Positions 1-60,693 of a DNA stretch of 60,693 nucleotides are shown in pieces (within the stretch, counting starts at the first letter, position 1; each line of letters opens with the position of its first letter). A program made the position numbers and the translations under genes. The stretch lies in assembly GCA_017545525.1 (NCBI GenBank), contig JAFWMT010000003.1:1-60693 (forward strand), given 5' to 3'. The notes under the pieces were generated by a model that had not been told where the DNA came from, did not search any database, and was given only the letters and a program-made list of their open reading frames with translations. Source of the DNA: Candidatus Saccharimonadota bacterium (GTDB lineage: Bacteria > Patescibacteriota > Saccharimonadia > Saccharimonadales > Saccharimonadaceae).

Positions 1-238
1 CGCCTAACCCTTCCGCTTCTTCTTTCAATAATTCCATAGCCTCCTTCTTACTATTGCATTTTAGGGCTTGCCATAATCTGCCATATACAAGCATCTGGGC
101 ATTCGCTGGTATTTCTTCTATGACATTACATAGCTTCTTTTTTCGCCCATTGTTTCGTGGTTGATTTTGACTGGAGAATTGCGTATTCTTGCCTATTTCT
201 CGCATATGCTCCGCCGTTTTCTCGCCGTTTTTATACAT
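1..238 (-). CDS. Small phage/element-type protein, C-terminus cut by window edge
   Basis: The frame opens at an ATG preceded by a good ribosome binding site (GGAAGGAG, 5 nt spacer) and runs off the left end after about 79 codons, so the C-terminus is not visible. The N-terminal third is basic and contains a QPRNNGRKKK stretch that resembles the glycine/arginine-rich opening of DUF5681-type proteins of phages and integrative elements; that likeness is recalled, not computed. The start lies 2 nt past the stop of the upstream ATPase gene, so it is very probably co-translated with it. Function unknown. Confidence 0.6.
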   Translation of the reverse strand, partial: MYKNGEKTAEHMREIGKNTQFSSQNQPRNNGRKKKLCNVIEEIPANAQMLVYGRLWQALKCNSKKEAMELLKEEAEGLG

Positions 239-1466
239 TTTCTACTCCTTCCAATGGTATTATTAATTTTTGCCTTTTATCAGTGGGATTGTTGATGGTT
301 TTTATAAGCCCAGTTGCTTCTAGCTTATTTAGCAAATTCTTCATTTTCCAACTGTCCAAAAAACTCCTTTTTGTTGTCATATGATATTTAGTGATTTCTT
401 GAGTAGTTAAACCCAAATCACTTAGCGCTAGCTCTTCTTTGTTGTAGGACATTCTTCTGCCCATTTCTTTAATTTGTTTCTTTTGCTGAAATAACGGCAG
501 GATAACATCGTAATAAATATCAACTACATACGGCGGTAATCCCAAACATTGTGTTCTAGATATATTTTTCCAGAGACTAATGGCTTCATTTACGTCTTGT
601 TGATTTGCATAGTATTTGCCGTTCTCATCTTGTCGATACCAGACATTTAACATCGCTATTATTTTAATTAAGTTTATAAAATGTTTAAAATCTCTAGAAT
701 GTCGAGCCTGTGGTTTTCCAGATATCTCATTAAAACGCTTTAAAACTTCTTCGGAATTGGAGAGATTAATCGTTTTTATTTTTAAATCCCTGATAGCTAC
801 AATACGATTTTTCAATGAGTTTCTATCTGCATTTGTTTCGATTTCTCGTTGATAATATGATGGGTCGGCTTCCTGTTTTGCAATTAACTCTTTCGCTGAA
901 CAAATTTTTTCATCATTTATTTCTGGTGATAACATTATTGTTCTGGTGCTTTCTTGCTCGTCCATTAATAAATTTGCCGAGCAGAAAACAGTAGAGGGAT
1001 AACCTTTTATAATTACGTCTTCCGCTCTATGTGCGCCTTCTTTATTTCTGTTTGTTAAACTGAATTTACATTCTTTTCTATCGTGAGACAAAATTGGGCG
1101 TAAGTTCTCCTGAACCTTTGCATTGGGCTGTTCTTGGAATATTAAAATCTTACGTTCTAAATCTAACACTCTGGCTTTTCGTTCTTTGTCATATTTTGCA
1201 TCACTACTGTAGTAAAATGCTGTGGGTGTGATTTTTGAATAAATCATCATATCTTCTTGCGGAAATAGTTTTGCAATTTCGTTGGTTAAATATGTTTTTC
1301 CAGCAGATGACGGTGCATTTAATGTAATGTTAATTTGATAATCGTCCGTAAATGCTGATAGCATCGCAAGGAATAAAATCCGCTTGTTGTAGTTGTCTGA
1401 TTTTATTGTTAAGTCTAGGACTTTACCAACATCATCAAGACAAATTTCCTCAAATGGCTTATCCAT
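231..1466 (-). CDS. P-loop ATPase with C-terminal winged-helix region, mobile-element replication type
   Basis: A 411-aa protein. A Walker A motif (NAPSSAGKT) sits at about residues 50-58. A middle region reads like a helicase-type ATPase core (ILIFQEQPNAK, then VFCSANLLMDEQESTR), and the last 80 residues look like a winged-helix DNA-binding tail. An upstream ATG would add 10 residues, but AAGGAG lies 6 nt before the ATG at 1466, so that start is chosen. It overlaps the 55-aa gene upstream by 8 nt. Standalone helicase-like ATPases of this kind sit in phage and plasmid replication modules; a replication or primase-helper role is inferred. The exact family is not recognised. Confidence 0.65.
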   Translation of the reverse strand: MDKPFEEICLDDVGKVLDLTIKSDNYNKRILFLAMLSAFTDDYQINITLNAPSSAGKTYLTNEIAKLFPQEDMMIYSKITPTAFYYSSDAKYDKERKARVLDLERKILIFQEQPNAKVQENLRPILSHDRKECKFSLTNRNKEGAHRAEDVIIKGYPSTVFCSANLLMDEQESTRTIMLSPEINDEKICSAKELIAKQEADPSYYQREIETNADRNSLKNRIVAIRDLKIKTINLSNSEEVLKRFNEISGKPQARHSRDFKHFINLIKIIAMLNVWYRQDENGKYYANQQDVNEAISLWKNISRTQCLGLPPYVVDIYYDVILPLFQQKKQIKEMGRRMSYNKEELALSDLGLTTQEITKYHMTTKRSFLDSWKMKNLLNKLEATGLIKTINNPTDKRQKLIIPLEGVENV

Positions 1467-1626
1467 TTGTGTCTCCTTTCTGAGCAAGAATATCAAAATG
1501 TCGAATAGCTACCTGCCTCATAATTGCGAGACCTTGAGTTTGTGCTTCTTCGTCCGTCAGCTCATAGCCAAAAGCAGTCTTATATAGACTTTTCAACTGC
1601 TCTATTCTGGCTGGCGGAATTTGCAT
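1459..1626 (-). CDS. 55-aa conserved small protein of the element
   Basis: The 55-codon frame has an excellent ribosome binding site (AAGGAGC, 5 nt before ATG) and overlaps the ATPase start by 8 nt, which indicates translational coupling. The product is helical with an LTDEEAQTQGLAIMRQV core, a layout (ELxDEEAxxxG) that I associate with small hypothetical proteins in CPR genomes. No catalytic motif or membrane segment is visible. It is probably an accessory protein of the adjacent ATPase module; function unknown. Confidence 0.6.
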   Translation of the reverse strand: MQIPPARIEQLKSLYKTAFGYELTDEEAQTQGLAIMRQVAIRHFDILAQKGDTNG

Positions 1627-1726
1627 TCGTTGCTCCTTTTAAAATTAATATGTCTCTGTTATATGACATATCAAAAAGGAAGTCGCTGTTAACGTATGGA
1701 TATCGTATAGAAGTCGTATAATTTTA

Positions 1727-2530
1727 TTATTTTAGCCAGTCTTCTAAACCACTTATGTCAATTTGCTCATTGATAATATCTTTGCCAAATATCTCTGGGC
1801 GCAAAATGATTTCGTGTTCTCTAATTAAAGGGAAGAATAGTTTGCGCAATTTAGCATCAAATTTCATATCATTTATGATACTTACTACCGTTTTGCTGGT
1901 TTTCGCAATGGGTAGTGCTATTTTTTTATTTGGTTTTTTCAAACCTTCATCTATTATCCTTTCACCCATACCTCCACGTGGTTTTATAAGAAAATGCCCA
2001 TTAATATAGAGTGCATAATCATTGTGTCGTTCCAATTTGAAATATAACTTATCTCGGTCAATGACGAATTTGTCTCGTTTTTCGAATTTTTCATCGAGTT
2101 GTTTTTGAACGTTCTTGATTTCGTCATTAATCTTTTCTAGAAACTTTAGCTCTTTTGAGCTTAACTCTACTATATCGTTTTTCCGTTTTTCCAATATCCA
2201 AATTCGTTTTAGTTCATTTATGTGTTTCTGATGTTCAACAAGGCCAACGGCACTATCGAAATTGTCATCAAGAATTTTTATAGTTTCCCAAATAGGACGA
2301 GCAACTGTGCTCGATAAAACAGGATTTTCTTCATATAAAATTTCAAGTGTCCTTACTGTGAAGACATAAATCTTATTTAATTTTTCAGTGCCGACAAATA
2401 ATACTAATTTGGATACGGCTTTTTTGGCTTGAATATCCAAATTGAGTATTTCTGAAACTGCAGTATTTAGTTTCATAGACAAAAAAGTATCGTGTAAGAA
2501 CTTTGATTTGTCTAGATTATTTTCGTTCAC
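1727..2530 (-). CDS. Hypothetical protein with central coiled coil
   Basis: A 267-aa protein opening with GTG at 2530. A perfect TATAAT (2543 to 2538) lies 7 nt before that GTG and there is no Shine-Dalgarno sequence, so the message is probably leaderless with its own promoter. The middle (about residues 105-165) is charged and heptad-like, suggesting a coiled coil; no signal peptide or membrane segment is seen. The C-terminal third has short conserved-looking segments (YINGHFLIKPRGG) that could be a globular domain. No family is recognised. It lies on the same strand as its neighbours in the presumed mobile element. Confidence 0.6.
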   Translation of the reverse strand: MNENNLDKSKFLHDTFLSMKLNTAVSEILNLDIQAKKAVSKLVLFVGTEKLNKIYVFTVRTLEILYEENPVLSSTVARPIWETIKILDDNFDSAVGLVEHQKHINELKRIWILEKRKNDIVELSSKELKFLEKINDEIKNVQKQLDEKFEKRDKFVIDRDKLYFKLERHNDYALYINGHFLIKPRGGMGERIIDEGLKKPNKKIALPIAKTSKTVVSIINDMKFDAKLRKLFFPLIREHEIILRPEIFGKDIINEQIDISGLEDWLK

Positions 2531-2602
2531 TATTACAATTATACCATTCTGTGTTTAAGACGGCTGAGAAGTGCCTTAAAATGCGAAATAAAGCATATAT
2601 TG

Positions 2603-3367
2603 TTAAAGGTTATTATCAACTTTAAATGCCCAGCAATCCATATAGGTTCGTTCTAAGAAAGAGTTGAAATTTATAAATAAACATTGGCAGATTTTGTATT
2701 GCTCTTTATTTAGGCTCTTTTTTCTCAGCGAGTTCATCATATCAAAACCTCTGTTTATCAAATCTGCATTTGCTACTAAATCAAGAAATTTCTCACGATT
2801 TCGGTCTGAAAGTTTTTCTACTCTTTTTTCTTTTATCATTTGGAGTATCCAATTCGTAGCTTTGTTATTGTTTGCAGTAGTTTTTCCTATATCTGCGTTT
2901 AAATCCTTTTGACTATAAAGCCTATTATATGTGTAGGACAAATCTTCTATTTTGCCATCATCATCTGTTTTAGTATTAAGCCCCATTATAACTGTCTGTC
3001 CGTCATCGTCATAATAATAAAATTGTTCTCCAGCAATTTTTTTCCTAACTCTATCTAGCTCTTTAAAACGATTGTTGGCATATATAGTAAAACCTTTGAT
3101 GACATATAGTATTGCAGATGCATCGGTAATTTCGCTTCTACTATTTTGCAGAATAGCTAGAGCATCTTCTCCAAACCACAAGACATCTTCCATCAGCTTT
3201 GCGTATTTTTCATTAGCGATGATAACTTTTTGTTCGTCTTCGTTTGGGGCTATTATACCTGCATTTACTCCTCTGATATCTCTAATATTATTTCTGACTT
3301 CATCAAGAATGCCTGGAAATAAGCCTACGATTGTTTTGTTATCTTTTTCCTCTAACTTTAATTTCAT
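2603..3367 (-). CDS. Hypothetical soluble protein
   Basis: A 254-aa protein. A GTG 12 nt upstream is possible, but GTGAGG sits correctly spaced before the ATG at 3367, so that is chosen. It starts 17 nt after the stop of the membrane protease gene and is probably transcribed with it. The sequence is charged and mostly helical, with no transmembrane segment, cysteine cluster or recognisable motif. The C-terminal 80 residues are rich in lysine, arginine and leucine. No function can be assigned; linkage to the protease is the only clue. Confidence 0.6.
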   Translation of the reverse strand: MKLKLEEKDNKTIVGLFPGILDEVRNNIRDIRGVNAGIIAPNEDEQKVIIANEKYAKLMEDVLWFGEDALAILQNSRSEITDASAILYVIKGFTIYANNRFKELDRVRKKIAGEQFYYYDDDGQTVIMGLNTKTDDDGKIEDLSYTYNRLYSQKDLNADIGKTTANNNKATNWILQMIKEKRVEKLSDRNREKFLDLVANADLINRGFDMMNSLRKKSLNKEQYKICQCLFINFNSFLERTYMDCWAFKVDNNL

Positions 3368-3384
3368 TTTTATCCTCACGGTTT

Positions 3385-4659
3385 TTATATATATTTGCTT
3401 AGTATTACGATATATTCATAATCTGGCATATTCACGGAATTAAGAGTTTGTCTTAATAGTTTAATTTTATCTTTTGAGCTTCGGTCTGATTTATATCTTT
3501 TTGATTGCAATAATTTCTTGATTTCTTTAGTTGAGTTTAAAATTTGTAAAGCTTGTTGTTTATTGATTGCGGAAATACATACACCGATTTTTGAAACATC
3601 TTCTTGGTTTAATTTTTGGTTTTTATTTTGGAGAAATTTTGCGACCATGTTTATAAATCGAATTTTATCTGAGTTTTTATCCATAATATCGCTATATTCT
3701 TTTTGAAGCTCTTCTCTGAAAGCTTTAGCCTCTTCTAATTCAAAAGAGTATAGTGAGCAAGCCAATGATGTTTCGTCATCGGATAAATATCCAATAGTCG
3801 TATCTCCAGCCCTATTCTTTTTACCTTTTTTATAAATATCGGAAAATCCAGAAAAGATTACAGCTAAATCGGTTAATCGTTCTTCGTCATTGGTATTTTT
3901 TTCTGGCATTTTTACTGAATGTAAAACTATATGGCAAAACTCGTGTGCAATAACACTAATAAAAGTGTCTGGGTTATCCTCTGAGCCAGGATAAATGGTA
4001 ATATTGCAGGGTCTATATTTAAAATGCGTGCTTCCAAAAACACCAACATCAGAAACATTTACTTCTGCTAATGTATGATGATTTAGATTTTTTTCATCCC
4101 TTTTTGTCGTAGTTTTTCTTATTACTGAAACATTTAGATTACCAAGCGACAAGTGTTCTGCTATAGCCATAATGGCACTTTTTGTTTTCTTCTCGTGAAG
4201 TAATTTTTTTATAGGTTCCGCATCGACTTGTTCGCTAATGCCTATACAATTAATTACTTTTTTAACTTCTGCGCTGATTTTCTGAGTATCAGTTTTAGGC
4301 ATTTGCTCGCTTGTTTTTTGGTTAGGGGGAGTGTTTGTCTTATTGGGGCGAGATGCGCTACTGGGGGTTTTTAATTGTTTTTTGTTAGTTTTATTGCTAG
4401 ATGAGCTTTTGGATTTAGAAAAGATGAGACTGCCTATAACTATAATAACGATAAAGCCAGCTATACCACTCCAATCAATTACCGTATTTTTTGTTGGTTT
4501 GACCTGACCATTTTTAACGGTGAAAGTGGTTTCTTCTTTGGTAAAAGAAATTGCCGAAACGGTTGTTGGAATAAAAACGAATGAGCCAAGCACGGTTATA
4601 AAAGCTACCAATAACTGAACAATAAAGTTTCGAATAGTAGGTGCATTATTATGGCTCAT
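3385..4659 (-). CDS. Membrane-anchored HExxH metalloprotease-like protein
   Basis: A 424-aa protein. Residues 12-36 form a hydrophobic segment ending PTTVSA, like a signal peptide or first anchor; residues about 65-80 form a second membrane segment; residues 81-125 are a Ser/Lys/Pro linker. The HEFCH motif at 239-243 fits a zincin zinc site, with the following EERLTD segment (about 258) a candidate for the third ligand. The family is not recognised. No good Shine-Dalgarno is close to the ATG (a GGAAGG lies about 13 nt away), and the start sits inside a structured leader described separately. A membrane protease in a mobile element might act in signalling, immunity or cell-surface processing; this is inference. 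Confidence 0.65.
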   Translation of the reverse strand: MSHNNAPTIRNFIVQLLVAFITVLGSFVFIPTTVSAISFTKEETTFTVKNGQVKPTKNTVIDWSGIAGFIVIIVIGSLIFSKSKSSSSNKTNKKQLKTPSSASRPNKTNTPPNQKTSEQMPKTDTQKISAEVKKVINCIGISEQVDAEPIKKLLHEKKTKSAIMAIAEHLSLGNLNVSVIRKTTTKRDEKNLNHHTLAEVNVSDVGVFGSTHFKYRPCNITIYPGSEDNPDTFISVIAHEFCHIVLHSVKMPEKNTNDEERLTDLAVIFSGFSDIYKKGKKNRAGDTTIGYLSDDETSLACSLYSFELEEAKAFREELQKEYSDIMDKNSDKIRFINMVAKFLQNKNQKLNQEDVSKIGVCISAINKQQALQILNSTKEIKKLLQSKRYKSDRSSKDKIKLLRQTLNSVNMPDYEYIVILSKYI

Positions 4660-4832
4660 TTAGACACTAATTCCTTCCTGCCTTAAAACGAAATAGGACA
4701 CCAATCACGGTGTCTAAATCGTTTTCCTGCGCCTAGTGGTTAACTAGTGCTTCGGATTGGTGTCCTAGCCTCGTAGTTAACCAATCTTGAGCCTTTTGCA
4801 GGCACTAAGCACAGGTTTAATTTGATTTAGAC
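4659..4832 (-). ncRNA. Structured 5' leader or non-coding RNA upstream of the protease gene
   Basis: A TGG-extended TATAAT at 4844-4839 (minus strand) predicts transcription from about 4832, leaving about 170 nt before the protease ATG. In that RNA 4815-4803 pairs with 4738-4726 over 13 bp, two of them G-U; read on the plus strand these two become A-C mismatches, so the minus strand is the structured one. Inside are a CCU/AGG hairpin, a 7-bp GAUUGGU/ACCAAUC helix (4786-4780 with 4761-4755) and a competing 8-10-bp helix (4783-4774 with 4746-4737). Next comes a hairpin of AAAACGA/UCGUUUU enclosing GACACC/GGUGUC (4725-4685). Segments 4765-4755 and 4706-4696 are perfectly complementary (11 bp). 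Segment 4719-4710 matches the start-codon region 4667-4658 (10 bp). Confidence 0.5.
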
Positions 4833-4838
4833 AATATA

Positions 4839-4844
4839 ATTATA
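4839..4844 (-). promoter_or_regulatory. Extended -10 box for the structured leader and protease operon
   Basis: TATAAT on the minus strand preceded by TATGG, an extended -10. No good -35 is seen at the usual distance. The plus-strand gene on the other side has its own TATAAT at 4901-4906. Confidence 0.5.
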
Positions 4845-4923
4845 CCATAAGCTAGTGAATGATGACTATAGGTAATAGAGAAGTTGTTTCTGCTATATGA
4901 TATAATTTAAAAAAGGAGAAAAA

Positions 4924-6405
4924 TTGCAAAACGAAATACCTAATGATAAATTGGAGCTCATTGTCAAAAATTTTTGTAAACTTGATAGTGAACAGGAACA
5001 CGTAGAGTTTAAAGAAAATATTAATAATGAGGAAATCATTGCAAAGACTATCGTTGCGATTATTAATTCTATGACAAGACAGAATATCCCTCGTGGATAT
5101 TTTGTTTGGGGGATAAATGACAAAACTCACGAAATAGTTGGGACAGATTTCAACCCGAGTAATAAAAAGATAGGAAATGAGGAATTAGAATTATGGTTGT
5201 CAAAATATATTCAGCCCACACCTTCCTTATGTTTTCGAAAACTAGACATTGATGGAAAGAAGGTAATAGTGCTAGTTATCCATAGCAACCCACTAGAACT
5301 AGCGAAATTTAAAAATGTGGCTTATATAAGAATAGGTGCTAATACAAGAAAATTGGATGAATTTCCCAATATCGAGAAAGAGGTTTGGAAAAATATCGTT
5401 GAACGTGATTATGAGTCAATAACAGCTAAAGCTTGTCTATCGAAAACAGAAGTTATATCTTTATTAGATTTCGATGCATTATATGAAATGCGAAAGAATA
5501 ATGCGCCAGTAGAACAAGATGCTTTATTTGATGAAGCCGTGAGGTGTGGTATGGTGAAAGACAATTATGATACTACTTTTGATATTACAAATTTCGGAGC
5601 TTTGTTATATGCAAAAGATATAAATGACTTTCCGTCTTTGAAGAGCAAAGCAATAAGAATTATCCATTATAAAGGTGAAACAAAGCTTGAAACAAAGAGT
5701 GAAGTCCGTAGTAAAAGTGGTTATATTGTTGAATTTAACGAAATGCAAAAATATGTAATGGAGAAGACTATAGATGGCGAATTTATTGATGATGACGGCA
5801 TAAGAAAAATTAAATATCTTTATCCGAGAATTACAATTAGGGAGCTTTTCGCTAATATAATAGCCCACCAAGATTTGACAATTAATACTATCCAGCCTAT
5901 GGTTGAAATATATTCAAATAGGATAGAATTTGTTAATCCTGGAGTTCCATTAATACCAAAGGATAGGTTTGTCGATTATCCTCCACAAACGAGAAACATA
6001 AAAATAGCAGAGGAATTATATAAGGTGGGTATATGTGAAAGGCGAGGCTCTGGTTGGGATAAGATTGCTACAGAAGCCAGTGAGCATGGATTTTCTGCAC
6101 CTTCACCAGAGATAACTAAGGATACTACTCGCATTATTTTGACTCAACATAAAACATTATTTGATATGACAAACGAAGAGCGTATGTGGTCAATATATAT
6201 TTATGCTTGTTTACTATGGGTAGAGAAGAAATATCTAACGAATGCTTTAACTAGGAAATTATTTAACATTCCAGAGGCAAATATGTCCACAGCATCGTCT
6301 TTACTTGGTCAAGCGGTGAAAAGTGGTTTAATTGTGATTTTCGATGAACAATCTGGAACTAGAAGTAGAAAATATCTACCAAAATATGCAAAACAAGAAG
6401 AATAA
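4924..6405 (+). CDS. AlbA_2/Schlafen-type ATP-binding regulator
   Basis: A 493-aa protein starting at TTG, with AAGGAG about 6 nt upstream and TATAAT at 4901-4906. The N-terminus carries the AlbA_2 (AAA_4, Schlafen-like) signature: a VEFKE segment near residues 27-31, then IVAIINSMTRQNIPRGYFVWGI and IRIGANTRK. The C-terminal half has the ATPase-like segment typical of these regulators (RELFANIIAHQDL, IEFVNPG, ICERRGSGWDKI, about residues 310-385) and a winged-helix-like end. The family is known from transcriptional regulators and mobile or defence islands. It is divergent from the protease operon, so control of that operon is a reasonable inference. Confidence 0.75.
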   Translation: MQNEIPNDKLELIVKNFCKLDSEQEHVEFKENINNEEIIAKTIVAIINSMTRQNIPRGYFVWGINDKTHEIVGTDFNPSNKKIGNEELELWLSKYIQPTPSLCFRKLDIDGKKVIVLVIHSNPLELAKFKNVAYIRIGANTRKLDEFPNIEKEVWKNIVERDYESITAKACLSKTEVISLLDFDALYEMRKNNAPVEQDALFDEAVRCGMVKDNYDTTFDITNFGALLYAKDINDFPSLKSKAIRIIHYKGETKLETKSEVRSKSGYIVEFNEMQKYVMEKTIDGEFIDDDGIRKIKYLYPRITIRELFANIIAHQDLTINTIQPMVEIYSNRIEFVNPGVPLIPKDRFVDYPPQTRNIKIAEELYKVGICERRGSGWDKIATEASEHGFSAPSPEITKDTTRIILTQHKTLFDMTNEERMWSIYIYACLLWVEKKYLTNALTRKLFNIPEANMSTASSLLGQAVKSGLIVIFDEQSGTRSRKYLPKYAKQEE

Positions 6406-6437
6406 TTACTTTATAGCAATAAGCGGTTAAAAGATAT

Positions 6438-6529
6438 AACAGGGGTGAGTTTGCTTCGTGGTTGCTTCATAAACATAAGTATTTTATAAAAAGAACAGGG
6501 GTGAGTTTGCTTCGTGGTTGCTTCATAAA
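6438..6529. repeat. Two identical 36-bp direct repeats, 20 bp apart
   Basis: Copies at 6438-6473 and 6494-6529 are identical over 36 bp (opening AACAGGGGTGAG, ending GCTTCATAAA) and separated by a 20-bp AT-rich spacer. Each copy has an internal GCTTC pair 11 bp apart. They lie between two convergent genes at the right edge of the AT-rich element-like segment. No inverted symmetry, open frame or cas gene is seen. An attachment-site or recombination duplication is possible. Confidence 0.8.
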
Positions 6530-6563
6530 GAGGTAATATAAAATAGTATGGTAAACGAAAGTA

Positions 6564-6986
6564 TTATTTGTCGAAACTCTTGAGAAAGAGAAGAGCCTTC
6601 TTTGCCATTTCAGGGTCTTTAGGGTTCATTCTAAAGAAGCCGTCCAATACATAGTGGCTCTCTAAAACCATCTTTTCGCTTTCGAATAGATTATCGTCAA
6701 ACCAGACAAAATCACTATCTAAATCAATTCCATCAGTTTTAAGGACTTCCCAATTTGTTGGCAAAAATGACTGATAAAGCTCATCTACTAGCTCTTTAGG
6801 GAAGGTGTCTGAGAGTGCAAAATTAGTATGGTTTTCGTTGCCTTTACAATGTGTAGTTAGCCAATAAAGTGAGCCAGTATAGTTATCTAGGCAATAGCGA
6901 AGAAGAGAAATAATATCTTCTTGTGGTGATGCCGTGCCTTTTAATACTCCATCAATATCAAAATATATTTTGTCTATCTTTTCCAT
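6564..6986 (-). CDS. Small HAD-superfamily-like phosphatase
   Basis: A 140-aa protein starting at the ATG at 6986, 4 nt after the TAG of the preceding 59-aa gene; a GTG 15 nt upstream is less likely because it lies inside that gene. The nucleophile motif DIDGVL (Asp10, Asp12) is present, a threonine pair (WLTTH) fits motif II, and VWFDDN fits the acidic motif IV. A separate large cap is absent, consistent with a short HAD or NIF-like member. Substrate unknown. Translational coupling with the upstream gene suggests the two work together. Confidence 0.65.
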   Translation of the reverse strand: MEKIDKIYFDIDGVLKGTASPQEDIISLLRYCLDNYTGSLYWLTTHCKGNENHTNFALSDTFPKELVDELYQSFLPTNWEVLKTDGIDLDSDFVWFDDNLFESEKMVLESHYVLDGFFRMNPKDPEMAKKALLFLKSFDK

Positions 6987-6990
6987 TACA

Positions 6991-7170
6991 CTAAATAGCA
7001 CCTCTTAATTTATCTGGAGACGGTCTTTTGCCATCTATAAAATCACCAACGGTAAAATCAGCTATCGGTTCTACCCATTTACCATCTATAAGTTCAGTAA
7101 AAGTCCCATTCTCATCTTTGATAATGCGACCATCTTCTAACTCTTGTATTATTGGTTTTCTGTCTTCCAT
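6991..7170 (-). CDS. 59-aa acidic small protein, coupled to the HAD gene
   Basis: A 59-codon frame with a strong ribosome binding site (AAGGAG, 6 nt before ATG) and a TAG stop 4 nt before the HAD-like start. The product is acidic with a short repeated layout (LEDGRIIKDENG, then LIDGKW), which looks like beta-hairpins rather than noise. No known family is recognised. Close coupling to the HAD gene is the only functional clue. Confidence 0.6.
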   Translation of the reverse strand: MEDRKPIIQELEDGRIIKDENGTFTELIDGKWVEPIADFTVGDFIDGKRPSPDKLRGAI

Positions 7171-7326
7171 TGTAAGCTCCTTATCTATATTATATCAGTT
7201 TGAACAATAAATAAAAAACGTGTGTAGGTATGGTATAATTTAAGTAGCGGTAGGTTTTATAGTGCAGTTTGAATTGATGATAATCGTTCGAACTTGGTAT
7301 AACACCCTCCGCCAGTTAGGTGATGT

Positions 7327-8793
7327 ATGTGGAAGCGATTATGGAAAATTAGTAATTTGAAGTATGTTGTCGGGTTTTTAGTCCCGGCGATTTTTGTGAT
7401 GTTACTAGTAGGGGGGGTAGACAATGATTCGTGGGGAGTAATAGCAGAAGGGCGGTACATTGTAGAGAACGGAGTTTATTATCAGGACGTGCTTTCGATG
7501 CATGAAGGGCTAAATATCACTGTGCAGAATTATGGGTTTGCAGTGATTTTTTATTTAATATATTCATTTTTAGGTACAGCAGGTCTTTATATTGGCATGT
7601 TGTTTTTAAATTTTGTAGTGTGTTATTTAATTTATATGATTTGCATGTTACTTAGTGATAAAAATTCGAATTTATCACTTTTGATTATGATGATTACAGA
7701 TGTGATTCTGGCATTAGGATTTGTAACGACGAGAGCACAAATGGTAAGTTATGTGATATTTTTGAGCTTGATATATATATTGGAGTTATACATAAAAAGT
7801 GGAAAACCTAAATACTTATGGTTGGTGCCGCTGCTGTCAATTTTACAAGTCAATTTGCATGCATCGTTGTGGCTGATGTTAATTTTCGTATTAGGAGTTT
7901 ATATAATTGATTCAATTAAAAAACCAGAATTTCATTTACAAGGTTACAAAACAGGGCCATTGGTTGTAACTTTAGCAGGTACTTTAGTAGTGGGTTTAAT
8001 TAATCCTTATGGTATGAGAATGTTGACGTTAATGTTGACAAGTTATGGGGACACAACATTAAAAAAATTGGTGCAGGAACTTACCGCATTTAGCCCATTT
8101 GGAGGCTATCTTGAAATAGCAGTTTATTTATCGATTGTGGGTGTAGCATTTCTATATATTTTTGGGAAGAAGAGAAGTGTAAGAATGCGATATTTTATGA
8201 TGTTTTTTGGTTTTTTGGCGTTGGGATTAAATACGGTAAAAGGATTAAGCCAGTTTATTTTAGTATTGTTTTTCCCATTAGCTTTGATGTATAAAGACGC
8301 AAGGATTGGAAAAATAATAGATGCAGAGATAGCTAGAAAGGCGCTCATGTTTTGGGTTGGAGCGGTTACGATTAGTGTTTTTGTGGCATTATGCATAGTT
8401 GAAATACCGCGAATTAAAAACTGGTCGAGCGAAGGGATGGCACGAGCGATGGATGTGATAGACGAAAGTAGCGAAAATAATAAAAACATAAAAGTGTATA
8501 CTGGGTATAATAATGGTGGGTATGCAGAGTTTAGGGGTTATAAGGCTTATCTTGATCCGAGAGGAGAAGTATTTTTGAAGAAAAATAATGGCAAGGATGA
8601 TATTTTAAAAGAGTGGGTAGATTTTATTGATAGAAAAATTGAGTTGAATGATTTTTTGGATAAGTATCAGTTTGATTATATGATTATTGATGAATGGCAT
8701 GAGGAGAAAATGTATAATATGGGAAATGAAAAATACAAGATGATTTACGAAGATGGCGAGGAGAAGATAAAAGTGTTTAAAAAAATAAATTAA
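7327..8793 (+). CDS. Polytopic membrane protein, GT-C glycosyltransferase-like
   Basis: A 488-aa protein with about ten hydrophobic segments over residues 12-375 and a soluble C-terminal domain of about 110 residues. The first extracytoplasmic loop holds GGVDNDSWGVIAEG, an acidic loop in the place where GT-C glycosyltransferases carry their catalytic aspartate. The tail (YNNGGYAEFRGYKAYLDPRGEVF) is like that of CPR membrane glycosyltransferase-like proteins. A TGG-extended TATAAT lies at about 7233; the roughly 90-nt leader ends in AGGTGATGT before the ATG. It probably moves sugars from a lipid carrier outside the membrane; acceptor unknown. Confidence 0.55.
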   Translation: MWKRLWKISNLKYVVGFLVPAIFVMLLVGGVDNDSWGVIAEGRYIVENGVYYQDVLSMHEGLNITVQNYGFAVIFYLIYSFLGTAGLYIGMLFLNFVVCYLIYMICMLLSDKNSNLSLLIMMITDVILALGFVTTRAQMVSYVIFLSLIYILELYIKSGKPKYLWLVPLLSILQVNLHASLWLMLIFVLGVYIIDSIKKPEFHLQGYKTGPLVVTLAGTLVVGLINPYGMRMLTLMLTSYGDTTLKKLVQELTAFSPFGGYLEIAVYLSIVGVAFLYIFGKKRSVRMRYFMMFFGFLALGLNTVKGLSQFILVLFFPLALMYKDARIGKIIDAEIARKALMFWVGAVTISVFVALCIVEIPRIKNWSSEGMARAMDVIDESSENNKNIKVYTGYNNGGYAEFRGYKAYLDPRGEVFLKKNNGKDDILKEWVDFIDRKIELNDFLDKYQFDYMIIDEWHEEKMYNMGNEKYKMIYEDGEEKIKVFKKIN

Positions 8794-8853
8794 TTTTTAC
8801 CGATAATGAGGATAGGGGGTTTACACTTTGGGAAAATATGATATAATGTAGTC

Positions 8854-9270
8854 ATGATGAAAAAGATGTTGAAAATCATTTTACCATTAGTGTTAATTGT
8901 AGGTGCTATTGCTTTAGTGACAGTACCGGAAGTTTCAGCGTTGACTTTGCGCGAAGGTGCAGAGGCGGCGAGATGCGATGGTTGTCCAGCAGATTTGTTT
9001 GGTGATAGAGGCGTATTCAAACAAGTAACGAATACAATTCTCTACATTGTAGGTATTATTGCGGTGATTATGTTGATTATCGGTGGGATTAAGTACGTGC
9101 TTTCTGGTGGCGATTCAAAAAAAGTGACTGATGCGAAGAACACGGTGCTTTATGCGATTATTGGATTAGTGATTGCGTTTCTAGCGTTTGCGATTGTAAA
9201 CTTTGTCATTTCGGCGTTGCCGTCTTCAAGTACCGAAACTGCTGCTTTAATTCAAGCGATTCACGACTAA
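8854..9270 (+). CDS. VirB2/TrbC-like small pilin
   Basis: A 138-aa protein: signal peptide (residues 1-29, ending VSA), a short cysteine-containing stretch (RCDGCPADLFG), then two membrane segments joined by a short basic GGDSKKVTDAKN loop, the VirB2/TrbC pilin layout. TATAAT at 8842-8847 ends 6 nt before the ATG and no Shine-Dalgarno is present, so the message is probably leaderless. The last 24 nt overlap the convergent comF gene, and a terminator follows at 9294. It is one of four related pilins here; assembly by the nearby VirB6/VirB4 system is inferred. Confidence 0.8.
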   Translation: MMKKMLKIILPLVLIVGAIALVTVPEVSALTLREGAEAARCDGCPADLFGDRGVFKQVTNTILYIVGIIAVIMLIIGGIKYVLSGGDSKKVTDAKNTVLYAIIGLVIAFLAFAIVNFVISALPSSSTETAALIQAIHD

Positions 9271-9942
9271 AATAGAAATAATGATTTTTTCAGCTCCGGC
9301 TTGCCGGAGTTTTTTGACGGCAGATTTCATACTGGCACCAGTAGTCCAGACATCATCTAGGAGGAGATAGGTCTTAGAGGAGTCAATTTTAAGGTTTTGG
9401 TTAATCTTATAAGCATGGGAAGCTTGTTCGATACGATCTTTTTCATTGGCGCCGACTTGGACGGTGTTATTTTCGCGGAGAAGAAGTTTTTCGAGGCGAT
9501 AATTTTTGCCACGAAGCTTTTTCAAGTGTTTGGCGATGAGATAAGTATGATCAAGAGCACGGGTACGGATGTGGCGGTTGATGGTTGGGAGGGGAACGAT
9601 AATGACTTCGCCGTCTATATGGGGCAAAATGCCGTTTAGAATATCAGCAAGAGGAAAAGCAAGAGCGCGGACGGAGTGGTATTTATAATCATGAATGAGA
9701 TTGCCGAGAATTTCTTGGCGTGACCCGGCGACGAAAATAGGCGGGAGAGTTTTGCAATGTGAGCATTTTCCGGTTGGGTTAAGTTTTTTGCAATTTGGAC
9801 AATAATTTTCATGTTCGAAAATAATGTTATTTTTACAACAGTCGCAAAAAGCGTTCCCGATATGCCCGCATCCTCGGCAAGAGTGGGGAGCAAGAAGATC
9901 AAAAGGCCCAACGAACGTTGTATTTTTTACAATATTTAGCAT
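9247..9942 (-). CDS. comF: ComF-family phosphoribosyltransferase-like protein
   Basis: A 231-aa protein. The N-terminal zinc-binding part has four CxxC-type pairs (CRGC, CDCC, CPNC, CSHC, residues 18-63). The C-terminal phosphoribosyltransferase domain carries the PRPP-binding motif YLLLDDVWTTGASM near 190. ComF proteins act in natural competence, probably in uptake or processing of incoming single-stranded DNA. Length is normal for the family. Its 3' end overlaps the convergent pilin gene by 24 nt and contains that gene's terminator in antisense. The adjacent pilins and secretion genes would fit a role in DNA uptake. Confidence 0.85.
   Translation of the reverse strand: MLNIVKNTTFVGPFDLLAPHSCRGCGHIGNAFCDCCKNNIIFEHENYCPNCKKLNPTGKCSHCKTLPPIFVAGSRQEILGNLIHDYKYHSVRALAFPLADILNGILPHIDGEVIIVPLPTINRHIRTRALDHTYLIAKHLKKLRGKNYRLEKLLLRENNTVQVGANEKDRIEQASHAYKINQNLKIDSSKTYLLLDDVWTTGASMKSAVKKLRQAGAEKIIISILVVNRLN
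9294..9315 (+). terminator. Rho-independent terminator of the pilin gene, inside comF
   Basis: CTCCGGC, a 2-nt loop, GCCGGAG, then six T. It lies 23 nt past the pilin stop and entirely inside the 3' coding part of the convergent comF gene. Confidence 0.8.
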
Positions 9943-9949
9943 AATTCTC

Positions 9950-9978
9950 TTGATTTTACTACAAGACTAATATATAAT
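9950..9978 (+). promoter_or_regulatory. Sigma70-type promoter of hsp20
   Basis: TTGATT (9950-9955), 17-nt spacer, TATAAT (9973-9978). No CIRCE element is present, unlike dnaJ and dnaK. Confidence 0.65.
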
Positions 9979-10006
9979 AAAGCATAACAATATAAGTGGA
10001 GGAAAT

Positions 10007-10516
10007 ATGGCTCGTACAAATAATGACGATTTGCTGATGGAAGACGATTTAGCCGCAGCGTTCCTCGGAGGGGATGACGAATTAGTCGCTCCGGTCGAAA
10101 CCGAAGAACCAGTTGCTGAAGAGTTACCACAAGAGGAAGAAGTCCGCGAACCAGTTGAAGATGAGTGGGAAAATACCGACGAATTTCCTGGACAGCTCGC
10201 GGTAGATGTCTATGAAACCGCCGATAAATTAGTAGTAAAAGCTCGGACAGCTGGCATTTCAAAGTCTGATCTCGATGTCAGTATTTCCGATAATATTTTG
10301 ACTATTTCGGGTGTTTTGTCTGGTGGTGAAGACGAGCAAACGACGCGGTGGCATATTCAAGAATGTTATTGGGGTGAGTTTTCGAGAACGATTGCGTTGC
10401 CGGTACAGGTGCGAGAAGATGAAAATAGCGTGAAGGCAGAATTAAAAGACGGGGTCTTAACGATTACGTTTGAGAAAGAAAAGGCCGAGGCGCCAAAGAA
10501 GATTAACGTACAGTAA
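10007..10516 (+). CDS. hsp20: Hsp20/alpha-crystallin small heat-shock protein
   Basis: A 169-aa protein: a strongly acidic N-terminal arm (residues 8-60), then an alpha-crystallin domain (LAVDVYETADKLVVKARTAG, SDNILTISG, GEFSRTIALP, AELKDGVLTITF) and a short lysine-rich tail. It binds unfolding proteins without ATP in the cytoplasm. A GGAGG ribosome binding site lies 6 nt before the ATG, and a good promoter is at 9950-9978. Absence of CIRCE suggests it is not in the HrcA regulon seen for dnaJ and dnaK. Confidence 0.9.
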   Translation: MARTNNDDLLMEDDLAAAFLGGDDELVAPVETEEPVAEELPQEEEVREPVEDEWENTDEFPGQLAVDVYETADKLVVKARTAGISKSDLDVSISDNILTISGVLSGGEDEQTTRWHIQECYWGEFSRTIALPVQVREDENSVKAELKDGVLTITFEKEKAEAPKKINVQ

Positions 10517-10565
10517 TTGTTTTGGATGAGGAAAAGCGTTTCTTGAAAGGAGCGTTTTTCTGTAG

Positions 10566-10599
10566 GTAAAAAATCATCCCTCATGGAGAGGGATGATTT
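10566..10599 (-). terminator. Strong terminator between hsp20 and pilin
   Basis: A perfect 12-bp stem (10571-10582 with 10588-10599), 5-nt loop, with a run of six T on the minus strand, so it ends the pilin transcript. It may also stop hsp20 transcripts, though the T run on that side is poor. Confidence 0.8.
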
Positions 10600-10615
10600 G
10601 AATAAAAGATTATTT

Positions 10616-10924
10616 TTATGAAGTGAGGATATTGCCAATGACGAAATTAACTAGAGCAAAGGCAAGAGCACATACAATGAGACCAATTAAGCCATAAAGA
10701 ATGGTGTCTTTAGCTTTTTTGACTTTACCAGCATCGCCAGATGAAGTCATGTAATTAACGCCGCCGATAATCATAACGACGACACAGACGAGCCCAAGTA
10801 TAGCAATAACGGCGCTTAAAATGCCAGTGATATTTCCAGTTAAATCTTTGTCTTCATTGCCCCCTACTTCGTTAATATTGTGGCCTACATTTTGGGCTGC
10901 CATTCTTATGATGATATCTTTCAT
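10616..10924 (-). CDS. VirB2/TrbC-like small pilin
   Basis: A 102-aa protein with an acidic N-terminus (no cleavable signal peptide evident), then two membrane segments around the GDAGKVKKAKDT loop. The MTSSGDAGKVKKAKDTILYG core is nearly identical to that of the pilin encoded at 10989-11420, so the two are recent paralogues. AAAGGA lies about 7 nt before the ATG. A strong terminator follows. Role as a pilin-type subunit is inferred from family layout and locus. Confidence 0.75.
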   Translation of the reverse strand: MKDIIIRMAAQNVGHNINEVGGNEDKDLTGNITGILSAVIAILGLVCVVVMIIGGVNYMTSSGDAGKVKKAKDTILYGLIGLIVCALAFALVNFVIGNILTS

Positions 10925-10988
10925 TATAAATCCTTTATATTATCTTGTTTTTATTGTATAACCGTTTCGTTAAAAATGCAAGAGGTTT

Positions 10989-11420
10989 TTACGGACTGGT
11001 ACTGGTATTTGTGGTATTACTTGTGGAATTATTGATTGTGGTGGCTGCCCAGTTGACTATGGCGAAGGCGAGCGCGCAGATAATTAAGCCAATGAGCGCG
11101 TAAAGAATGGTATCTTTGGCTTTTTTAGTTTTGCCAGGATCGCCGGTAGAAGTCATGTAATTAATACCTCCGATGACTATAAAAACTACAGCGACGAGGC
11201 CACTGACAGCGATAACAGCGCTGAGAATATTTTGGATGACAGAACTGAATGTGTCTGCTTGTGCTTTACATCCGCAAGCGGATTTAACACTAGCTGGATA
11301 TTTATCACTGTTGCATACATCATTAGAACATTTGGCGGCGGAAACGGTAGGCGAAAAGAAAAACAAGAAACTTGAAAGAAGAAAGATGAGACTAATAATA
11401 CTAATTAATATTTTTTTCAT
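10989..11420 (-). CDS. VirB2/TrbC-like small pilin with signal peptide
   Basis: A 143-aa protein. A longer frame exists upstream, but the ATG at 11420 has AAGGAG 4 nt before it and is followed by a textbook signal peptide (MKKILISI to TVSA). Then come a cysteine-containing segment (KCSNDVC, ACGCK), two membrane helices around MTSTGDPGKTKKAKDT, and an Asn/Thr/Ser-rich tail. The start overlaps the end of the upstream double-pilin gene by 20 nt, indicating one operon. Confidence 0.8.
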   Translation of the reverse strand: MKKILISIISLIFLLSSFLFFFSPTVSAAKCSNDVCNSDKYPASVKSACGCKAQADTFSSVIQNILSAVIAVSGLVAVVFIVIGGINYMTSTGDPGKTKKAKDTILYALIGLIICALAFAIVNWAATTINNSTSNTTNTSTSP

Positions 11421-12201
11421 GATACTCCTTTGAAATAGTGGTTTGTTTAATATAAGCATTGTCGTTTGCGTTATTGATAATATTGGAAACAAAGATAACG
11501 ATAAATTCGGAGAGAGCAACAATAGCAAGACCGATGAGAGCATAAGTAATCATTTGTTTAGCTTGTTGGAGTTTGTTTGGTTCGCCACGAGAGGTGATGT
11601 AGGATATGCCACCATAGACGATAAAAATGGCGGCAATGGCGCCGGCGATACCGATAACCCATTGAAGAGAACTTGTAATAACGGTGCCAGCATCATCCAT
11701 TTTGATGCAATGGGCGCCTGAATTGGGGTCGCAGTACATTCGATTTCCTAGGGCAAAACGGATAGCGGTAAGGATTACGTTGGCTGAAACGACGATAGCA
11801 AAACCGAGGATGGCATGGTAGAGAGCTTTTTTACCGGTGGCGACTTTCCCAGATTCGCCACTAGAGAAAATATAAAGATAACCTCCGTAGATAATGTATC
11901 CTAAGATTAAGTATGCAGCGGCTACTGTAACGTCGGTAGCGACGTTGGCGGCGATGGTCCAGATACCAGATTTTAATGATTCTTGGTTTGTAACATTAAC
12001 GTTACAATCCCATGAAACCATACCAAGGAAATAGCGGCAGGAACCGGAATAGTCATCCGCAGTAGTTTCTTTTGTAGATTCTTCTTTAGGGTTTCTGGTT
12101 CCACCACCATCTTTTTCATTGAGAGCGAGGACTGGAGCAGAGAGGATAAAAGAACCCAGAGTCAGTACGGTGGCAAGAACAATAAGAAATTTCTTCAACA
12201 T
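11401..12201 (-). CDS. Double pilin-like membrane protein (two VirB2-like units)
   Basis: A 266-aa protein: signal peptide (residues 1-27), a short acidic linker, then two copies of the pilin-type helix pair. The first has YIFSSGESGKVATGKKALYHA, the second YITSRGEPNKLQQAKQMITYA, at about residues 95-155 and 190-250. Cysteines lie between the copies. This looks like a fused duplication of the small pilin fold. It is transcribed ahead of the 143-aa pilin with a 20-nt overlap. It may be a minor subunit or a membrane base for the pilus; inference. Confidence 0.7.
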   Translation of the reverse strand: MLKKFLIVLATVLTLGSFILSAPVLALNEKDGGGTRNPKEESTKETTADDYSGSCRYFLGMVSWDCNVNVTNQESLKSGIWTIAANVATDVTVAAAYLILGYIIYGGYLYIFSSGESGKVATGKKALYHAILGFAIVVSANVILTAIRFALGNRMYCDPNSGAHCIKMDDAGTVITSSLQWVIGIAGAIAAIFIVYGGISYITSRGEPNKLQQAKQMITYALIGLAIVALSEFIVIFVSNIINNANDNAYIKQTTISKEYHEKNIN

Positions 12202-12298
12202 ACTTTCATATTAACATTAATTTTTAAAAAAGTCCAATACAATAATGTTTATGTTATAACATACTTTTGACAATTAGGTGAAAAATAGGGATTTTATA

Positions 12299-12327
12299 TT
12301 GACAAAAACGCTTATGTGTGCTATAAT
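12299..12327 (+). promoter_or_regulatory. Consensus sigma70 promoter of the secretion operon
   Basis: TTGACA (12299-12304), 17-nt spacer, TATAAT (12322-12327). Transcription should start near 12334, which excludes the upstream ATG at 12316. The leader can form GCCT/AGGC (12336-12339 with 12346-12349) or GCCTC/GAGGC (12348-12352 with 12375-12379); the latter covers the GGAGG ribosome binding site. Confidence 0.75.
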
Positions 12328-12387
12328 AAACTTACGCCTAGTAATAGGCCTCGTTCTGGGGGTCTTAAAAATGGGAGGCGATTAGAT

Positions 12388-15300
12388 ATGATTAGGAAAA
12401 GAGAATCAAAAATGGATTTGAAAGGGGCTATTTTTGGCTGTCTTTTTCTAATTTTAGGGTTTTTCACAAGTATTTTGACCCCTGTTTTAAGTACGACAAC
12501 GGTTTATGCTGTGCCGGAAAATACGGTAGAGGCGGAAGTTGAGGTAGAGACAGAAGTAGAACCAGAAACTAGAGTTATTGATGCGGATGAAGAAATAGAT
12601 ACGATTTTGTACGGAGAAAATGGGGCTGATCAGGCGAATGAGTCAAAGAAGGCGACGAGTGACCAGTGTAAAAATAGTTTAGGGGCGGTAGGGTGGTTGG
12701 TCTGTCCGATTACAGAGAAGATTTCGGACGCAGTAGACTGGATTTATGATAGAATTGAGACGATTTTAATTATAAATCCGATTTCGATGGAAGATGGTTC
12801 ACCGATTTATGAGATTTGGAAATATTGTCTTGGGTTGACAAACATTGTGTTCATTATTTTCCTTCTCGTAGTAATATATTCGCAAATAACAGGGTTGGGA
12901 ATATCGAACTACGGGATAAAGAAGGTATTGCCGAAACTAATTGTAGTGGCGATTTTAGTGAACTTAAGCTTTTTGATTTGTTCAATTGCGATAGATATTT
13001 CAAATATTGTGGGGAGCAGTTTGAGAGGAACGTTCGAGGCGGTCGAGACAGCGGTGATGGAAAATTATAAAACAGAGGCGGCGGCGCAGGGGATAACGTT
13101 TGAAGAAGAGATTTCTTATGCAGGAACTTATAGTGCATTAGTTGGCGGAGGAACGTTAGGGGTAGGAGCGTTGGCAATTGGATTCGAAACTGGAGCAATT
13201 TGGTTATTAATTCCGACAGTATTAGGGGCGATTGTGTCAGTTGCTACGGGGTTAATTACGATTGCGTTGAGGCAGGCAGTGGTAGTATTGTTGGTGATGA
13301 TTTCGCCCCTAGCGATTGTGGCATATATGTTACCAAATGTGGACAGATGGTTTAAGAAATGGCGCGCTTTATTTGATAAGATGTTGATATTTTATCCGAT
13401 GTTTTCGCTTTTGTTTGGAGCTTCTAGTTTAGCAGGTTTTGCGATTATGATGGGCATGAAAAATGGTTTTGGGGTGATTCTTGGACTTGCAGTACAAATT
13501 TTCCCGTTATTCTATTCATGGTCGCTGATGAAGATGTCTGGGACATTCCTCGAGACGATCAACGCGAAAATACAAGGATATGCAGCAGGGCCGCTGGCGA
13601 CAAATCGGGCGTGGGCAGAGTCACATCGACAGCTTTCGAAATATAAACATTTGGCCGCACCGAAGGTCTATACGCCGAGCTTAAGGTTGGCACAGTTCTT
13701 GTCAAATAGAAAAGTGGCAAGAGAAGAAGAGACCAATGAGCATATGTTGACGGTGAAAAATCGTGGTTTAGCATATAACGCATCGCGAAAGTATAGGAAT
13801 AATATCCCAACTAAGGAAGCCGAAGAGGAATATGAGGCACAGGCGCGGAATATGAGATATATGAAAATTGTTGAGCGTCATAAGGATAATATGAATAAGG
13901 GGTTGGGTTCACTTGAGGCGGTACAAGCCTTGAGTAACAATTCGGCGAAGAAGATGAGATTACACCAGCTAGATGTAGAAAATGTGAAGGCAAGCGATAG
14001 CTTAAAGATGGAGCGTGCACGTGGCGCAATGATTGAATATGAGAATGCGAAAGGTTTCCAGAAACGAGTTTCAGATGCAGTAGATGCACATATGGATACT
14101 GAGGTGCTTAGAACTGGGGAGACGGGAACCCGTAAGTTGCATAATGCAATAACTGACGCGAATATGGAACGATATAATGAGATGAAAGAAATAATGGAAG
14201 GAAAAGCTGCAGATGTCCACTTTATTGGGGCGGATGCGTCACATGCGTTTAACGCGCAATCAAAAGTTGTAGCAGGCAAATTCCAAGATTACTTTAACCT
14301 TACCGCGCCAACACAAGATGTGGTACATCGATTAAATGAGTTGACGAAGAGCAGTGATTCAAGTAATTATATTGATGCGATTGTAGCAGGTATGAGGACG
14401 CTGAATTTGCGTGGAGATACGGATTTAATTAGAAAACAAGTAACGAATATTTTAGCGGATAAAAAGCTTGAACTAGGTACATATGCGTCACAGTCGTTGG
14501 CGAGCTTCTTGATGTTTGATGTAAAGGGGAACGATCCATTCTTGAGAAGGCTCGGTAAGTATATTAATCTTGAAACGGCACGTATGTATAATGATTTAGA
14601 TGATCCTAATAAGCGACGTCGTACTAGAAAAGATGTGTCGATGTATGAGTATGTAAATGGAGAGTACATCGATGAAGATGAGGACGGACATGTGATTCGT
14701 GAGGCAGATGGTAGTGTGAAAATGGGCCGTCCGAAACGCGGAGCTGCAATATTGATGAAGGGTACTTCGTTTAAGGATATGGAACGAACGGCGATTGCGG
14801 ACATGATTGAAGGGATTAGAGAAAATTCGGTTGATCCGGAAACTGGGGCGTTTGATTATGAAAGATTTAAGAAAAATGAGAAGGCGATTTGGGATGCAAT
14901 CATGCCTAATATTATCGGTGATCAGTTCTCGTTTTTGAGTGGTAGCGAACAAATTATTGCGTTAAGCAAGGGAATTACGGGTGTAGATTTAGGTAAACAT
15001 AAAATTGACTGGGAAGGAATCTTCGGTAAAGATATTGCGAGACAATTGACTGAGGAGCAGAAAGAAGATTATATAAATAATGTGTTGAAGGAGCGAACGA
15101 AGACTTTCTTAGGTGGTCATGTGCCGGTACAAATTGCTAAGACTAAGACTGATATGCTCGAGTCTATTAAATCTCAGTATGCTTTGTTATCTTTCTTGAC
15201 GGATAAAGATGGCAACATTGTTCCAGAACGTTTAAGAGAGTTGGAAGGAAATACGTTTGGGGATAGGCCAGAAGATGGATTGGGTAGGTATGAAGACTTT

Positions 15301-15684
15301 GAAAATAGACAGATGGATGGAATAAAAGAAAAGTTCGTCGATTCGTTTAAACCAGATGCTTTGAAGGGCTTTGTAAAGATGCAACATAGAGGATATCAGG
15401 GCGAATCGAAAGATGGGTTGATTCAACTAATTAATCCGGATAAGCTTTATGAGCAGTATTTTGGCAATGGTAAGAATAATGTTGAAAAAATCTTCAACCA
15501 ATATAGAATTTCGCGCAATTCGGATGTAAGAGGTTTTTGGCGCGAGGCTGAAAAAGTGTTAGTTGAAGAAGGTTTGGTTGAGGACGCTGTGACGTTAAAT
15601 GATATGAGAGCGTCTCTACCTTCATACACAAGCGTAGACCAGTTGTATGAAAAGATTATGGAAGAATTCTTTGGTGGCATTTAA
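12388..15684 (+). CDS. VirB6/TrbL-like polytopic membrane protein with long cytoplasmic tail
   Basis: A 1098-aa protein. Start chosen at 12388 because GGGAGG lies 9 nt upstream and the promoter maps past the earlier ATG. An N-terminal hydrophobic segment ends in TTTVYA; an acidic stretch follows. Six or so membrane helices lie between residues 145 and 400, a layout like VirB6/TrbL channel proteins. The remaining 650 residues are soluble, charged and helical, with no family I recognise. It heads the operon with PrgI, TraC-N and VirB4, so it is most likely the inner-membrane channel of a type IV secretion-like machine. Confidence 0.7.
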   Translation: MIRKRESKMDLKGAIFGCLFLILGFFTSILTPVLSTTTVYAVPENTVEAEVEVETEVEPETRVIDADEEIDTILYGENGADQANESKKATSDQCKNSLGAVGWLVCPITEKISDAVDWIYDRIETILIINPISMEDGSPIYEIWKYCLGLTNIVFIIFLLVVIYSQITGLGISNYGIKKVLPKLIVVAILVNLSFLICSIAIDISNIVGSSLRGTFEAVETAVMENYKTEAAAQGITFEEEISYAGTYSALVGGGTLGVGALAIGFETGAIWLLIPTVLGAIVSVATGLITIALRQAVVVLLVMISPLAIVAYMLPNVDRWFKKWRALFDKMLIFYPMFSLLFGASSLAGFAIMMGMKNGFGVILGLAVQIFPLFYSWSLMKMSGTFLETINAKIQGYAAGPLATNRAWAESHRQLSKYKHLAAPKVYTPSLRLAQFLSNRKVAREEETNEHMLTVKNRGLAYNASRKYRNNIPTKEAEEEYEAQARNMRYMKIVERHKDNMNKGLGSLEAVQALSNNSAKKMRLHQLDVENVKASDSLKMERARGAMIEYENAKGFQKRVSDAVDAHMDTEVLRTGETGTRKLHNAITDANMERYNEMKEIMEGKAADVHFIGADASHAFNAQSKVVAGKFQDYFNLTAPTQDVVHRLNELTKSSDSSNYIDAIVAGMRTLNLRGDTDLIRKQVTNILADKKLELGTYASQSLASFLMFDVKGNDPFLRRLGKYINLETARMYNDLDDPNKRRRTRKDVSMYEYVNGEYIDEDEDGHVIREADGSVKMGRPKRGAAILMKGTSFKDMERTAIADMIEGIRENSVDPETGAFDYERFKKNEKAIWDAIMPNIIGDQFSFLSGSEQIIALSKGITGVDLGKHKIDWEGIFGKDIARQLTEEQKEDYINNVLKERTKTFLGGHVPVQIAKTKTDMLESIKSQYALLSFLTDKDGNIVPERLRELEGNTFGDRPEDGLGRYEDFENRQMDGIKEKFVDSFKPDALKGFVKMQHRGYQGESKDGLIQLINPDKLYEQYFGNGKNNVEKIFNQYRISRNSDVRGFWREAEKVLVEEGLVEDAVTLNDMRASLPSYTSVDQLYEKIMEEFFGGI

Positions 15685-15733
15685 ACACAGTTAGTGTTTA
15701 TGTTTAAACAGAAAAATATGCTATAATAATACT

Positions 15734-16618
15734 ATGGCACGATATAAAGTGCCTCAGGATGTTGAGGCGGATGACAAACTTTTAGGGCCGTTTAGTTTTC
15801 GGCAGTTTGTTTATCTTTTGATAGCTGGTGGATGTGTCGCACTGGCAGTAGGGTTGTTTCAGATTTTTCCGTTGCTCGCGATTATTCCGTTGCCAGTGAT
15901 TCTTTTAATGTTAGCTTTAGCTTTGCCAATAAAGAAAGACCAGCCGATGGAAACTTATTTGGCCGCGTTAGTTTCATATTATTTGAAGCCAAGGACGAGG
16001 TTTTGGACACCAGGACAGCCGAATTCGACCATTCGGATTACTGCACCGAAGATAGTAGAAGAAACTAGAACGAGGGATATTACTGGAGAGGAAGCAACGC
16101 ATCGTTTGTCATTTTTGGCGAATATTGTTGATACGGGTGGTTATGCGATAAAAGGAGCGAGTACGAATCCAATGCGAGAAGATTTATTGGCGGAAGCGAA
16201 TGCAACGGCAGATATGTTCGAGACGGAAAAATTTGAGGGCCTAGAAGATACGATTCAGAAGGATGAAGATGAAAGGCATGAAGAAGTAATGAAAGAAATG
16301 CGAGAAGCGATTGATAATGCGGAAAAAATTGATTATGATGAAAAGCCGATGATTCAAAAAAGATTTGAAGAGGAACCTAGTACGGAAGAATTAAAGTCAA
16401 ATACAGATGTAGTAGTGCAGCCAGATTTGGCAGCAGTGGAAAAGCCTGTGGAAAAGTTGAGCGAGGAAGAAGTGCCGAAAAAAGTAGAGACAACCGCTCC
16501 TAAACCTAGTATAATAGAATTAGCTAATAATACAGATTTTTCAGTTGCGACAATCGCGAAGGAAGCTAACCGGATAAATAGAAAGGACGAGGGCGAAGTT
16601 TTTATATCGCTACATTAA
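15734..16618 (+). CDS. PrgI-family (VirB3-like) membrane protein
   Basis: A 294-aa protein. The N-terminal 110 residues match the PrgI pattern: YKVPQDVEADDKLLGPFSFRQ, two adjacent membrane helices, then YYLKPRTRFW. The remaining 180 residues are acidic and Glu/Lys-rich, an extension beyond the usual PrgI length. TATAAT at 15722-15727 ends 6 nt before the ATG with a TGC extension and no Shine-Dalgarno, so an internal leaderless promoter is likely. PrgI proteins are VirB3 counterparts that accompany VirB4 in Gram-positive-type secretion systems. Confidence 0.8.
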   Translation: MARYKVPQDVEADDKLLGPFSFRQFVYLLIAGGCVALAVGLFQIFPLLAIIPLPVILLMLALALPIKKDQPMETYLAALVSYYLKPRTRFWTPGQPNSTIRITAPKIVEETRTRDITGEEATHRLSFLANIVDTGGYAIKGASTNPMREDLLAEANATADMFETEKFEGLEDTIQKDEDERHEEVMKEMREAIDNAEKIDYDEKPMIQKRFEEEPSTEELKSNTDVVVQPDLAAVEKPVEKLSEEEVPKKVETTAPKPSIIELANNTDFSVATIAKEANRINRKDEGEVFISLH

Positions 16619-16621
16619 AGA

Positions 16622-17539
16622 ATGGAACCACAACAAATTTTGCCAGAACAGAATACAAACATGCAGGGTATGCCTCAGCCTAGTATGCAGAGCCAGACGA
16701 TGCCGGCTGCTCCGCAGATGGTTATACCGGGACAGCAGCAAAATATGATGCAAGGTAATAATATACAGAATGCGAGTTTAGGTTCGGCAGCTATGGCGGC
16801 GAATCAAGCGGAGCCAACGTCTCCAAATAAGGAGGTTCCGACTTCGACGCAAGCGACGCTTCTAATTTCTGAGCTTCGAGATAATGTGGTGATTATGAAA
16901 GACGGTTCGTTTAGAGCGGTAATTGCTTGTAAATCGATTAACTTTGATTTAATGTCGGACATGGAACGAGAAGGCGTAGAATATTCGTACCAGAATTTCT
17001 TAAATTCTTTAAAATTTACGACACAGATTTTAGTAAGGTCGCAGAGAGTAGATATTGGTCCGTATATTGAGCGACTTTCGGAAATTAGGAAAAATAACGA
17101 TAACATGTTACTTGGCGTGTTAATGGACGATTATATTAATTTTATTGATATTTTGTCGCAAGAAGCGAATATTATGGATAAATCATTCTTCATAATTATT
17201 CCTTATTATAGTTCGCCAGATGCAGAAAAAGTATTGCAACAGACGAAAAATTTCTTTAAATCGTTTTCGAAAGCGAAAGCGCCTGAAGTAACGAGAATTG
17301 ATCGAGCAACTTATGATAAAGCAATGACAGAGTTGAACAACCGAGTGGATACGGTGATGTCTGGGTTATTCCAAGTCGGAATTCATTCAGTTAGATTAAA
17401 TACGAAAGAATTGGCGGAACTTTATTATAACTTCAACAATCCGGATACAGCAGTAAGAGAGCCTCTAGTAGATTTTTCAAAATTAGCGACAATGTATGTG
17501 CGAAGAGGGGATAATAAGGAAGGGAATGCAAATGGCTAG
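16622..17539 (+). CDS. TraC-like domain protein, N-terminal partner of VirB4
   Basis: A 305-aa protein. After a Gln/Met/Pro-rich disordered start (residues 1-75) comes a TraC-like domain (LISELRDNVVIMKDGSFRAVIACKS, FIIIPYYS) that normally forms the N-terminal part of VirB4/TraC ATPases. It starts 3 nt after the prgI stop and overlaps the next gene by 8 nt, so it is probably made together with the ATPase. Splitting this domain from the ATPase is common in CPR-type loci as far as I recall. Confidence 0.75.
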   Translation: MEPQQILPEQNTNMQGMPQPSMQSQTMPAAPQMVIPGQQQNMMQGNNIQNASLGSAAMAANQAEPTSPNKEVPTSTQATLLISELRDNVVIMKDGSFRAVIACKSINFDLMSDMEREGVEYSYQNFLNSLKFTTQILVRSQRVDIGPYIERLSEIRKNNDNMLLGVLMDDYINFIDILSQEANIMDKSFFIIIPYYSSPDAEKVLQQTKNFFKSFSKAKAPEVTRIDRATYDKAMTELNNRVDTVMSGLFQVGIHSVRLNTKELAELYYNFNNPDTAVREPLVDFSKLATMYVRRGDNKEGNANG

Positions 17540-19352
17540 GAAGAAACAACTAACGGCGGCGGAAATTGCAGCGCAGAATGAAGCCTTAGAAGCAGCGCAG
17601 ATTCAGCAGGCATTTGAACAAGGGACGAATACTTTAAGAGATTTGATTTCTCCGTCGGCGATTGAAATTCATTCGGATTATTTTAGATTAGGAAATAAAT
17701 ATGGGCGAACATTATATATATATGGTTATCCGCGGGTGCTTTATACTGGATGGATTTCGCCAATTATTAATATTGATGAAGTAATTGATGTATCGATGTA
17801 TATTTATCCAGTTGAGTCGGCAGTAGTAATGAAAAACTTAAGGACGAAGGTGACCCAGCTTGAGGCATCGATGAACTTAAATGCAGAAAAAGGAAAAGTG
17901 AGGGATCCGGAACTAGAGGCGGCGATTACGGATGCAGAGGAGTTACGTGATCAGTTGCAAGTTGGGGCGGAAAGATTTTTCCGGCTAGGGCTTTATGTGA
18001 CACTATGGGCGGATTCTTTGGATGAATTAAAATTTGTACAGCAGAAGATTGAAACGATCCTCGGTCAGCAAATGGTGTTTTCGAAAGTGGCGAATTCGCA
18101 ACAAGAACAAGGACTTAATTCGAGTATACCGCAGTGTACGGACCAGTTGCAGATTCGACGGAATATGAATACAGGTGCGATATCGACTTCGTTCCCATTC
18201 ACATCGGCAGATTTAACGCAGGATAGAGGAATTTTGTATGGCATTAATATGCATAATAATGGGTTAGTGATTTTCGACCGGTTCTCGTTGGAAAATGCGA
18301 ATATGGTAGTATTTGCGAAATCTGGTGCTGGTAAATCATTTACGGTGAAATTAGAAGCTTTGCGCTCAATGATGGTGGGAGCAGAAATTCTAATTATCGA
18401 TCCAGAAAATGAGTATCAGAAACTTTGTGATGCGGTAGGTGGGTCGTACGTGAGACTTTCGTTGAATTCGGATGTGAGAATTAATCCGTTTGATTTGCCG
18501 AAGGTAGTTGATTCGGATGATGCGGATGATGCTTTGAGGGCGAATTTAGTAACTTTGCATGGTTTATTTAGATTAATGCTAGGTGGGAACCAAATGACGG
18601 CGGGAGGCCAGATGGTGCCGGCTTTGACGGCGAATGAAGAAGCGGACTTGGACCAGGCGTTGATTGATACTTACGCGAGAGCAGGAATTACGTCGGATCC
18701 TTTGACGCACCAATCAACACCGCCAACGATTGCGAACTTTTATGATACGTTACTGCACATGGAAGGGACGGGACCATCACTCGCGCAACGTTTAAGGAAA
18801 TATACAACGGGAACTTTTGCGGGAATTTTCTCGCAACAAAGTAACATAGATATTAATAACCAGATGGTAGTATTTAATATTCGGGACCTTGAAGATGAAT
18901 TAAGACCGGTGGCGATGTATATTGTTCTTTCACACATTTGGAATATTGTAAGAGCAGAACAGAAGAAGAGATTATTAATTGTAGATGAGGCTTGGCAATT
19001 GATGCAATATGAAGATTCGGCGAACTTCTTGTTCTCATTAGCGAAACGAGCACGTAAATATTATCTAGGCTTAACGACGATTACGCAGGACGTGGAAGAT
19101 TTCATGGGAACGAAGATGGGACGAGCGATTGTGGGAAACTCTTCTTTGCAATTATTACTAAAGCAGAACGTTTCGGCGGTAGATGTGCTTTCGGATGTAT
19201 TTAAATTAACGGAAGAAGAAAAACGAAGGCTGTCGAACTTCCCGGTTGGGCAGGGATTATTCTTTGCAGGTTCGAACCATGTGCATATTCAGGTGATTGC
19301 GTCAGAAACTGAAGAGGGATTAGTAACAACCAACCCAGGAAGTAATAAATAA
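17532..19352 (+). CDS. virB4: VirB4/TraC-type conjugation ATPase
   Basis: A 606-aa protein. Start taken at the ATG at 17532, after AAGGAAGGG; an in-frame earlier start lies within the TraC-N gene. Walker A (AKSGAGKS) is at 262-269 and Walker B (LLIVDEAW) at 481-488. Between them is a VirB4-type ATPase core, and the end carries LFFAGSNHVHIQV. It powers pilus assembly or substrate transfer at the inner membrane. It is last in the operon. No VirD4 coupling protein or relaxase is seen in the window, so pilus/competence function is as likely as conjugation. Confidence 0.9.
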   Translation: MARKKQLTAAEIAAQNEALEAAQIQQAFEQGTNTLRDLISPSAIEIHSDYFRLGNKYGRTLYIYGYPRVLYTGWISPIINIDEVIDVSMYIYPVESAVVMKNLRTKVTQLEASMNLNAEKGKVRDPELEAAITDAEELRDQLQVGAERFFRLGLYVTLWADSLDELKFVQQKIETILGQQMVFSKVANSQQEQGLNSSIPQCTDQLQIRRNMNTGAISTSFPFTSADLTQDRGILYGINMHNNGLVIFDRFSLENANMVVFAKSGAGKSFTVKLEALRSMMVGAEILIIDPENEYQKLCDAVGGSYVRLSLNSDVRINPFDLPKVVDSDDADDALRANLVTLHGLFRLMLGGNQMTAGGQMVPALTANEEADLDQALIDTYARAGITSDPLTHQSTPPTIANFYDTLLHMEGTGPSLAQRLRKYTTGTFAGIFSQQSNIDINNQMVVFNIRDLEDELRPVAMYIVLSHIWNIVRAEQKKRLLIVDEAWQLMQYEDSANFLFSLAKRARKYYLGLTTITQDVEDFMGTKMGRAIVGNSSLQLLLKQNVSAVDVLSDVFKLTEEEKRRLSNFPVGQGLFFAGSNHVHIQVIASETEEGLVTTNPGSNK

Positions 19353-19354
19353 TA

Positions 19355-19392
19355 TTAGCACTCTTGCGTTTTGAGTGCTAGTAATATATAAT
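19355..19392 (+). promoter_or_regulatory. CIRCE operator overlapping the dnaJ promoter
   Basis: TTAGCACTC (19355-19363), 9-nt spacer, GAGTGCTAG (19373-19381): the CIRCE inverted repeat bound by HrcA. The spacer contains a -35-like TTGCGT (19364-19369); TATAAT (19387-19392) follows at exactly 17 nt. The ATG lies only 9 nt past TATAAT, so the leader should be at most a few nucleotides. Confidence 0.88.
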
Positions 19393-19401
19393 ATATATAT
19401 T

Positions 19402-20316
19402 ATGGCGAAACGTGATTATTATGAAGTTTTGGGCGTAAGTAAAAATGCGTCAGATGATGAAATTAAGAAGGCTTATCGAAAGCTGGCAGTAAAATATCAT
19501 CCAGATAAAAATCCTGGAGATAAAGAAGCTGAGGCAAAATTTAAAGAGATTAATGAGGCACATGATGTGCTTTCGGATAAACAGAAGCGAGCGAGATATG
19601 ACCAATTTGGACATGCGGGAGTTGGCGGAGCGTCAGGGAATCCGTTTGGTGGGGCATCAGGGAATCCATTTGGCGGAGGGTTCGACTTTAATGGACAAAC
19701 GTTTAATTTCGATTTTGGGGGTGGGGGATTGGATGATATATTAGGCAGTATTTTTGGGTTTGGTTCGGCGGGAGCAAGACGAGCGAGGAGAGGTGCAGAT
19801 TATCAGACAAGTGTAACTTTAACTTTTGAAGAAGCGATTTTTGGAACTACTAAAAAAGTGTCGACAAACGATGGCGCTGAAATGAAAATAAAAGTGCCGG
19901 CAGGGATTGACGATGGGATGTCGATACGACTACGCGGAAAAGGCGGCGCGGCACCGGAAGGTGGAACGGAAGCAGGAGATTTATATGTAAAGGTAAGAGT
20001 AAAGCCGCATAAGACGTTAACAAGAGAAGGTGCGATTATTCTTTCGGAAGAAAAAATTAGCATGGTAGATGCGGCGCTAGGTTGCGAAATTGAAGTTTTG
20101 ACGGTTGATGGTCCGATTACTATGAAAGTACCAGCAGGCACGCAATCGGGAACGCCATTTAAGCTTTCGGGGCATGGAGTGCCGTTTAGGGCAGACGGAG
20201 ATCGTGGACCGCATATTGTAACAGTACTGGTTGAGACGCCGAAAAATCTGTCGAAAAAGCAGAAAGAGCTATTAGAAGAATTTAAAAAGTCTAAAAAACG
20301 AGGGTTTTGGGGTTAA
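19402..20316 (+). CDS. dnaJ: J-domain co-chaperone lacking the zinc-finger region (type II, DnaJ/CbpA-like)
   Basis: A 304-aa protein starting [11 protein letters not shown]; an in-frame upstream start lies inside the promoter. The J domain has HPD in [10 protein letters not shown] (about residues 31-40), followed by a Gly/Phe-rich linker with a tandem GASGNPFGG repeat, then two C-terminal substrate-binding domains and a dimerisation end. The four CxxCxGxG zinc motifs of classic DnaJ are absent. It stimulates DnaK ATPase and delivers substrates. Expression should be HrcA-controlled. Its stop overlaps the convergent 75-aa gene by 4 nt. Confidence 0.88.
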
Positions 20317-20540
20317 AAGACTGAAGCCGTAACGCGCATTTCTACTAAGCCGGTAGAAACGTTTCGGACGACTAGGTCAACGCCGTTGCTGGAGCGTTCG
20401 ATTTTGTGAGTGACCCAGCCGGATGAGTTTCGCACCACTAATGAATTTGAAACTAAACTACCCTCGATGTAAGAACTACTGCCGTCAGGTGCGCGATAAA
20501 TGACACCATTTCTGACTAGCATTTCTTCTAAATATCCCAT
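20313..20540 (-). CDS. 75-aa hypothetical protein
   Basis: A short frame with a near-perfect ribosome binding site (AAGGAGGT, 7 nt before ATG), which argues that it is real. The product is rich in valine, serine and asparagine, with alternating pattern suggesting beta strands ([35 protein letters not shown]); two segments share the VVRN motif and may be a small repeat. No signal peptide or cysteine. No family recognised. It converges on dnaJ with a 4-nt overlap. Confidence 0.6.
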
Positions 20541-20747
20541 CGGATTTACCTCCTTAAAAAATTATTTTTATTTAGTGTATGACTTTGGAATTAAAAAAGC
20601 AAGCATGAGCGAGCAAAAAAGTAAGTGAAAGTGGACTGTGGTTTGGATTTGTGGTATAATAGGGAGTGGAATATAATAAATTGATGTTATTTGTTAACCC
20701 GTTGGTATAGAGAAAAATACCGACAAAAACAATTAGAAAGGGAACTT

Positions 20748-22265
20748 ATGGAGATTGTTATCCCGATTATAGCCGCCGTGGCAGGTTTAGCTGTTGGGGC
20801 AGGCGGGATTTTTGCTTACAATAAGAAGAATGAAAATGGGGGAAAAGATAAAGCTGAAGATTTAGTGAGAAAGGCAAAGAGAGAAGCTTCGGATATTGTT
20901 TTAAACGCGAAAAAAGAAGCGACGGCGATTGCTGAAAAAAATCAAGCAGAAGAAAATGAACGTAGAAAAGAATGGAAAAAGACTGAGAATCGTTTAGCGG
21001 AGCGTGAGGGAGTTTTAGACGCGAAGTTAGATAATTTGGAAAAGAAGGTTGAAAAAATAAATAAAGAAGAAAGAGAATTGGAAGAATTAAAAAATGAAGT
21101 GCGAGATATTCGAGAAAAACAGCACGAAAAATTGGAGAAGATTGCGGGGCTATCGAAACAAGAAGCGCGCGAAAAATTAATGAAGATGACCGAAAATGAC
21201 ATCAAACAAGATTTAGTAGGTTTAGTAACGAAAAAGCAAAAAGAAATTAAGCACGATATTGATGAAACGGCACAGGCGATGCTACTAACTGCAATGGAAA
21301 GAATGTCGTCGGAAGTAACGGCAGATAGAACGGTCACGGCATTGAAATTACCGGATGATGATATGAAGGGACGAATTATTGGTAAGGAAGGAAGAAATAT
21401 TCAAGCTTTGCAAAGAGCAACTGGTGTAGATATTTTAGTTGATGATACGCCGGGAATGATTGTTTTATCTTCGTTTGATCCAATTCGTCGGCAAGTAGCG
21501 AGATATGCTTTGGAAAGATTAATGAAAGATGGGCGGATTAATCCTTCGTCGATTGAAGAGTCGGTTGCGAAAGCTGAACGAGAAATTGAAAAGGAAGTAG
21601 TAAGAGCAGGTGAAGACGCGGCGCGGGAAGTTGGGGTAGTTGGTATTCCGCGAGAGATTTTACACTTACTTGGTGAATTGAAATTTAGAACTTCGTATGG
21701 GCAAAATGTGCTTTTGCATTCGATTGAGATGGCACATGTAGCAGGAATGATTGCAGAAGAAATTGGTGCTGATAAAAGAGTAGCGAAAACAGCGGCTTTG
21801 CTTCATGATATGGGTAAAGCGGTGACGCATAAAATCGAAGGAAAGCATGCAGATATTGGTGCGGAACTTGCGAAAAAATATGGTATGCCAGAAAATATTG
21901 TGCATGCGATTGCGGCACATCATGATGATATTGAACCGACGACGCCGGAAGCAATTATCGTAAAAATTTGCGATGGTATGAGTGCAGCAAGACCGGGCGC
22001 GAGAAATATTTCGGCAGAGAACTTTGCGGAAAGAATGAGAGACCTTGAAAATATTGCAACTTCGTTCCCAGGGATTGACAAGGCGTATGCGATTTCGGCG
22101 GGACGTGAAATTCGTGTGATTGTTGAACCGAAGCAAATCGATGATTTGTCGGCGTTAAAGCTTGCACGAGATATTGCGGATAAAATCGAAGCGACGATGA
22201 GCTATCCGGGCGTGATTAAAGTGAATGTGATTAGAGAAACGCGCGCAATAGAATATGCGAAATAG
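20748..22265 (+). CDS. rny: Ribonuclease Y
   Basis: A 505-aa protein. Start taken at the ATG at 20748 (AAAGGGAA upstream); an earlier TTG would add 19 unusual residues before the membrane anchor. An N-terminal membrane helix (IVIPIIAAVAGLAVGAGG) is followed by a long Lys/Glu coiled coil to about residue 190. Then come a KH domain (GRIIGKEGRNIQALQ, VDDTPGMIVLSSFDP) and an HD domain (LLHSIEMA, LLHDMGKA). RNase Y starts mRNA decay at the membrane. Length is normal. Confidence 0.95.
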   Translation: MEIVIPIIAAVAGLAVGAGGIFAYNKKNENGGKDKAEDLVRKAKREASDIVLNAKKEATAIAEKNQAEENERRKEWKKTENRLAEREGVLDAKLDNLEKKVEKINKEERELEELKNEVRDIREKQHEKLEKIAGLSKQEAREKLMKMTENDIKQDLVGLVTKKQKEIKHDIDETAQAMLLTAMERMSSEVTADRTVTALKLPDDDMKGRIIGKEGRNIQALQRATGVDILVDDTPGMIVLSSFDPIRRQVARYALERLMKDGRINPSSIEESVAKAEREIEKEVVRAGEDAAREVGVVGIPREILHLLGELKFRTSYGQNVLLHSIEMAHVAGMIAEEIGADKRVAKTAALLHDMGKAVTHKIEGKHADIGAELAKKYGMPENIVHAIAAHHDDIEPTTPEAIIVKICDGMSAARPGARNISAENFAERMRDLENIATSFPGIDKAYAISAGREIRVIVEPKQIDDLSALKLARDIADKIEATMSYPGVIKVNVIRETRAIEYAK

Positions 22266-22289
22266 TTTCTGACAGGATTAACTTTTCGG

Positions 22290-22490
22290 ATGAAAAGAAA
22301 TGATTTAAGGGCATACGAGCCGAAAAAGTGTTGGGTAGGGGAAACACAGAAGATTTCTTATCCGACTCGTGAGGAAGCGGAAGTGGCGGCGAAAGTAGCT
22401 GAATACGAGCATCACATTTCGGGGCTTTCGGTTTATAAATGTGAGTATGGTGACCATTGGCATTTGACGGCTGGAGGGAAGGATAAGTGA
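22290..22490 (+). CDS. 66-aa conserved-looking small protein
   Basis: A short basic protein (KRNDLRAYEPKKCWVGETQ) ending in a YGDHWHLT segment with two histidines and two cysteines in all, perhaps a small metal-binding or RNA-binding domain. Ribosome binding is weak. Its stop overlaps the start of the AlkD-like gene (GTGA), so the two are coupled; it follows rny by 24 nt. Function unknown. Confidence 0.6.
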   Translation: MKRNDLRAYEPKKCWVGETQKISYPTREEAEVAAKVAEYEHHISGLSVYKCEYGDHWHLTAGGKDK

Positions 22491-23182
22491 AAGAAATTCG
22501 CGATTATGCAGAGTTAAAAAAAGAACTCGCATTTTATGCGGATGATGACTATCGGGAATTTGCGATGAAGGGAATTCCGTGCGAGAGGCCATTTATTGGC
22601 GTAAGAATTCCGGATGTGAGAAAAGTAGTGAATTTAATACCGCGAGATTGTGATGAAAAATTATTGAAAGAAAAGCCAGTAGCGATTGAAGAAGTGCTTG
22701 CGCGAGGAATGATAATTTGTCGGTTTTCGTATGAGGAAATGTTAAATTGGTTTGATTCGCAAATTAGTTATATTGATAATTGGTGTACGTGCGATATATT
22801 TTGTTCAGGTTTAAGAAAAGTAATAAAAAAACATTCGGCGGAATTTTTAGATTTGAAAGTTGATAAATTACTTTCGGCTCGTGATGAATATACGGTACGA
22901 GTAGGGTTAGTGATGTTAAAATGCGCATACGTTGATTTTGATTATTTGAATGAAATTTTTGAGCGAGCAGAGAAACTAGCTGACCGCGAAGAATATTATA
23001 TAAGGATGGCGATAGCGTGGCTGCTATCGGAATGCTTTATAAAATTTCCGGCAGCAACGACAGGATATTTAGTAATATCGCATTTGCCGAAATGGACGTT
23101 TAATAAAACGATTTCAAAAATTTGTGATTCGTATCGTGTAGATGAAGAGACGAAAAAGATGCTGAAAAAAATGCGGAAATAA
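22487..23182 (+). CDS. AlkD-like DNA alkylation repair protein
   Basis: A 231-aa all-helical protein starting at GTG that overlaps the previous stop. The pattern fits the AlkD/DNA alkylation repair HEAT-like family: FAMKGIPCERPFIGVRIPDVRKV near the start, YIDNWCTCDIFCSGL around residues 92-106 (the NWDxxD-type region), and SARDEYTVRVGLVML near 130. Such proteins excise bulky alkylated bases without base flipping. The aspartate-containing core motif is present in modified form, so catalysis is probable but not certain. Confidence 0.75.
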   Translation: MKEIRDYAELKKELAFYADDDYREFAMKGIPCERPFIGVRIPDVRKVVNLIPRDCDEKLLKEKPVAIEEVLARGMIICRFSYEEMLNWFDSQISYIDNWCTCDIFCSGLRKVIKKHSAEFLDLKVDKLLSARDEYTVRVGLVMLKCAYVDFDYLNEIFERAEKLADREEYYIRMAIAWLLSECFIKFPAATTGYLVISHLPKWTFNKTISKICDSYRVDEETKKMLKKMRK

Positions 23183-23262
23183 TTAGTTATTTTGCCAGCG
23201 TTTTAGGGTTGTGAATATTTTATAACATTCGCATGATATAATTCTTGTAAAGAGGAGGTTTG

Positions 23263-23838
23263 ATGAAAATTGAGTATTTGGGGCATTCGTGTTTTAGATT
23301 GGATGATGAACTTGTGGTTGACCCGTATAAAGATGGGTCGGTGCCGGGGTTAGCGCCGCTTCGAGTTTCGGGTGTTAAAGTAATTTGCTCGCATGGGCAT
23401 GCGGATCATAGCGGAGTGGAATGTGTAGAGATTGATAATTCGCGCGAGTGTAGTTTTAAAATTGAGGAAGTGCCGAGTTTTCATGATGACGCTAAGGGAG
23501 CGCTTCGTGGACCGAATACGATATTTGTAATTACGTCGGGCTCGGGGGAAAAGTTGGTACATTTGGGAGACTTAGGGCATTTTCCGAATGATGAGCAACT
23601 TGAAAAGATTTCGGATGCGGATTATTTGTTAATTCCGGTGGGAGGTTATTATACGATTGATGCTAAAACGGCGATGGAGATTTGTTTAGCTAGCCGTCCG
23701 AAACGGATAATCCCGATGCATTATCGAACGTCTGATTCTGGGTATCCGGAAATTGCGACGGTAGATGAGTTCTTGAAGTTGGCGGAAGAGGCGGGGATTT
23801 CGAATGAAGTGAAAGTGATGGAAAAACCGCCGAAGTAA
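23263..23838 (+). CDS. MBL-fold metal-dependent hydrolase (UPF0173-like)
   Basis: A 191-aa protein. Start at ATG 23263 after AGAGGAGG. Metal-binding motifs of the metallo-beta-lactamase fold are visible: GHSCF at the start, SHGHADHSG near residue 45, LGDLGH near 105, and MHYRTSD near 155. This arrangement matches the small UPF0173/YtkL-type hydrolases; substrate unknown. TATAAT at about 23236 gives a short leader. It stands alone between AlkD-like and the LiaF-like gene, with terminator hairpins after it. Confidence 0.82.
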   Translation: MKIEYLGHSCFRLDDELVVDPYKDGSVPGLAPLRVSGVKVICSHGHADHSGVECVEIDNSRECSFKIEEVPSFHDDAKGALRGPNTIFVITSGSGEKLVHLGDLGHFPNDEQLEKISDADYLLIPVGGYYTIDAKTAMEICLASRPKRIIPMHYRTSDSGYPEIATVDEFLKLAEEAGISNEVKVMEKPPK

Positions 23839-23844
23839 AAAAAT

Positions 23845-23866
23845 CTAGCTAGTATACACTAGCTAG
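23845..23866. repeat. Perfect 9-bp inverted repeat, 4-nt loop
   Basis: CTAGCTAGT, loop ATAC, ACTAGCTAG, 7 nt after the MBL gene. A has no T run following; may be an mRNA 3' stabiliser or protein site. Confidence 0.6.
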
Positions 23867-23878
23867 AACAACCTACCG

Positions 23879-23903
23879 AAAAGCTCTTCCTGGAAGGGCT
23901 TTT
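23879..23903 (+). terminator. Terminator of the MBL-fold gene
   Basis: AAAAGCTCTT and GAAGGGCTTTT pair around a 4-nt loop (one G-U pair), followed by CTTATGTTTT. The A-rich upstream side makes it usable from both strands. Confidence 0.65.
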
Positions 23904-23952
23904 CTTATGTTTTGATTATATCTTTAAAGTGGAGAAAACACAAGTAAAGCAA

Positions 23953-24663
23953 CTAGTCTTTTTCTTTGTCGGTGACGTTAATGCCGCCGAAGCCGCCGGC
24001 CGCGTCGATGTAGATAGTGTATTTGCCTTTGTCGGAAATGTTTTTGCGTTCGTCGGAAAAGCCGCCAAAAATGAAGCCGGATTTTAGTTTGACTTTGACA
24101 TCGTCAGGAACAATGATATCGATACCGCCGAAGAGGGTGAAAGCTTTAATGACAGTGTCTTTTTCGATTTTGGCTTTTTTAAGGTTAAGACTGACGCCGC
24201 CGAAAATTGCGACTAGATTAGAACCGGAGAAAGTTTCGTCTTTATAGGTTCGGTCGCTACCGGAGAAGATGGCCATTTGAGAATCCATGGTTTTGCCGTC
24301 TTTTTCGGCCTCTTTAACTTTTTTGGCGACTTCTTCGTCGTTTTTGTTATGGAATGTAGATTTTATGATGATGGTGAGGCCGATGATAATGAGAAAGACG
24401 GCGAGAATGGCTTTCCAGGTGACGTCGTAAGAAAAGACATTTTGAGCGGCGAGGAGAAGAATGACGCCAGCGGCGAGAAAGCCGAGGCTCATGAGTTTTT
24501 CTTTTTCGGTGAAGAGACTGATTACGCTCGGGATGATGATAAACAGGGTCCACCAGCCGTCGAAGAAGACGCTGAGATTAAATAGCCCGAGGGCGTTACC
24601 GCCAAAAATAATGCCAAGTGCGATGATGGCGATGCCCCAGATGATTGGTTTGATTTGTTTCAT
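23953..24663 (-). CDS. LiaF-like membrane protein
   Basis: A 236-aa protein: four N-terminal membrane helices (residues 5-105), a lysine-rich linker, then a C-terminal beta-repeat domain with FSGSNLVAIFGGVSLNLKKA, FTLFGGIDIIVPDDV and FIFGGF, the LiaF/YvqF (DUF2154) signature. LiaF proteins restrain cell-envelope stress two-component systems; no kinase or regulator is adjacent here. AAAGGAG precedes the ATG by 8 nt, and a TATAAT lies at 24690-24685 (minus). Confidence 0.75.
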   Translation of the reverse strand: MKQIKPIIWGIAIIALGIIFGGNALGLFNLSVFFDGWWTLFIIIPSVISLFTEKEKLMSLGFLAAGVILLLAAQNVFSYDVTWKAILAVFLIIIGLTIIIKSTFHNKNDEEVAKKVKEAEKDGKTMDSQMAIFSGSDRTYKDETFSGSNLVAIFGGVSLNLKKAKIEKDTVIKAFTLFGGIDIIVPDDVKVKLKSGFIFGGFSDERKNISDKGKYTIYIDAAGGFGGINVTDKEKD

Positions 24664-24713
24664 TTTAGTAACTCCTTTTAGGAGATTATAGCACAGGAGT
24701 TGAGATGATTAAA

Positions 24714-24923
24714 CTACCAATCTTCTTCGTCGTCGGTGTCTAGGTCGTAATCTTCGGCGCCGGTGTTGTAGCCTTGTTCGTAGGCTTCGCGTTCTTCGTC
24801 GCTGAGCTCGTCGAGATCAACGGAAGAGCCGAAGCTGGCTTGGTATGACATTTTGTTTTGGCGGTCATAGAGACCGTCTTCGATACCGAGGTTTTCAATG
24901 TCGTCTTCTGATAAGTTGTCCAT
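24714..24923 (-). CDS. 69-aa acidic small protein
   Basis: The product is very acidic (ending DLDTDDEEDW) with an EEREAYEQGYNTGAEDY segment. TATAAT on the minus strand (24935-24930) ends exactly 6 nt before the ATG, with no Shine-Dalgarno, matching the leaderless pattern seen elsewhere in this window; that supports it being real. It lies upstream of the LiaF-like gene and back to back with a plus-strand promoter at 24948-24953. No family recognised. Confidence 0.6.
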   Translation of the reverse strand: MDNLSEDDIENLGIEDGLYDRQNKMSYQASFGSSVDLDELSDEEREAYEQGYNTGAEDYDLDTDDEEDW

Positions 24924-24958
24924 GGGGTTATTATAACATTTGCGTGATATAATGCCGA

Positions 24959-25077
24959 ATGTATTTGATTATGATGAATAAGCCTAGGTGGTTTCAATGA
25001 AACACTGCAACTTTTACTTTAGATTCAAACGCAAGCCAAAAACTAAAAAAGTTACTGTCGTCTTAGACGAACAGTAA
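24959..25077 (+). CDS. Two coupled mini-ORFs (13 and 26 codons)
   Basis: TGA-extended TATAAT at 24948-24953 is followed 5 nt later by an ATG opening a 13-codon frame (24959-25000). Its TGA overlaps, as ATGA, the ATG of a 26-codon frame (24997-25077) with AGGTGG 6 nt before it. The second peptide is aromatic then strongly basic (MKHCNFYFRFKRKPKTKK) and ends VVLDEQ. Such short frames could be chance, but the promoter, ribosome site and coupling together look designed. An antisense RNA covers its 3' end. Possible type I toxin, leader peptide or chance frame. Confidence 0.35.
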
Positions 25078-25113
25078 CAACCAAACCATAGCAGGATTCT
25101 AGATCTTCCTGCT
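25045..25113 (-). ncRNA. Predicted small antisense RNA
   Basis: On the minus strand TTGACG (25146-25141), an 18-nt spacer and TATAAT (25122-25117) form a strong promoter. The transcript would begin near 25113, hold a hairpin of TCCTGCTAT/ATAGCAGGA arms (25115-25107 with 25096-25088, perhaps trimmed by the exact start), a short linker, and end in a 12-bp hairpin (25078-25051) followed by six T (25050-25045). No frame of useful length is present. It is about 70 nt and antisense to the last 30 nt or so of the 26-codon frame. No known RNA family is recognised. Confidence 0.55.
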
Positions 25114-25116
25114 ATC

Positions 25117-25146
25117 ATTATACTAGTGGTTGCGGTGAAACGTCAA
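25117..25146 (-). promoter_or_regulatory. Sigma70 promoter of the predicted small RNA
   Basis: TTGACG, 18-nt spacer, TATAAT on the minus strand. No protein gene lies downstream on that strand before the terminator. Confidence 0.6.
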
Positions 25147-25168
25147 GAATGTTTAGTATAATATATAT

Positions 25169-25456
25169 ATGGCAAGTACAAAAGAATATCGAGATTATAT
25201 ATTGGAGCAGCTAGAAGCGGCGGGGTTTTCTGACGTCAGGTGCCGGCCGATGATGGGGGAGTATTTATTATATGTGGACGGGGTGCTCGTTGGGGGGATT
25301 TATGATGATAGGCTGCTTCTTAAAAAGGTGGAGGAGAATGAGGAGTTTCAGATGGAGGAAGCTGAGCCGTATCCTGGGGCGAAGCCGATGTGGTTGGTGG
25401 GGGAGGCGGATGATAAGGAAAGGTTGGGGGAAATTGTAAAAAGAATGGTAGAGTAG
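25169..25456 (+). CDS. TfoX/Sxy N-terminal domain protein
   Basis: A 95-aa protein with the TfoX-N layout: a helix, CRPMMGEYLLYVDGVLVGGIYDDRLLLKK, then PYPGAKPMW and a C-terminal helix. TfoX/Sxy is a competence regulator in gammaproteobacteria; here only the N-terminal domain is present, and in other bacteria such short proteins have unknown roles. TATAAT at 25157-25162 ends 6 nt before the ATG with no Shine-Dalgarno, predicting a leaderless message. comF and pilins nearby make a competence link possible. Confidence 0.75.
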   Translation: MASTKEYRDYILEQLEAAGFSDVRCRPMMGEYLLYVDGVLVGGIYDDRLLLKKVEENEEFQMEEAEPYPGAKPMWLVGEADDKERLGEIVKRMVE

Positions 25457-25512
25457 TGAAAAATAAACATAAGTACTTTGACTTTTTACAATAATTATGC
25501 TATAATATATAC

Positions 25513-26979
25513 ATGAGAATTTCAGAGTATTATAATCTTGGGATTGATCAACCATCTTTGGATTTTGTTGATGTTGAACTTAGCTCTGACTCCTGTTTGT
25601 TTGTTGACCCGGCGGCACTTAATAATGATAAAACTGAGTGGGGATTTCGTTGTCGAAAATTGATTAAAGATTATTTTAGCTTAGTTTTATCTGCTATGCG
25701 TGAGGGTGATGATGATAGGGCAAAAAATCTACTTAGTGAATTATGTGAACCTAGTGAAACAAAGTTAGGTTTTTCAAAAAATAAAACAAATGGAAGAGGT
25801 ATAGGTAAAAAACTGGCCTTAAAAATGTGGAGTGCTTTTAGGGAAAGTGCGGCGATTAAGAGTGGTATGATTGAGGATATAGAAGATACAGTACTTCTTA
25901 TTGAGGGAATATCTTCTGATATGATTTCTGATATAGTTACAAATATTATAAGGGAACCTCTGATAGAATATACACAATTACAATTTGATCAGTTAGGAAT
26001 TGAGCTTGAGACAAGAAAAAGTAAAAAAATATGGAATCCTCAGAAACAAATATGGAGCGTGAAGAATCTTAGACAACCAATTATAACTATAAATGGATGT
26101 GAAGATATTTTGATGGTAGTACCAAAATCAATAGTGCGGAAAGAAGCCACATATAGTGCCGGTGAATATTTTAATCAGTATATAGTAACTAGGCTTCAGC
26201 AAGAAGATGTAGCTGATGGGTTAACTAGAATACTAAAAACTACCGGAGAAGAAAAGCCTCCTTTCAAAAAGGATGTATTATCTCGTCGTGGTATAGAAAG
26301 TAAAAAATTTATAAAAAAATATAACTATGACTATACTATAAAGTATCCAGATTTACTGACACAATATAAAAAAGATAAGGACGAATCGCCTAATCTTGCT
26401 TTGACGCACCAAGATTTTACTACTTTCATAGAAACCCCATCAGTAGATTATGATTCGTTGTTAAATCGAGTTTTAGAGGTAAAACCTGGTAAGGATGATG
26501 CAAAATATTATGAAACTGCTATACTTGCTCTTTTTAATGCGCTTTTCTACCCCTATTTGTCTCACCCAAAATATCAAGCTCGCATAAATAATGGTGGCAA
26601 AATAGTAGATATTGTTTATAGTAATGTGGATAAGGAAGACTTTTTTTGGTGGTTAGGTCAACACTACAATGCACCATACGTTTTTATTGAGTGTAAAAAT
26701 TACAGCAATGATATTGGTAATCCTGAAATAGATCAATTGTCTGGGAGATTTGGTCCGAGTAAGGGTAACTTTGGAATTTCTGTGTCTCGTAATATCTTAG
26801 ATAGAACGAAGGCTAAAAAAATGTGTATAGATACCATGATAGATAAACAGGGTTATATAATCACTCTAGATGATAATGATTTAAAGATTTTAGTCGATGC
26901 GGCAAAGAGCGCTCCGCAAGGGAGTAGGTTAAAACTACTCCGAGATAAGTTTGATGATTTAGTTTTTAGAAATGGATAA
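25513..26979 (+). CDS. PD-(D/E)XK nuclease-like protein, probable defence gene
   Basis: A 488-aa protein of unknown family. The C-terminal part has the restriction-endonuclease fold pattern: GGKIVDIVYSN (Asp366) followed by YVFIECKNY (Glu393, Lys395), then a conserved helix (EIDQLSGRFG). The N-terminus has DFVDVELSSDSCLFVDPAAL, a phrase I associate with uncharacterised defence-type proteins. The gene is more AT-rich than the flanking housekeeping genes, suggesting transfer. TATAAT at 25501-25506 ends 6 nt before the ATG, predicting a leaderless message. No methylase is adjacent, so it is not an ordinary restriction-modification pair. Confidence 0.6.
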   Translation: MRISEYYNLGIDQPSLDFVDVELSSDSCLFVDPAALNNDKTEWGFRCRKLIKDYFSLVLSAMREGDDDRAKNLLSELCEPSETKLGFSKNKTNGRGIGKKLALKMWSAFRESAAIKSGMIEDIEDTVLLIEGISSDMISDIVTNIIREPLIEYTQLQFDQLGIELETRKSKKIWNPQKQIWSVKNLRQPIITINGCEDILMVVPKSIVRKEATYSAGEYFNQYIVTRLQQEDVADGLTRILKTTGEEKPPFKKDVLSRRGIESKKFIKKYNYDYTIKYPDLLTQYKKDKDESPNLALTHQDFTTFIETPSVDYDSLLNRVLEVKPGKDDAKYYETAILALFNALFYPYLSHPKYQARINNGGKIVDIVYSNVDKEDFFWWLGQHYNAPYVFIECKNYSNDIGNPEIDQLSGRFGPSKGNFGISVSRNILDRTKAKKMCIDTMIDKQGYIITLDDNDLKILVDAAKSAPQGSRLKLLRDKFDDLVFRNG

Positions 26980-27073
26980 AGCTGGTTTTATTATAGGGTA
27001 TTTGTACACTTAATAGTTTTTGTTTGTAAGTTTTTAATTATGAAATGGAATAAGCATAAGTCTAAGATGGGGG

Positions 27074-27103
27074 TTGAAATTTTTTGGGGAGTGTGTCTAT
27101 AAT
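27074..27103 (+). promoter_or_regulatory. Promoter of the MazG/DUF2075 module
   Basis: TTGAAA (27074-27079), 18-nt spacer, TATAAT (27098-27103). A second TATAAT at 27288-27293 lies 7 nt before mazG. Confidence 0.55.
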
Positions 27104-27128
27104 TTTCCAAGATTAAAAATTGAGAAAA

Positions 27129-27335
27129 ATGAGTATATTACAAGAATATGAAGGACATACTAAAATAATTGGTAAGAAAAAATTTGAGGCGCTTTTGAAG
27201 TATATAAAAAAGTGTAGCGTTTTTTATTCTGATGTCATTTATAACAAAAAGAATTGGGAAGAGTTCGACAAATGGTATCGGGAAGTATATAATAATAAAT
27301 ATGGAAAGAGTTCAAAAGGAGATAAAACAATTTAA
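27129..27335 (+). CDS. 68-aa hypothetical protein preceding mazG
   Basis: A 68-residue frame from ATG 27129 (a TTG 9 nt upstream is possible) rich in lysine, tyrosine and tryptophan (KKNWEEFDKWYREVY). It lies behind a good promoter but without a clear Shine-Dalgarno. It overlaps the mazG start by 35 nt. The amino-acid pattern looks protein-like, not random. No family recognised; might be a small regulator or antitoxin-like member of the module. Confidence 0.45.
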   Translation: MSILQEYEGHTKIIGKKKFEALLKYIKKCSVFYSDVIYNKKNWEEFDKWYREVYNNKYGKSSKGDKTI

Positions 27336-27615
27336 TGAAGAGCGAGATTGGGATCAATTTCATAGTCCGGAAAATCTTGCGAAATCGATTTCGATAGAAG
27401 CTGGAGAATTGTTGGAATGTTTCCAGTGGAATAGTAAGTATGACTTAGACGAAGTAAGTGAAGAACTCGCGGACGTCTTTGACTACTGTTTCTTAATGGC
27501 GGATAAATTGGGTGTGGATCCTGAAAAAATTATTTTAGACAAATTAGAAAAAACAAGAAAAAAATATCCAGTTGAAAAAGCTAAAGGTGTTAGCACTAAA
27601 TATAATAAACTGTAA
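27301..27615 (+). CDS. MazG-like nucleotide pyrophosphohydrolase
   Basis: A 104-aa single-domain protein, start at ATG 27301 (TATAAT ends 7 nt upstream, no Shine-Dalgarno). MazG/all-alpha NTP pyrophosphatase motifs are clear: SIEAGELLECFQW (the EExxE-like metal helix) and EELADVFDYCFLMAD (ExxD motif). It hydrolyses nucleoside triphosphates to monophosphates in the cytoplasm. It is 8 nt upstream of the DUF2075 helicase gene, so a paired function (nucleotide clearing plus nucleic-acid processing, perhaps antiviral) is inferred. Confidence 0.85.
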   Translation: MERVQKEIKQFNEERDWDQFHSPENLAKSISIEAGELLECFQWNSKYDLDEVSEELADVFDYCFLMADKLGVDPEKIILDKLEKTRKKYPVEKAKGVSTKYNKL

Positions 27616-27623
27616 GGAGAAAA

Positions 27624-29516
27624 ATGATTGTTTATGATGGCGTGAAAACTGATTTCATGAACGATGTTCGTGATAATTTGATTTGTAATAAAATATATGA
27701 ACAATATCAAAAATATTTTGGCAGAACAAATGAAGCACAGATGAAGTCGTGGCAAAATTCAATGCAATATATGAGAAATGTTTTAGATTCTGAAGACATA
27801 CCGGAAGATTGTGGTGTGGCTATTGAGTATAATATACCGACAACTTCAAAAAGGATTGATTTTATTTTGACTGGATCAAATGAAAACAGTGTTAAGACTG
27901 TGGTAATAATTGAACTTAAGCAATGGAGTGATTGCTCGTCGGTGGAAGCTGAAGATGGTGTAGTGGTTGAAACATATGTTGGCGGTGGAATGCGACGAAC
28001 GGCACACCCGTCTTATCAAGCTATGAGCTATGCGGCTTATATAGATAATTATAATGAAGCCGCGCAGAATGGGAAAATGGAACTTGTCCCGTGTGCGTTT
28101 TTACATAATTATCATTTTAAAGAAGATGATCCAATTCTTGCCGAACAATATAAAAATTATATTGAGGCTGCGCCAATGTTTGGTGCAGAGGATTTCCCGA
28201 AACTTCGCGATTTTATTACGAAGCATATCAAAAAAGGTGATAGTGGAAAAACTATTTATGAAATCGAACATGGTAGATTCCGCCCGTCAAAAAGCCTGCA
28301 AGACTGTTTAGGTTCTATGCTAAAAGGTAATCAAGAGTTTGTTTTAATTGATGATCAAAAAGTTGCGTTTGAAACAGCTATGACTATGACAAAAAATGCC
28401 GTAGCTTTTGGGAAGAAAAAAGTTTTGGTAATTGAAGGCGGACCGGGAACTGGAAAATCAGTTCTTGCTATTAATTTGTTAGTAGAATTAACAAAATGTA
28501 ATATCGCCAGTTTTTATGTAACGAGAAATGGAACTCCAAGAGCAGTATTTAAGAAGAAATTACAAGGTGAAGATTTTAAAAAGGAATATATTGATTCTTG
28601 TTTCCAAAATTCTGGTAATTTTTATAATGTCGAATCTAATTCGATTGATTCTTTGGTTGTAGATGAGGCTCATAGATTGACGGAAAAATCTGGATTTATG
28701 AGTAATTTGGGCGAGAATCAAATTAAGGAGATTATTAATGCGGCTAAATGCGCAGTATTTTTAATCGATGAAGACCAACGCGTAACCGTGAAGGATATTG
28801 GAACGATTGATTCAATTAAAAAATATGCTGAAGAATTAGGTGCTGATTATGAGAAGATTGAACTAGAGAGTCAGTTTAGATGCAATGGTTCAGATGGTTA
28901 TTTAGCGTGGTTGGATAATTTGCTTCAAATTAGAAAAACGGCTAATTATGATGATATGGATTTTAAATATGATTTTAAGGTTTTTGATGACCCGAATGAG
29001 ATGCGAGAAGCTATAATCGAAAAGAATAAAATTAATAATAAATCGAGGATTGTGGCTGGTTATTGTTGGGATTGGGACAAGGATGGGAAGAATGATACGA
29101 ATTATTATGACATTAGGATTCCGGAATATCAATTTGGTATAAGCTGGAATTTAGGTGACACTTCACAAACTTGGGCAGTAAATAAGGATTCAGTAAATGA
29201 GGCCGGTTGCATACATACTTGTCAAGGATTGGAGTTTGATTATGTTGGAGTAATTATTGGTGATGATTTAATGTATCGTGATGGGGGAATAGTAACGGAT
29301 GTTTCAAAACGCGCGAGCACTGATCAGTCTATAAAAGGCATGAAGGGAATGATGGCGAGGGATCCAGAAGGTGCTGCTGAATTGGCAGATAGAATCATAA
29401 AGAATACTTATAAGGTTTTGATGACGAGAGGTATGAAGGGTTGTTATGTGTTTTGTACGGATAAAGAGTTGAGAGATTATATAAAAAGAATGATCGGGAA
29501 TAAACAAAATGGATGA
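27624..29516 (+). CDS. Nuclease plus DUF2075 (Schlafen group 3-like) helicase
   Basis: A 630-aa protein. The N-terminal 230 residues contain a PD-(D/E)XK-like pattern: RIDFILTG (Asp79) and VVIIELKQW (Glu97, Lys99). The C-terminal DUF2075 helicase has Walker A GGPGTGKS (272-279), Walker B VVDEAH (345-350), a QFRCNGSD segment and a C-terminal motif with CIHTCQGLEFDYVGVI and VLMTRGMKGCYVF. AAGGAG precedes the ATG. Such nuclease-helicase proteins are known in defence islands. It is coupled to MazG and overlaps the next gene by 8 nt. Confidence 0.8.
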   Translation: MIVYDGVKTDFMNDVRDNLICNKIYEQYQKYFGRTNEAQMKSWQNSMQYMRNVLDSEDIPEDCGVAIEYNIPTTSKRIDFILTGSNENSVKTVVIIELKQWSDCSSVEAEDGVVVETYVGGGMRRTAHPSYQAMSYAAYIDNYNEAAQNGKMELVPCAFLHNYHFKEDDPILAEQYKNYIEAAPMFGAEDFPKLRDFITKHIKKGDSGKTIYEIEHGRFRPSKSLQDCLGSMLKGNQEFVLIDDQKVAFETAMTMTKNAVAFGKKKVLVIEGGPGTGKSVLAINLLVELTKCNIASFYVTRNGTPRAVFKKKLQGEDFKKEYIDSCFQNSGNFYNVESNSIDSLVVDEAHRLTEKSGFMSNLGENQIKEIINAAKCAVFLIDEDQRVTVKDIGTIDSIKKYAEELGADYEKIELESQFRCNGSDGYLAWLDNLLQIRKTANYDDMDFKYDFKVFDDPNEMREAIIEKNKINNKSRIVAGYCWDWDKDGKNDTNYYDIRIPEYQFGISWNLGDTSQTWAVNKDSVNEAGCIHTCQGLEFDYVGVIIGDDLMYRDGGIVTDVSKRASTDQSIKGMKGMMARDPEGAAELADRIIKNTYKVLMTRGMKGCYVFCTDKELRDYIKRMIGNKQNG

Positions 29517-29961
29517 ATATATAAAACAAAGTATCGATGCGCGGAGAAATGCGATTGAGGCGAATTTAAAATTGGATGCGGAGGGGAAGAAAAAAGTTGT
29601 GGAGCTTTTTGATGAAATCAAGAAGCTGGGTGAGAAGTGCAAGGATGTAGGTGAGTTTGAAACGGAGTTTTCTAAGAGTCCGCTGAATCAGAAATATACG
29701 GAGCTTTTTACGGAGCTTGCGACGAAGGCGGCGAATACCGGGGCGACGGTGGCGAAAAGTGTAGCTGGCGGAATAGTTAGCGGAGTGGCGGATAGGGCTA
29801 TGAGCGAAGTGAAAAATTCGGTTTTGCCGACGCGGGCGGCGGTGCATCAGAAAGTGTCGGACGCAGCGCGGAGCGTGCCGGTGGTGGGCGATGTAATTGA
29901 CATTGGGCAGAAAGCGAGCTATTTGGGGCACCTTGGGAAATTATTTAGTAAGAAAAAATAA
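29509..29961 (+). CDS. 150-aa hypothetical protein
   Basis: The N-terminal 70 residues are helical and charged (KKKVVELFDEIKKLGEKC); the middle is Ala/Gly/Val-rich (AGGIVSGVADRAM, DAARSVPVVGDVIDIGQKA) and may associate with membranes without a clear helix pair; the end is basic. It overlaps the helicase gene by 8 nt, yet its base composition is more GC-rich than that gene and more like the resident genes. Function unknown. Confidence 0.55.
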   Translation: MDEYIKQSIDARRNAIEANLKLDAEGKKKVVELFDEIKKLGEKCKDVGEFETEFSKSPLNQKYTELFTELATKAANTGATVAKSVAGGIVSGVADRAMSEVKNSVLPTRAAVHQKVSDAARSVPVVGDVIDIGQKASYLGHLGKLFSKKK

Positions 29962-29979
29962 TAATATAAAGGAGGAAAA

Positions 29980-30249
29980 ATGGAAGAAAATGTAAAAATT
30001 TGTCAAAGTTGTGCGATGCCGCTGACGTCGGACGATATGTTGGGGACGAATGCTGACGGAAGCGTGAATGAGGATTATTGTAAATGGTGTTATGATAAAG
30101 GTGAGTTTCTAGATAATTGCTCGATGGAGGAATACATTGAAAAATGTTCGCAGTTTGGCGAACAGGCGGGGATGGCGAATGAGCAGATGAAAGAATATTG
30201 TAGTAAAATATTCCCGACTTTGAAGCGATGGAAAGAAGATGAAAAATAA
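29980..30249 (+). CDS. Small zinc-ribbon protein
   Basis: An 89-aa protein with CQSCAMPL (CxxC) and YCKWCYDKG (CxxC), the pattern of the small putative zinc-ribbon family (Zn_ribbon_2 type), then an EYIEKCSQF helix. A strong AAGGAGG lies 6 nt before the ATG. It overlaps the DUF1653 gene by 11 nt. No experimental role is known to me; zinc binding is inferred from the four cysteines. Confidence 0.75.
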
Positions 30250-30487
30250 ACTAAAAATTCACGGAATTTATCGGCATTTTAAGGGGGATTTGTATATGGT
30301 TGAGGGGACGGCGGAGCATTCGGAAACGGGGGAAGAGCTGGTTTTATATCGAGCGCTTTATGGAGAGGGAAAACTGTATGCAAGGCCGAGAGAAATGTTT
30401 TTAAGTGAAGTAGATCATAAAAAATATCCGCAGGTGAAACAGAAATATCGGTTTCAGTTGCAAAAAATAAAAAGCAAAAACAAGTGA
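30239..30487 (+). CDS. DUF1653-family protein
   Basis: An 82-aa protein matching the DUF1653 pattern: [17 protein letters not shown] near the start, then [22 protein letters not shown]. The family is small, soluble and of unknown function, with an SH3-like beta layout. The start lies inside the zinc-ribbon gene (11-nt overlap), so they are co-translated. The lysine-rich tail ends just before the next gene's -10 box. Confidence 0.8.
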
Positions 30488-30499
30488 TATAATAAACTT

Positions 30500-31150
30500 A
30501 TGGTAAAAAAACAGAAAAAATTTAAAGAAATTTTTCAAAAGTATTTAGAGAAGGGCATAAAATTAGAACGGTGGCAGAAGATTGGGATTTTATTCTTAGT
30601 AATTGTTTTTAGCGGATTTTTTGGATGGGTGTATGAATTTATTTTTTATTTTTTTGATGGTGGAATGAAAGAATGGTATATGCAGGGCGGGAACTTATTA
30701 CCATGGATTAACATTTATGCGATTGGAGCAGTGTTAATTATCGTGGCAACTTATAAAATACGAAAATATCCATGGGCGATATTTTTAGTTTCAATCATTG
30801 TAGCGGGAATAATAGAATTTTTAGGAGGTTGGTTAGTATATACAGTTGGGAATGGTACGAGATATTGGGATTATAATGTAGAAATTTTGAACTTTGGAAA
30901 TATCGGGGGGTTTGTATGTCTTAGGAGCATAATGTTTTTTGGAATATCGGCATTGTTCCTAGTTTATATAATCGTACCGGGATGTATATGTTTAGCGCAA
31001 AAAATGAGTAAGCGAGCGTTTCTTACATTGGCAATTTCACTATTTGCGTTGGTGATGTTGGATGAAGTAGTAAATTTGACTTTAAAAAATTCGGGCTTGC
31101 CGACGGCGATGGATTTTTATGAATCGCTTGGACTAAAATATAGATATTAA
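30500..31150 (+). CDS. CmpB-type putative ABC transporter permease
   Basis: A 216-aa protein with about five membrane helices. Motifs fit the putative ABC-transporter permease family PF06541: FSGFFGWVYEFIFY, GGNLLPWINIYAIGA, and GGWLVYTVGNGTRYWDY. No ATPase is adjacent, so a transport role is uncertain. TATAAT at 30488-30493 ends 6 nt before the ATG with a TGA extension and no Shine-Dalgarno: predicted leaderless. Confidence 0.7.
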   Translation: MVKKQKKFKEIFQKYLEKGIKLERWQKIGILFLVIVFSGFFGWVYEFIFYFFDGGMKEWYMQGGNLLPWINIYAIGAVLIIVATYKIRKYPWAIFLVSIIVAGIIEFLGGWLVYTVGNGTRYWDYNVEILNFGNIGGFVCLRSIMFFGISALFLVYIIVPGCICLAQKMSKRAFLTLAISLFALVMLDEVVNLTLKNSGLPTAMDFYESLGLKYRY

Positions 31151-31287
31151 TTATGATAGTTATGATAAATTAAAGCAATAGCGTTAATGAGTATTTAATT
31201 GGGGTGGAGGAGCAAAAAGAAGGTAGGGGGTTGATTTTTGATTTTAAATATGCGTAGAATGGCCACATCATAAAAAAGGAGTGATTT

Positions 31288-33102
31288 ATGCCAAAAAAAG
31301 ATAAGTTGGTGGGAAAAAAGAGTGGGCAAGAAAAACAACAAAAAAAGGTGCGATGGCGGTTTGTAACTATGGCGGTGATGATGGCGGCTATGCAGATGGT
31401 TTTACCAAATTTTGATTCAGCCGATGCAAGTAGTTGTCCGGATGTAAAAGTAATTTTTGCGCGAGGATCGGGAGGAGAAAGGTATACGAGTGGGCATTAT
31501 TTAGCTTTTAAAGCTGCGATGGAGGAAAAACTGGCGACTTCTGAGCTGACGTATGAAATTGATGATTTAGATTATTCGGCAGTAAGTATAGACGTTGGAG
31601 ATGGTCATTTGGGAACTTTATTGGGGGCTTATGTAAGTGGGGGTGATGCTTACGAGTTTGGCGATAGTGTACATGAGGGAACTGATGAATTATTACGAGC
31701 TATAAATAACAGTGGTTGTACGAATACGAAATATGTTTTAGCTGGATATTCGCAGGGTGCGATAGTACTGCTTAATGGTCTTGATAGAATTGACCCTGAT
31801 AAAATTATCTATGTGGCGACTTTCGGAGATCCGAAGATTTATTTGCCGGAAGGGGCTGGTCTAGTACCGGTAGCGTGTAGCGGAAAGAATTTGTCGGAAT
31901 ATCGGGTTTATGTACCGGATTGTCGGGCGCATAAGGGAATTTTAGGCGCGAGAGATCCGTATGTATTAGAAGGGTTTTTGGGAAAAGTGGGGACTTGGTG
32001 TAATAAACGTGATATTTTATGTAGTTCGCACTTTAGTATTTCGGACCATACGTCTTACGCGGAGGATGGGCTGTATGAAGATGCGTCCAGGTTTATTTTC
32101 AGCAAAATTGGAGAGACGTTTGGTTTTTCTAATCAATATACTTCGCCTCACGATACGGCAATTTTGATTGATTCGACTGGTTCGATGAGTAATTTGATTG
32201 AAAAATATAAAGCTGAGGCTTTAAATTTGGCGGAGAAAACTTTAAGTTCTGGTGGGCGAGTAGCACTTTATGATTATCGAGATTTAAACGATGGTTATAC
32301 GCCAGTTGAAAGATGTAATTTTGAAACTTGTGATTTGGAAAGTTTTCAGGCAGGGCTTGAGGCGATTGGAGCTAGTGGCGGTGGCGATACGCCAGAATCG
32401 TTGCTTTCGGCGTCTTTACACGTAATGCAAAGTTTAAATTGGAATTTTGGTTCGACAAAATCTTTGGTGATTTTAACGGATGCAGGATATCATTCGCCAG
32501 ATTTAGACGGTACGACTTTTTATGATGTGCAAAAATTAAGTAAACAAATTGATCCAGTAAATTTTTATATTATTACAGAAATATATGAACTTGAAAATTA
32601 TCGTGAACTTGCGGAAGCTACAGGTGGGATGGTGGCGTCGTCGGTAGAAGATTTGAGTATTTTAACGGAAACGATAATGGAAAAATATGAAAGTTTGCCG
32701 AGAGTAGAAGAAGAGTTTATGGATGAGACATATGATAGCGATTTGCCGGAAGTAAAAGTGAATAATGTCGAGATGATTTCGGAGACGGAAGTAAAAATTA
32801 GTTTTGAAAAAAGTGGGGAAATGGTGGCAGTATTTTTGAATGATGGACTAATAGGAACGACTTATGAGAATGAAATTACGATTGGCGAATTAAGAAATGG
32901 GGTTAAAAATACGGTGAAGTTAGCACCTTTGACGTCGATGAGGCGAGGAGAAACGGTGGCGGTTGAGCTAGGAGTTTTGGAAGGGTATGGAGGGGTTTCT
33001 GATTCTGGGGTTTCTAGTGATATGGCTTCTAAAAGTACGGTTTCTAGTGGCGCTATTGATGGTGCTATGACGTTAAAAGTACCAAATACGGGAAGAAGAT
33101 AA
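31288..33102 (+). CDS. Secreted cutinase-like plus VWA-domain surface protein
   Basis: A 604-aa protein with AAGGAG 6 nt before ATG. A basic N-terminus and hydrophobic segment (residues 26-48, ending ADA) form a signal sequence. Residues 50-270 are cutinase/alpha-beta hydrolase-like with GYSQG (Ser155), Asp242 and His254 as a likely triad and paired cysteines. Residues 288-470 are a von Willebrand A domain with the DSTGSMS metal-binding motif (295-301). The end reads VPNTGRR, like a sortase-type signal but with no hydrophobic anchor after it. Substrate is unknown; an attachment or host-surface role is inferred. Confidence 0.75.
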   Translation: MPKKDKLVGKKSGQEKQQKKVRWRFVTMAVMMAAMQMVLPNFDSADASSCPDVKVIFARGSGGERYTSGHYLAFKAAMEEKLATSELTYEIDDLDYSAVSIDVGDGHLGTLLGAYVSGGDAYEFGDSVHEGTDELLRAINNSGCTNTKYVLAGYSQGAIVLLNGLDRIDPDKIIYVATFGDPKIYLPEGAGLVPVACSGKNLSEYRVYVPDCRAHKGILGARDPYVLEGFLGKVGTWCNKRDILCSSHFSISDHTSYAEDGLYEDASRFIFSKIGETFGFSNQYTSPHDTAILIDSTGSMSNLIEKYKAEALNLAEKTLSSGGRVALYDYRDLNDGYTPVERCNFETCDLESFQAGLEAIGASGGGDTPESLLSASLHVMQSLNWNFGSTKSLVILTDAGYHSPDLDGTTFYDVQKLSKQIDPVNFYIITEIYELENYRELAEATGGMVASSVEDLSILTETIMEKYESLPRVEEEFMDETYDSDLPEVKVNNVEMISETEVKISFEKSGEMVAVFLNDGLIGTTYENEITIGELRNGVKNTVKLAPLTSMRRGETVAVELGVLEGYGGVSDSGVSSDMASKSTVSSGAIDGAMTLKVPNTGRR

Positions 33103-33209
33103 GAAATTTGGTTGGGTGGGCCAAGTTTTCTTTGAGAGCGGAGATTAGCTCGAGGCAGTTGTAAAATAGAGGATTTTGTGATATAATAGAGAAGCTTTAT
33201 TGACGAGTT

Positions 33210-33286
33210 GGGCCGGTAGCTCAGCTGGTTAGAGCACGAGCCTCTTAAGCTTGGTGTCGAGGGTTCGAGTCCCTCCCGGCTCACCA
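33210..33286 (+). tRNA. tRNA-Lys(CTT)
   Basis: A complete cloverleaf of 77 nt with encoded CCA. Acceptor GGGCCGG pairs with CCGGCTC (one G-U); the anticodon loop CTCTTAA gives anticodon CTT; the T arm is GAGGG/CCCTC around TTCGAGT. TATAAT at 33182-33187 is upstream. Confidence 0.95.
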
Positions 33287-33296
33287 ATATAGCACT

Positions 33297-33318
33297 ACGC
33301 CTCCAGTGGGCGTTTTTT
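33297..33318 (+). terminator. Terminator of tRNA-Lys
   Basis: ACGCC, 7-nt loop, GGCGT with six T. The same hairpin recurs at 33382-33403. Confidence 0.75.
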
Positions 33319-33349
33319 GTGTCTGGGGACTGACTCGGACCTAACGGTG

Positions 33350-33370
33350 CGAGTCCCTCCCGGCCCACCA
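33350..33370 (+). repeat. Fragment copy of the 3' end of tRNA-Lys
   Basis: Twenty of 21 bases match the tRNA 3' end (33266-33286), CCA included. The single change (T to C) would make the acceptor perfectly paired. The 5' part of a tRNA is missing. Confidence 0.75.
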
Positions 33371-33381
33371 ATGAAGTTTAG

Positions 33382-33403
33382 CGCCTCCAGTGGGCGTTTT
33401 TTT
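33382..33403 (+). terminator. Second copy of the tRNA-Lys terminator hairpin
   Basis: CGCC, 7-nt loop, GGCG and seven T, nearly identical to 33297-33318. It follows the tRNA fragment and precedes glmS. Confidence 0.7.
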
Positions 33404-33439
33404 ATGCTATAATGGGGGCAGATAATTGGAGGATAAAAG

Positions 33440-35266
33440 ATGTGTGGGATTGTGGGATATGTGGGGGAGAAAAAAGCGCAGGATTTTTTGATTTCTGGAT
33501 TAAAGAGATTGGAATATCGGGGATATGATTCGGCGGGGATTGTGACGATAGATGAAGATAAAAATGCGACGCTAGTCAGAGCAAAAGGGAAGATTAAAAA
33601 TCTTGAAGAAAAATTAGCGAAAGAAAAGCGAGATGATAAAATCGGAATTGGACATACTAGGTGGGCGACGCATGGTGAACCTTCGGAAAGGAATGCGCAT
33701 CCGCATCAATCTGGCTCGATTTATTTAGTACACAATGGAATAATTGAAAACTATAAAGAGTTAAAGCAAGAGTTAGGTAAATATGAATTTAAGTCGGAGA
33801 CGGATTCGGAAGTTTTGGCGGCGTTGATTGATTCATTTTATCAAGATGGAAAATATCCGTTGACGAACGCGGTGGTGCAAGCGTTAAAGTTGGTGAAAGG
33901 GACTTATGGGATTGCAGTAGTGTCAGCTTTAAATCCTGATGAAATTGTAGTGGCGAGAAGCGGATCGCCATTGATTGTTGGAGTGGGGCATAATGAAACT
34001 TTGGTGGCATCGGATGCGTCGGCGATTGTTGGGCATACGAAACACGCTATATATCTAAATGATGGTGAAGTGGCGACGATCAAGAAAAATAGTATTGAAA
34101 TAAAAACTTTGAACGCGGAGCCAGTGTCGGCGAAAGTGGAAGAAATTGAAACGAACCTTGCGGCGATTCAAAAAGGCGGGTATGAACATTTCTTATTAAA
34201 AGAAATTATGGAACAGCCGGAGAGTTTAACGGAAACTTTGCGCGGTAGAGTGAGGACGGAAGAGGGGATTGTACATTTGGGCGGACCTGGGCTAACGGAA
34301 GCGGAGCTTAGAAAAATTAAACATCTAATTATTGTTGGATGTGGGACGGCGTATCATGCGGGTCTTTTAGCATCATATTATATTGAACAATTTACGCCAG
34401 AAATTACGGTAGAAACGGTAATTGCGAGCGAATATCGTTATCGGCAAGCGTATATTCCGGAAGATGCGGTAGCATTGATTGTTTCGCAGTCGGGAGAAAC
34501 GGCGGATACGTTGGCGTGTTTACGCGAAATTAAAAAGCAAGGAATTAAGACAATTGGGATTGTAAATGTAATTGGTTCGACAATTGCGAGAGAGGTAGAT
34601 GGCGGGACTTATGTTCACGTCGGACCGGAGATTTCGGTGGCGTCAACCAAGGCGTTTACTTCGCAGGTGATTGCGATGGTGATGTTTGGTTTAACGATTG
34701 CGCAGGCGAAGGGGGTGAAAAAGTCGGTTCTACGACCGTATGTTTTAGAAATTGCGGAAATGCCAGAAGAAATTAAAAAGGTACTTGGCAATGTAAAAGA
34801 TGAGGTAGAAAAGATTGCGAAAAAATATGCTAAGTATGAACATGCGATTTATTTAGGACGAGACACGGCTTATCCGACTGCAATGGAGGGAGCGTTGAAA
34901 CTAAAAGAAATTTCATATGTGGATGCGAACGCGTATGCGTTTGGAGAATTAAAACATGGGCCGCTGGCATTAGTGGATGATAGATTTTTCGAAGTGGCGT
35001 TTTTGCCGGAAGGGGCGTTGTATGAAAAAGCGGTGTCGAATGTACAAGAAGTTTTAGCGCGAGGAGGGCATGTTTTAGCAGTTACGAATGTAGAAGAATT
35101 TGATTTACCGGTGGAAAATGTTGTAAAAATTACAACATCGATTGAGATTTTTGCGCCAGTTTTGATGAATTTAGTTTCGCAACTATTAGCATATTATATG
35201 ACGGTAGCGAAAGGCTATAATGTAGACCAGCCGAGAAATTTAGCCAAATCAGTGACCGTAGAATAG
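33440..35266 (+). CDS. glmS: Glutamine-fructose-6-phosphate aminotransferase
   Basis: A 608-aa protein, the usual GlmS length. The catalytic Cys follows the initiator Met (MCGIVGYVG). The glutaminase domain carries GHTRWATHGEPSERNAHPH; the isomerase half has two SIS domains with CGTAYHAG, SQSGETADTLA and STKAFTSQ. It makes glucosamine-6-phosphate, the first step to UDP-GlcNAc. TATAAT lies at about 33407 and GGAGG before the ATG. It is immediately upstream of a surface-polysaccharide operon. No glmS ribozyme is apparent in the short leader. Confidence 0.96.
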   Translation: MCGIVGYVGEKKAQDFLISGLKRLEYRGYDSAGIVTIDEDKNATLVRAKGKIKNLEEKLAKEKRDDKIGIGHTRWATHGEPSERNAHPHQSGSIYLVHNGIIENYKELKQELGKYEFKSETDSEVLAALIDSFYQDGKYPLTNAVVQALKLVKGTYGIAVVSALNPDEIVVARSGSPLIVGVGHNETLVASDASAIVGHTKHAIYLNDGEVATIKKNSIEIKTLNAEPVSAKVEEIETNLAAIQKGGYEHFLLKEIMEQPESLTETLRGRVRTEEGIVHLGGPGLTEAELRKIKHLIIVGCGTAYHAGLLASYYIEQFTPEITVETVIASEYRYRQAYIPEDAVALIVSQSGETADTLACLREIKKQGIKTIGIVNVIGSTIAREVDGGTYVHVGPEISVASTKAFTSQVIAMVMFGLTIAQAKGVKKSVLRPYVLEIAEMPEEIKKVLGNVKDEVEKIAKKYAKYEHAIYLGRDTAYPTAMEGALKLKEISYVDANAYAFGELKHGPLALVDDRFFEVAFLPEGALYEKAVSNVQEVLARGGHVLAVTNVEEFDLPVENVVKITTSIEIFAPVLMNLVSQLLAYYMTVAKGYNVDQPRNLAKSVTVE

Positions 35267-35298
35267 GTTAGAGGGTCGCTTTATGGTATAATATTATT

Positions 35299-36723
35299 AT
35301 GCGGAAAAAGTCCGATTTTATTTTAAGATTGTGTTTAATTATAGGGGATGCGATAGCGCTGATACTATCATTTGCGGCAGCTTATTTTGTGCGAGTGCAC
35401 GTTGACCCGAGGCCGTATGTGTTTGAATCGCAGTTACTTGAATTTGTTTTAACGGTGATATGGGTCGTACCGGTGATGCTGATTATTATCGCAACGCTGG
35501 GACTTTATAAGAAGTCAATATTTTTGGGGAAGACGAGGTTGCCGGAGAGGGGAAGGTTATTGGTTGCGGCGATTTTGTCGGTAGCGGCGTTAATAGTCTA
35601 TGATTTTTTCACGGGAGAGAATTTGTTCCCGGTGAGAATTATGGCGGTAACAGCAGTAGCATTTTCGTTTGTGTTTCTGCTAATTGAAAGAATTATAATA
35701 CGTTTTTTGATTAGAATGATTTTCAGAAATGATTATGCAGTAAAACAAGCAATCATTATCGGGAATTCGAAAAATACGGAATATTTAGCGGATAGCATTA
35801 CGTCGACGCCAGAGTCGGGTTATCGGTTAGCAGGAATTGTAGCGAGTCAGAAATATATCCCGAAAGATTTAAAAAAATATCAATGCTCGTCTTTAAAAGA
35901 AGCTTTACGAAAACATAAAGTAGATGCAATTTTTCAGACTGATGAAAAATCAACTGAATATGTTTATAAACAAACAGTTCTAAGGCATTTAGATTATTAT
36001 TTTGTACCGAGCGAAACGGCGTTGTCGTCGCACTTTGGTGAGTTGGAGCTAATTGGAGACACGCCGGCAGTGATGGTAATGGCGACGCCGCTCGCAGGAT
36101 TTGCGGCAGGAGTAAAAAGAGCATTCGATATAGTTTTTTCGTTAGTGGCAATTATAATTACGGGAATACCGATGATGATAGTTTGGTTGATTTCGAAATG
36201 TACAGATTTTCGACATTCGCCAATTTATAAAGACGAACGTTTAACTAGATATAATCGGAAATTTAATTGTTATAAATTTAGATCAATGAAGGCAGAATAT
36301 TCGGGGATGACGGCAGAAGAGGCGTTTACAAAAATGGGAAAGCCTGAGCTGATAAAGAGTTACCGAAAGAATGGGGATTATATGAAGGACGATCCAAGAA
36401 TTACGAAGCTTGGAAGATTTTTAAGACGGACTTCAATAGACGAATTGCCGCAACTATTTAATATTTTAAAAGGAGACATTTCGTTGATTGGTCCGAGAGC
36501 ATTGTTGCCAGGAGAGTTAAGAGATTACGGGGATAGGTCGTTACTTTTGACAGTGAAGTCAGGTTTAACGGGATTTGCGCAAGTTTCGGGAAGACGAGAT
36601 ATCTCGTTTGAGGAGAGAAGGGCGCTCGATATTTATTATGTGAAAAATTGGTCGTTAGGATTAGACGCGTCGATTTTCTTTAAGACGATTGTAACAGTTT
36701 TAAGGGGCGAGGGTGCCAAATGA
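35299..36723 (+). CDS. Undecaprenyl-phosphate sugar phosphotransferase (WcaJ/WbaP-like)
   Basis: A 474-aa protein: five membrane helices in the N-terminal half with a nucleotide-binding-like middle domain (IIGNSKNTEYLADSI). The C-terminal bacterial sugar transferase domain has KRAFDIVFSL, YKFRSM, DPRITKLGRFLRRTSIDELPQL and GDISLIGPRALLP. It links a sugar-1-phosphate to the lipid carrier to start exopolysaccharide. TATAAT at 35287-35292 ends 6 nt before the ATG (TGG-extended, no Shine-Dalgarno), so a leaderless mRNA heading the operon is predicted. Confidence 0.88.
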   Translation: MRKKSDFILRLCLIIGDAIALILSFAAAYFVRVHVDPRPYVFESQLLEFVLTVIWVVPVMLIIIATLGLYKKSIFLGKTRLPERGRLLVAAILSVAALIVYDFFTGENLFPVRIMAVTAVAFSFVFLLIERIIIRFLIRMIFRNDYAVKQAIIIGNSKNTEYLADSITSTPESGYRLAGIVASQKYIPKDLKKYQCSSLKEALRKHKVDAIFQTDEKSTEYVYKQTVLRHLDYYFVPSETALSSHFGELELIGDTPAVMVMATPLAGFAAGVKRAFDIVFSLVAIIITGIPMMIVWLISKCTDFRHSPIYKDERLTRYNRKFNCYKFRSMKAEYSGMTAEEAFTKMGKPELIKSYRKNGDYMKDDPRITKLGRFLRRTSIDELPQLFNILKGDISLIGPRALLPGELRDYGDRSLLLTVKSGLTGFAQVSGRRDISFEERRALDIYYVKNWSLGLDASIFFKTIVTVLRGEGAK

Positions 36724-36760
36724 GATTTTATAGTTCGAGCAAATTTGCAGGAGTTTTAAG

Positions 36761-37951
36761 ATGAGAGTGGCACTGGTATGTGATTGGTTAACGAATGTGG
36801 GAGGGGCGGAGAAGGTGTTGCTCGAAATGCACCGACTTTTTCCGGAGGCACCAATTTATACGTCGCAATATGACCCGAAGAAAATTGATTGGTTTGCGGA
36901 TGCAGATGTGAGAACGGGGAAGTTGCAAAAATATCCAGTAGGCTTAAGAAGATTTTTAGGGCCTTTACGAAAGAGGTATTTTTCGAAATTAGATTTATCG
37001 GATTATGATTTAATTATTTCAGTAACAGGGGCGGAGGCGAAAGCTGTGAAGTCGGGGAAAAGACTTCACGAAAAAGGGAAGGATGTAAAGTGTCCGAATG
37101 GAATTCATATTTCTTATTGCCATGTGCCAACGCAGTATTATTGGCAAATGTATGATGATTATGTGAAGAACCCTGGATTTGGGATATTAAACCCGTTAGT
37201 GAGGTTTTTCTTTAGAATAATTATTGGACCTCTCAGGCGGTCTGATTTAAAGATAGCGCGAGTGCCAGATTATTATATTACGATTTCAGATTATGCAAAA
37301 GAACAGATTTTAAAATATTATAAGAGGGAAGCAGCTGTAATTTGTCCACCAGTGGAGATTGATAGTTTTAACATAAAAACTACAAAAAAGCAAATAAAGA
37401 AACAGGGAAAAGCAAAAGCAAAAAAGTCCGCATCGGTGGAAAGGCCTGTGGAAAACTATTATATCGCTACAAGTAGACAGGTGAACTGGAAGAGATTGGA
37501 TCTTGCGATAAAGGCGTGTGAGATGACTCAGCGACATTTATTAATTATTGGCGAAGGGGCTGAGCACGATAAATTAGTGAAACTGGCGCAGGGTTCGGAT
37601 TTAGTGAAATTTTTGCCTTTGATGAAAAAAGAAGAGTTGGCGAAATATTTAGCAAAAGCGAAAGGCTATCTCTTCCCTAGTCTTGAGCCGTTTGGGATTG
37701 CACCGGTAGAAGCGTTGGCGTGTGGATGTCCAGTAATTGCATTTACTGAAGGGGGCTCAAGAGAATATGTAGTGGATGGGGAAAATGGAGTTTTGTTTGA
37801 AGAACAGACGGCAAAGTCGTTAGCGGAGGCAATTTTACGGTTTGAGAAAATGAAATTTAGCCCGGAAAAAGTAAGAGAAAGTGCGAAAAAGTTTAGTGTA
37901 AAAAGATTTGATAGAGAGGTGAAGAAATTTGTTGACGAAAAAACTAAATAA
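36761..37951 (+). CDS. Family 4 glycosyltransferase
   Basis: A 396-aa GT-B protein: N-terminal VCDWLTNVGGAEKVLLEMHRLFP, and C-terminal donor-binding motifs with FPSLEPFGIAPVEALACGCPVIAF (the EPFGIAPVEA E-x7-E region). A lysine-rich insert lies at about residues 207-225, just before NYYIATSRQVNWKR. GCAGGAG precedes the ATG by 7 nt. It probably adds a sugar to the lipid-linked unit started by the preceding transferase. It overlaps the next gene by 23 nt. Confidence 0.85.
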   Translation: MRVALVCDWLTNVGGAEKVLLEMHRLFPEAPIYTSQYDPKKIDWFADADVRTGKLQKYPVGLRRFLGPLRKRYFSKLDLSDYDLIISVTGAEAKAVKSGKRLHEKGKDVKCPNGIHISYCHVPTQYYWQMYDDYVKNPGFGILNPLVRFFFRIIIGPLRRSDLKIARVPDYYITISDYAKEQILKYYKREAAVICPPVEIDSFNIKTTKKQIKKQGKAKAKKSASVERPVENYYIATSRQVNWKRLDLAIKACEMTQRHLLIIGEGAEHDKLVKLAQGSDLVKFLPLMKKEELAKYLAKAKGYLFPSLEPFGIAPVEALACGCPVIAFTEGGSREYVVDGENGVLFEEQTAKSLAEAILRFEKMKFSPEKVRESAKKFSVKRFDREVKKFVDEKTK

Positions 37952-39518
37952 AATTTTTGAATATTTTATTTATATATTGCCTTTGGCGTTGTTCTTTTTA
38001 TATTACCCAGTGATTTCTTTAGGGGCGAATGAGTCAATGAATTTTGAGTTTTCCCTGTCGCTCATTTGGTTAATTTTGTTCGATATTCTAGTTTTTGTAA
38101 TGTTGATACATAGTAAAAAACTGTTTTTTGATTTGAGGAAGGGGTGGGTATGGCTGCTCTTCCCTGTGTGGCTGACTTTAACGATAGTTTGGTCGCTAAA
38201 TTCTGTACGAGGGATATTGACCGTAGGAATTTTGTGGTTAATATATTTTGCAATTTATGGAATGTATCGATTTCGCGAATTGTTTAAGGGTGCTTTTTTG
38301 AAACGATTTCTGAAATGGTTTTTTGTATCGACAGTCTTAGTGTGTTTGTGGTGTTTTTTGCAATGCATCTTAGATTTAATTGGGATTTCACAAGATTATA
38401 GTTTGATGTGTGATGGGTGTACTTATCATATGTTTGGGTTTCCGCATCCGAATGGGTTTGCGATTGAACCACAGTTTATGGGTAATTTGCTGATTGCGCC
38501 GACGATAGTAGCGGCGTGGTTAGTGGCAAAGAAGCCAACTAATAATAATCTAAAACGTGAGCACTCACGCGGTGATAATTTTCACAACGGGTCAGTCGGA
38601 GCTCACACAAAATTACAGTTTTGTGGTTCGCTCCGTGACCGTTGTAAAAATTACGTCGGTTCGTGCTCTTTAAGTTCTAGATTATTATTAGTTTGTTTCT
38701 TTGTATCTATGACGACGTTGTTTTTGACGTTTTCGCGGGGAGCAATTTATGCGTTTGTGGTTGCAATGTTGTTTATGTCGGCGTTTTTGGTTGTGCAGGG
38801 AATAATTGAGTGGAAAAAAATATTAAAACGAGTGGGGATGGTATGGCTTTTGGTAGTTCTCTCTTTCCTGTTTACTTTGAACTTGCAGGGGATATTTGCG
38901 GAAGTGAGTCCAACGAATGATACGTATTTTAGTGGGATAGCGAAGACGATAAATCATTTATCCTTAGGAATTATTGATTTTAGGGGCGGGGAAACAGAGG
39001 TAAAATTGGAGGAAGAACATGTGGAAAAGCCTGTGGAAAACTTTGAGGAAAAGACAGGGAAAGAAGAAGCAGTATTTAATGGATACGTAGCAGAATCAAC
39101 TGATACAAGAGTGAGATTAACAGGGGCGGCGGTTGAAGTGTGGTCGAAAGACTTAAAGACGGGATTGTTTGGGGTTGGTCTAGGCGGAGCAGGATGGGCA
39201 CTTTATAATAATGGGCTGTCGCCAGCACCGAAAGAAATTGTACAAAATGAATATGCGAGTTTGTTATTAGAGACTGGGATAGTGGGTGTTTCCCTGTTTC
39301 TGTTGACTTTGGGATTAGCGATAAGATTGGTCTTGAAGAATAAGGATGGGTTGGTTTTAACTTTACTAGTAGCTTATGGGGTTACGCTTTGTTTCTTTTC
39401 GGGACTTCCGAATGCGTTACAAATTTATTTAATGACAGGGGTGATTTATTTCTTATTTGGAAATTTAAAAAACCATAAAAAAGGGCGCTCTTCGAGCGCC
39501 CGAAAAGGGGTTAGTTAG
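37929..39518 (+). CDS. O-antigen ligase/polymerase-like membrane protein with in-frame palindromic insert
   Basis: A 529-aa protein starting at TTG (a second TTG follows directly; GAGAGGTGA is upstream). About eleven membrane helices; the FPHPNGFAIEPQFMGNLL and FLTFSRGAIYAF segments fit the Wzy/WaaL O-antigen ligase family. Residues about 204-255 (ThrAsn-rich, basic, Cys-containing) are encoded by a 157-bp palindromic element and look foreign to the family. The last codons are read from a terminator hairpin of the opposite-strand gene. It would polymerise or attach the exopolysaccharide. Confidence 0.78.
   Translation: MLTKKLNKIFEYFIYILPLALFFLYYPVISLGANESMNFEFSLSLIWLILFDILVFVMLIHSKKLFFDLRKGWVWLLFPVWLTLTIVWSLNSVRGILTVGILWLIYFAIYGMYRFRELFKGAFLKRFLKWFFVSTVLVCLWCFLQCILDLIGISQDYSLMCDGCTYHMFGFPHPNGFAIEPQFMGNLLIAPTIVAAWLVAKKPTNNNLKREHSRGDNFHNGSVGAHTKLQFCGSLRDRCKNYVGSCSLSSRLLLVCFFVSMTTLFLTFSRGAIYAFVVAMLFMSAFLVVQGIIEWKKILKRVGMVWLLVVLSFLFTLNLQGIFAEVSPTNDTYFSGIAKTINHLSLGIIDFRGGETEVKLEEEHVEKPVENFEEKTGKEEAVFNGYVAESTDTRVRLTGAAVEVWSKDLKTGLFGVGLGGAGWALYNNGLSPAPKEIVQNEYASLLLETGIVGVSLFLLTLGLAIRLVLKNKDGLVLTLLVAYGVTLCFFSGLPNALQIYLMTGVIYFLFGNLKNHKKGRSSSARKGVS
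38538..38694. repeat. Long imperfect palindrome inside the O-antigen ligase-like gene
   Basis: Outer arms match for about 16 bp (38538-38553 and the reverse complement ending at 38694). Further matches continue inward with small gaps (GAGCAC, AATTTT.ACAACGG, CGGAGC) to a perfect 7-bp stem CACAAAA/TTTTGTG around a 6-nt loop at 38613-38618. The reading frame stays open through it. Confidence 0.75.
39477..39501 (-). terminator. Terminator of the 159-aa gene, inside the ligase-like gene
   Basis: GGGCGCTC, loop TTC, GAGCGCCC (39483-39501) with six T next to it on the minus strand. It is also read as the last codons of the plus-strand gene. Confidence 0.8.
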
Positions 39519-39990
39519 GTTTAGAGCTGAGTTTTTTGGTTTTCAGCCCGATTTGACAATTTAGCATTAAAAGATGCATGTCGCAGTCCAAATAGTTGAT
39601 ATGGAGTAAGATATCTTGGATATCTTTGCCATCGGTGTTAGTCCAGCTGTAGCCGTTATGACTCGGAGTTCCGCCGAAGGCATCCACGATAGCTTTAATG
39701 AGGTGTCTCTCACTAGCAGAAAGGCAAAACTTATCTGGATGAGGTATGTTATTAAATGCCCAATAGCTACCGCTACAGACGAGATGATTGCCGTCTTCGA
39801 CGACGTAGTTATTGTGAAAACTGCTGATATCCAGCATTGTTTTTAGAGCGATCTCTTCTGGAGTAGCATCCGCATACTCAACTTTTAGATCTATATTTAT
39901 GGTGATGCCGATATCAGAAACATTGAATTTGTTTCCGTTTTGTGAATACATCTCTTGGAGAACTGCAATGTCACATTTGGACAGTATCAT
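39511..39990 (-). CDS. 159-aa hypothetical protein
   Basis: A strong AAGGGGGG lies about 5 nt before the ATG. The product is soluble, acidic, with several Cys and His residues, and shows no recognised motif (segments include SGSYWAFNNIPHPDKFCLSASERHLIKAIVDAFGG). It is bounded by its own terminator and converges on the ligase-like gene with an 8-nt overlap. Function unknown. Confidence 0.6.
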   Translation of the reverse strand: MILSKCDIAVLQEMYSQNGNKFNVSDIGITINIDLKVEYADATPEEIALKTMLDISSFHNNYVVEDGNHLVCSGSYWAFNNIPHPDKFCLSASERHLIKAIVDAFGGTPSHNGYSWTNTDGKDIQDILLHINYLDCDMHLLMLNCQIGLKTKKLSSKPN

Positions 39991-40072
39991 ACTATCCCCC
40001 CTTTCAAAAGATGTAAAAAAACTAACCCCGTATTATATTTTAGCATAAAATGTTATTATTGTCAATAATATG

Positions 40073-40516
40073 TTAGAGTATGGTTTTGCGGAAGAAGTTA
40101 GTGTCGTAGATTTCGGCACCTTTGTGTTTATAGAAGGCCTGAGCAAGTTCGCGACCATGGCCGGAGGTAAAGTTTAGCTCGGCACAGTGCTTCTCTTTTG
40201 CCCAATCGAGCATGGCATTCCAGAGAGCGGTACCAACACCGGTTCCGCGAAGGCTAGTATCGGTAACAAAATCTTCTAGATAGGCATTTTTACGAATGAT
40301 GGGCCCCATAATGATAGAGAGGGTGGCGATACCGATAATTTCTCCGTTATCGTCGTAGGCGAGGAGCATATCGTGGGAAGGGGAAGCAATCAAGTCGTCA
40401 AACCAGGATTTTGGGATTTCACCACGATCTTTCCCGCTTCTAGATAACTGGACCAATAATTCCCTGATGCGTTGGGCAGTTTTTTCGTCATATTTAGTTA
40501 ATTTTTCGATTTTCAT
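40073..40516 (-). CDS. GNAT-family N-acetyltransferase
   Basis: A 147-aa protein with the GNAT fold: the acetyl-CoA binding motif SLRGTGVGTALWNAMLDWA at about residues 88-106, the preceding YLEDFVTD strand, and the C-terminal ELNFTSGHGRELAQAFYKHKGAE. It uses acetyl-CoA; the acceptor is unknown. Its ATG overlaps the glmM stop by 4 nt (ATGA), so it is the third member of the Pta-GlmM operon. Acetylation of glucosamine-phosphate is possible but unproven. Confidence 0.82.
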   Translation of the reverse strand: MKIEKLTKYDEKTAQRIRELLVQLSRSGKDRGEIPKSWFDDLIASPSHDMLLAYDDNGEIIGIATLSIIMGPIIRKNAYLEDFVTDTSLRGTGVGTALWNAMLDWAKEKHCAELNFTSGHGRELAQAFYKHKGAEIYDTNFFRKTIL

Positions 40517-41829
40517 AGGCTCCTTTCTAATTCGTTACGTAAATAATTTGCTAAGGTAGAGATTATTGATTCATCGTTTCCCCACATGGTGATGCGGATG
40601 AGGTTTTCGGTACCGGATGGACGGACAAGGAGGCGGCCGGAGACAGTTTTTAATTTCTCATCATAATCTAAGAGAAGTTTTTTAACGGATTCGGAGGTTT
40701 TTAGATTGGCTTTTTGCTCAGGAGTAGCAGGTAAATTGACGATAACTTGGGGGAATTTAGTGATAAGATGAGCAAGCTCGGAGAGCGGTTTTTTCGTTTC
40801 GGCGACAATTTTCGTAATCATTAGGGCGGTCAAGAGGCCATCGCCGGTTGGTTCGTTTGGCAAAATGATATGGCCAGATTGTTCCCCGCCAAGTTGAATA
40901 TTTTTTTCGCGCATAGCAGTAGCGACGTTTGAGTCGCCAACAGCGGTAATTTCGGTTTTTAAGTGGTTCTCTTCAGCCCAGTTTAAGAGGCCTTGGTTGG
41001 CCATGACGGTGATAGCGATGGCGTCGAGATTTAGATGATGAGCTAGAATGGCGATAATTTCGTCACCATCAATAGTCTCGCCGGTCTCATCGACCATAAG
41101 ACAGCGGTCGCCGTCGCCATCAAAGGCGATGCCAAAGTCGAGCTGGTTTTTCTTTACGAGGTCTTTAAGAGGTTCGAGATGAGTGCTGCCACAATTAGCA
41201 TTAATTTCGGTATTATAATGCAGATTTGAGTTAATTAGAGTGACATTAGCACCGAGAGCTTCAAAAATGGTCTGGTTAATTACGCTAGTGGCGCCGTTAG
41301 CGCAGTCGAGGCCGATTTTAAGGTTTTTAAAGTCGGCGGTTCCTAGGTAAGTTTTAAGATGATTCTCGTAGAGTTCAAGAGCTTCGGTATGTAAATCTTC
41401 CCTGATAGTGGCGGAAGAAAGCGCGTAGGTTTTCTCCGAAAGAAGGGCAGTTTCGATGGTCTTACAGCCTTTTTCACAGAGCTTAACGCCAGAAGTTTTG
41501 CCACGTTCGAAGATTTTGATGCCATTGTCAGTATAGGGGTTATGAGAAGCGGTTACGTCAATGGCAAAATCAAAACCCATTTCGTAAAAGCAATAGTTAA
41601 TAGCAGGGGTGGGAAGAACGCCAGCACAAGAATATTCAACGCCGAAAGTTTCGCAAGCAGTGGCGAGGTCAGATAAAATCCACTCGGTTGATTCCCTCGT
41701 GTCACCAGCGAGAAAGACTTTTATTTCGTCGCCGGCGTAGTCGATGAGGCCGCGTACGATTTTGGTTAAAAATTCAGGGGTAAAATCTTCGGCTTTTTGT
41801 CTAATACCGTCGGTGCCGAAATATTGCAT
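40513..41829 (-). CDS. glmM: Phosphoglucosamine mutase-like phosphohexomutase
   Basis: A 438-aa protein with the four landmarks of the alpha-phosphohexomutase family: FGTDGIR at the start, catalytic TASHNP, metal loop DGDGDR, sugar-binding GGEQSGH, and phosphate-binding RPSGTE. GlmM converts GlcN-6-P to GlcN-1-P, following GlmS, which is encoded 7 kb away. Specificity for glucosamine over mannose or glucose is inferred. It starts 2 nt after the pta-like stop and overlaps the GNAT gene. Confidence 0.85.
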   Translation of the reverse strand: MQYFGTDGIRQKAEDFTPEFLTKIVRGLIDYAGDEIKVFLAGDTRESTEWILSDLATACETFGVEYSCAGVLPTPAINYCFYEMGFDFAIDVTASHNPYTDNGIKIFERGKTSGVKLCEKGCKTIETALLSEKTYALSSATIREDLHTEALELYENHLKTYLGTADFKNLKIGLDCANGATSVINQTIFEALGANVTLINSNLHYNTEINANCGSTHLEPLKDLVKKNQLDFGIAFDGDGDRCLMVDETGETIDGDEIIAILAHHLNLDAIAITVMANQGLLNWAEENHLKTEITAVGDSNVATAMREKNIQLGGEQSGHIILPNEPTGDGLLTALMITKIVAETKKPLSELAHLITKFPQVIVNLPATPEQKANLKTSESVKKLLLDYDEKLKTVSGRLLVRPSGTENLIRITMWGNDESIISTLANYLRNELERSL

Positions 41830-41831
41830 AA

Positions 41832-42587
41832 CTAGTTCCTTTCTAGTGATTTAATTAAGACATCAAGAGTTAAGATAGTATCTTCTTTAGTGCTGCCGCG
41901 GGAAAGGTCGGCGAGGGGAACTTCAAAGCCTTGGATAATTGGGCCGGCAATGGTAAAGCCGGCGAATTGTTCGAGGGCTTTATAGAGGATGTTGCCGGAG
42001 TTTAAATCTGGGGTGATTAAGATGTTAGCGTTTCCCTTTAACGGACTTTCCGGAGTCTTTTTCGTGAAAACTGTATGATTAACAGCGGCATCAAGTTGCA
42101 TTTCCCCGTCGATAAGCCAATCTGGATGATTTGCAGAGATTTGTTCCATGCAGTAATGGTATTTTTCAAGATCGGGGTTTTTGCCGCCGGAACCGTAGGT
42201 TGAATAAGAGAGGAGGGCAATTTTCGGTTGGGTTTTGGTATAAGTCTCGAAAGTTTTAGCAGTATCTTCGATAATAGTGTAGAGCTGTTCCTTAGAGGGT
42301 TGTTTATTAACGCCACCATCGGCAATTGCGAGGATTTTGCCATCTTTTTGGCAAATGAAACAGCTGGAGAAATAAGCGGATTTTAGAGGAATAGAGTCTT
42401 TATAAGCGATTAGAACATCGCGAGAGGAAAAGTCGAGGCCGGAAATCATAGAGTCGGCTTGGCCAGCTTTTAATATTGCGGTAGCCTGGTCTAAGTTTTC
42501 AGCAGGGATAAATTCGATATCAGGGAAGTTTTTAATAGCTTCACTCGCTACTCTGTTTTTTTCTAATTCAGGGAAAATGATTTTCAT
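41832..42587 (-). CDS. pta: Phosphate acetyltransferase (PTA/PTB domain)
   Basis: A 251-aa protein with the phosphate acetyl/butyryltransferase pattern: LLSYSTYGSGG, GEMQLDAAVN, ANILITPDLNSGNILYKALEQFAG, and GPIIQGFEVPLADLSRGST. It is shorter than typical enzymes (about 320 aa) and lacks most of the usual N-terminal part. It interconverts acetyl-CoA and acetyl-phosphate. Operon with glmM and a GNAT protein suggests it supplies acetyl-CoA for amino-sugar acetylation; inference. Confidence 0.8.
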   Translation of the reverse strand: MKIIFPELEKNRVASEAIKNFPDIEFIPAENLDQATAILKAGQADSMISGLDFSSRDVLIAYKDSIPLKSAYFSSCFICQKDGKILAIADGGVNKQPSKEQLYTIIEDTAKTFETYTKTQPKIALLSYSTYGSGGKNPDLEKYHYCMEQISANHPDWLIDGEMQLDAAVNHTVFTKKTPESPLKGNANILITPDLNSGNILYKALEQFAGFTIAGPIIQGFEVPLADLSRGSTKEDTILTLDVLIKSLERN

Positions 42588-42646
42588 ACAATTATTCTAT
42601 CATAAAAAACGAAAAACGGCAGCCGGTAAAGAGTAAAAATGATTAA

Positions 42647-42720
42647 TTAGCACTATTGACAAACGAGTGCTAGTAATATACAATAGAGGTAGATTAGCAC
42701 TCAACGTATACGAGTGCCAA
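42647..42720 (+). promoter_or_regulatory. Two CIRCE operators and sigma70 promoter of dnaK
   Basis: CIRCE 1 is TTAGCACTA-N9-GAGTGCTAG (42647-42673), CIRCE 2 TTAGCACTC-N9-GAGTGCCAA (42694-42720). TTGACA (42656-42661) sits inside the first spacer; TACAAT (42679-42684) follows after 17 nt. HrcA binding to either would block initiation or early elongation. Confidence 0.9.
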
Positions 42721-42747
42721 TAACAAATTAAAGGAAAGTGAGGAAAA

Positions 42748-44636
42748 ATGAGTAAAATTATTGGCATCGATCTAGGTACAACTAACAGCGCTTTTGCATA
42801 TATGGTAGCTGGTAAGCCAGAGGTGATTACGAACGCCGAGGGCGATCGTACGACTCCTTCGGTCGTTGCTGTAACAAAAAAGGGTGAAAGGCTAGTCGGT
42901 AAAGTTGCCCAGAGGCAACGTGTGACGAACCCGAAGAATACGATTTATGGTATTAAGCGTTTGATTGGGCGTAAATTTGAGGATAAAGAGGTAAAGCATG
43001 ACCTCGAAATTAGCCCTTACAAGATTGTCAAGAAGGGTAATGGTGTTGCGGTTGAAATGGACGGAAAAGAATATACTCCGGAAGAAATTAGCGCGATGGT
43101 GTTATCGAAGATTAAAGCCGATGCGGAGGCCTTTCTTGGTGAGCCAGTAACAGAGGCCATTATTACCGTTCCGGCCTATTTTGATGATTCTCAGCGTCAG
43201 GCGACAAAAGATGCTGGTAAAATTGCTGGGCTAGAGGTAAAAAGAATTATTAACGAGCCGACTGCGGCGGCGTTAGCTTATGGTCTAGAGAGTAAAAAGG
43301 ATGAGAAAATCGTAGTATTTGACCTTGGTGGTGGAACTTTCGATGTTTCGATTCTTGAACTTGGCGATGGCGTTTTCGAGGTGATGAGTACGAATGGTGA
43401 TACTCACCTCGGTGGTGAAGATTTTGATAATATTATCGTTAATTTCCTTGTAGATGAATTTAAGAAGGAATCGGGAATTGATATTAAGGGCGATGCGGCA
43501 GCAATGCAGCGAGTAAAGGATGAGGCGGAAAAGGCGAAAAAGGAGCTTTCTAGTTCTACTTCTACCGATATTAACTTGCCGTTCCTTTCTGCGGATGCGG
43601 ATGGTCCGAAGCATTTCGAATACACTTTAACTCGAGCGAAATTGGAAGAATTGGTCAGTTCTCTGCTTGATCGTTTGGAAGAACCAGTCCAGAAAGCTTT
43701 GAAAGATGCGAAATTGACGACGAAAGATATTAATGAAATCGTGATGGTTGGCGGGATGACTCGTATGCCAGCGGTGATTGAAAAGTGAAATCTATCTTTG
43801 GTAAAGACCCGATGCAGGGCGTGAATCCGGATGAAGTAGTTGCGGTAGGGGCAGCAATTCAGGGTGGCGTGCTCCAGGGTGATGTAAAAGACATCCTCTT
43901 ACTTGATGTTACTCCGTTGACGTTAGGTATTGAGACGATGGGTGGCGTACGTACACCTTTGATTGATCGTAATACGACAATTCCAACTTCGAAATCCGAG
44001 ATCTTCTCTACTGCTTCGGATAACCAGCCGCAGGTTGAAATCCATGTATTACAAGGTGAACGTGAATTTGCAAAAGACAATAAATCGCTTGGTCGCTTTA
44101 TCCTAGACGGGATTGCACCAGCTCCGCGAGGTATTCCGCAAATTGAAGTAACCTTTAACCTTGATGCAAATGGTATTTTAAACGTAACGGCGAAAGATAA
44201 GGGAACAGGAAAAGAGCAATCTATTACGATTCAGAATTCTGGCAATATGAGCAAGGAAGATATTGAAAAGGCGCGTGAAGAGGCGGAGGCACATGCTGAG
44301 GAAGATAAGAAAAAACGTGATAGTGTTGATGCGAAAAACCACCTAGAAAATGCTATTTATCAGGCTGAAAAGATGCCAGATGAGTACAAAGATAAGATTA
44401 GCGATGAGGATAAAGATACGATTAAAAAGGCGGTCGAGGAGGCTAAAAAAGTCTTGAACGACGAATCGGCGGATAAGGATAAATTTGAGGAAGCGACGAA
44501 AGAGCTTTCGGATAAGATTATGCCGATTGGGGCGAAAATGTATCAGACTCAAGCAAATGATGAGAAAAAATCTGATGAGAAGTCTGATTCGGATAAAAAT
44601 GACGAGCCAGTTGAAGGTGAAGTCGTAGACAAATAA
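42748..44636 (+). CDS. dnaK: DnaK (Hsp70) chaperone, frame broken once at 43786-43790
   Basis: AAAGGAAAG precedes the ATG. The N-terminal frame (346 codons, 42748-43788) has the Hsp70 landmarks [26 protein letters not shown] and [10 protein letters not shown]. It stops at TGA after PAVIEK. The rest (283 codons) continues in the -1 frame from 43785 with [23 protein letters not shown], the substrate-binding domain and an acidic tail. One missing G would restore GAA-AAG-GTG-AAA and give a normal-length protein of about 630 aa. The break is inside the nucleotide-binding domain, so two separate chains would not be expected to work. True mutation, sequence error and frameshifting all remain open. 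Confidence 0.85.
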
Positions 44637-44649
44637 GACTAAATTAGTG

Positions 44650-44687
44650 CTAAAAACAATCGTCCAAGGATGATTGTTTTTAGTTTT
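44650..44687 (+). terminator. Terminator of dnaK
   Basis: CTAAAAACAATC and GATTGTTTTTAG form a 12-bp stem whose loop pairs further (GTCC/GGAT), then TTTT. Confidence 0.75.
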
Positions 44688-44713
44688 ATCTGATTATTTG
44701 GTATAATGTTGGT

Positions 44714-45736
44714 ATGGCGATTGAGAGGTTAGTTGAGCCAACGCTAGCGGAAGATGCGGAAGAGGAAAAGATTGAAATTAGTCTTCGGCCGGTAACTTTT
44801 GCAGAGTATATTGGGCAGGAGCATTTGAAAAATAATCTTCGGCTGGCAATAGAGGCGGTGAGAAAGCGGAATGATGGTTCGACGCTTGACCATGTTTTGT
44901 TGTATGGTCCGCCGGGGTTAGGGAAGACGACGATGGCGGGGGTGATTGCGCATGAACTAGGAGCGTCGCTTAGGGTAACTTCGGGACCAGCGATTGAACG
45001 AGCGGGGGATCTCGCGTCGATTTTGACGAATTTGAAAGATGGAGATGTACTATTTATTGACGAGATTCATAGATTAAGGCGAGCAGTTGAGGAAGTATTG
45101 TACTCTGCGATGGAGGATTATAAATTAGATATTGTAATTGGAAAGGGGCCGGCAGCGCGGTCGGTGAGGCTAGATTTGCCGAAATTTACAGTAATTGGGG
45201 CTACGACACGAACAGGAGCGCTAGCAGGGCCGTTAAGAGATAGATTTGGGATTATCCATCGTTTGGAATATTATAAAGAGCCGGAAATTGAGCAAATTAT
45301 CAAACGGACGGCGGGGATTTTAAAGACGGAGATAAAACCAGAGGCTTGTGAGCTACTGGCGACGCGATCGCGATTGACGCCGAGGATTGCGAATCGGTTG
45401 TTTAAGCGGGTGAGAGATTTTGCGGATGTGAACGGAGACGGGATTATTGACACGGTGGTAGCGAAAAATGCTTTAGAATTGATGGAAATCGATCAATTGG
45501 GGCTTGACCCGGCGGATAGAAATATGCTGCGGTTGATGTATGAGAACTATGGGGACAGACCGGTAGGGTTGACGACGATTGCGGCGTTAACTGGGGATGA
45601 GACAACGACGATTGAAGATTTTTATGAGCCGTATTTGTTACAAATGGGGTTGTTAGCGCGAACGCCTAAGGGAAGAGTGGTGACGGAAAAGGGGAAGAAG
45701 CATCTAGAAAAACGGAAATCTGGCGGCAAAGAATAA
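44714..45736 (+). CDS. ruvB: Holliday junction branch-migration helicase RuvB
   Basis: A 340-aa protein of normal length. Walker [10 protein letters not shown], Walker [10 protein letters not shown], sensor [17 protein letters not shown] and the C-terminal winged-helix region with [29 protein letters not shown] are all present. It drives branch migration with RuvA at Holliday junctions. TATAAT at 44702-44707 (TGG-extended) ends 6 nt before the ATG with no Shine-Dalgarno: predicted leaderless. ruvA and ruvC are not in the window. Confidence 0.96.
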
Positions 45737-45745
45737 GTTTAAGGG

Positions 45746-45774
45746 TTTACAAAATAGGGGAAATGTGCTATAAT
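45746..45774 (+). promoter_or_regulatory. Promoter of the PH-domain gene
   Basis: TTTACA (45746-45751), 17-nt spacer, TATAAT (45769-45774). The leader carries AAAGGAG before the ATG. Confidence 0.65.
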
Positions 45775-45817
45775 GGAAAGTGAGAGATTGGTTTTTAATA
45801 CCTAAAAGGAGCTAAAA

Positions 45818-46399
45818 ATGGATGAAAATCTGGTAAAAATACGACACGAAAGAAGTAAAAAAGATTTTCCTGGGCTTCGACTTGATGATGACGAGTATGT
45901 TGAGTTTGCGTTTTCGCGAGCGAAAATTTGTTTGATGATGATTATCGGGGGAGTGTTAATAGGCTTGATTGTAATTCTTCTAGCGTTTTTGTTGGTTTTA
46001 ATGGGACAGTCGATGATAGATGAAATGGGGAAGAATTTCCTGTTTATTATTTTAACGGCGTTGCTAGCGGCGGCGGTAATTATTGGTTTGATTGCGCTAA
46101 AAATTTATAACGGGAATAAACTCTTTATTACAAATAAGCATGTAACGCAAATCGTCATGGATTCGCCGGTATCGACCTCGATTAACATTATTGATTTAGT
46201 TTCGGTAGAGGATGCGAGCTTCCACCAAGAGAATATTTTGCAAAAAATGTTTAATTATGGGACTTTTCGGTTAGCGACGGTCGGTGATGAAACGACCTAT
46301 ACTTTTAAATATTCAGATATTTCGCCAAGCGAACTTAGAGCAGTGACAAAATTATTGACGGAAGCGAAAACGAAAAAACGAGAAGATGACGAAGATTAA
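45818..46399 (+). CDS. Bacterial PH-domain membrane protein
   Basis: A 193-aa protein: a charged cytoplasmic start, two membrane helices (about residues 36-62 and 72-98), then a bacterial pleckstrin-homology domain (NKLFITNKHVTQIV, INIIDLVSVEDASFHQENILQKMFNYGTFRLATVG) as in YdbS/YdbT-type proteins. Role unknown, perhaps membrane organisation. AAAGGAG lies 7 nt before the ATG. It overlaps the convergent prepilin gene by 4 nt. Confidence 0.8.
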   Translation: MDENLVKIRHERSKKDFPGLRLDDDEYVEFAFSRAKICLMMIIGGVLIGLIVILLAFLLVLMGQSMIDEMGKNFLFIILTALLAAAVIIGLIALKIYNGNKLFITNKHVTQIVMDSPVSTSINIIDLVSVEDASFHQENILQKMFNYGTFRLATVGDETTYTFKYSDISPSELRAVTKLLTEAKTKKREDDED

Positions 46400-46782
46400 T
46401 TACGATTATATTTAGTATAGTCGTCTTCTTTTTCGAGTTGAGCTTTTAAGGTATATTCTTTGCATTTGCCGTCTTTACAGTTCGCAGGTTCGTAGGAATA
46501 GGAACTAAGAGGGTCGCCGAGATTGAAGCCATTTGGGTCGGTCCAAAGGGCTGGGTCGATGACTTTAATGTTTTCTTCGGAAATAGTTTCTGGGTAGTAT
46601 TTATGTTCAGGATAGAAGCTTTCTTCGAGAGCATAATACATAGCATTAATAGCGGTTTTACGGTCGTCGTCGCGATTAAAGGCGTCGATATTGGATTTTT
46701 GGATGAAGAAAAGAATCAGTAGGAGCGAGGCGAAGACGCCGACGATGATGATTTCGAGAATAGTAAAACCTTTTTTGTTCAT
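46396..46782 (-). CDS. Type IV prepilin-like protein
   Basis: A 128-aa protein with a class III signal: MNKKGFTILEIIIVG, glycine before Phe and glutamate at +5, then a hydrophobic helix. The C-terminal domain is short with a Cys pair (NCKDGKC). It should be cleaved by a prepilin peptidase and assembled into a type IV pilus or pseudopilus; no such genes are in the window. TATAAT (46794-46789, minus) ends 6 nt before the ATG: predicted leaderless. Confidence 0.82.
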   Translation of the reverse strand: MNKKGFTILEIIIVGVFASLLLILFFIQKSNIDAFNRDDDRKTAINAMYYALEESFYPEHKYYPETISEENIKVIDPALWTDPNGFNLGDPLSSYSYEPANCKDGKCKEYTLKAQLEKEDDYTKYNRN

Positions 46783-46890
46783 AGGTTAATTATAACATAG
46801 ATTTTGAGATGGGTGGTTTATTATCGTGTAATGGAGAATGTTGCTAGTATCATGTTTAATGTATTCTATATATTATACTGAAGCGCCAGT

Positions 46891-48830
46891 TTATTTTATG
46901 CAGCGAACCGCAAACCCGCCCCATTTTAAGTCTCGAGCTGCTGGTCCGACATATGAACTGCGAATAATGAAATCGTGGGCGTATCTGTATTCATTTACTG
47001 TAGATGACTGATATATTCCGGTGGAATTACGAGTCCAAGTTCTAGTACCGTTCCAATAACCTGACAAAACAAAATTACTTGGGAACGTTCTTACTAGTTT
47101 AGCAACGGAGACACCTTCGGTATCGCCAGTGTAATGTGGATAAGTTGAACTACTATAATTAGCAGGCTTAGTCCCGCCATTTAAGTTAGTTACAACCAAA
47201 GTCCAGAAATCATTATCGTTGTCAGACTCTATTCTGGTTTTATCACCGCCTTGAGGTAATCTCCAGCCAGCAGGACAAAGAGAAGTAGTGGTCACCGATA
47301 TATTAGATGCATCAAAATAGTTAGTATTAGCTACGGCAGATGTCCAATTATAATAATTGCCATAGCCGTACCATTGATAATAATCTGTATTGTCATTGGC
47401 ATTATAGTTAGGGGTTAAACTTCTGTTAGTATTATTGCTATTATAGCGAGGAATACGATAACCAGGACCATCAGATGAACCAATATTTATAGCAGTACTA
47501 CCATCTGAGCTATAAAGACTGTTAGTAGCATTATTTGCAGATGAGGGGTCATTAGAGTTAAAGTTAGCATTTTCTGAATCAGCTAGCCCAATAAAGTTCC
47601 CATAGTTAGTTCCAGAACCAGAATAAGAACCATAACCTTGGGCTAGAGCCCTGTTAGTATCTCCTCTCGTAGCTTCAGCGTTAATTCTTAAATTCTCGGT
47701 CATCCAGCATTTTCCATCTGCAAGTCTTGCTACAGTATAAACATTGCCATCTCTAGCGTCAGTTAGAGCAGTCATACTGGCGAGAGTTGAGCGTCCAGTC
47801 ACGTCCCATACATTAGGCGGGTCAGCTGTAGTGAGCGAGTTGCAACCATTCCAATTTTGAAGCATACCAGTAGAAGCAACCCAAACAGGATAAAGAATCA
47901 TGCCATTAGTGCCAAGATTACCAGTGGTAATAGTTTCATTGGGCCCATAAATTATACTAGAGTTAGTAGCATCAAAGTCAGTAGACCAACCTGCGAAGCC
48001 GTAGCCGGCTCTAGAATAGTTAGGAGCGATTAGGGTATATTCAGCGTTACTGCCGGCACTCTGTACCCCCGCCGTAGCGGAAGAAGCAATCTTAGTGGTA
48101 TCAATAGAATCCATAGAGCCTACAATATCGCTAGCATTAGGCGCATAACAAATCTTATTAGCTGGACAGAGATTCTCAGCTAAAGGCGTAACTGGAGCAG
48201 ATGCATTAGCTGGATGAACTAGAACGTATTTTACTTTCCCACTATAAACATCGGAAGCTTGGGTAGAAGAAATAAAGACCCGATAAGTAGTTTCTAGTTT
48301 GGAACCTAGGCTAGTATCGGTAGTAGAAGAATAAGAAGCTACTTTAGTAAAAGTAGACGGAACACTATGATAACTACCAAAGGAATTCTCTATGGTTAAG
48401 TTAGCTGGTAGATAGCTTAGATTAGATTAGTATTGGTGACTTTAGTTAGCTTCATAGCCCAGTTAGAAGTAGAACCACTTGTAGCGGTTCCTGTAGCAAT
48501 AGATGGACTACCGCTCGCTCCCGCCAAAGTAGTAGTACCATAGACTTCGCCTGTATAACCAATGGCATAGATAGCATATCCGTTAGCATCATTACAGATA
48601 GTTGTAATAGTAGTAGTACCAATATTTTCTTCATAAGTACCGCTATCTATCGTAGCAGTATGCGAGTTCATACCAGAACCAGTCATGTTACAGGCCATTG
48701 GCACGCCAATAGCGACGGTATCAGTGAAAGAATCATCTGAAGCGGAAACGAATGAGCTAGAGAGAAACAAAAAAGAGAAAACGGTGAGACCAACTAAAAC
48801 TAAAGATAATCTCCAATAAACCTTTAGCAT
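46891..48830 (-). pseudogene. Secreted surface protein with InlB-type repeat and paralogous C-terminal domain, frame broken at a CTAAT repeat
   Basis: Removing one 5-bp unit at 48416-48430 gives one open frame of 644 codons. Signal peptide (residues 1-28), a Thr/Ser/Gly-rich domain (ICNDANGYAIYAIGY), then LPANLTIENSFGSYHSVPSTFTKVA, a segment with PANKICYAPNA, an InlB/Listeria-Bacteroides-type repeat (SRAGYGFAGWSTDFDA), and a C-terminal domain like the Fibrobacter succinogenes major paralogous family (DGKCWMTENLRI, CPAGWRLPQGGDK, GGFAVRCIK). As sequenced, it stops after 137 codons. TATAAT (48845-48840) lies 9 nt before the ATG. Probably a phase-variable adhesin or recently inactivated. Confidence 0.7.
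48416..48430. repeat. Pentanucleotide repeat at the frame break
   Basis: Three units on the plus strand: CTTAG ATTAG ATTAG (minus: CTAAT CTAAT CTAAG). Loss of one unit joins the two halves of the surface gene in frame. Confidence 0.75.
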
Positions 48831-48856
48831 GATAGTTTTATTATAGCATAAGTTAT

Positions 48857-48921
48857 GTGGCGGGGTGGGATTTTTTTGCTTTGTCACGGCGGGGTAAGAT
48901 TTTTTGCTTTGCAAAAAATCT
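48857..48921. repeat. Duplicated GGCGGGGT..TTTTTTGCTTTG unit and 11-bp inverted repeat
   Basis: Two near-copies of a unit of about 25 bp stand in tandem from 48859. The second forms AGATTTTTTGC, 3-nt loop, GCAAAAAATCT (48897-48921). Part of a palindrome-rich spacer. Confidence 0.6.
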
Positions 48922-48938
48922 CCCCTTCTGCGTCATTC

Positions 48939-48968
48939 GGTATTAGAATAATAAATTATTCTAATACC
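48939..48968. repeat. Perfect 14-bp inverted repeat
   Basis: GGTATTAGAATAAT, 2-nt centre, ATTATTCTAATACC. Confidence 0.75.
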
Positions 48969-49022
48969 TCATTTCCTTGAAGGGGCGAACCCTTCGGGTT
49001 CGTATCCCACTATAACTACAAG

Positions 49023-49065
49023 ATTGAATAAAAAATAAGCCCTACGGGCTTGTTTTTTATTCAAT
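49023..49065 (-). terminator. Long bidirectional terminator next to tRNA-Glu
   Basis: ATTGAATAAAAAA and TTTTTTATTCAAT arms enclose AAGCCC/GGGCTT around a 3-nt loop. It directly follows the tRNA-Glu 3' end. Confidence 0.75.
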
Positions 49066-49142
49066 TGGTAGTCACGGCGGGATTCGAACCCGCGATTGCA
49101 TGGATGAAAACCATGTGTCCTAGGCCTCTAGACGACGTGACC
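49066..49142 (-). tRNA. tRNA-Glu(TTC)
   Basis: A 77-nt cloverleaf with encoded CCA. Anticodon stem CATGG/CCATG with loop TTTTCAT gives TTC; the D loop (TCTAGAGGCCTAGGA) is typical of tRNA-Glu; the acceptor pairs with one G-U. Confidence 0.95.
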
Positions 49143-49168
49143 ACTTTATATATTATAACAAATTTTCT

Positions 49169-51253
<2,085 letters not shown>

Positions 51254-51256
51254 TTA

Positions 51257-52369
51257 TCACGCTTTTAGCATCCATCTATAATAAAGATAAAGGTAGGTTG
51301 TAATATAGATACAAGTAAAACAAGTCATAATGGTCAGACAAATTGGAATGAACGGGATGCCCGCGGTCCACTCGAAAGTTTTCATGAAGAGATCGAAAAC
51401 GATGAGAGGAATCATGACAATGGCCCACATGAGTGCGATAACAAATAGCAAAGCGATTAGCCTAATAATAAAACGGATACGTCGGCCCATCATTAAATCT
51501 GAGGCAGTATGGAGCGCTTTCATTGGGTAGAGACCCGGAGCAGAAACGGCGACAAGGGCAATGAGGGAAGAAGAAAGTAAATAGCCGGAAATCAAAATCA
51601 TGGCGATAGCAAAAATGAAAAAGACAAGAGCGTAGAATGGGGTGGCGAGAAAGTCGGTTTGGACAGCGGCGGAGTAAACGATGATTAAGAAGAAAATAGG
51701 AATACATTGGATAATAGCGACGGCTAGGACTACGAAAGTAGAAATGAGGGGAGTAAGAGCGTTGTAGAGGCCGTCGCGTAATTTTACTACATGTTCGGCA
51801 AGGCGATGCCTTAAGATGAAAATGGTGACTAACCAAATAATGAGGAAGATAATAATTTCAAAAACAGTGGCAGATTCGCTTGAATCTCCAGAAAGTCCGC
51901 CGGTTGTAATAGTTGAAATTAAAAGTAGGCCGGCTTTGGCGACACTACCGATATCGCCGCCAGTAACTTCGGCGCTGGTTTGATCAAGAATGTCTTTAAA
52001 TTGGGAATATGACGATTCGCTCATAATCCCGACAAAAATAACATTTAGAATGACAACCAGAATTAGAAGTGGTAAAAATATTTTCCAGTTTTTAAAAATA
52101 ATACGAAAGGAAGCGAAAATATGGTACATGATACCTGGCACTTCGAGCGATCGTTGATAATCTTCCCGGTAAGAACGACGGAAGGATTTGTGCGGGTTAA
52201 TACGTTTTTTACGTTTTTCCTGGATTTTTTGTTTTAAATTCTGGAAAATTTTTTTAATAGTCCCAAAAAACTTTTTAGGATGTTTTTTAGAATGATTCGG
52301 GCGCTTAGTTTTTTTAGTAAGTTTTTTGTCCGATGGTTTAGCTTTTTGATTAGAACGTTTGTTTGCCAT
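51257..52369 (-). CDS. Polytopic membrane protein of unknown function
   Basis: A 370-aa protein. The first 75 residues are extremely basic (Lys/Arg/Pro/Asn), then five or six membrane helices from residue 92 to the end, arranged like DUF975/glycerophosphoryl-permease-type proteins (SAPGLYPMKALHTASDLMMGRR). Its start overlaps the htpX end by 20 nt, so it is the third gene of the LemA-HtpX operon. Function unknown; membrane quality control is suggested by context. Confidence 0.6.
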   Translation of the reverse strand: MANKRSNQKAKPSDKKLTKKTKRPNHSKKHPKKFFGTIKKIFQNLKQKIQEKRKKRINPHKSFRRSYREDYQRSLEVPGIMYHIFASFRIIFKNWKIFLPLLILVVILNVIFVGIMSESSYSQFKDILDQTSAEVTGGDIGSVAKAGLLLISTITTGGLSGDSSESATVFEIIIFLIIWLVTIFILRHRLAEHVVKLRDGLYNALTPLISTFVVLAVAIIQCIPIFFLIIVYSAAVQTDFLATPFYALVFFIFAIAMILISGYLLSSSLIALVAVSAPGLYPMKALHTASDLMMGRRIRFIIRLIALLFVIALMWAIVMIPLIVFDLFMKTFEWTAGIPFIPICLTIMTCFTCIYITTYLYLYYRWMLKA

Positions 52370-53228
52370 GTTCTAATCTCTCAATTCTTTTTTCAATCGG
52401 AGGATGGGAAGAAAGCAAATTACTGAAGAAGCCTTTTCTTAGAGGGTTATTAATATACATGGCTTCGGTAGCAATGTTTTGGCTTTTCATAGGTTGAGAA
52501 TGAGATTGTAATTTTTTAAGAGCATTAATCATGCCTTCGGGATATCTTGTAATGTTGACGGCTGAGGCGTCGGCTAGGTATTCGCGTTGTCTCGAGACAG
52601 CCATTTGGGCAATAGCGGCGACAAGTGGTGATAAAATTGCAGCAATGATAATTAGAGCGTAGCCGACCGGGCTACCTTCGTTATCGCGTCGACGATTACC
52701 GTAGAACATGAAACGGAAAGCTAAATCCGAGATTAGACCAATGACGCAAACTAAACCAAAAACAATCATGGAAACACGAATATCGTAATTTTTAACGTGT
52801 GACATTTCGTGGGCCATGACAGCGGTAAGTTCTTTATCATCCATGATATCGATTAGACCGGAAGTTGCGGCGACGGAAGCGTGTTCCGGGTCGCGTCCAG
52901 TTGCGAAAGCGTTCGGAGCTTGGTCATCGATAATATAAACTTTTGGCATTGGTAAGCCGGTTGTGATGGAAAGGTTTTCTACGATATTATAAAATCTTGG
53001 GTTGTCCTTTTTTTCGATTTCTTTGGCGCCAGTCATAGCCATGGCGAGAGAGCTCGAAGCGTAATATTGGATGACGGCGTAGATAATCCCAGCAATGACT
53101 GTCCATACTGCGATCCAGACGTCGTTATAGGCCCACGCGAATAATCCCGCAATGATGCCAATCAAAACGACGAACCCAACAATAATGTAGATAGTTCGTC
53201 GTTTATTTTCTGCAATTTGCTTATACAT
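52350..53228 (-). CDS. htpX: HtpX-family membrane zinc metalloprotease
   Basis: A 292-aa protein: two N-terminal membrane helices, then the M48 peptidase core with VMAHEMSHVKNYD (HExxH at about residue 140), two further helices, and the third ligand region EYLADASAV. ATFATGRDP-like PNAFATGRDP is present. It degrades misfolded membrane proteins. It starts 2 nt after the lemA stop. Pairing with LemA is common in bacteria. Confidence 0.92.
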   Translation of the reverse strand: MYKQIAENKRRTIYIIVGFVVLIGIIAGLFAWAYNDVWIAVWTVIAGIIYAVIQYYASSSLAMAMTGAKEIEKKDNPRFYNIVENLSITTGLPMPKVYIIDDQAPNAFATGRDPEHASVAATSGLIDIMDDKELTAVMAHEMSHVKNYDIRVSMIVFGLVCVIGLISDLAFRFMFYGNRRRDNEGSPVGYALIIIAAILSPLVAAIAQMAVSRQREYLADASAVNITRYPEGMINALKKLQSHSQPMKSQNIATEAMYINNPLRKGFFSNLLSSHPPIEKRIERLEHGKQTF

Positions 53229-53230
53229 TT

Positions 53231-53809
53231 TTAAAACTTAACTTCAGGCGCGTCTTTGATTTTCGCTTTTTCAGCGTCATCAACTTCGAAGTAATCACGA
53301 GTTTTAAAGTGACCGATAAAGTTATTAACTAGGTTAGTCGGGAAAGTTTTAATTCTTGTATTAAGATCTTTCGCGCCAGCATTGTAGAATCGGCGAGCAG
53401 CTTGGATTTTATCTTCAACGTCTTGGAGTTGAGACTGTAACTTAACGAAATTTTCGTTCGCTTTTAGTTCTGGATAAGCTTCGGCAATTGCGAAGATTCT
53501 ACCCAAAGCGCTTTGCATTTCTTTTTCTGCTTCGGCAGCTTGTTTAACAGTTTTGGCGCCCATGGCAGCAGTTCTAGCTTCGGTGACCATTTGGAAAGTT
53601 TCTTTTTCGTGTTTTGCGTAACCTTTGACGGTTTCAACAACATTCGGAATGAGGTCGGCACGGTATTTTAATTGGACGGTGATGTCGCTCCACGCTTCAT
53701 TCACTCGTTCGTCGAGCTTTACTAAACTGTTATAAATTCCCGCAATGAAGACAACGAGCAATACGATAATCGCTACGATGGCAATTGCGATAATTCCACC
53801 TGTGGACAT
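53231..53809 (-). CDS. lemA: LemA-family membrane-anchored protein
   Basis: A 192-aa protein with an N-terminal helix (IIAIAIVAIIVLLVVFIAGI), then NSLVKLDERVNEAWSDITVQLKYRADLIPNVVETVKGYAKHE and RRFYNAGAKDLNTRIKTFP, the LemA signature. It is a helical bundle of unknown molecular role, outside the membrane. A good AAAGGAG precedes the ATG. It is the first gene of the lemA-htpX operon, close after tRNA-Gly on the same strand. Confidence 0.93.
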   Translation of the reverse strand: MSTGGIIAIAIVAIIVLLVVFIAGIYNSLVKLDERVNEAWSDITVQLKYRADLIPNVVETVKGYAKHEKETFQMVTEARTAAMGAKTVKQAAEAEKEMQSALGRIFAIAEAYPELKANENFVKLQSQLQDVEDKIQAARRFYNAGAKDLNTRIKTFPTNLVNNFIGHFKTRDYFEVDDAEKAKIKDAPEVKF

Positions 53810-53836
53810 ATTTTCTCCTTTTCACCTAAAAATTAA

Positions 53837-53913
53837 TGGTGCGAGCGAAGAGACTCTAACTCTCGACCTCTTCCTTGGCAAGGAAGCGCTCTAAACAACT
53901 GAGCTACGCTCGC
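53837..53913 (-). tRNA. tRNA-Gly(GCC)
   Basis: A 77-nt cloverleaf with encoded CCA. Acceptor GCGAGCG pairs fully with CGCTCGC; anticodon stem CTTCC/GGAAG with loop TTGCCAA gives GCC. Confidence 0.95.
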
Positions 53914-53996
53914 TCATGAGAATATTATATCACAGTTCTTGAATTTTTTAAAAAAATCATTTATAATAATAAGCGTAAACATAATAAATAACAAAC

Positions 53997-54968
53997 ATGG
54001 AAATCATATTACAAATTGCTTTGCTGATAATCGGGTTCGTACTGCTGATTAAGGGAGCGGACTGGTTGGTGGATGGAGCTTCTAGTGTAGCTTCGAATTT
54101 TAAGGTCAGCAAACTTTTAATTGGACTAACGATTGTGGCTTTTGGGACGGGAGCGCCAGAGTTAGCGGTCTCGTTTTCTTCGCTCCTAAATGGTTCGACG
54201 GATATTCTGGTCGGGAACGTAGTCGGTAGCAATATTATTAATGTGTTGCTTTTGATTGGAATTGCGGCAGTAATAAGGCCAATTAAAGTAAAGAAGGATA
54301 CGGTTTCGAAAGAGTTACCGCTTCTGTTATTAATATCTACAGCTTTAATCGTGCTTTTGATGGATGTAAATCTTGCAGAAGCAGTGATTAATACTTTTTC
54401 GCGAGCGGATGCGATTATTTGTTTACTGTTCTTTTGTATTTTTCTATACTATTTACTTTCATTGGCGCGGAAGAACAAAAAAGAAGCAAGAAAAATTGAG
54501 AAGCCAAAATATAAACTGGGTAAATCTTTCTGGTTTGTTTTGATTGGGTTAGTTGGTGTAGTTGGCGGGAGCGAGTTGGTGGTGAGTTCGGCTTCATTTA
54601 TTGCGTCGAGTGTAGGAATTTCAGAACGAGTAATTTCATTAACGATTATCGCATTAGGAACTTCATTGCCAGAGTTAGTGACGACGGTCATGGCGGCGAA
54701 AAAAGGTGAGTCGGATCTTTTGGTCGGAAATATCGTTGGCAGCAATATATTTAATATATGTATTGTATTGGCGTTACCGGTTGTCTTTTCAGGTAGTATC
54801 ACGCCGAATAATTTTGAGGTGATTGATCTTGGTATGTTGCTGCTTTCGTCATTTTTGATTTGTTTCTTGGCACGACGCGACCATAATATTACTCGGACAG
54901 AGGGGATATTGATGCTAGTTATTTTCTTGCTTTATTATGGTTATGTAGTATATGGAGTGTTCGCTTGA
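53997..54968 (+). CDS. Calcium/sodium exchanger (CaCA family, YrbG-like)
   Basis: A 323-aa protein of about ten membrane helices in two inverted halves. Each half has an alpha repeat: LTIVAFGTGAPELAVSF plus GNVVGSNIINV in the first, LTIIALGTSLPELVTTV plus GNIVGSNIFNI in the second. It exchanges Ca2+ or other cations for Na+/H+ across the cell membrane. No clear Shine-Dalgarno is present. It overlaps the EamA gene by 4 nt, so both are co-translated. Confidence 0.92.
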   Translation: MEIILQIALLIIGFVLLIKGADWLVDGASSVASNFKVSKLLIGLTIVAFGTGAPELAVSFSSLLNGSTDILVGNVVGSNIINVLLLIGIAAVIRPIKVKKDTVSKELPLLLLISTALIVLLMDVNLAEAVINTFSRADAIICLLFFCIFLYYLLSLARKNKKEARKIEKPKYKLGKSFWFVLIGLVGVVGGSELVVSSASFIASSVGISERVISLTIIALGTSLPELVTTVMAAKKGESDLLVGNIVGSNIFNICIVLALPVVFSGSITPNNFEVIDLGMLLLSSFLICFLARRDHNITRTEGILMLVIFLLYYGYVVYGVFA

Positions 54969-55891
54969 GTTGGTTAATTTTTGTCATCATAGCAGTAATA
55001 TTAGATTCGACGCGAATATTTATTGATAATTATGCTTCGGATGTTTATTTTAAAGGTCGTGGAGCGGCTTCGCAGAAGCTTTTTTATGGCTATGCTTTTT
55101 TAGCTGTGGCTTTAATTCTTTCAATTGTAACAGGGTTTAATTTCGAATCAGAGTATGCTTTAAAGTTTTTGCTCTTTTTTGTGGCAGGTTTTCTAGGTGG
55201 GATTGCGGGGATTCCATATTATAAGGCATTGGAGCTAGATGATTCGACCAATATTGGGATTTTTACGCAACTAGCGCCGGTGCTTTATTTGATTTTTGGT
55301 TGGTTTATTTTAGATGAGGCATTTTCGCCACATCAGCTGATTGCATTTTTTATAATTATTTCGGCGCCACTTTTAATCATTTTGACAACGAGGAAACGTA
55401 GTCGGAAAGTTAAAATTCGGGCGGTTTTCTATGCGTTTTTGTATGTTTTGATTGCGGTGATTGGGAATATTATTTTCGTGAAGGAGAACACAACTGAGCT
55501 GAATTTCTTAATCGAAATGATTTTTATTTTCCTCGGGAAAGGGATAAGCGATCTTTTAATTGTCTATACACGTCCGAAATGGCGAAAGCGTTTTCATACG
55601 GTCTTAAAAGAAAGTCACGGGAAAGTTTTGCGGCCACTTTTCATTAATAATATAGTGGGCTTCGTGAAAGATATTACGTATCGTCTTGGGTTGACGCTTG
55701 CGCCGGCGATGGCGGTGGCTTCGGCGGCATCTGATTCGGTTGAGCCGATTGTAATTTTCTTTTTAGGATTGTTGTTCACATTGATTTGGCCGAAGTTTGG
55801 AAGGGAAAAATTGACGAAAAAAGCGGTGTTAGTACATTTTATAGCAATTATTTTAGTAGTGGTGGGGATTGTATTAATTCAATCTTGGTAG
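54965..55891 (+). CDS. EamA/DMT-family transporter
   Basis: A 308-aa protein of about ten membrane helices starting at TTG in the TTGA overlap with the exchanger. The first half has YKALELDDSTNIGIFTQLAPVLYLIFGWFILDEAFSPHQLIAFFIIISAP, the EamA-type signature. The second half is more divergent but retains LTLAPAMAVASAASDSVEPIVIFFLGLLF. Substrate is unknown, probably a small metabolite or its export. Confidence 0.82.
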   Translation: MSWLIFVIIAVILDSTRIFIDNYASDVYFKGRGAASQKLFYGYAFLAVALILSIVTGFNFESEYALKFLLFFVAGFLGGIAGIPYYKALELDDSTNIGIFTQLAPVLYLIFGWFILDEAFSPHQLIAFFIIISAPLLIILTTRKRSRKVKIRAVFYAFLYVLIAVIGNIIFVKENTTELNFLIEMIFIFLGKGISDLLIVYTRPKWRKRFHTVLKESHGKVLRPLFINNIVGFVKDITYRLGLTLAPAMAVASAASDSVEPIVIFFLGLLFTLIWPKFGREKLTKKAVLVHFIAIILVVVGIVLIQSW

Positions 55892-55923
55892 GGCATAGAT
55901 AAGTTGTGTTATAATATAGATAC

Positions 55924-55997
55924 GGTGCTTTGGCGGAGTGGTTACGCAGCGGTCTGCAAAACCGCGTACACCGGTTCAATTCCGGTAGGCACCTCCA
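55924..55997 (+). tRNA. tRNA-Cys(GCA)
   Basis: A 74-nt cloverleaf with encoded CCA. Acceptor GGTGCTT pairs with AGGCACC (one G-U); anticodon stem GCGGT/ACCGC with loop CTGCAAA gives GCA. TATAAT at 55910-55915 places the start almost at the mature 5' end. Confidence 0.94.
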
Positions 55998-56001
55998 TTT
56001 T

Positions 56002-56973
56002 TTAGTCAAAAATGGGATGGTCGGTTTTCGCAAGACGACCGGCTTTTTTGATGAGTTCATTGACTTTATGATGGTCTTCGGCTTGTTTTTGTTTATCAAA
56101 GGCGGCTTGTTGGCGTCTCAAGTCGCCGGTAAAACCGGTACCTTTTGCGGCATCCCAGAATATTTGTTCACAAGGAACGTTTTTATAATGCCAAGGTTTA
56201 TTGAATAAATTAAAGTGAACGAGTTTAACGTCTTCTGATAATTTTTTAGTTGGTTCAGAATTCCAGATGGGATCTAATTTTAGAATTTTACCATGTAAAA
56301 TGACATTTAAATAATCTTGGTCGGGAGCGACGAGGTCGGCGTCGTATTTTTGAATTAAATCAACCATTTGTTGTAAATATTTCATTTTACGCATTTTCTT
56401 TAAGTCCATTACCATGACGCCATCGTTGACGTATTCAGTATGAGGAACGCCGATAGCTTTATCAACATAGTCACGGAATTCCGGTATTACGGTAACTTTT
56501 GGATCGATCATGGCAGCGACAACGTTTTTTTCGCCAAGTTCAAGATCGAATAGCTCTGCGATATCGCCACGCAAAATAGTGTCACTATCAATATAAACAG
56601 CTTTTCCGTACATAGGAAAAAGGCGAGGGATGAAAAAACGATAATAGTAGACTGCTTTAGCGAAGAAATCACCAGCGCCTTTTTGTCGTTTCGTACAATA
56701 GGCGATGATGATTTTTAAATACAAACTATGAGAGATTTTTTTAAATTGTAAGGAGACATTTTTAGTGACTAAGTTCCTTAAACGCCACCTATTAACTAAA
56801 TTAAGACCATCGTGAAGAATAATGACTTTATAATAGCGGTCTGGATTGGTATGTTCTGTTAGAGAATGAATAGCGGCAGCAGCGTAGGGCGCATAATTAC
56901 TGTTAATAGTCAAAAACACTGGTACGATTTTCGTATGTTTTTTAATAGGTAGTCCAGTGTTAAATATACTCAT
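56002..56973 (-). CDS. Family 8 glycosyltransferase
   Basis: A 323-aa GT-A protein. The GT8 metal-binding motif is AVYIDSDTIL (DSD, about residue 130), with the YVNDGVMVMDLKKMR and APDQDYLNVILHGK segments and VHFNLFNKPWHY near the end. It transfers a sugar from a nucleotide donor with retention. It is last in a GT8-PlsC-GT8 operon (4-nt overlap with plsC). Its 3' end runs to within 4 nt of tRNA-Cys. Confidence 0.87.
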   Translation of the reverse strand: MSIFNTGLPIKKHTKIVPVFLTINSNYAPYAAAAIHSLTEHTNPDRYYKVIILHDGLNLVNRWRLRNLVTKNVSLQFKKISHSLYLKIIIAYCTKRQKGAGDFFAKAVYYYRFFIPRLFPMYGKAVYIDSDTILRGDIAELFDLELGEKNVVAAMIDPKVTVIPEFRDYVDKAIGVPHTEYVNDGVMVMDLKKMRKMKYLQQMVDLIQKYDADLVAPDQDYLNVILHGKILKLDPIWNSEPTKKLSEDVKLVHFNLFNKPWHYKNVPCEQIFWDAAKGTGFTGDLRRQQAAFDKQKQAEDHHKVNELIKKAGRLAKTDHPIFD

Positions 56974-57791
56974 TTTTTGATATACCTAAAATATTCGTAA
57001 GTGTTTTTCTTACTATATTTTACCATAGAATCGTAAGCTTGTTTGGCGAGGATTGCCCTATTTTCAGCTTCAGTCTTTTCGGGATTTGGGTAGAACGGTC
57101 CGTCTACATAAACATCCATGCGCGGAAGGTCGCCATGTTTTTTGTCTTTTCGTTTATGATAGGTTGTAGTCATGGTGAAAATAGGCAAGTTATTTCTAGT
57201 AGCGTACTTAAAAGATTTATCTCCAGCAGGGAATTTACGAATTTTGGTGGCGTAGGGCCAAACGTGAGCTTCGGGGTAGACTACTAGAACTTTTTTCTGT
57301 TTTAATCTTTGGTCTACGGCTGCATGAAAGGCCTTTTTTTCTTCGGTAGTTTTACCGAGAGGTAGGCCGCCAATCATAGGCAAGAATTTACCGATACCTG
57401 GGATTTTCAGATTGACTGGGGAAATGATAGTAAAAATTCGGCGGTCAGCGGCGAGGGCCGGTCCGAAGACGTCGTGAAATGGGTTGGTATGGTTTGCGTA
57501 TAAAACATAGCCTTTGCCTTTAGCCTTTTTCAGTTTTTCGCGCCCATAAAATTTTGCTTGCCAATAGACACGCTCGTAATATTGACCAAACAATTTAAAA
57601 AGGTGAAAGAGAATTGACGAATAAAGACGTACGAAAGGATTTTTGGGAATAAATTCATAACCTTCTGGTAACCCGACTTCGATTTTTTGTTCTTGTTCGT
57701 CGGTTTTAATGGGGTCGTCTTCTTCATTTTCGTAATAAAAAATACGTTCGTTTTCGGGGATGTCTTTTTGAAATAATTCTGCTTTGGCCAT
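56970..57791 (-). CDS. PlsC-type 1-acylglycerol-phosphate acyltransferase
   Basis: A 273-aa protein. The acyltransferase motif NHTNPFHD (NHxxxxD) and the VYPEAHVWPY (PEG-like) motif are present, with a glycine-rich GGLPLGKTTEEKKAFHAA between. A 75-residue acidic N-terminal extension precedes the domain. It normally acylates lysophosphatidic acid. It overlaps a GT8 gene at each end (TAATG and ATGA), so glycolipid or lipid-anchored glycan synthesis is inferred. Confidence 0.85.
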   Translation of the reverse strand: MAKAELFQKDIPENERIFYYENEEDDPIKTDEQEQKIEVGLPEGYEFIPKNPFVRLYSSILFHLFKLFGQYYERVYWQAKFYGREKLKKAKGKGYVLYANHTNPFHDVFGPALAADRRIFTIISPVNLKIPGIGKFLPMIGGLPLGKTTEEKKAFHAAVDQRLKQKKVLVVYPEAHVWPYATKIRKFPAGDKSFKYATRNNLPIFTMTTTYHKRKDKKHGDLPRMDVYVDGPFYPNPEKTEAENRAILAKQAYDSMVKYSKKNTYEYFRYIKK

Positions 57792-58612
57792 TATAAATTA
57801 TCCTTTAGCTTTTCATATTCTTTAAATATATCATCATATTCGGTGATTTTCAAAACTTGGTGAACTTTCTCGATTTCAAAAGGTTTTACTTTTTGGACTC
57901 TAAAATACGGGAAAAATTTAAAATTATTGCTAAAATGATGTAGGACAGTATCTTTTTTCGGTCTTTCGGCTTGTTCGTTGTATTTTCTAGGCATGAGTTT
58001 GCGATGTTTGATAGATTTATTTAGAGCAGCTTGATCGGCTAGCATCATCCATCTTTTCGCGCAAAGTTTAACGGCATTTTCAAACATATGAGATTTTAAG
58101 CATTCGGGGATGTTAAAAAGCATAACGCCGGAATTCATGTAATCAAAATTAAATAGACCGTGATAATGATAGAAATTTTTGCCGTAAATGTCTAAGATGC
58201 CGGCGGCTTCGATATGGTTCATATCAGTATGGTAAAACTCTGTTAAATCTTTTCGGCAAACTACGTCGTAGTCTAAATATAGAATACGGTCAAGGCAGGA
58301 AAGTTCGAGAACTTTATCGATATAAAGACGAAGCATTGAACAGGGTGTAAAATATGAACCCATATTTTTCTTCGGTAAATTTTTAGTGAAAATTTCAGTC
58401 GCGTCTACTAACTTTACAAAATTATTTGGGTTAGTCTTTTTAACAAGTTGGTCTAAAAAAAGTGACGTGGATTTTTCGAAGGGTTTAACATCTTGATAAT
58501 TAATCGTTAGAATATAAAAATGAATAATGTCTTGGTTATGTTTTAAAATCGATAGAATCGAGACCAAAACTCCTTTAGAAATGCCGGCATCGCCACAATA
58601 CAAAATATTCAT
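57791..58612 (-). CDS. Family 8 glycosyltransferase
   Basis: A 273-aa protein starting MNILYCGDAGISKGVLVSILSIL, typical of GT8. The metal motif is RILYLDYDVVCRKD (DYD, about residue 112), then MNSGVMLFNIPECLK, ADQAALNKSI and VLHHFSNNFKFFPYF. Distinct from the other GT8 here, it probably uses a different acceptor. It is first in the GT8-PlsC-GT8 operon, just past tRNA-Arg. Confidence 0.87.
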   Translation of the reverse strand: MNILYCGDAGISKGVLVSILSILKHNQDIIHFYILTINYQDVKPFEKSTSLFLDQLVKKTNPNNFVKLVDATEIFTKNLPKKNMGSYFTPCSMLRLYIDKVLELSCLDRILYLDYDVVCRKDLTEFYHTDMNHIEAAGILDIYGKNFYHYHGLFNFDYMNSGVMLFNIPECLKSHMFENAVKLCAKRWMMLADQAALNKSIKHRKLMPRKYNEQAERPKKDTVLHHFSNNFKFFPYFRVQKVKPFEIEKVHQVLKITEYDDIFKEYEKLKDNL

Positions 58613-58622
58613 ATTTAAAAAA

Positions 58623-58697
58623 TGGTAGGGCAGGTTGGAATCGAACCAGCATTGTATCCTTAGAGGGGATATGTCCTATCCGTTGAACGACTGCCCC
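58623..58697 (-). tRNA. tRNA-Arg(TCT)
   Basis: A 75-nt cloverleaf with encoded CCA. Acceptor GGGGCAG pairs with CTGCCCT (one G-U); anticodon stem TATCC/GGATA with loop CCTCTAA gives TCT. Confidence 0.95.
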
Positions 58698-58713
58698 GTA
58701 GATATATTATACC

Positions 58714-59463
58714 TTATTTTTCAGGTTTACGCAATTTATAATAGATAGATGGGGCGAATCTAATAGGGGCTAGAGCTTGTTGGGCAGTAGTTTCCATTTT
58801 AACAAGATTTTTCGTACCAAGGACTTTCTTCAAGCTTTTGCTACGGAAATTTGAAACCGAAAGAACTTTTTCGCGGTCAAAACCAGTTTGTTCGAAAATC
58901 TCTTCAACATACTTCGGATGATAATTATAAAAACCGTCTTTTGAAATTTCTTTATAATTTGCCACTTTTTTATCGAAAGGATTAACATTCGAGCGTCCGG
59001 TAATAAAACGGGCCATTTTTGGAAGAGTGCGCTTATTGGCAACTTCAATAACGGCGACTCCACCAGGTTTTAGAACGCGGTAGAGTTCGGCGATAGCTTT
59101 ATCTAAATGTTTTAGATGGTGAGTAACACGAACCATCATGAGGCCGTCTAATTCGTTATCACGGAACGGTAATTGGTAAATATCGCCAGCTTTAGTCTCG
59201 ATTTTATCACCATAAATTTCTTTGGCTTGTTTTAACTCGGATTTTGAATAATCAAAAAGATAAACTTTATGGGCGCGTTTTAGATATTCGTTAGCGAGAC
59301 GACCGTAACCTCCGCCGATGTCGGCGAATTTGTCCATACGTTTTGGAAGTAATTTGCGGATTGCCATACGATCGGCTTCGTCTTCGTATTCACGCCCGGT
59401 ATTTTCCCAGAAATCTTTTTTGTAATCGTAACCGTTATAGTCAGAAACAACTTTTTCACTCAT
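58714..59463 (-). CDS. Class I SAM-dependent methyltransferase
   Basis: A 249-aa protein with the Methyltransf_11 layout: FADIGGGYGRLANEYLK (motif I, SAM-binding, about residue 47), VYLFDYSKSELKQAK (acidic end of strand 2), AGDIYQLPFRDNELDGLMMVRVTHHL and YRVLKPGGVAVIEVAN. Substrate unknown; the NPFDKKVANYKEISKDGFYNYHP segment is shared by small-molecule or lipid methylases of this kind. TATAAT (59476-59471, minus) ends 7 nt before the ATG and overlaps the aspS stop: predicted leaderless. Confidence 0.85.
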   Translation of the reverse strand: MSEKVVSDYNGYDYKKDFWENTGREYEDEADRMAIRKLLPKRMDKFADIGGGYGRLANEYLKRAHKVYLFDYSKSELKQAKEIYGDKIETKAGDIYQLPFRDNELDGLMMVRVTHHLKHLDKAIAELYRVLKPGGVAVIEVANKRTLPKMARFITGRSNVNPFDKKVANYKEISKDGFYNYHPKYVEEIFEQTGFDREKVLSVSNFRSKSLKKVLGTKNLVKMETTAQQALAPIRFAPSIYYKLRKPEK

Positions 59464-59471
59464 AATAATAA

Positions 59472-60693
59472 TTATACCATATCTTCGTCGGGAATGATAG
59501 CGAGGTGGGTTTCGTCGAGCTGAACTTGGTCGACGTCGGAAGGGGAATTCATCATTAAATCAACGCCAGAACCGTTCTTCGGGAAGGCGACGATATCGCG
59601 AATGTTTTCGACACCTTCTAAGACCATGAAAATACGATCGAGGCCTGGAGCGCAACCGGCGTGCGGAGGTGCACCGAATTTAAAGGCGTTTAACATGCCG
59701 CCAAAACGAGATTCGACGTATTCGTTGTTGTAACCTAAAATATTAAAGACTTTGTACATAATTTCAGGATTATAGTTACGAACGGCGCCAGAACAAACTT
59801 CGTAGCCGTTCATGACCATATCGTATTGGTCAGCTTTAATGCTTAATTTTTCTGCGTCGGTTTTTGCGTTGTTTAAAGCTTCGAGGCCGCCTTTTGGCAT
59901 ACTGAAGGGGTTGTGACCGAAATCAAGTTTTCGATTTTTTTCGTCGTATTCGTAAAATGGGAAATCAATAATCCAAGCGTAAGCGACTTCTTCAGGATTT
60001 TTAAGTTTAAAATGATCAGCGAAATTAATGCGGAGTTCGCCGAGGATTTTGTTAACTTTTCCGCGCTCGTCTGCACCGAAGAAAACAGCATCGCCAGTTT
60101 CGGCACCAGTAATTTTTTGGACGTTTTTAATTTCAGCTTCGGTCATGAATTTTAAGATTGGGGATTTCTCACCTTCATCAGTATAAAGGATATAGGCTAA
60201 TCCGCCCGCGCCAAGTTTTCTAGCTTTCTCGGTAAACTCATCGATTTCACGACGAGTTAAACTTGCGCCATTTTTAACGCAAAGAGCTTTTACGCAAGGA
60301 GTTTGGAAAACTTTAAAGTCGGTTTTAGCAAAGATTTCGGTTAAATCGATAAGCTCCATGCCGTAGCGAAGGTCTGGTTTATCAACGCCATAAGTTTCCA
60401 TGGCAAAATCGTAGGGTAAACGAGGAACAATACTGTCTTTTTCAAGATATTGTTTAGCTGGTTCGGAACGCATGACAAGTTTTTTATGGCCGAAGTCTTT
60501 TGCGAGAGAAATAAAGAGAGGTTCGATTTCTTTACGAATAGTTTCGCCATTTTCAACAAAGGCCATTTCGCAGTCAAGTTGATAAAAATCACCATAGAGT
60601 CGATCGGCGCGCGGGTCTTCATCACGAAAACAAGGAGCAATCTGGAAATATTTATTTACACCGCCTACCATCAATAATTGTTTAAATTGTTGA
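59472..60693 (-). CDS. aspS: Aspartyl-tRNA synthetase, N-terminus cut by window edge
   Basis: The visible 406 codons cover most of the class II catalytic core. Motif 2 FRDEDPRADR (preceded by MVGGVNKYFQIAPC), the GAD insertion domain around GDAVFFGADERGKVNK, and motif 3 PHAGCAPGLDRIFMVL are clear. The frame stays open to the window edge (QQFKQLLMVGG), so the anticodon-binding domain lies outside. It charges tRNA-Asp (and tRNA-Asn if non-discriminating; that cannot be told without the N-terminus). Confidence 0.95.
   Translation of the reverse strand, partial: QQFKQLLMVGGVNKYFQIAPCFRDEDPRADRLYGDFYQLDCEMAFVENGETIRKEIEPLFISLAKDFGHKKLVMRSEPAKQYLEKDSIVPRLPYDFAMETYGVDKPDLRYGMELIDLTEIFAKTDFKVFQTPCVKALCVKNGASLTRREIDEFTEKARKLGAGGLAYILYTDEGEKSPILKFMTEAEIKNVQKITGAETGDAVFFGADERGKVNKILGELRINFADHFKLKNPEEVAYAWIIDFPFYEYDEKNRKLDFGHNPFSMPKGGLEALNNAKTDAEKLSIKADQYDMVMNGYEVCSGAVRNYNPEIMYKVFNILGYNNEYVESRFGGMLNAFKFGAPPHAGCAPGLDRIFMVLEGVENIRDIVAFPKNGSGVDLMMNSPSDVDQVQLDETHLAIIPDEDMV

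Follow-up and report, generated by a model that had tools for sequence, protein, structure and literature searches.

A covarying leader RNA family of Saccharimonadaceae with a putative loop-to-tail pseudoknot and an attenuator-like layout

The window analysed here is a stretch of 60,693 nucleotides from a Candidatus Saccharimonadota bacterium of the family Saccharimonadaceae (contig JAFWMT010000003.1, positions 1 to 60,693), the genome of which is 0.72 Mb in size (relatives, 0.5-1.3 Mb). On its minus strand, a structured leader precedes a gene whose product had been described as a membrane protease in the first-pass annotation, an earlier reading of this DNA made from the sequence alone (Table 1). 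The match of this window protein to the M78-like (HExxH) family is borderline, with a Pfam score of 21.8 bits lying below the cut-off of 22, but a relative with 45% identity to it follows a copy of the leader in a second species (G028). A divergent gene with Pfam matches to SLFN AlbA_2 and RecG-C-like domains (window 4924-6405) starts approximately 90 nt from the inferred start of the leader.

Table 1. Features of the leader and its downstream gene in the window.
Feature	Position	Strand	Basis or remark
-35-like hexamer TAGTCA, weak	4863-4868	-	18-nt spacer to TATAAT
-10 box TATAAT, preceded by TG	4839-4844	-	Fixed distance from motif in relatives
Inferred transcription start, G	4832	-	Family-invariant G, 6 nt after -10 box
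Strand 0, RNA nucleotides 1-9; partner strand B (helix P0)	4824-4832	-	Complementarity and covariation
P1 5' strand, 13 bp with 4738-4726	4803-4815	-	Fold; compensatory changes in near relatives
P3, small 5'-side branch hairpin (GCCU...AGGC)	4791-4803	-	Fold; branch hairpin in 73/106 relatives
P2 5' strand, partner 4746-4737	4774-4783	-	Complementarity
Strand A, in P2 apical loop; can pair with strand C	4755-4767	-	Complementarity and covariation
P2 3' strand	4737-4746	-	Complementarity
P1 3' strand	4726-4738	-	Fold
Strand B, partner of strand 0	4712-4720	-	Complementarity and covariation
B-C hairpin GACACC-GTGATT-GGTGTC	4697-4714	-	Terminator-like score; weak covariation
Strand C, partner A (13 bp) or partly B	4694-4706	-	Complementarity and covariation
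U-rich tract TTTCGTTTT	4685-4693	-	6 T in 8; weaker than family norm
Candidate Shine-Dalgarno AGGAAGG	4673-4679	-	Sequence
Downstream gene, membrane-anchored M78/IrrE-like HExxH protein	3385-4659	-	Borderline Pfam match; relatives

Folding of the minus strand from 4832 to 4655 gave -62.7 kcal/mol, compared to -39.1 +/- 4.1 kcal/mol for shuffled sequences (z = -5.7), with none of 200 shuffles being as good. The minimum free energy structure was found to include the 13-bp closing helix of the first-pass annotation (4815-4803 with 4738-4726, here P1), and the two non-Watson-Crick pairs of this helix, read directly from the sequence, are G-U on the minus strand. P2 consists of 10 perfect pairs, while the complementarity of strands A and C, earlier given as 11 pairs (4765-4755 with 4706-4696), extends to 13 perfect pairs at 4767-4755 with 4706-4694. 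The A-C and B-C pairings had both been seen in the first-pass annotation. Absent from it was a helix at the 5' terminus, formed by the complementarity of 4833-4824 to 4720-4711 (helix 0-B). The last 3 nt of strand B, together with 4711-4709, also serve as 5' arm in hairpin B-C.

Two further pairings of the first-pass annotation are present in the window and fared differently from P2 among relatives. A 7-bp helix (4786-4780 with 4761-4755) had been described as excluding P2; both exist and P2 was retained, while pairing of strand A with upstream sequence was rejected as a family feature (mean 5.9 against an expectation of 5.3, with two near relatives at 5 bp), this helix being private to the window. 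Pairing of strand B (4719-4710) with the start-codon region (4667-4658), which amounts to 10 perfect pairs in the window, was discarded, with a length of 8 bp being reached in just one of 100 relatives, namely the window itself.

A DNA search of 150 relatives returned eight matches, all of the same genus, which have a common layout despite much differing sequence. Covariance models were built from nine sequences (R1) and from 61 sequences (R2). R1 identified the motif in 43 of 174 genomes of the genus. With R2, matches were obtained in 106 of 295 genomes sampled across the family, spread over 28 of 61 genera, in 55 of 295 sampled across the order and in 17 of 362 sampled across the phylum. Of the phylum matches, four fall outside the order; on inspection by eye three of these appear genuine, one of which may be on a misbinned contig. 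Because both models derive from this motif, the return of its core letters is in part built in, which is not the case for the covarying letters. Up to 10 copies of the leader were found per genome, with the window's own genome carrying one. No match to the covariance models of Rfam 15 was obtained at the leader in the window or in its relatives beyond sub-threshold chance matches, in agreement with the earlier statement that it belongs to no known class. On this comparison of sequences, the leader is one copy of a predicted RNA family without an entry in Rfam 15, rather than an isolated oddity. Six pattern-scan matches in named genomes of other phyla were dismissed as chance (model score of 17 bits or less), and neither of the two core patterns tried was found on phage contigs. 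The open-access literature yielded no description of this leader RNA.

The anatomy of the family was compared on 107 copies less than 85% alike. In 91 of the 107 copies, exactly 5 nt separate a TATAAT-like -10 box from the motif; TG precedes the box in 78%, and the second motif position is an invariant G (105 of 105). Transcription is likely to start at this position (4832 in the window), as the -10 box lies at a fixed distance from it. Position 1 is the sole position of helix 0-B with frequent mismatches, which fits it being the untranscribed -1 nucleotide. P1 and P2 sit between strands 0 and B. Of 106 predicted folds, 73 have an extra branch hairpin, always on the 5' side, which gives rise to a three-way junction. 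Strand A lies in the P2 apical loop, which is approximately 24-25 nt in length (median 25). Strand C follows within a few nucleotides of strand B and is itself followed by a U-rich tract, which has at least five U in eight nucleotides in 97% of relatives. A same-strand ORF starts at most 260 nt downstream in 100 of the 107 copies; some of these ORFs start just 14-40 nt from the leader, leaving no room for a separate promoter. As in an attenuator, a promoter lies directly upstream and a same-strand gene directly downstream. The lengths of the arms do not co-vary as a folded-back geometry would have them (Spearman 0.00 and 0.02), although their mean lengths are similar. In four copies before or near methyltransferase genes (L012, L015, L017, L021), a second hairpin of the GACACC...GGTGTC type, followed by a T run, was observed shortly after strand C.

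Strand A and an A-rich loop account for the few conserved unpaired nucleotides. This bears on the reading of the leader as a riboswitch proper, in which a small molecule at the junction or the A-rich loop would bias A-C against B-C. Such a role would suit an element that acts in cis, exists in multiple copies before varied genes and often has a three-way junction; however, conserved unpaired nucleotides outside strand A are few, the targets have no common pathway, the window's genome has a single copy, and the reading is judged improbable. Pseudoknotted riboswitches such as those for preQ1 and fluoride have a loop that pairs with the 3' tail beside the expression platform. The leader resembles them in this respect, while differing in that helix A-C is much longer (10-18 bp), its sequence varies freely, conserved unpaired nucleotides are few and Rfam gives no match. 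The leader family showed neither a conserved ligand pocket nor an upstream ORF or regulator, and inspection of relatives by eye revealed no conserved start codon or frame for a leader peptide.

Pairing was examined on 58 distinct rows of concatenated anchored segments covering helices 0-B and A-C. In these, 97.5% of cells were found to be paired, compared to 75.2 +/- 0.7% upon shuffling of partners and 33-46% in slid controls, and two-sided changes were identified in 16 of the 22 pairs (278 such cells, compared to 71 when shuffled). In these rows, helix 0-B was anchored on the model match and not on complementarity, although R1 and R2 nonetheless include seven of its pairs, while the register of A-C was set for each sequence by its best complementary run, which somewhat favours A-C pairing. 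By a separate count, helix 0-B, the best-supported helix of the family, has 9.77 of 10 pairs (7.12 +/- 0.10 when shuffled) and helix A-C has 11.61 of 12 (9.66 +/- 0.09 when shuffled). These shuffles ignore relatedness; strands were also swapped between copies nearly identical in one of the two helices. Among copies with near-identical A and C and a different strand 0, the copy's own 0-B pairing was 9.76 of 10 compared to 7.21 for swapped strands, and among those with near-identical 0 and B and a different A-C, the values for A-C were 11.61 of 12 and 9.49. Strong covariation among homologues, one of the two points on which the first-pass annotation had staked its reading, was therefore observed.

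Wobble cells in helix A-C are G-U in 145 cases and opposed A and C nucleotides in 8, with corresponding numbers of 33 and 6 in helix 0-B. As G-U is by far the more frequent, the functional molecule is likely to be RNA of the minus strand. The earlier claim of a real minus-strand RNA is borne out by this bias, by the fixed-distance promoter and by the compensatory changes. The same three features fit RNA better than a feature acting at the DNA level, such as a recombination or attachment site or an operator read via inverted repeats; serine-recombinase-like genes at related loci and the palindromic nature of GACACC-GGTGTC are in keeping with a DNA-level role, which is nevertheless regarded as highly improbable.

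Covariation of hairpin B-C is weak, with 94.0% of cells paired compared to 91.5% when shuffled and nine two-sided cells, though clear compensation was seen by eye in copies such as L030, L060, L062 and L130. The competing B-C state would appear to rest mainly on a conserved CACC/GGTG core. Mutually exclusive helices with comparative support, strong for A-C and weak for B-C, are thus a feature of the family. B-C overlaps helix 0-B by no more than one to three pairs; the two can therefore largely coexist, which does not fit a simple two-state switch. In folding without pseudoknots, the 0-B state is at most 1 kcal/mol above the optimum in 91% of copies, and the optimum in the window has B-C in place of 0-B.

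Taken as a whole, the leader, a member of a new RNA family, probably attenuates transcription in cis. By sequence comparison, the first approximately 9 nt of the RNA pair with strand B and close an arm consisting of P1, often P3, and then P2, the apical loop of which presents strand A. Strand C can pair with A in a loop-to-tail pseudoknot of about 14 bp or, via the short core, with B, and would act as the decision strand. As the polymerase reaches the U tract, C would be captured by one or the other, which would set the share of transcripts ending before the gene, the target in the window being that for the M78-like protein. Of the attenuator or riboswitch logic put forward previously, the attenuator-like part is kept, while the step of start-codon sequestering is dropped and a small-molecule aptamer is considered improbable. 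Control in the window could be translational, as its U tract (TTTCGTTTT) is interrupted.

The mean energy of the A-C duplex is -24.0 kcal/mol, compared to -8.5 kcal/mol for the B-C hairpin. In 96 of 106 copies the A-C stem reaches the first TTT or runs into it, with B-C usually falling 1-4 nt short, and in a GGTGCC subgroup of approximately 16 copies B-C is reduced to about 4 bp and has a 3-nt spacer while the U tract is kept. Of the two, A-C appears somewhat the likelier terminating stem, with B-C as its competitor, because it is far stronger and flush with the U tract and because B-C comes down to about four pairs in the GGTGCC subgroup. Under the opposite polarity, the local B-C hairpin would be an intrinsic terminator, and 0-B and A-C together an antiterminator locking both of its arms. 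B-C would form fast, being local, its hairpin is below -6 kcal/mol in 81% of copies and, with the U tract, it scores as a terminator in the window. However, the retention of the U tract in the GGTGCC subgroup is not in line with this polarity, and pairing of a 3' arm beside a U tract should favour release of the RNA in intrinsic termination, so that A-C, which pairs the 3' arm at this position, should itself favour release. The opposite polarity is for these reasons considered unlikely, although it is the chief alternative.

With A-C as the favoured releasing stem, the leader may represent a new form of intrinsic termination, in which the stem is a pseudoknot whose 5' arm lies in an apical loop closed by the first nucleotides of the transcript, controlling surface, membrane and DNA-methylase genes across the lineage; this broader reading is offered tentatively. 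To our knowledge, an intrinsic terminator with a pseudoknot stem is not established, and whether a loop-to-tail pseudoknot acts as, or against, an intrinsic terminator is a question that this family makes testable. Known attenuators (trp/his type, T-box and riboswitch platforms) share with the leader a leader RNA with exclusive pairings, a terminator-like hairpin, a U tract and a downstream gene. In contrast to these, neither a leader peptide nor tRNA contacts nor a known aptamer was seen here, pairing reaches the first transcribed nucleotide, and it is an apical loop that offers the 3' arm its other partner.

Pairing of the 5' end from its first nucleotide (P0), along with the loop-to-tail pseudoknot, would also be expected of a stable 5' element or small RNA, with both ends sequestered so as to shield the message or a released RNA of approximately 150 nt from nucleases and no switching taking place. 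This leaves the conserved U tract and the retained B-C core unexplained and is thought quite improbable. In topology only (a three-way junction, and a hairpin loop that pairs immediately 3' of the closing helix), the leader resembles class 1 exonuclease-resistant viral RNAs, but it is bacterial, has longer helices and lies at the 5' end of mRNAs. The type III toxin-antitoxin system ToxIN has a similar order of promoter, pseudoknotted RNA, terminator and gene, while the leader is a single unit and not a set of repeats, and its downstream genes are diverse and do not encode a ToxN-like nuclease.

Among 89 downstream proteins, 13 match Fib_succ_major, with others matching type II DNA methyltransferases (EcoRI-type, N6/N4, C5 and Eco57I) and DUF4352, T4SS pilin, TM2, VWA and OmpA proteins; many more are membrane or secreted proteins by eye. 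Up to 10 copies may occur in a genome, each with its own matched strands; their position ahead of restriction-modification enzymes and surface proteins suggests that host-facing and defence genes are controlled in common. The open-access literature has hardly any descriptions of structured RNA classes for tiny-genome bacteria such as these, and none were found there for Saccharibacteria.

The M78 gene was identified in 4 of 147 genomes of the genus, and a protein search for it in named genomes gave no match. The M78-like genes (window 3385-4659; L178, 3581-4672; L179, 3890-4975) are found in operons with other genes, partners named by eye being an EcoRI-type methyltransferase and a DUF262-like gene (G150) and an HSP90-type ATPase-like gene (G226). 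In G150 the leader precedes a methyltransferase gene, with the M78-like gene two genes further on. The M78-like gene may possibly be a defence component.

In the window, G088 and G028, the leader lies in related neighbourhoods with different cargo. Across three species (window 4600-7001, L180 and L181), the leader and its differing cargo were observed near the same conserved genes. The SLFN AlbA_2/RecG-C-like gene has no match at the G088 locus, where a large serine-recombinase-like gene (by eye) comes after the cargo. The mobile element proposed in the first-pass annotation is plausible, given the M78 gene's presence in so few genomes of the genus and the serine-recombinase-like genes at related loci (by eye). 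Many copies (L044, L047, L051, L055, L058, L063 and others) lie near a contig end that truncates the downstream gene, as might be expected if these genes were repeated or hypervariable. Approximately 1.1 kb downstream of one leader copy, a LOOT RNA (RF03000, 74 bits) was identified on the plus strand (L100, 2747-2864).
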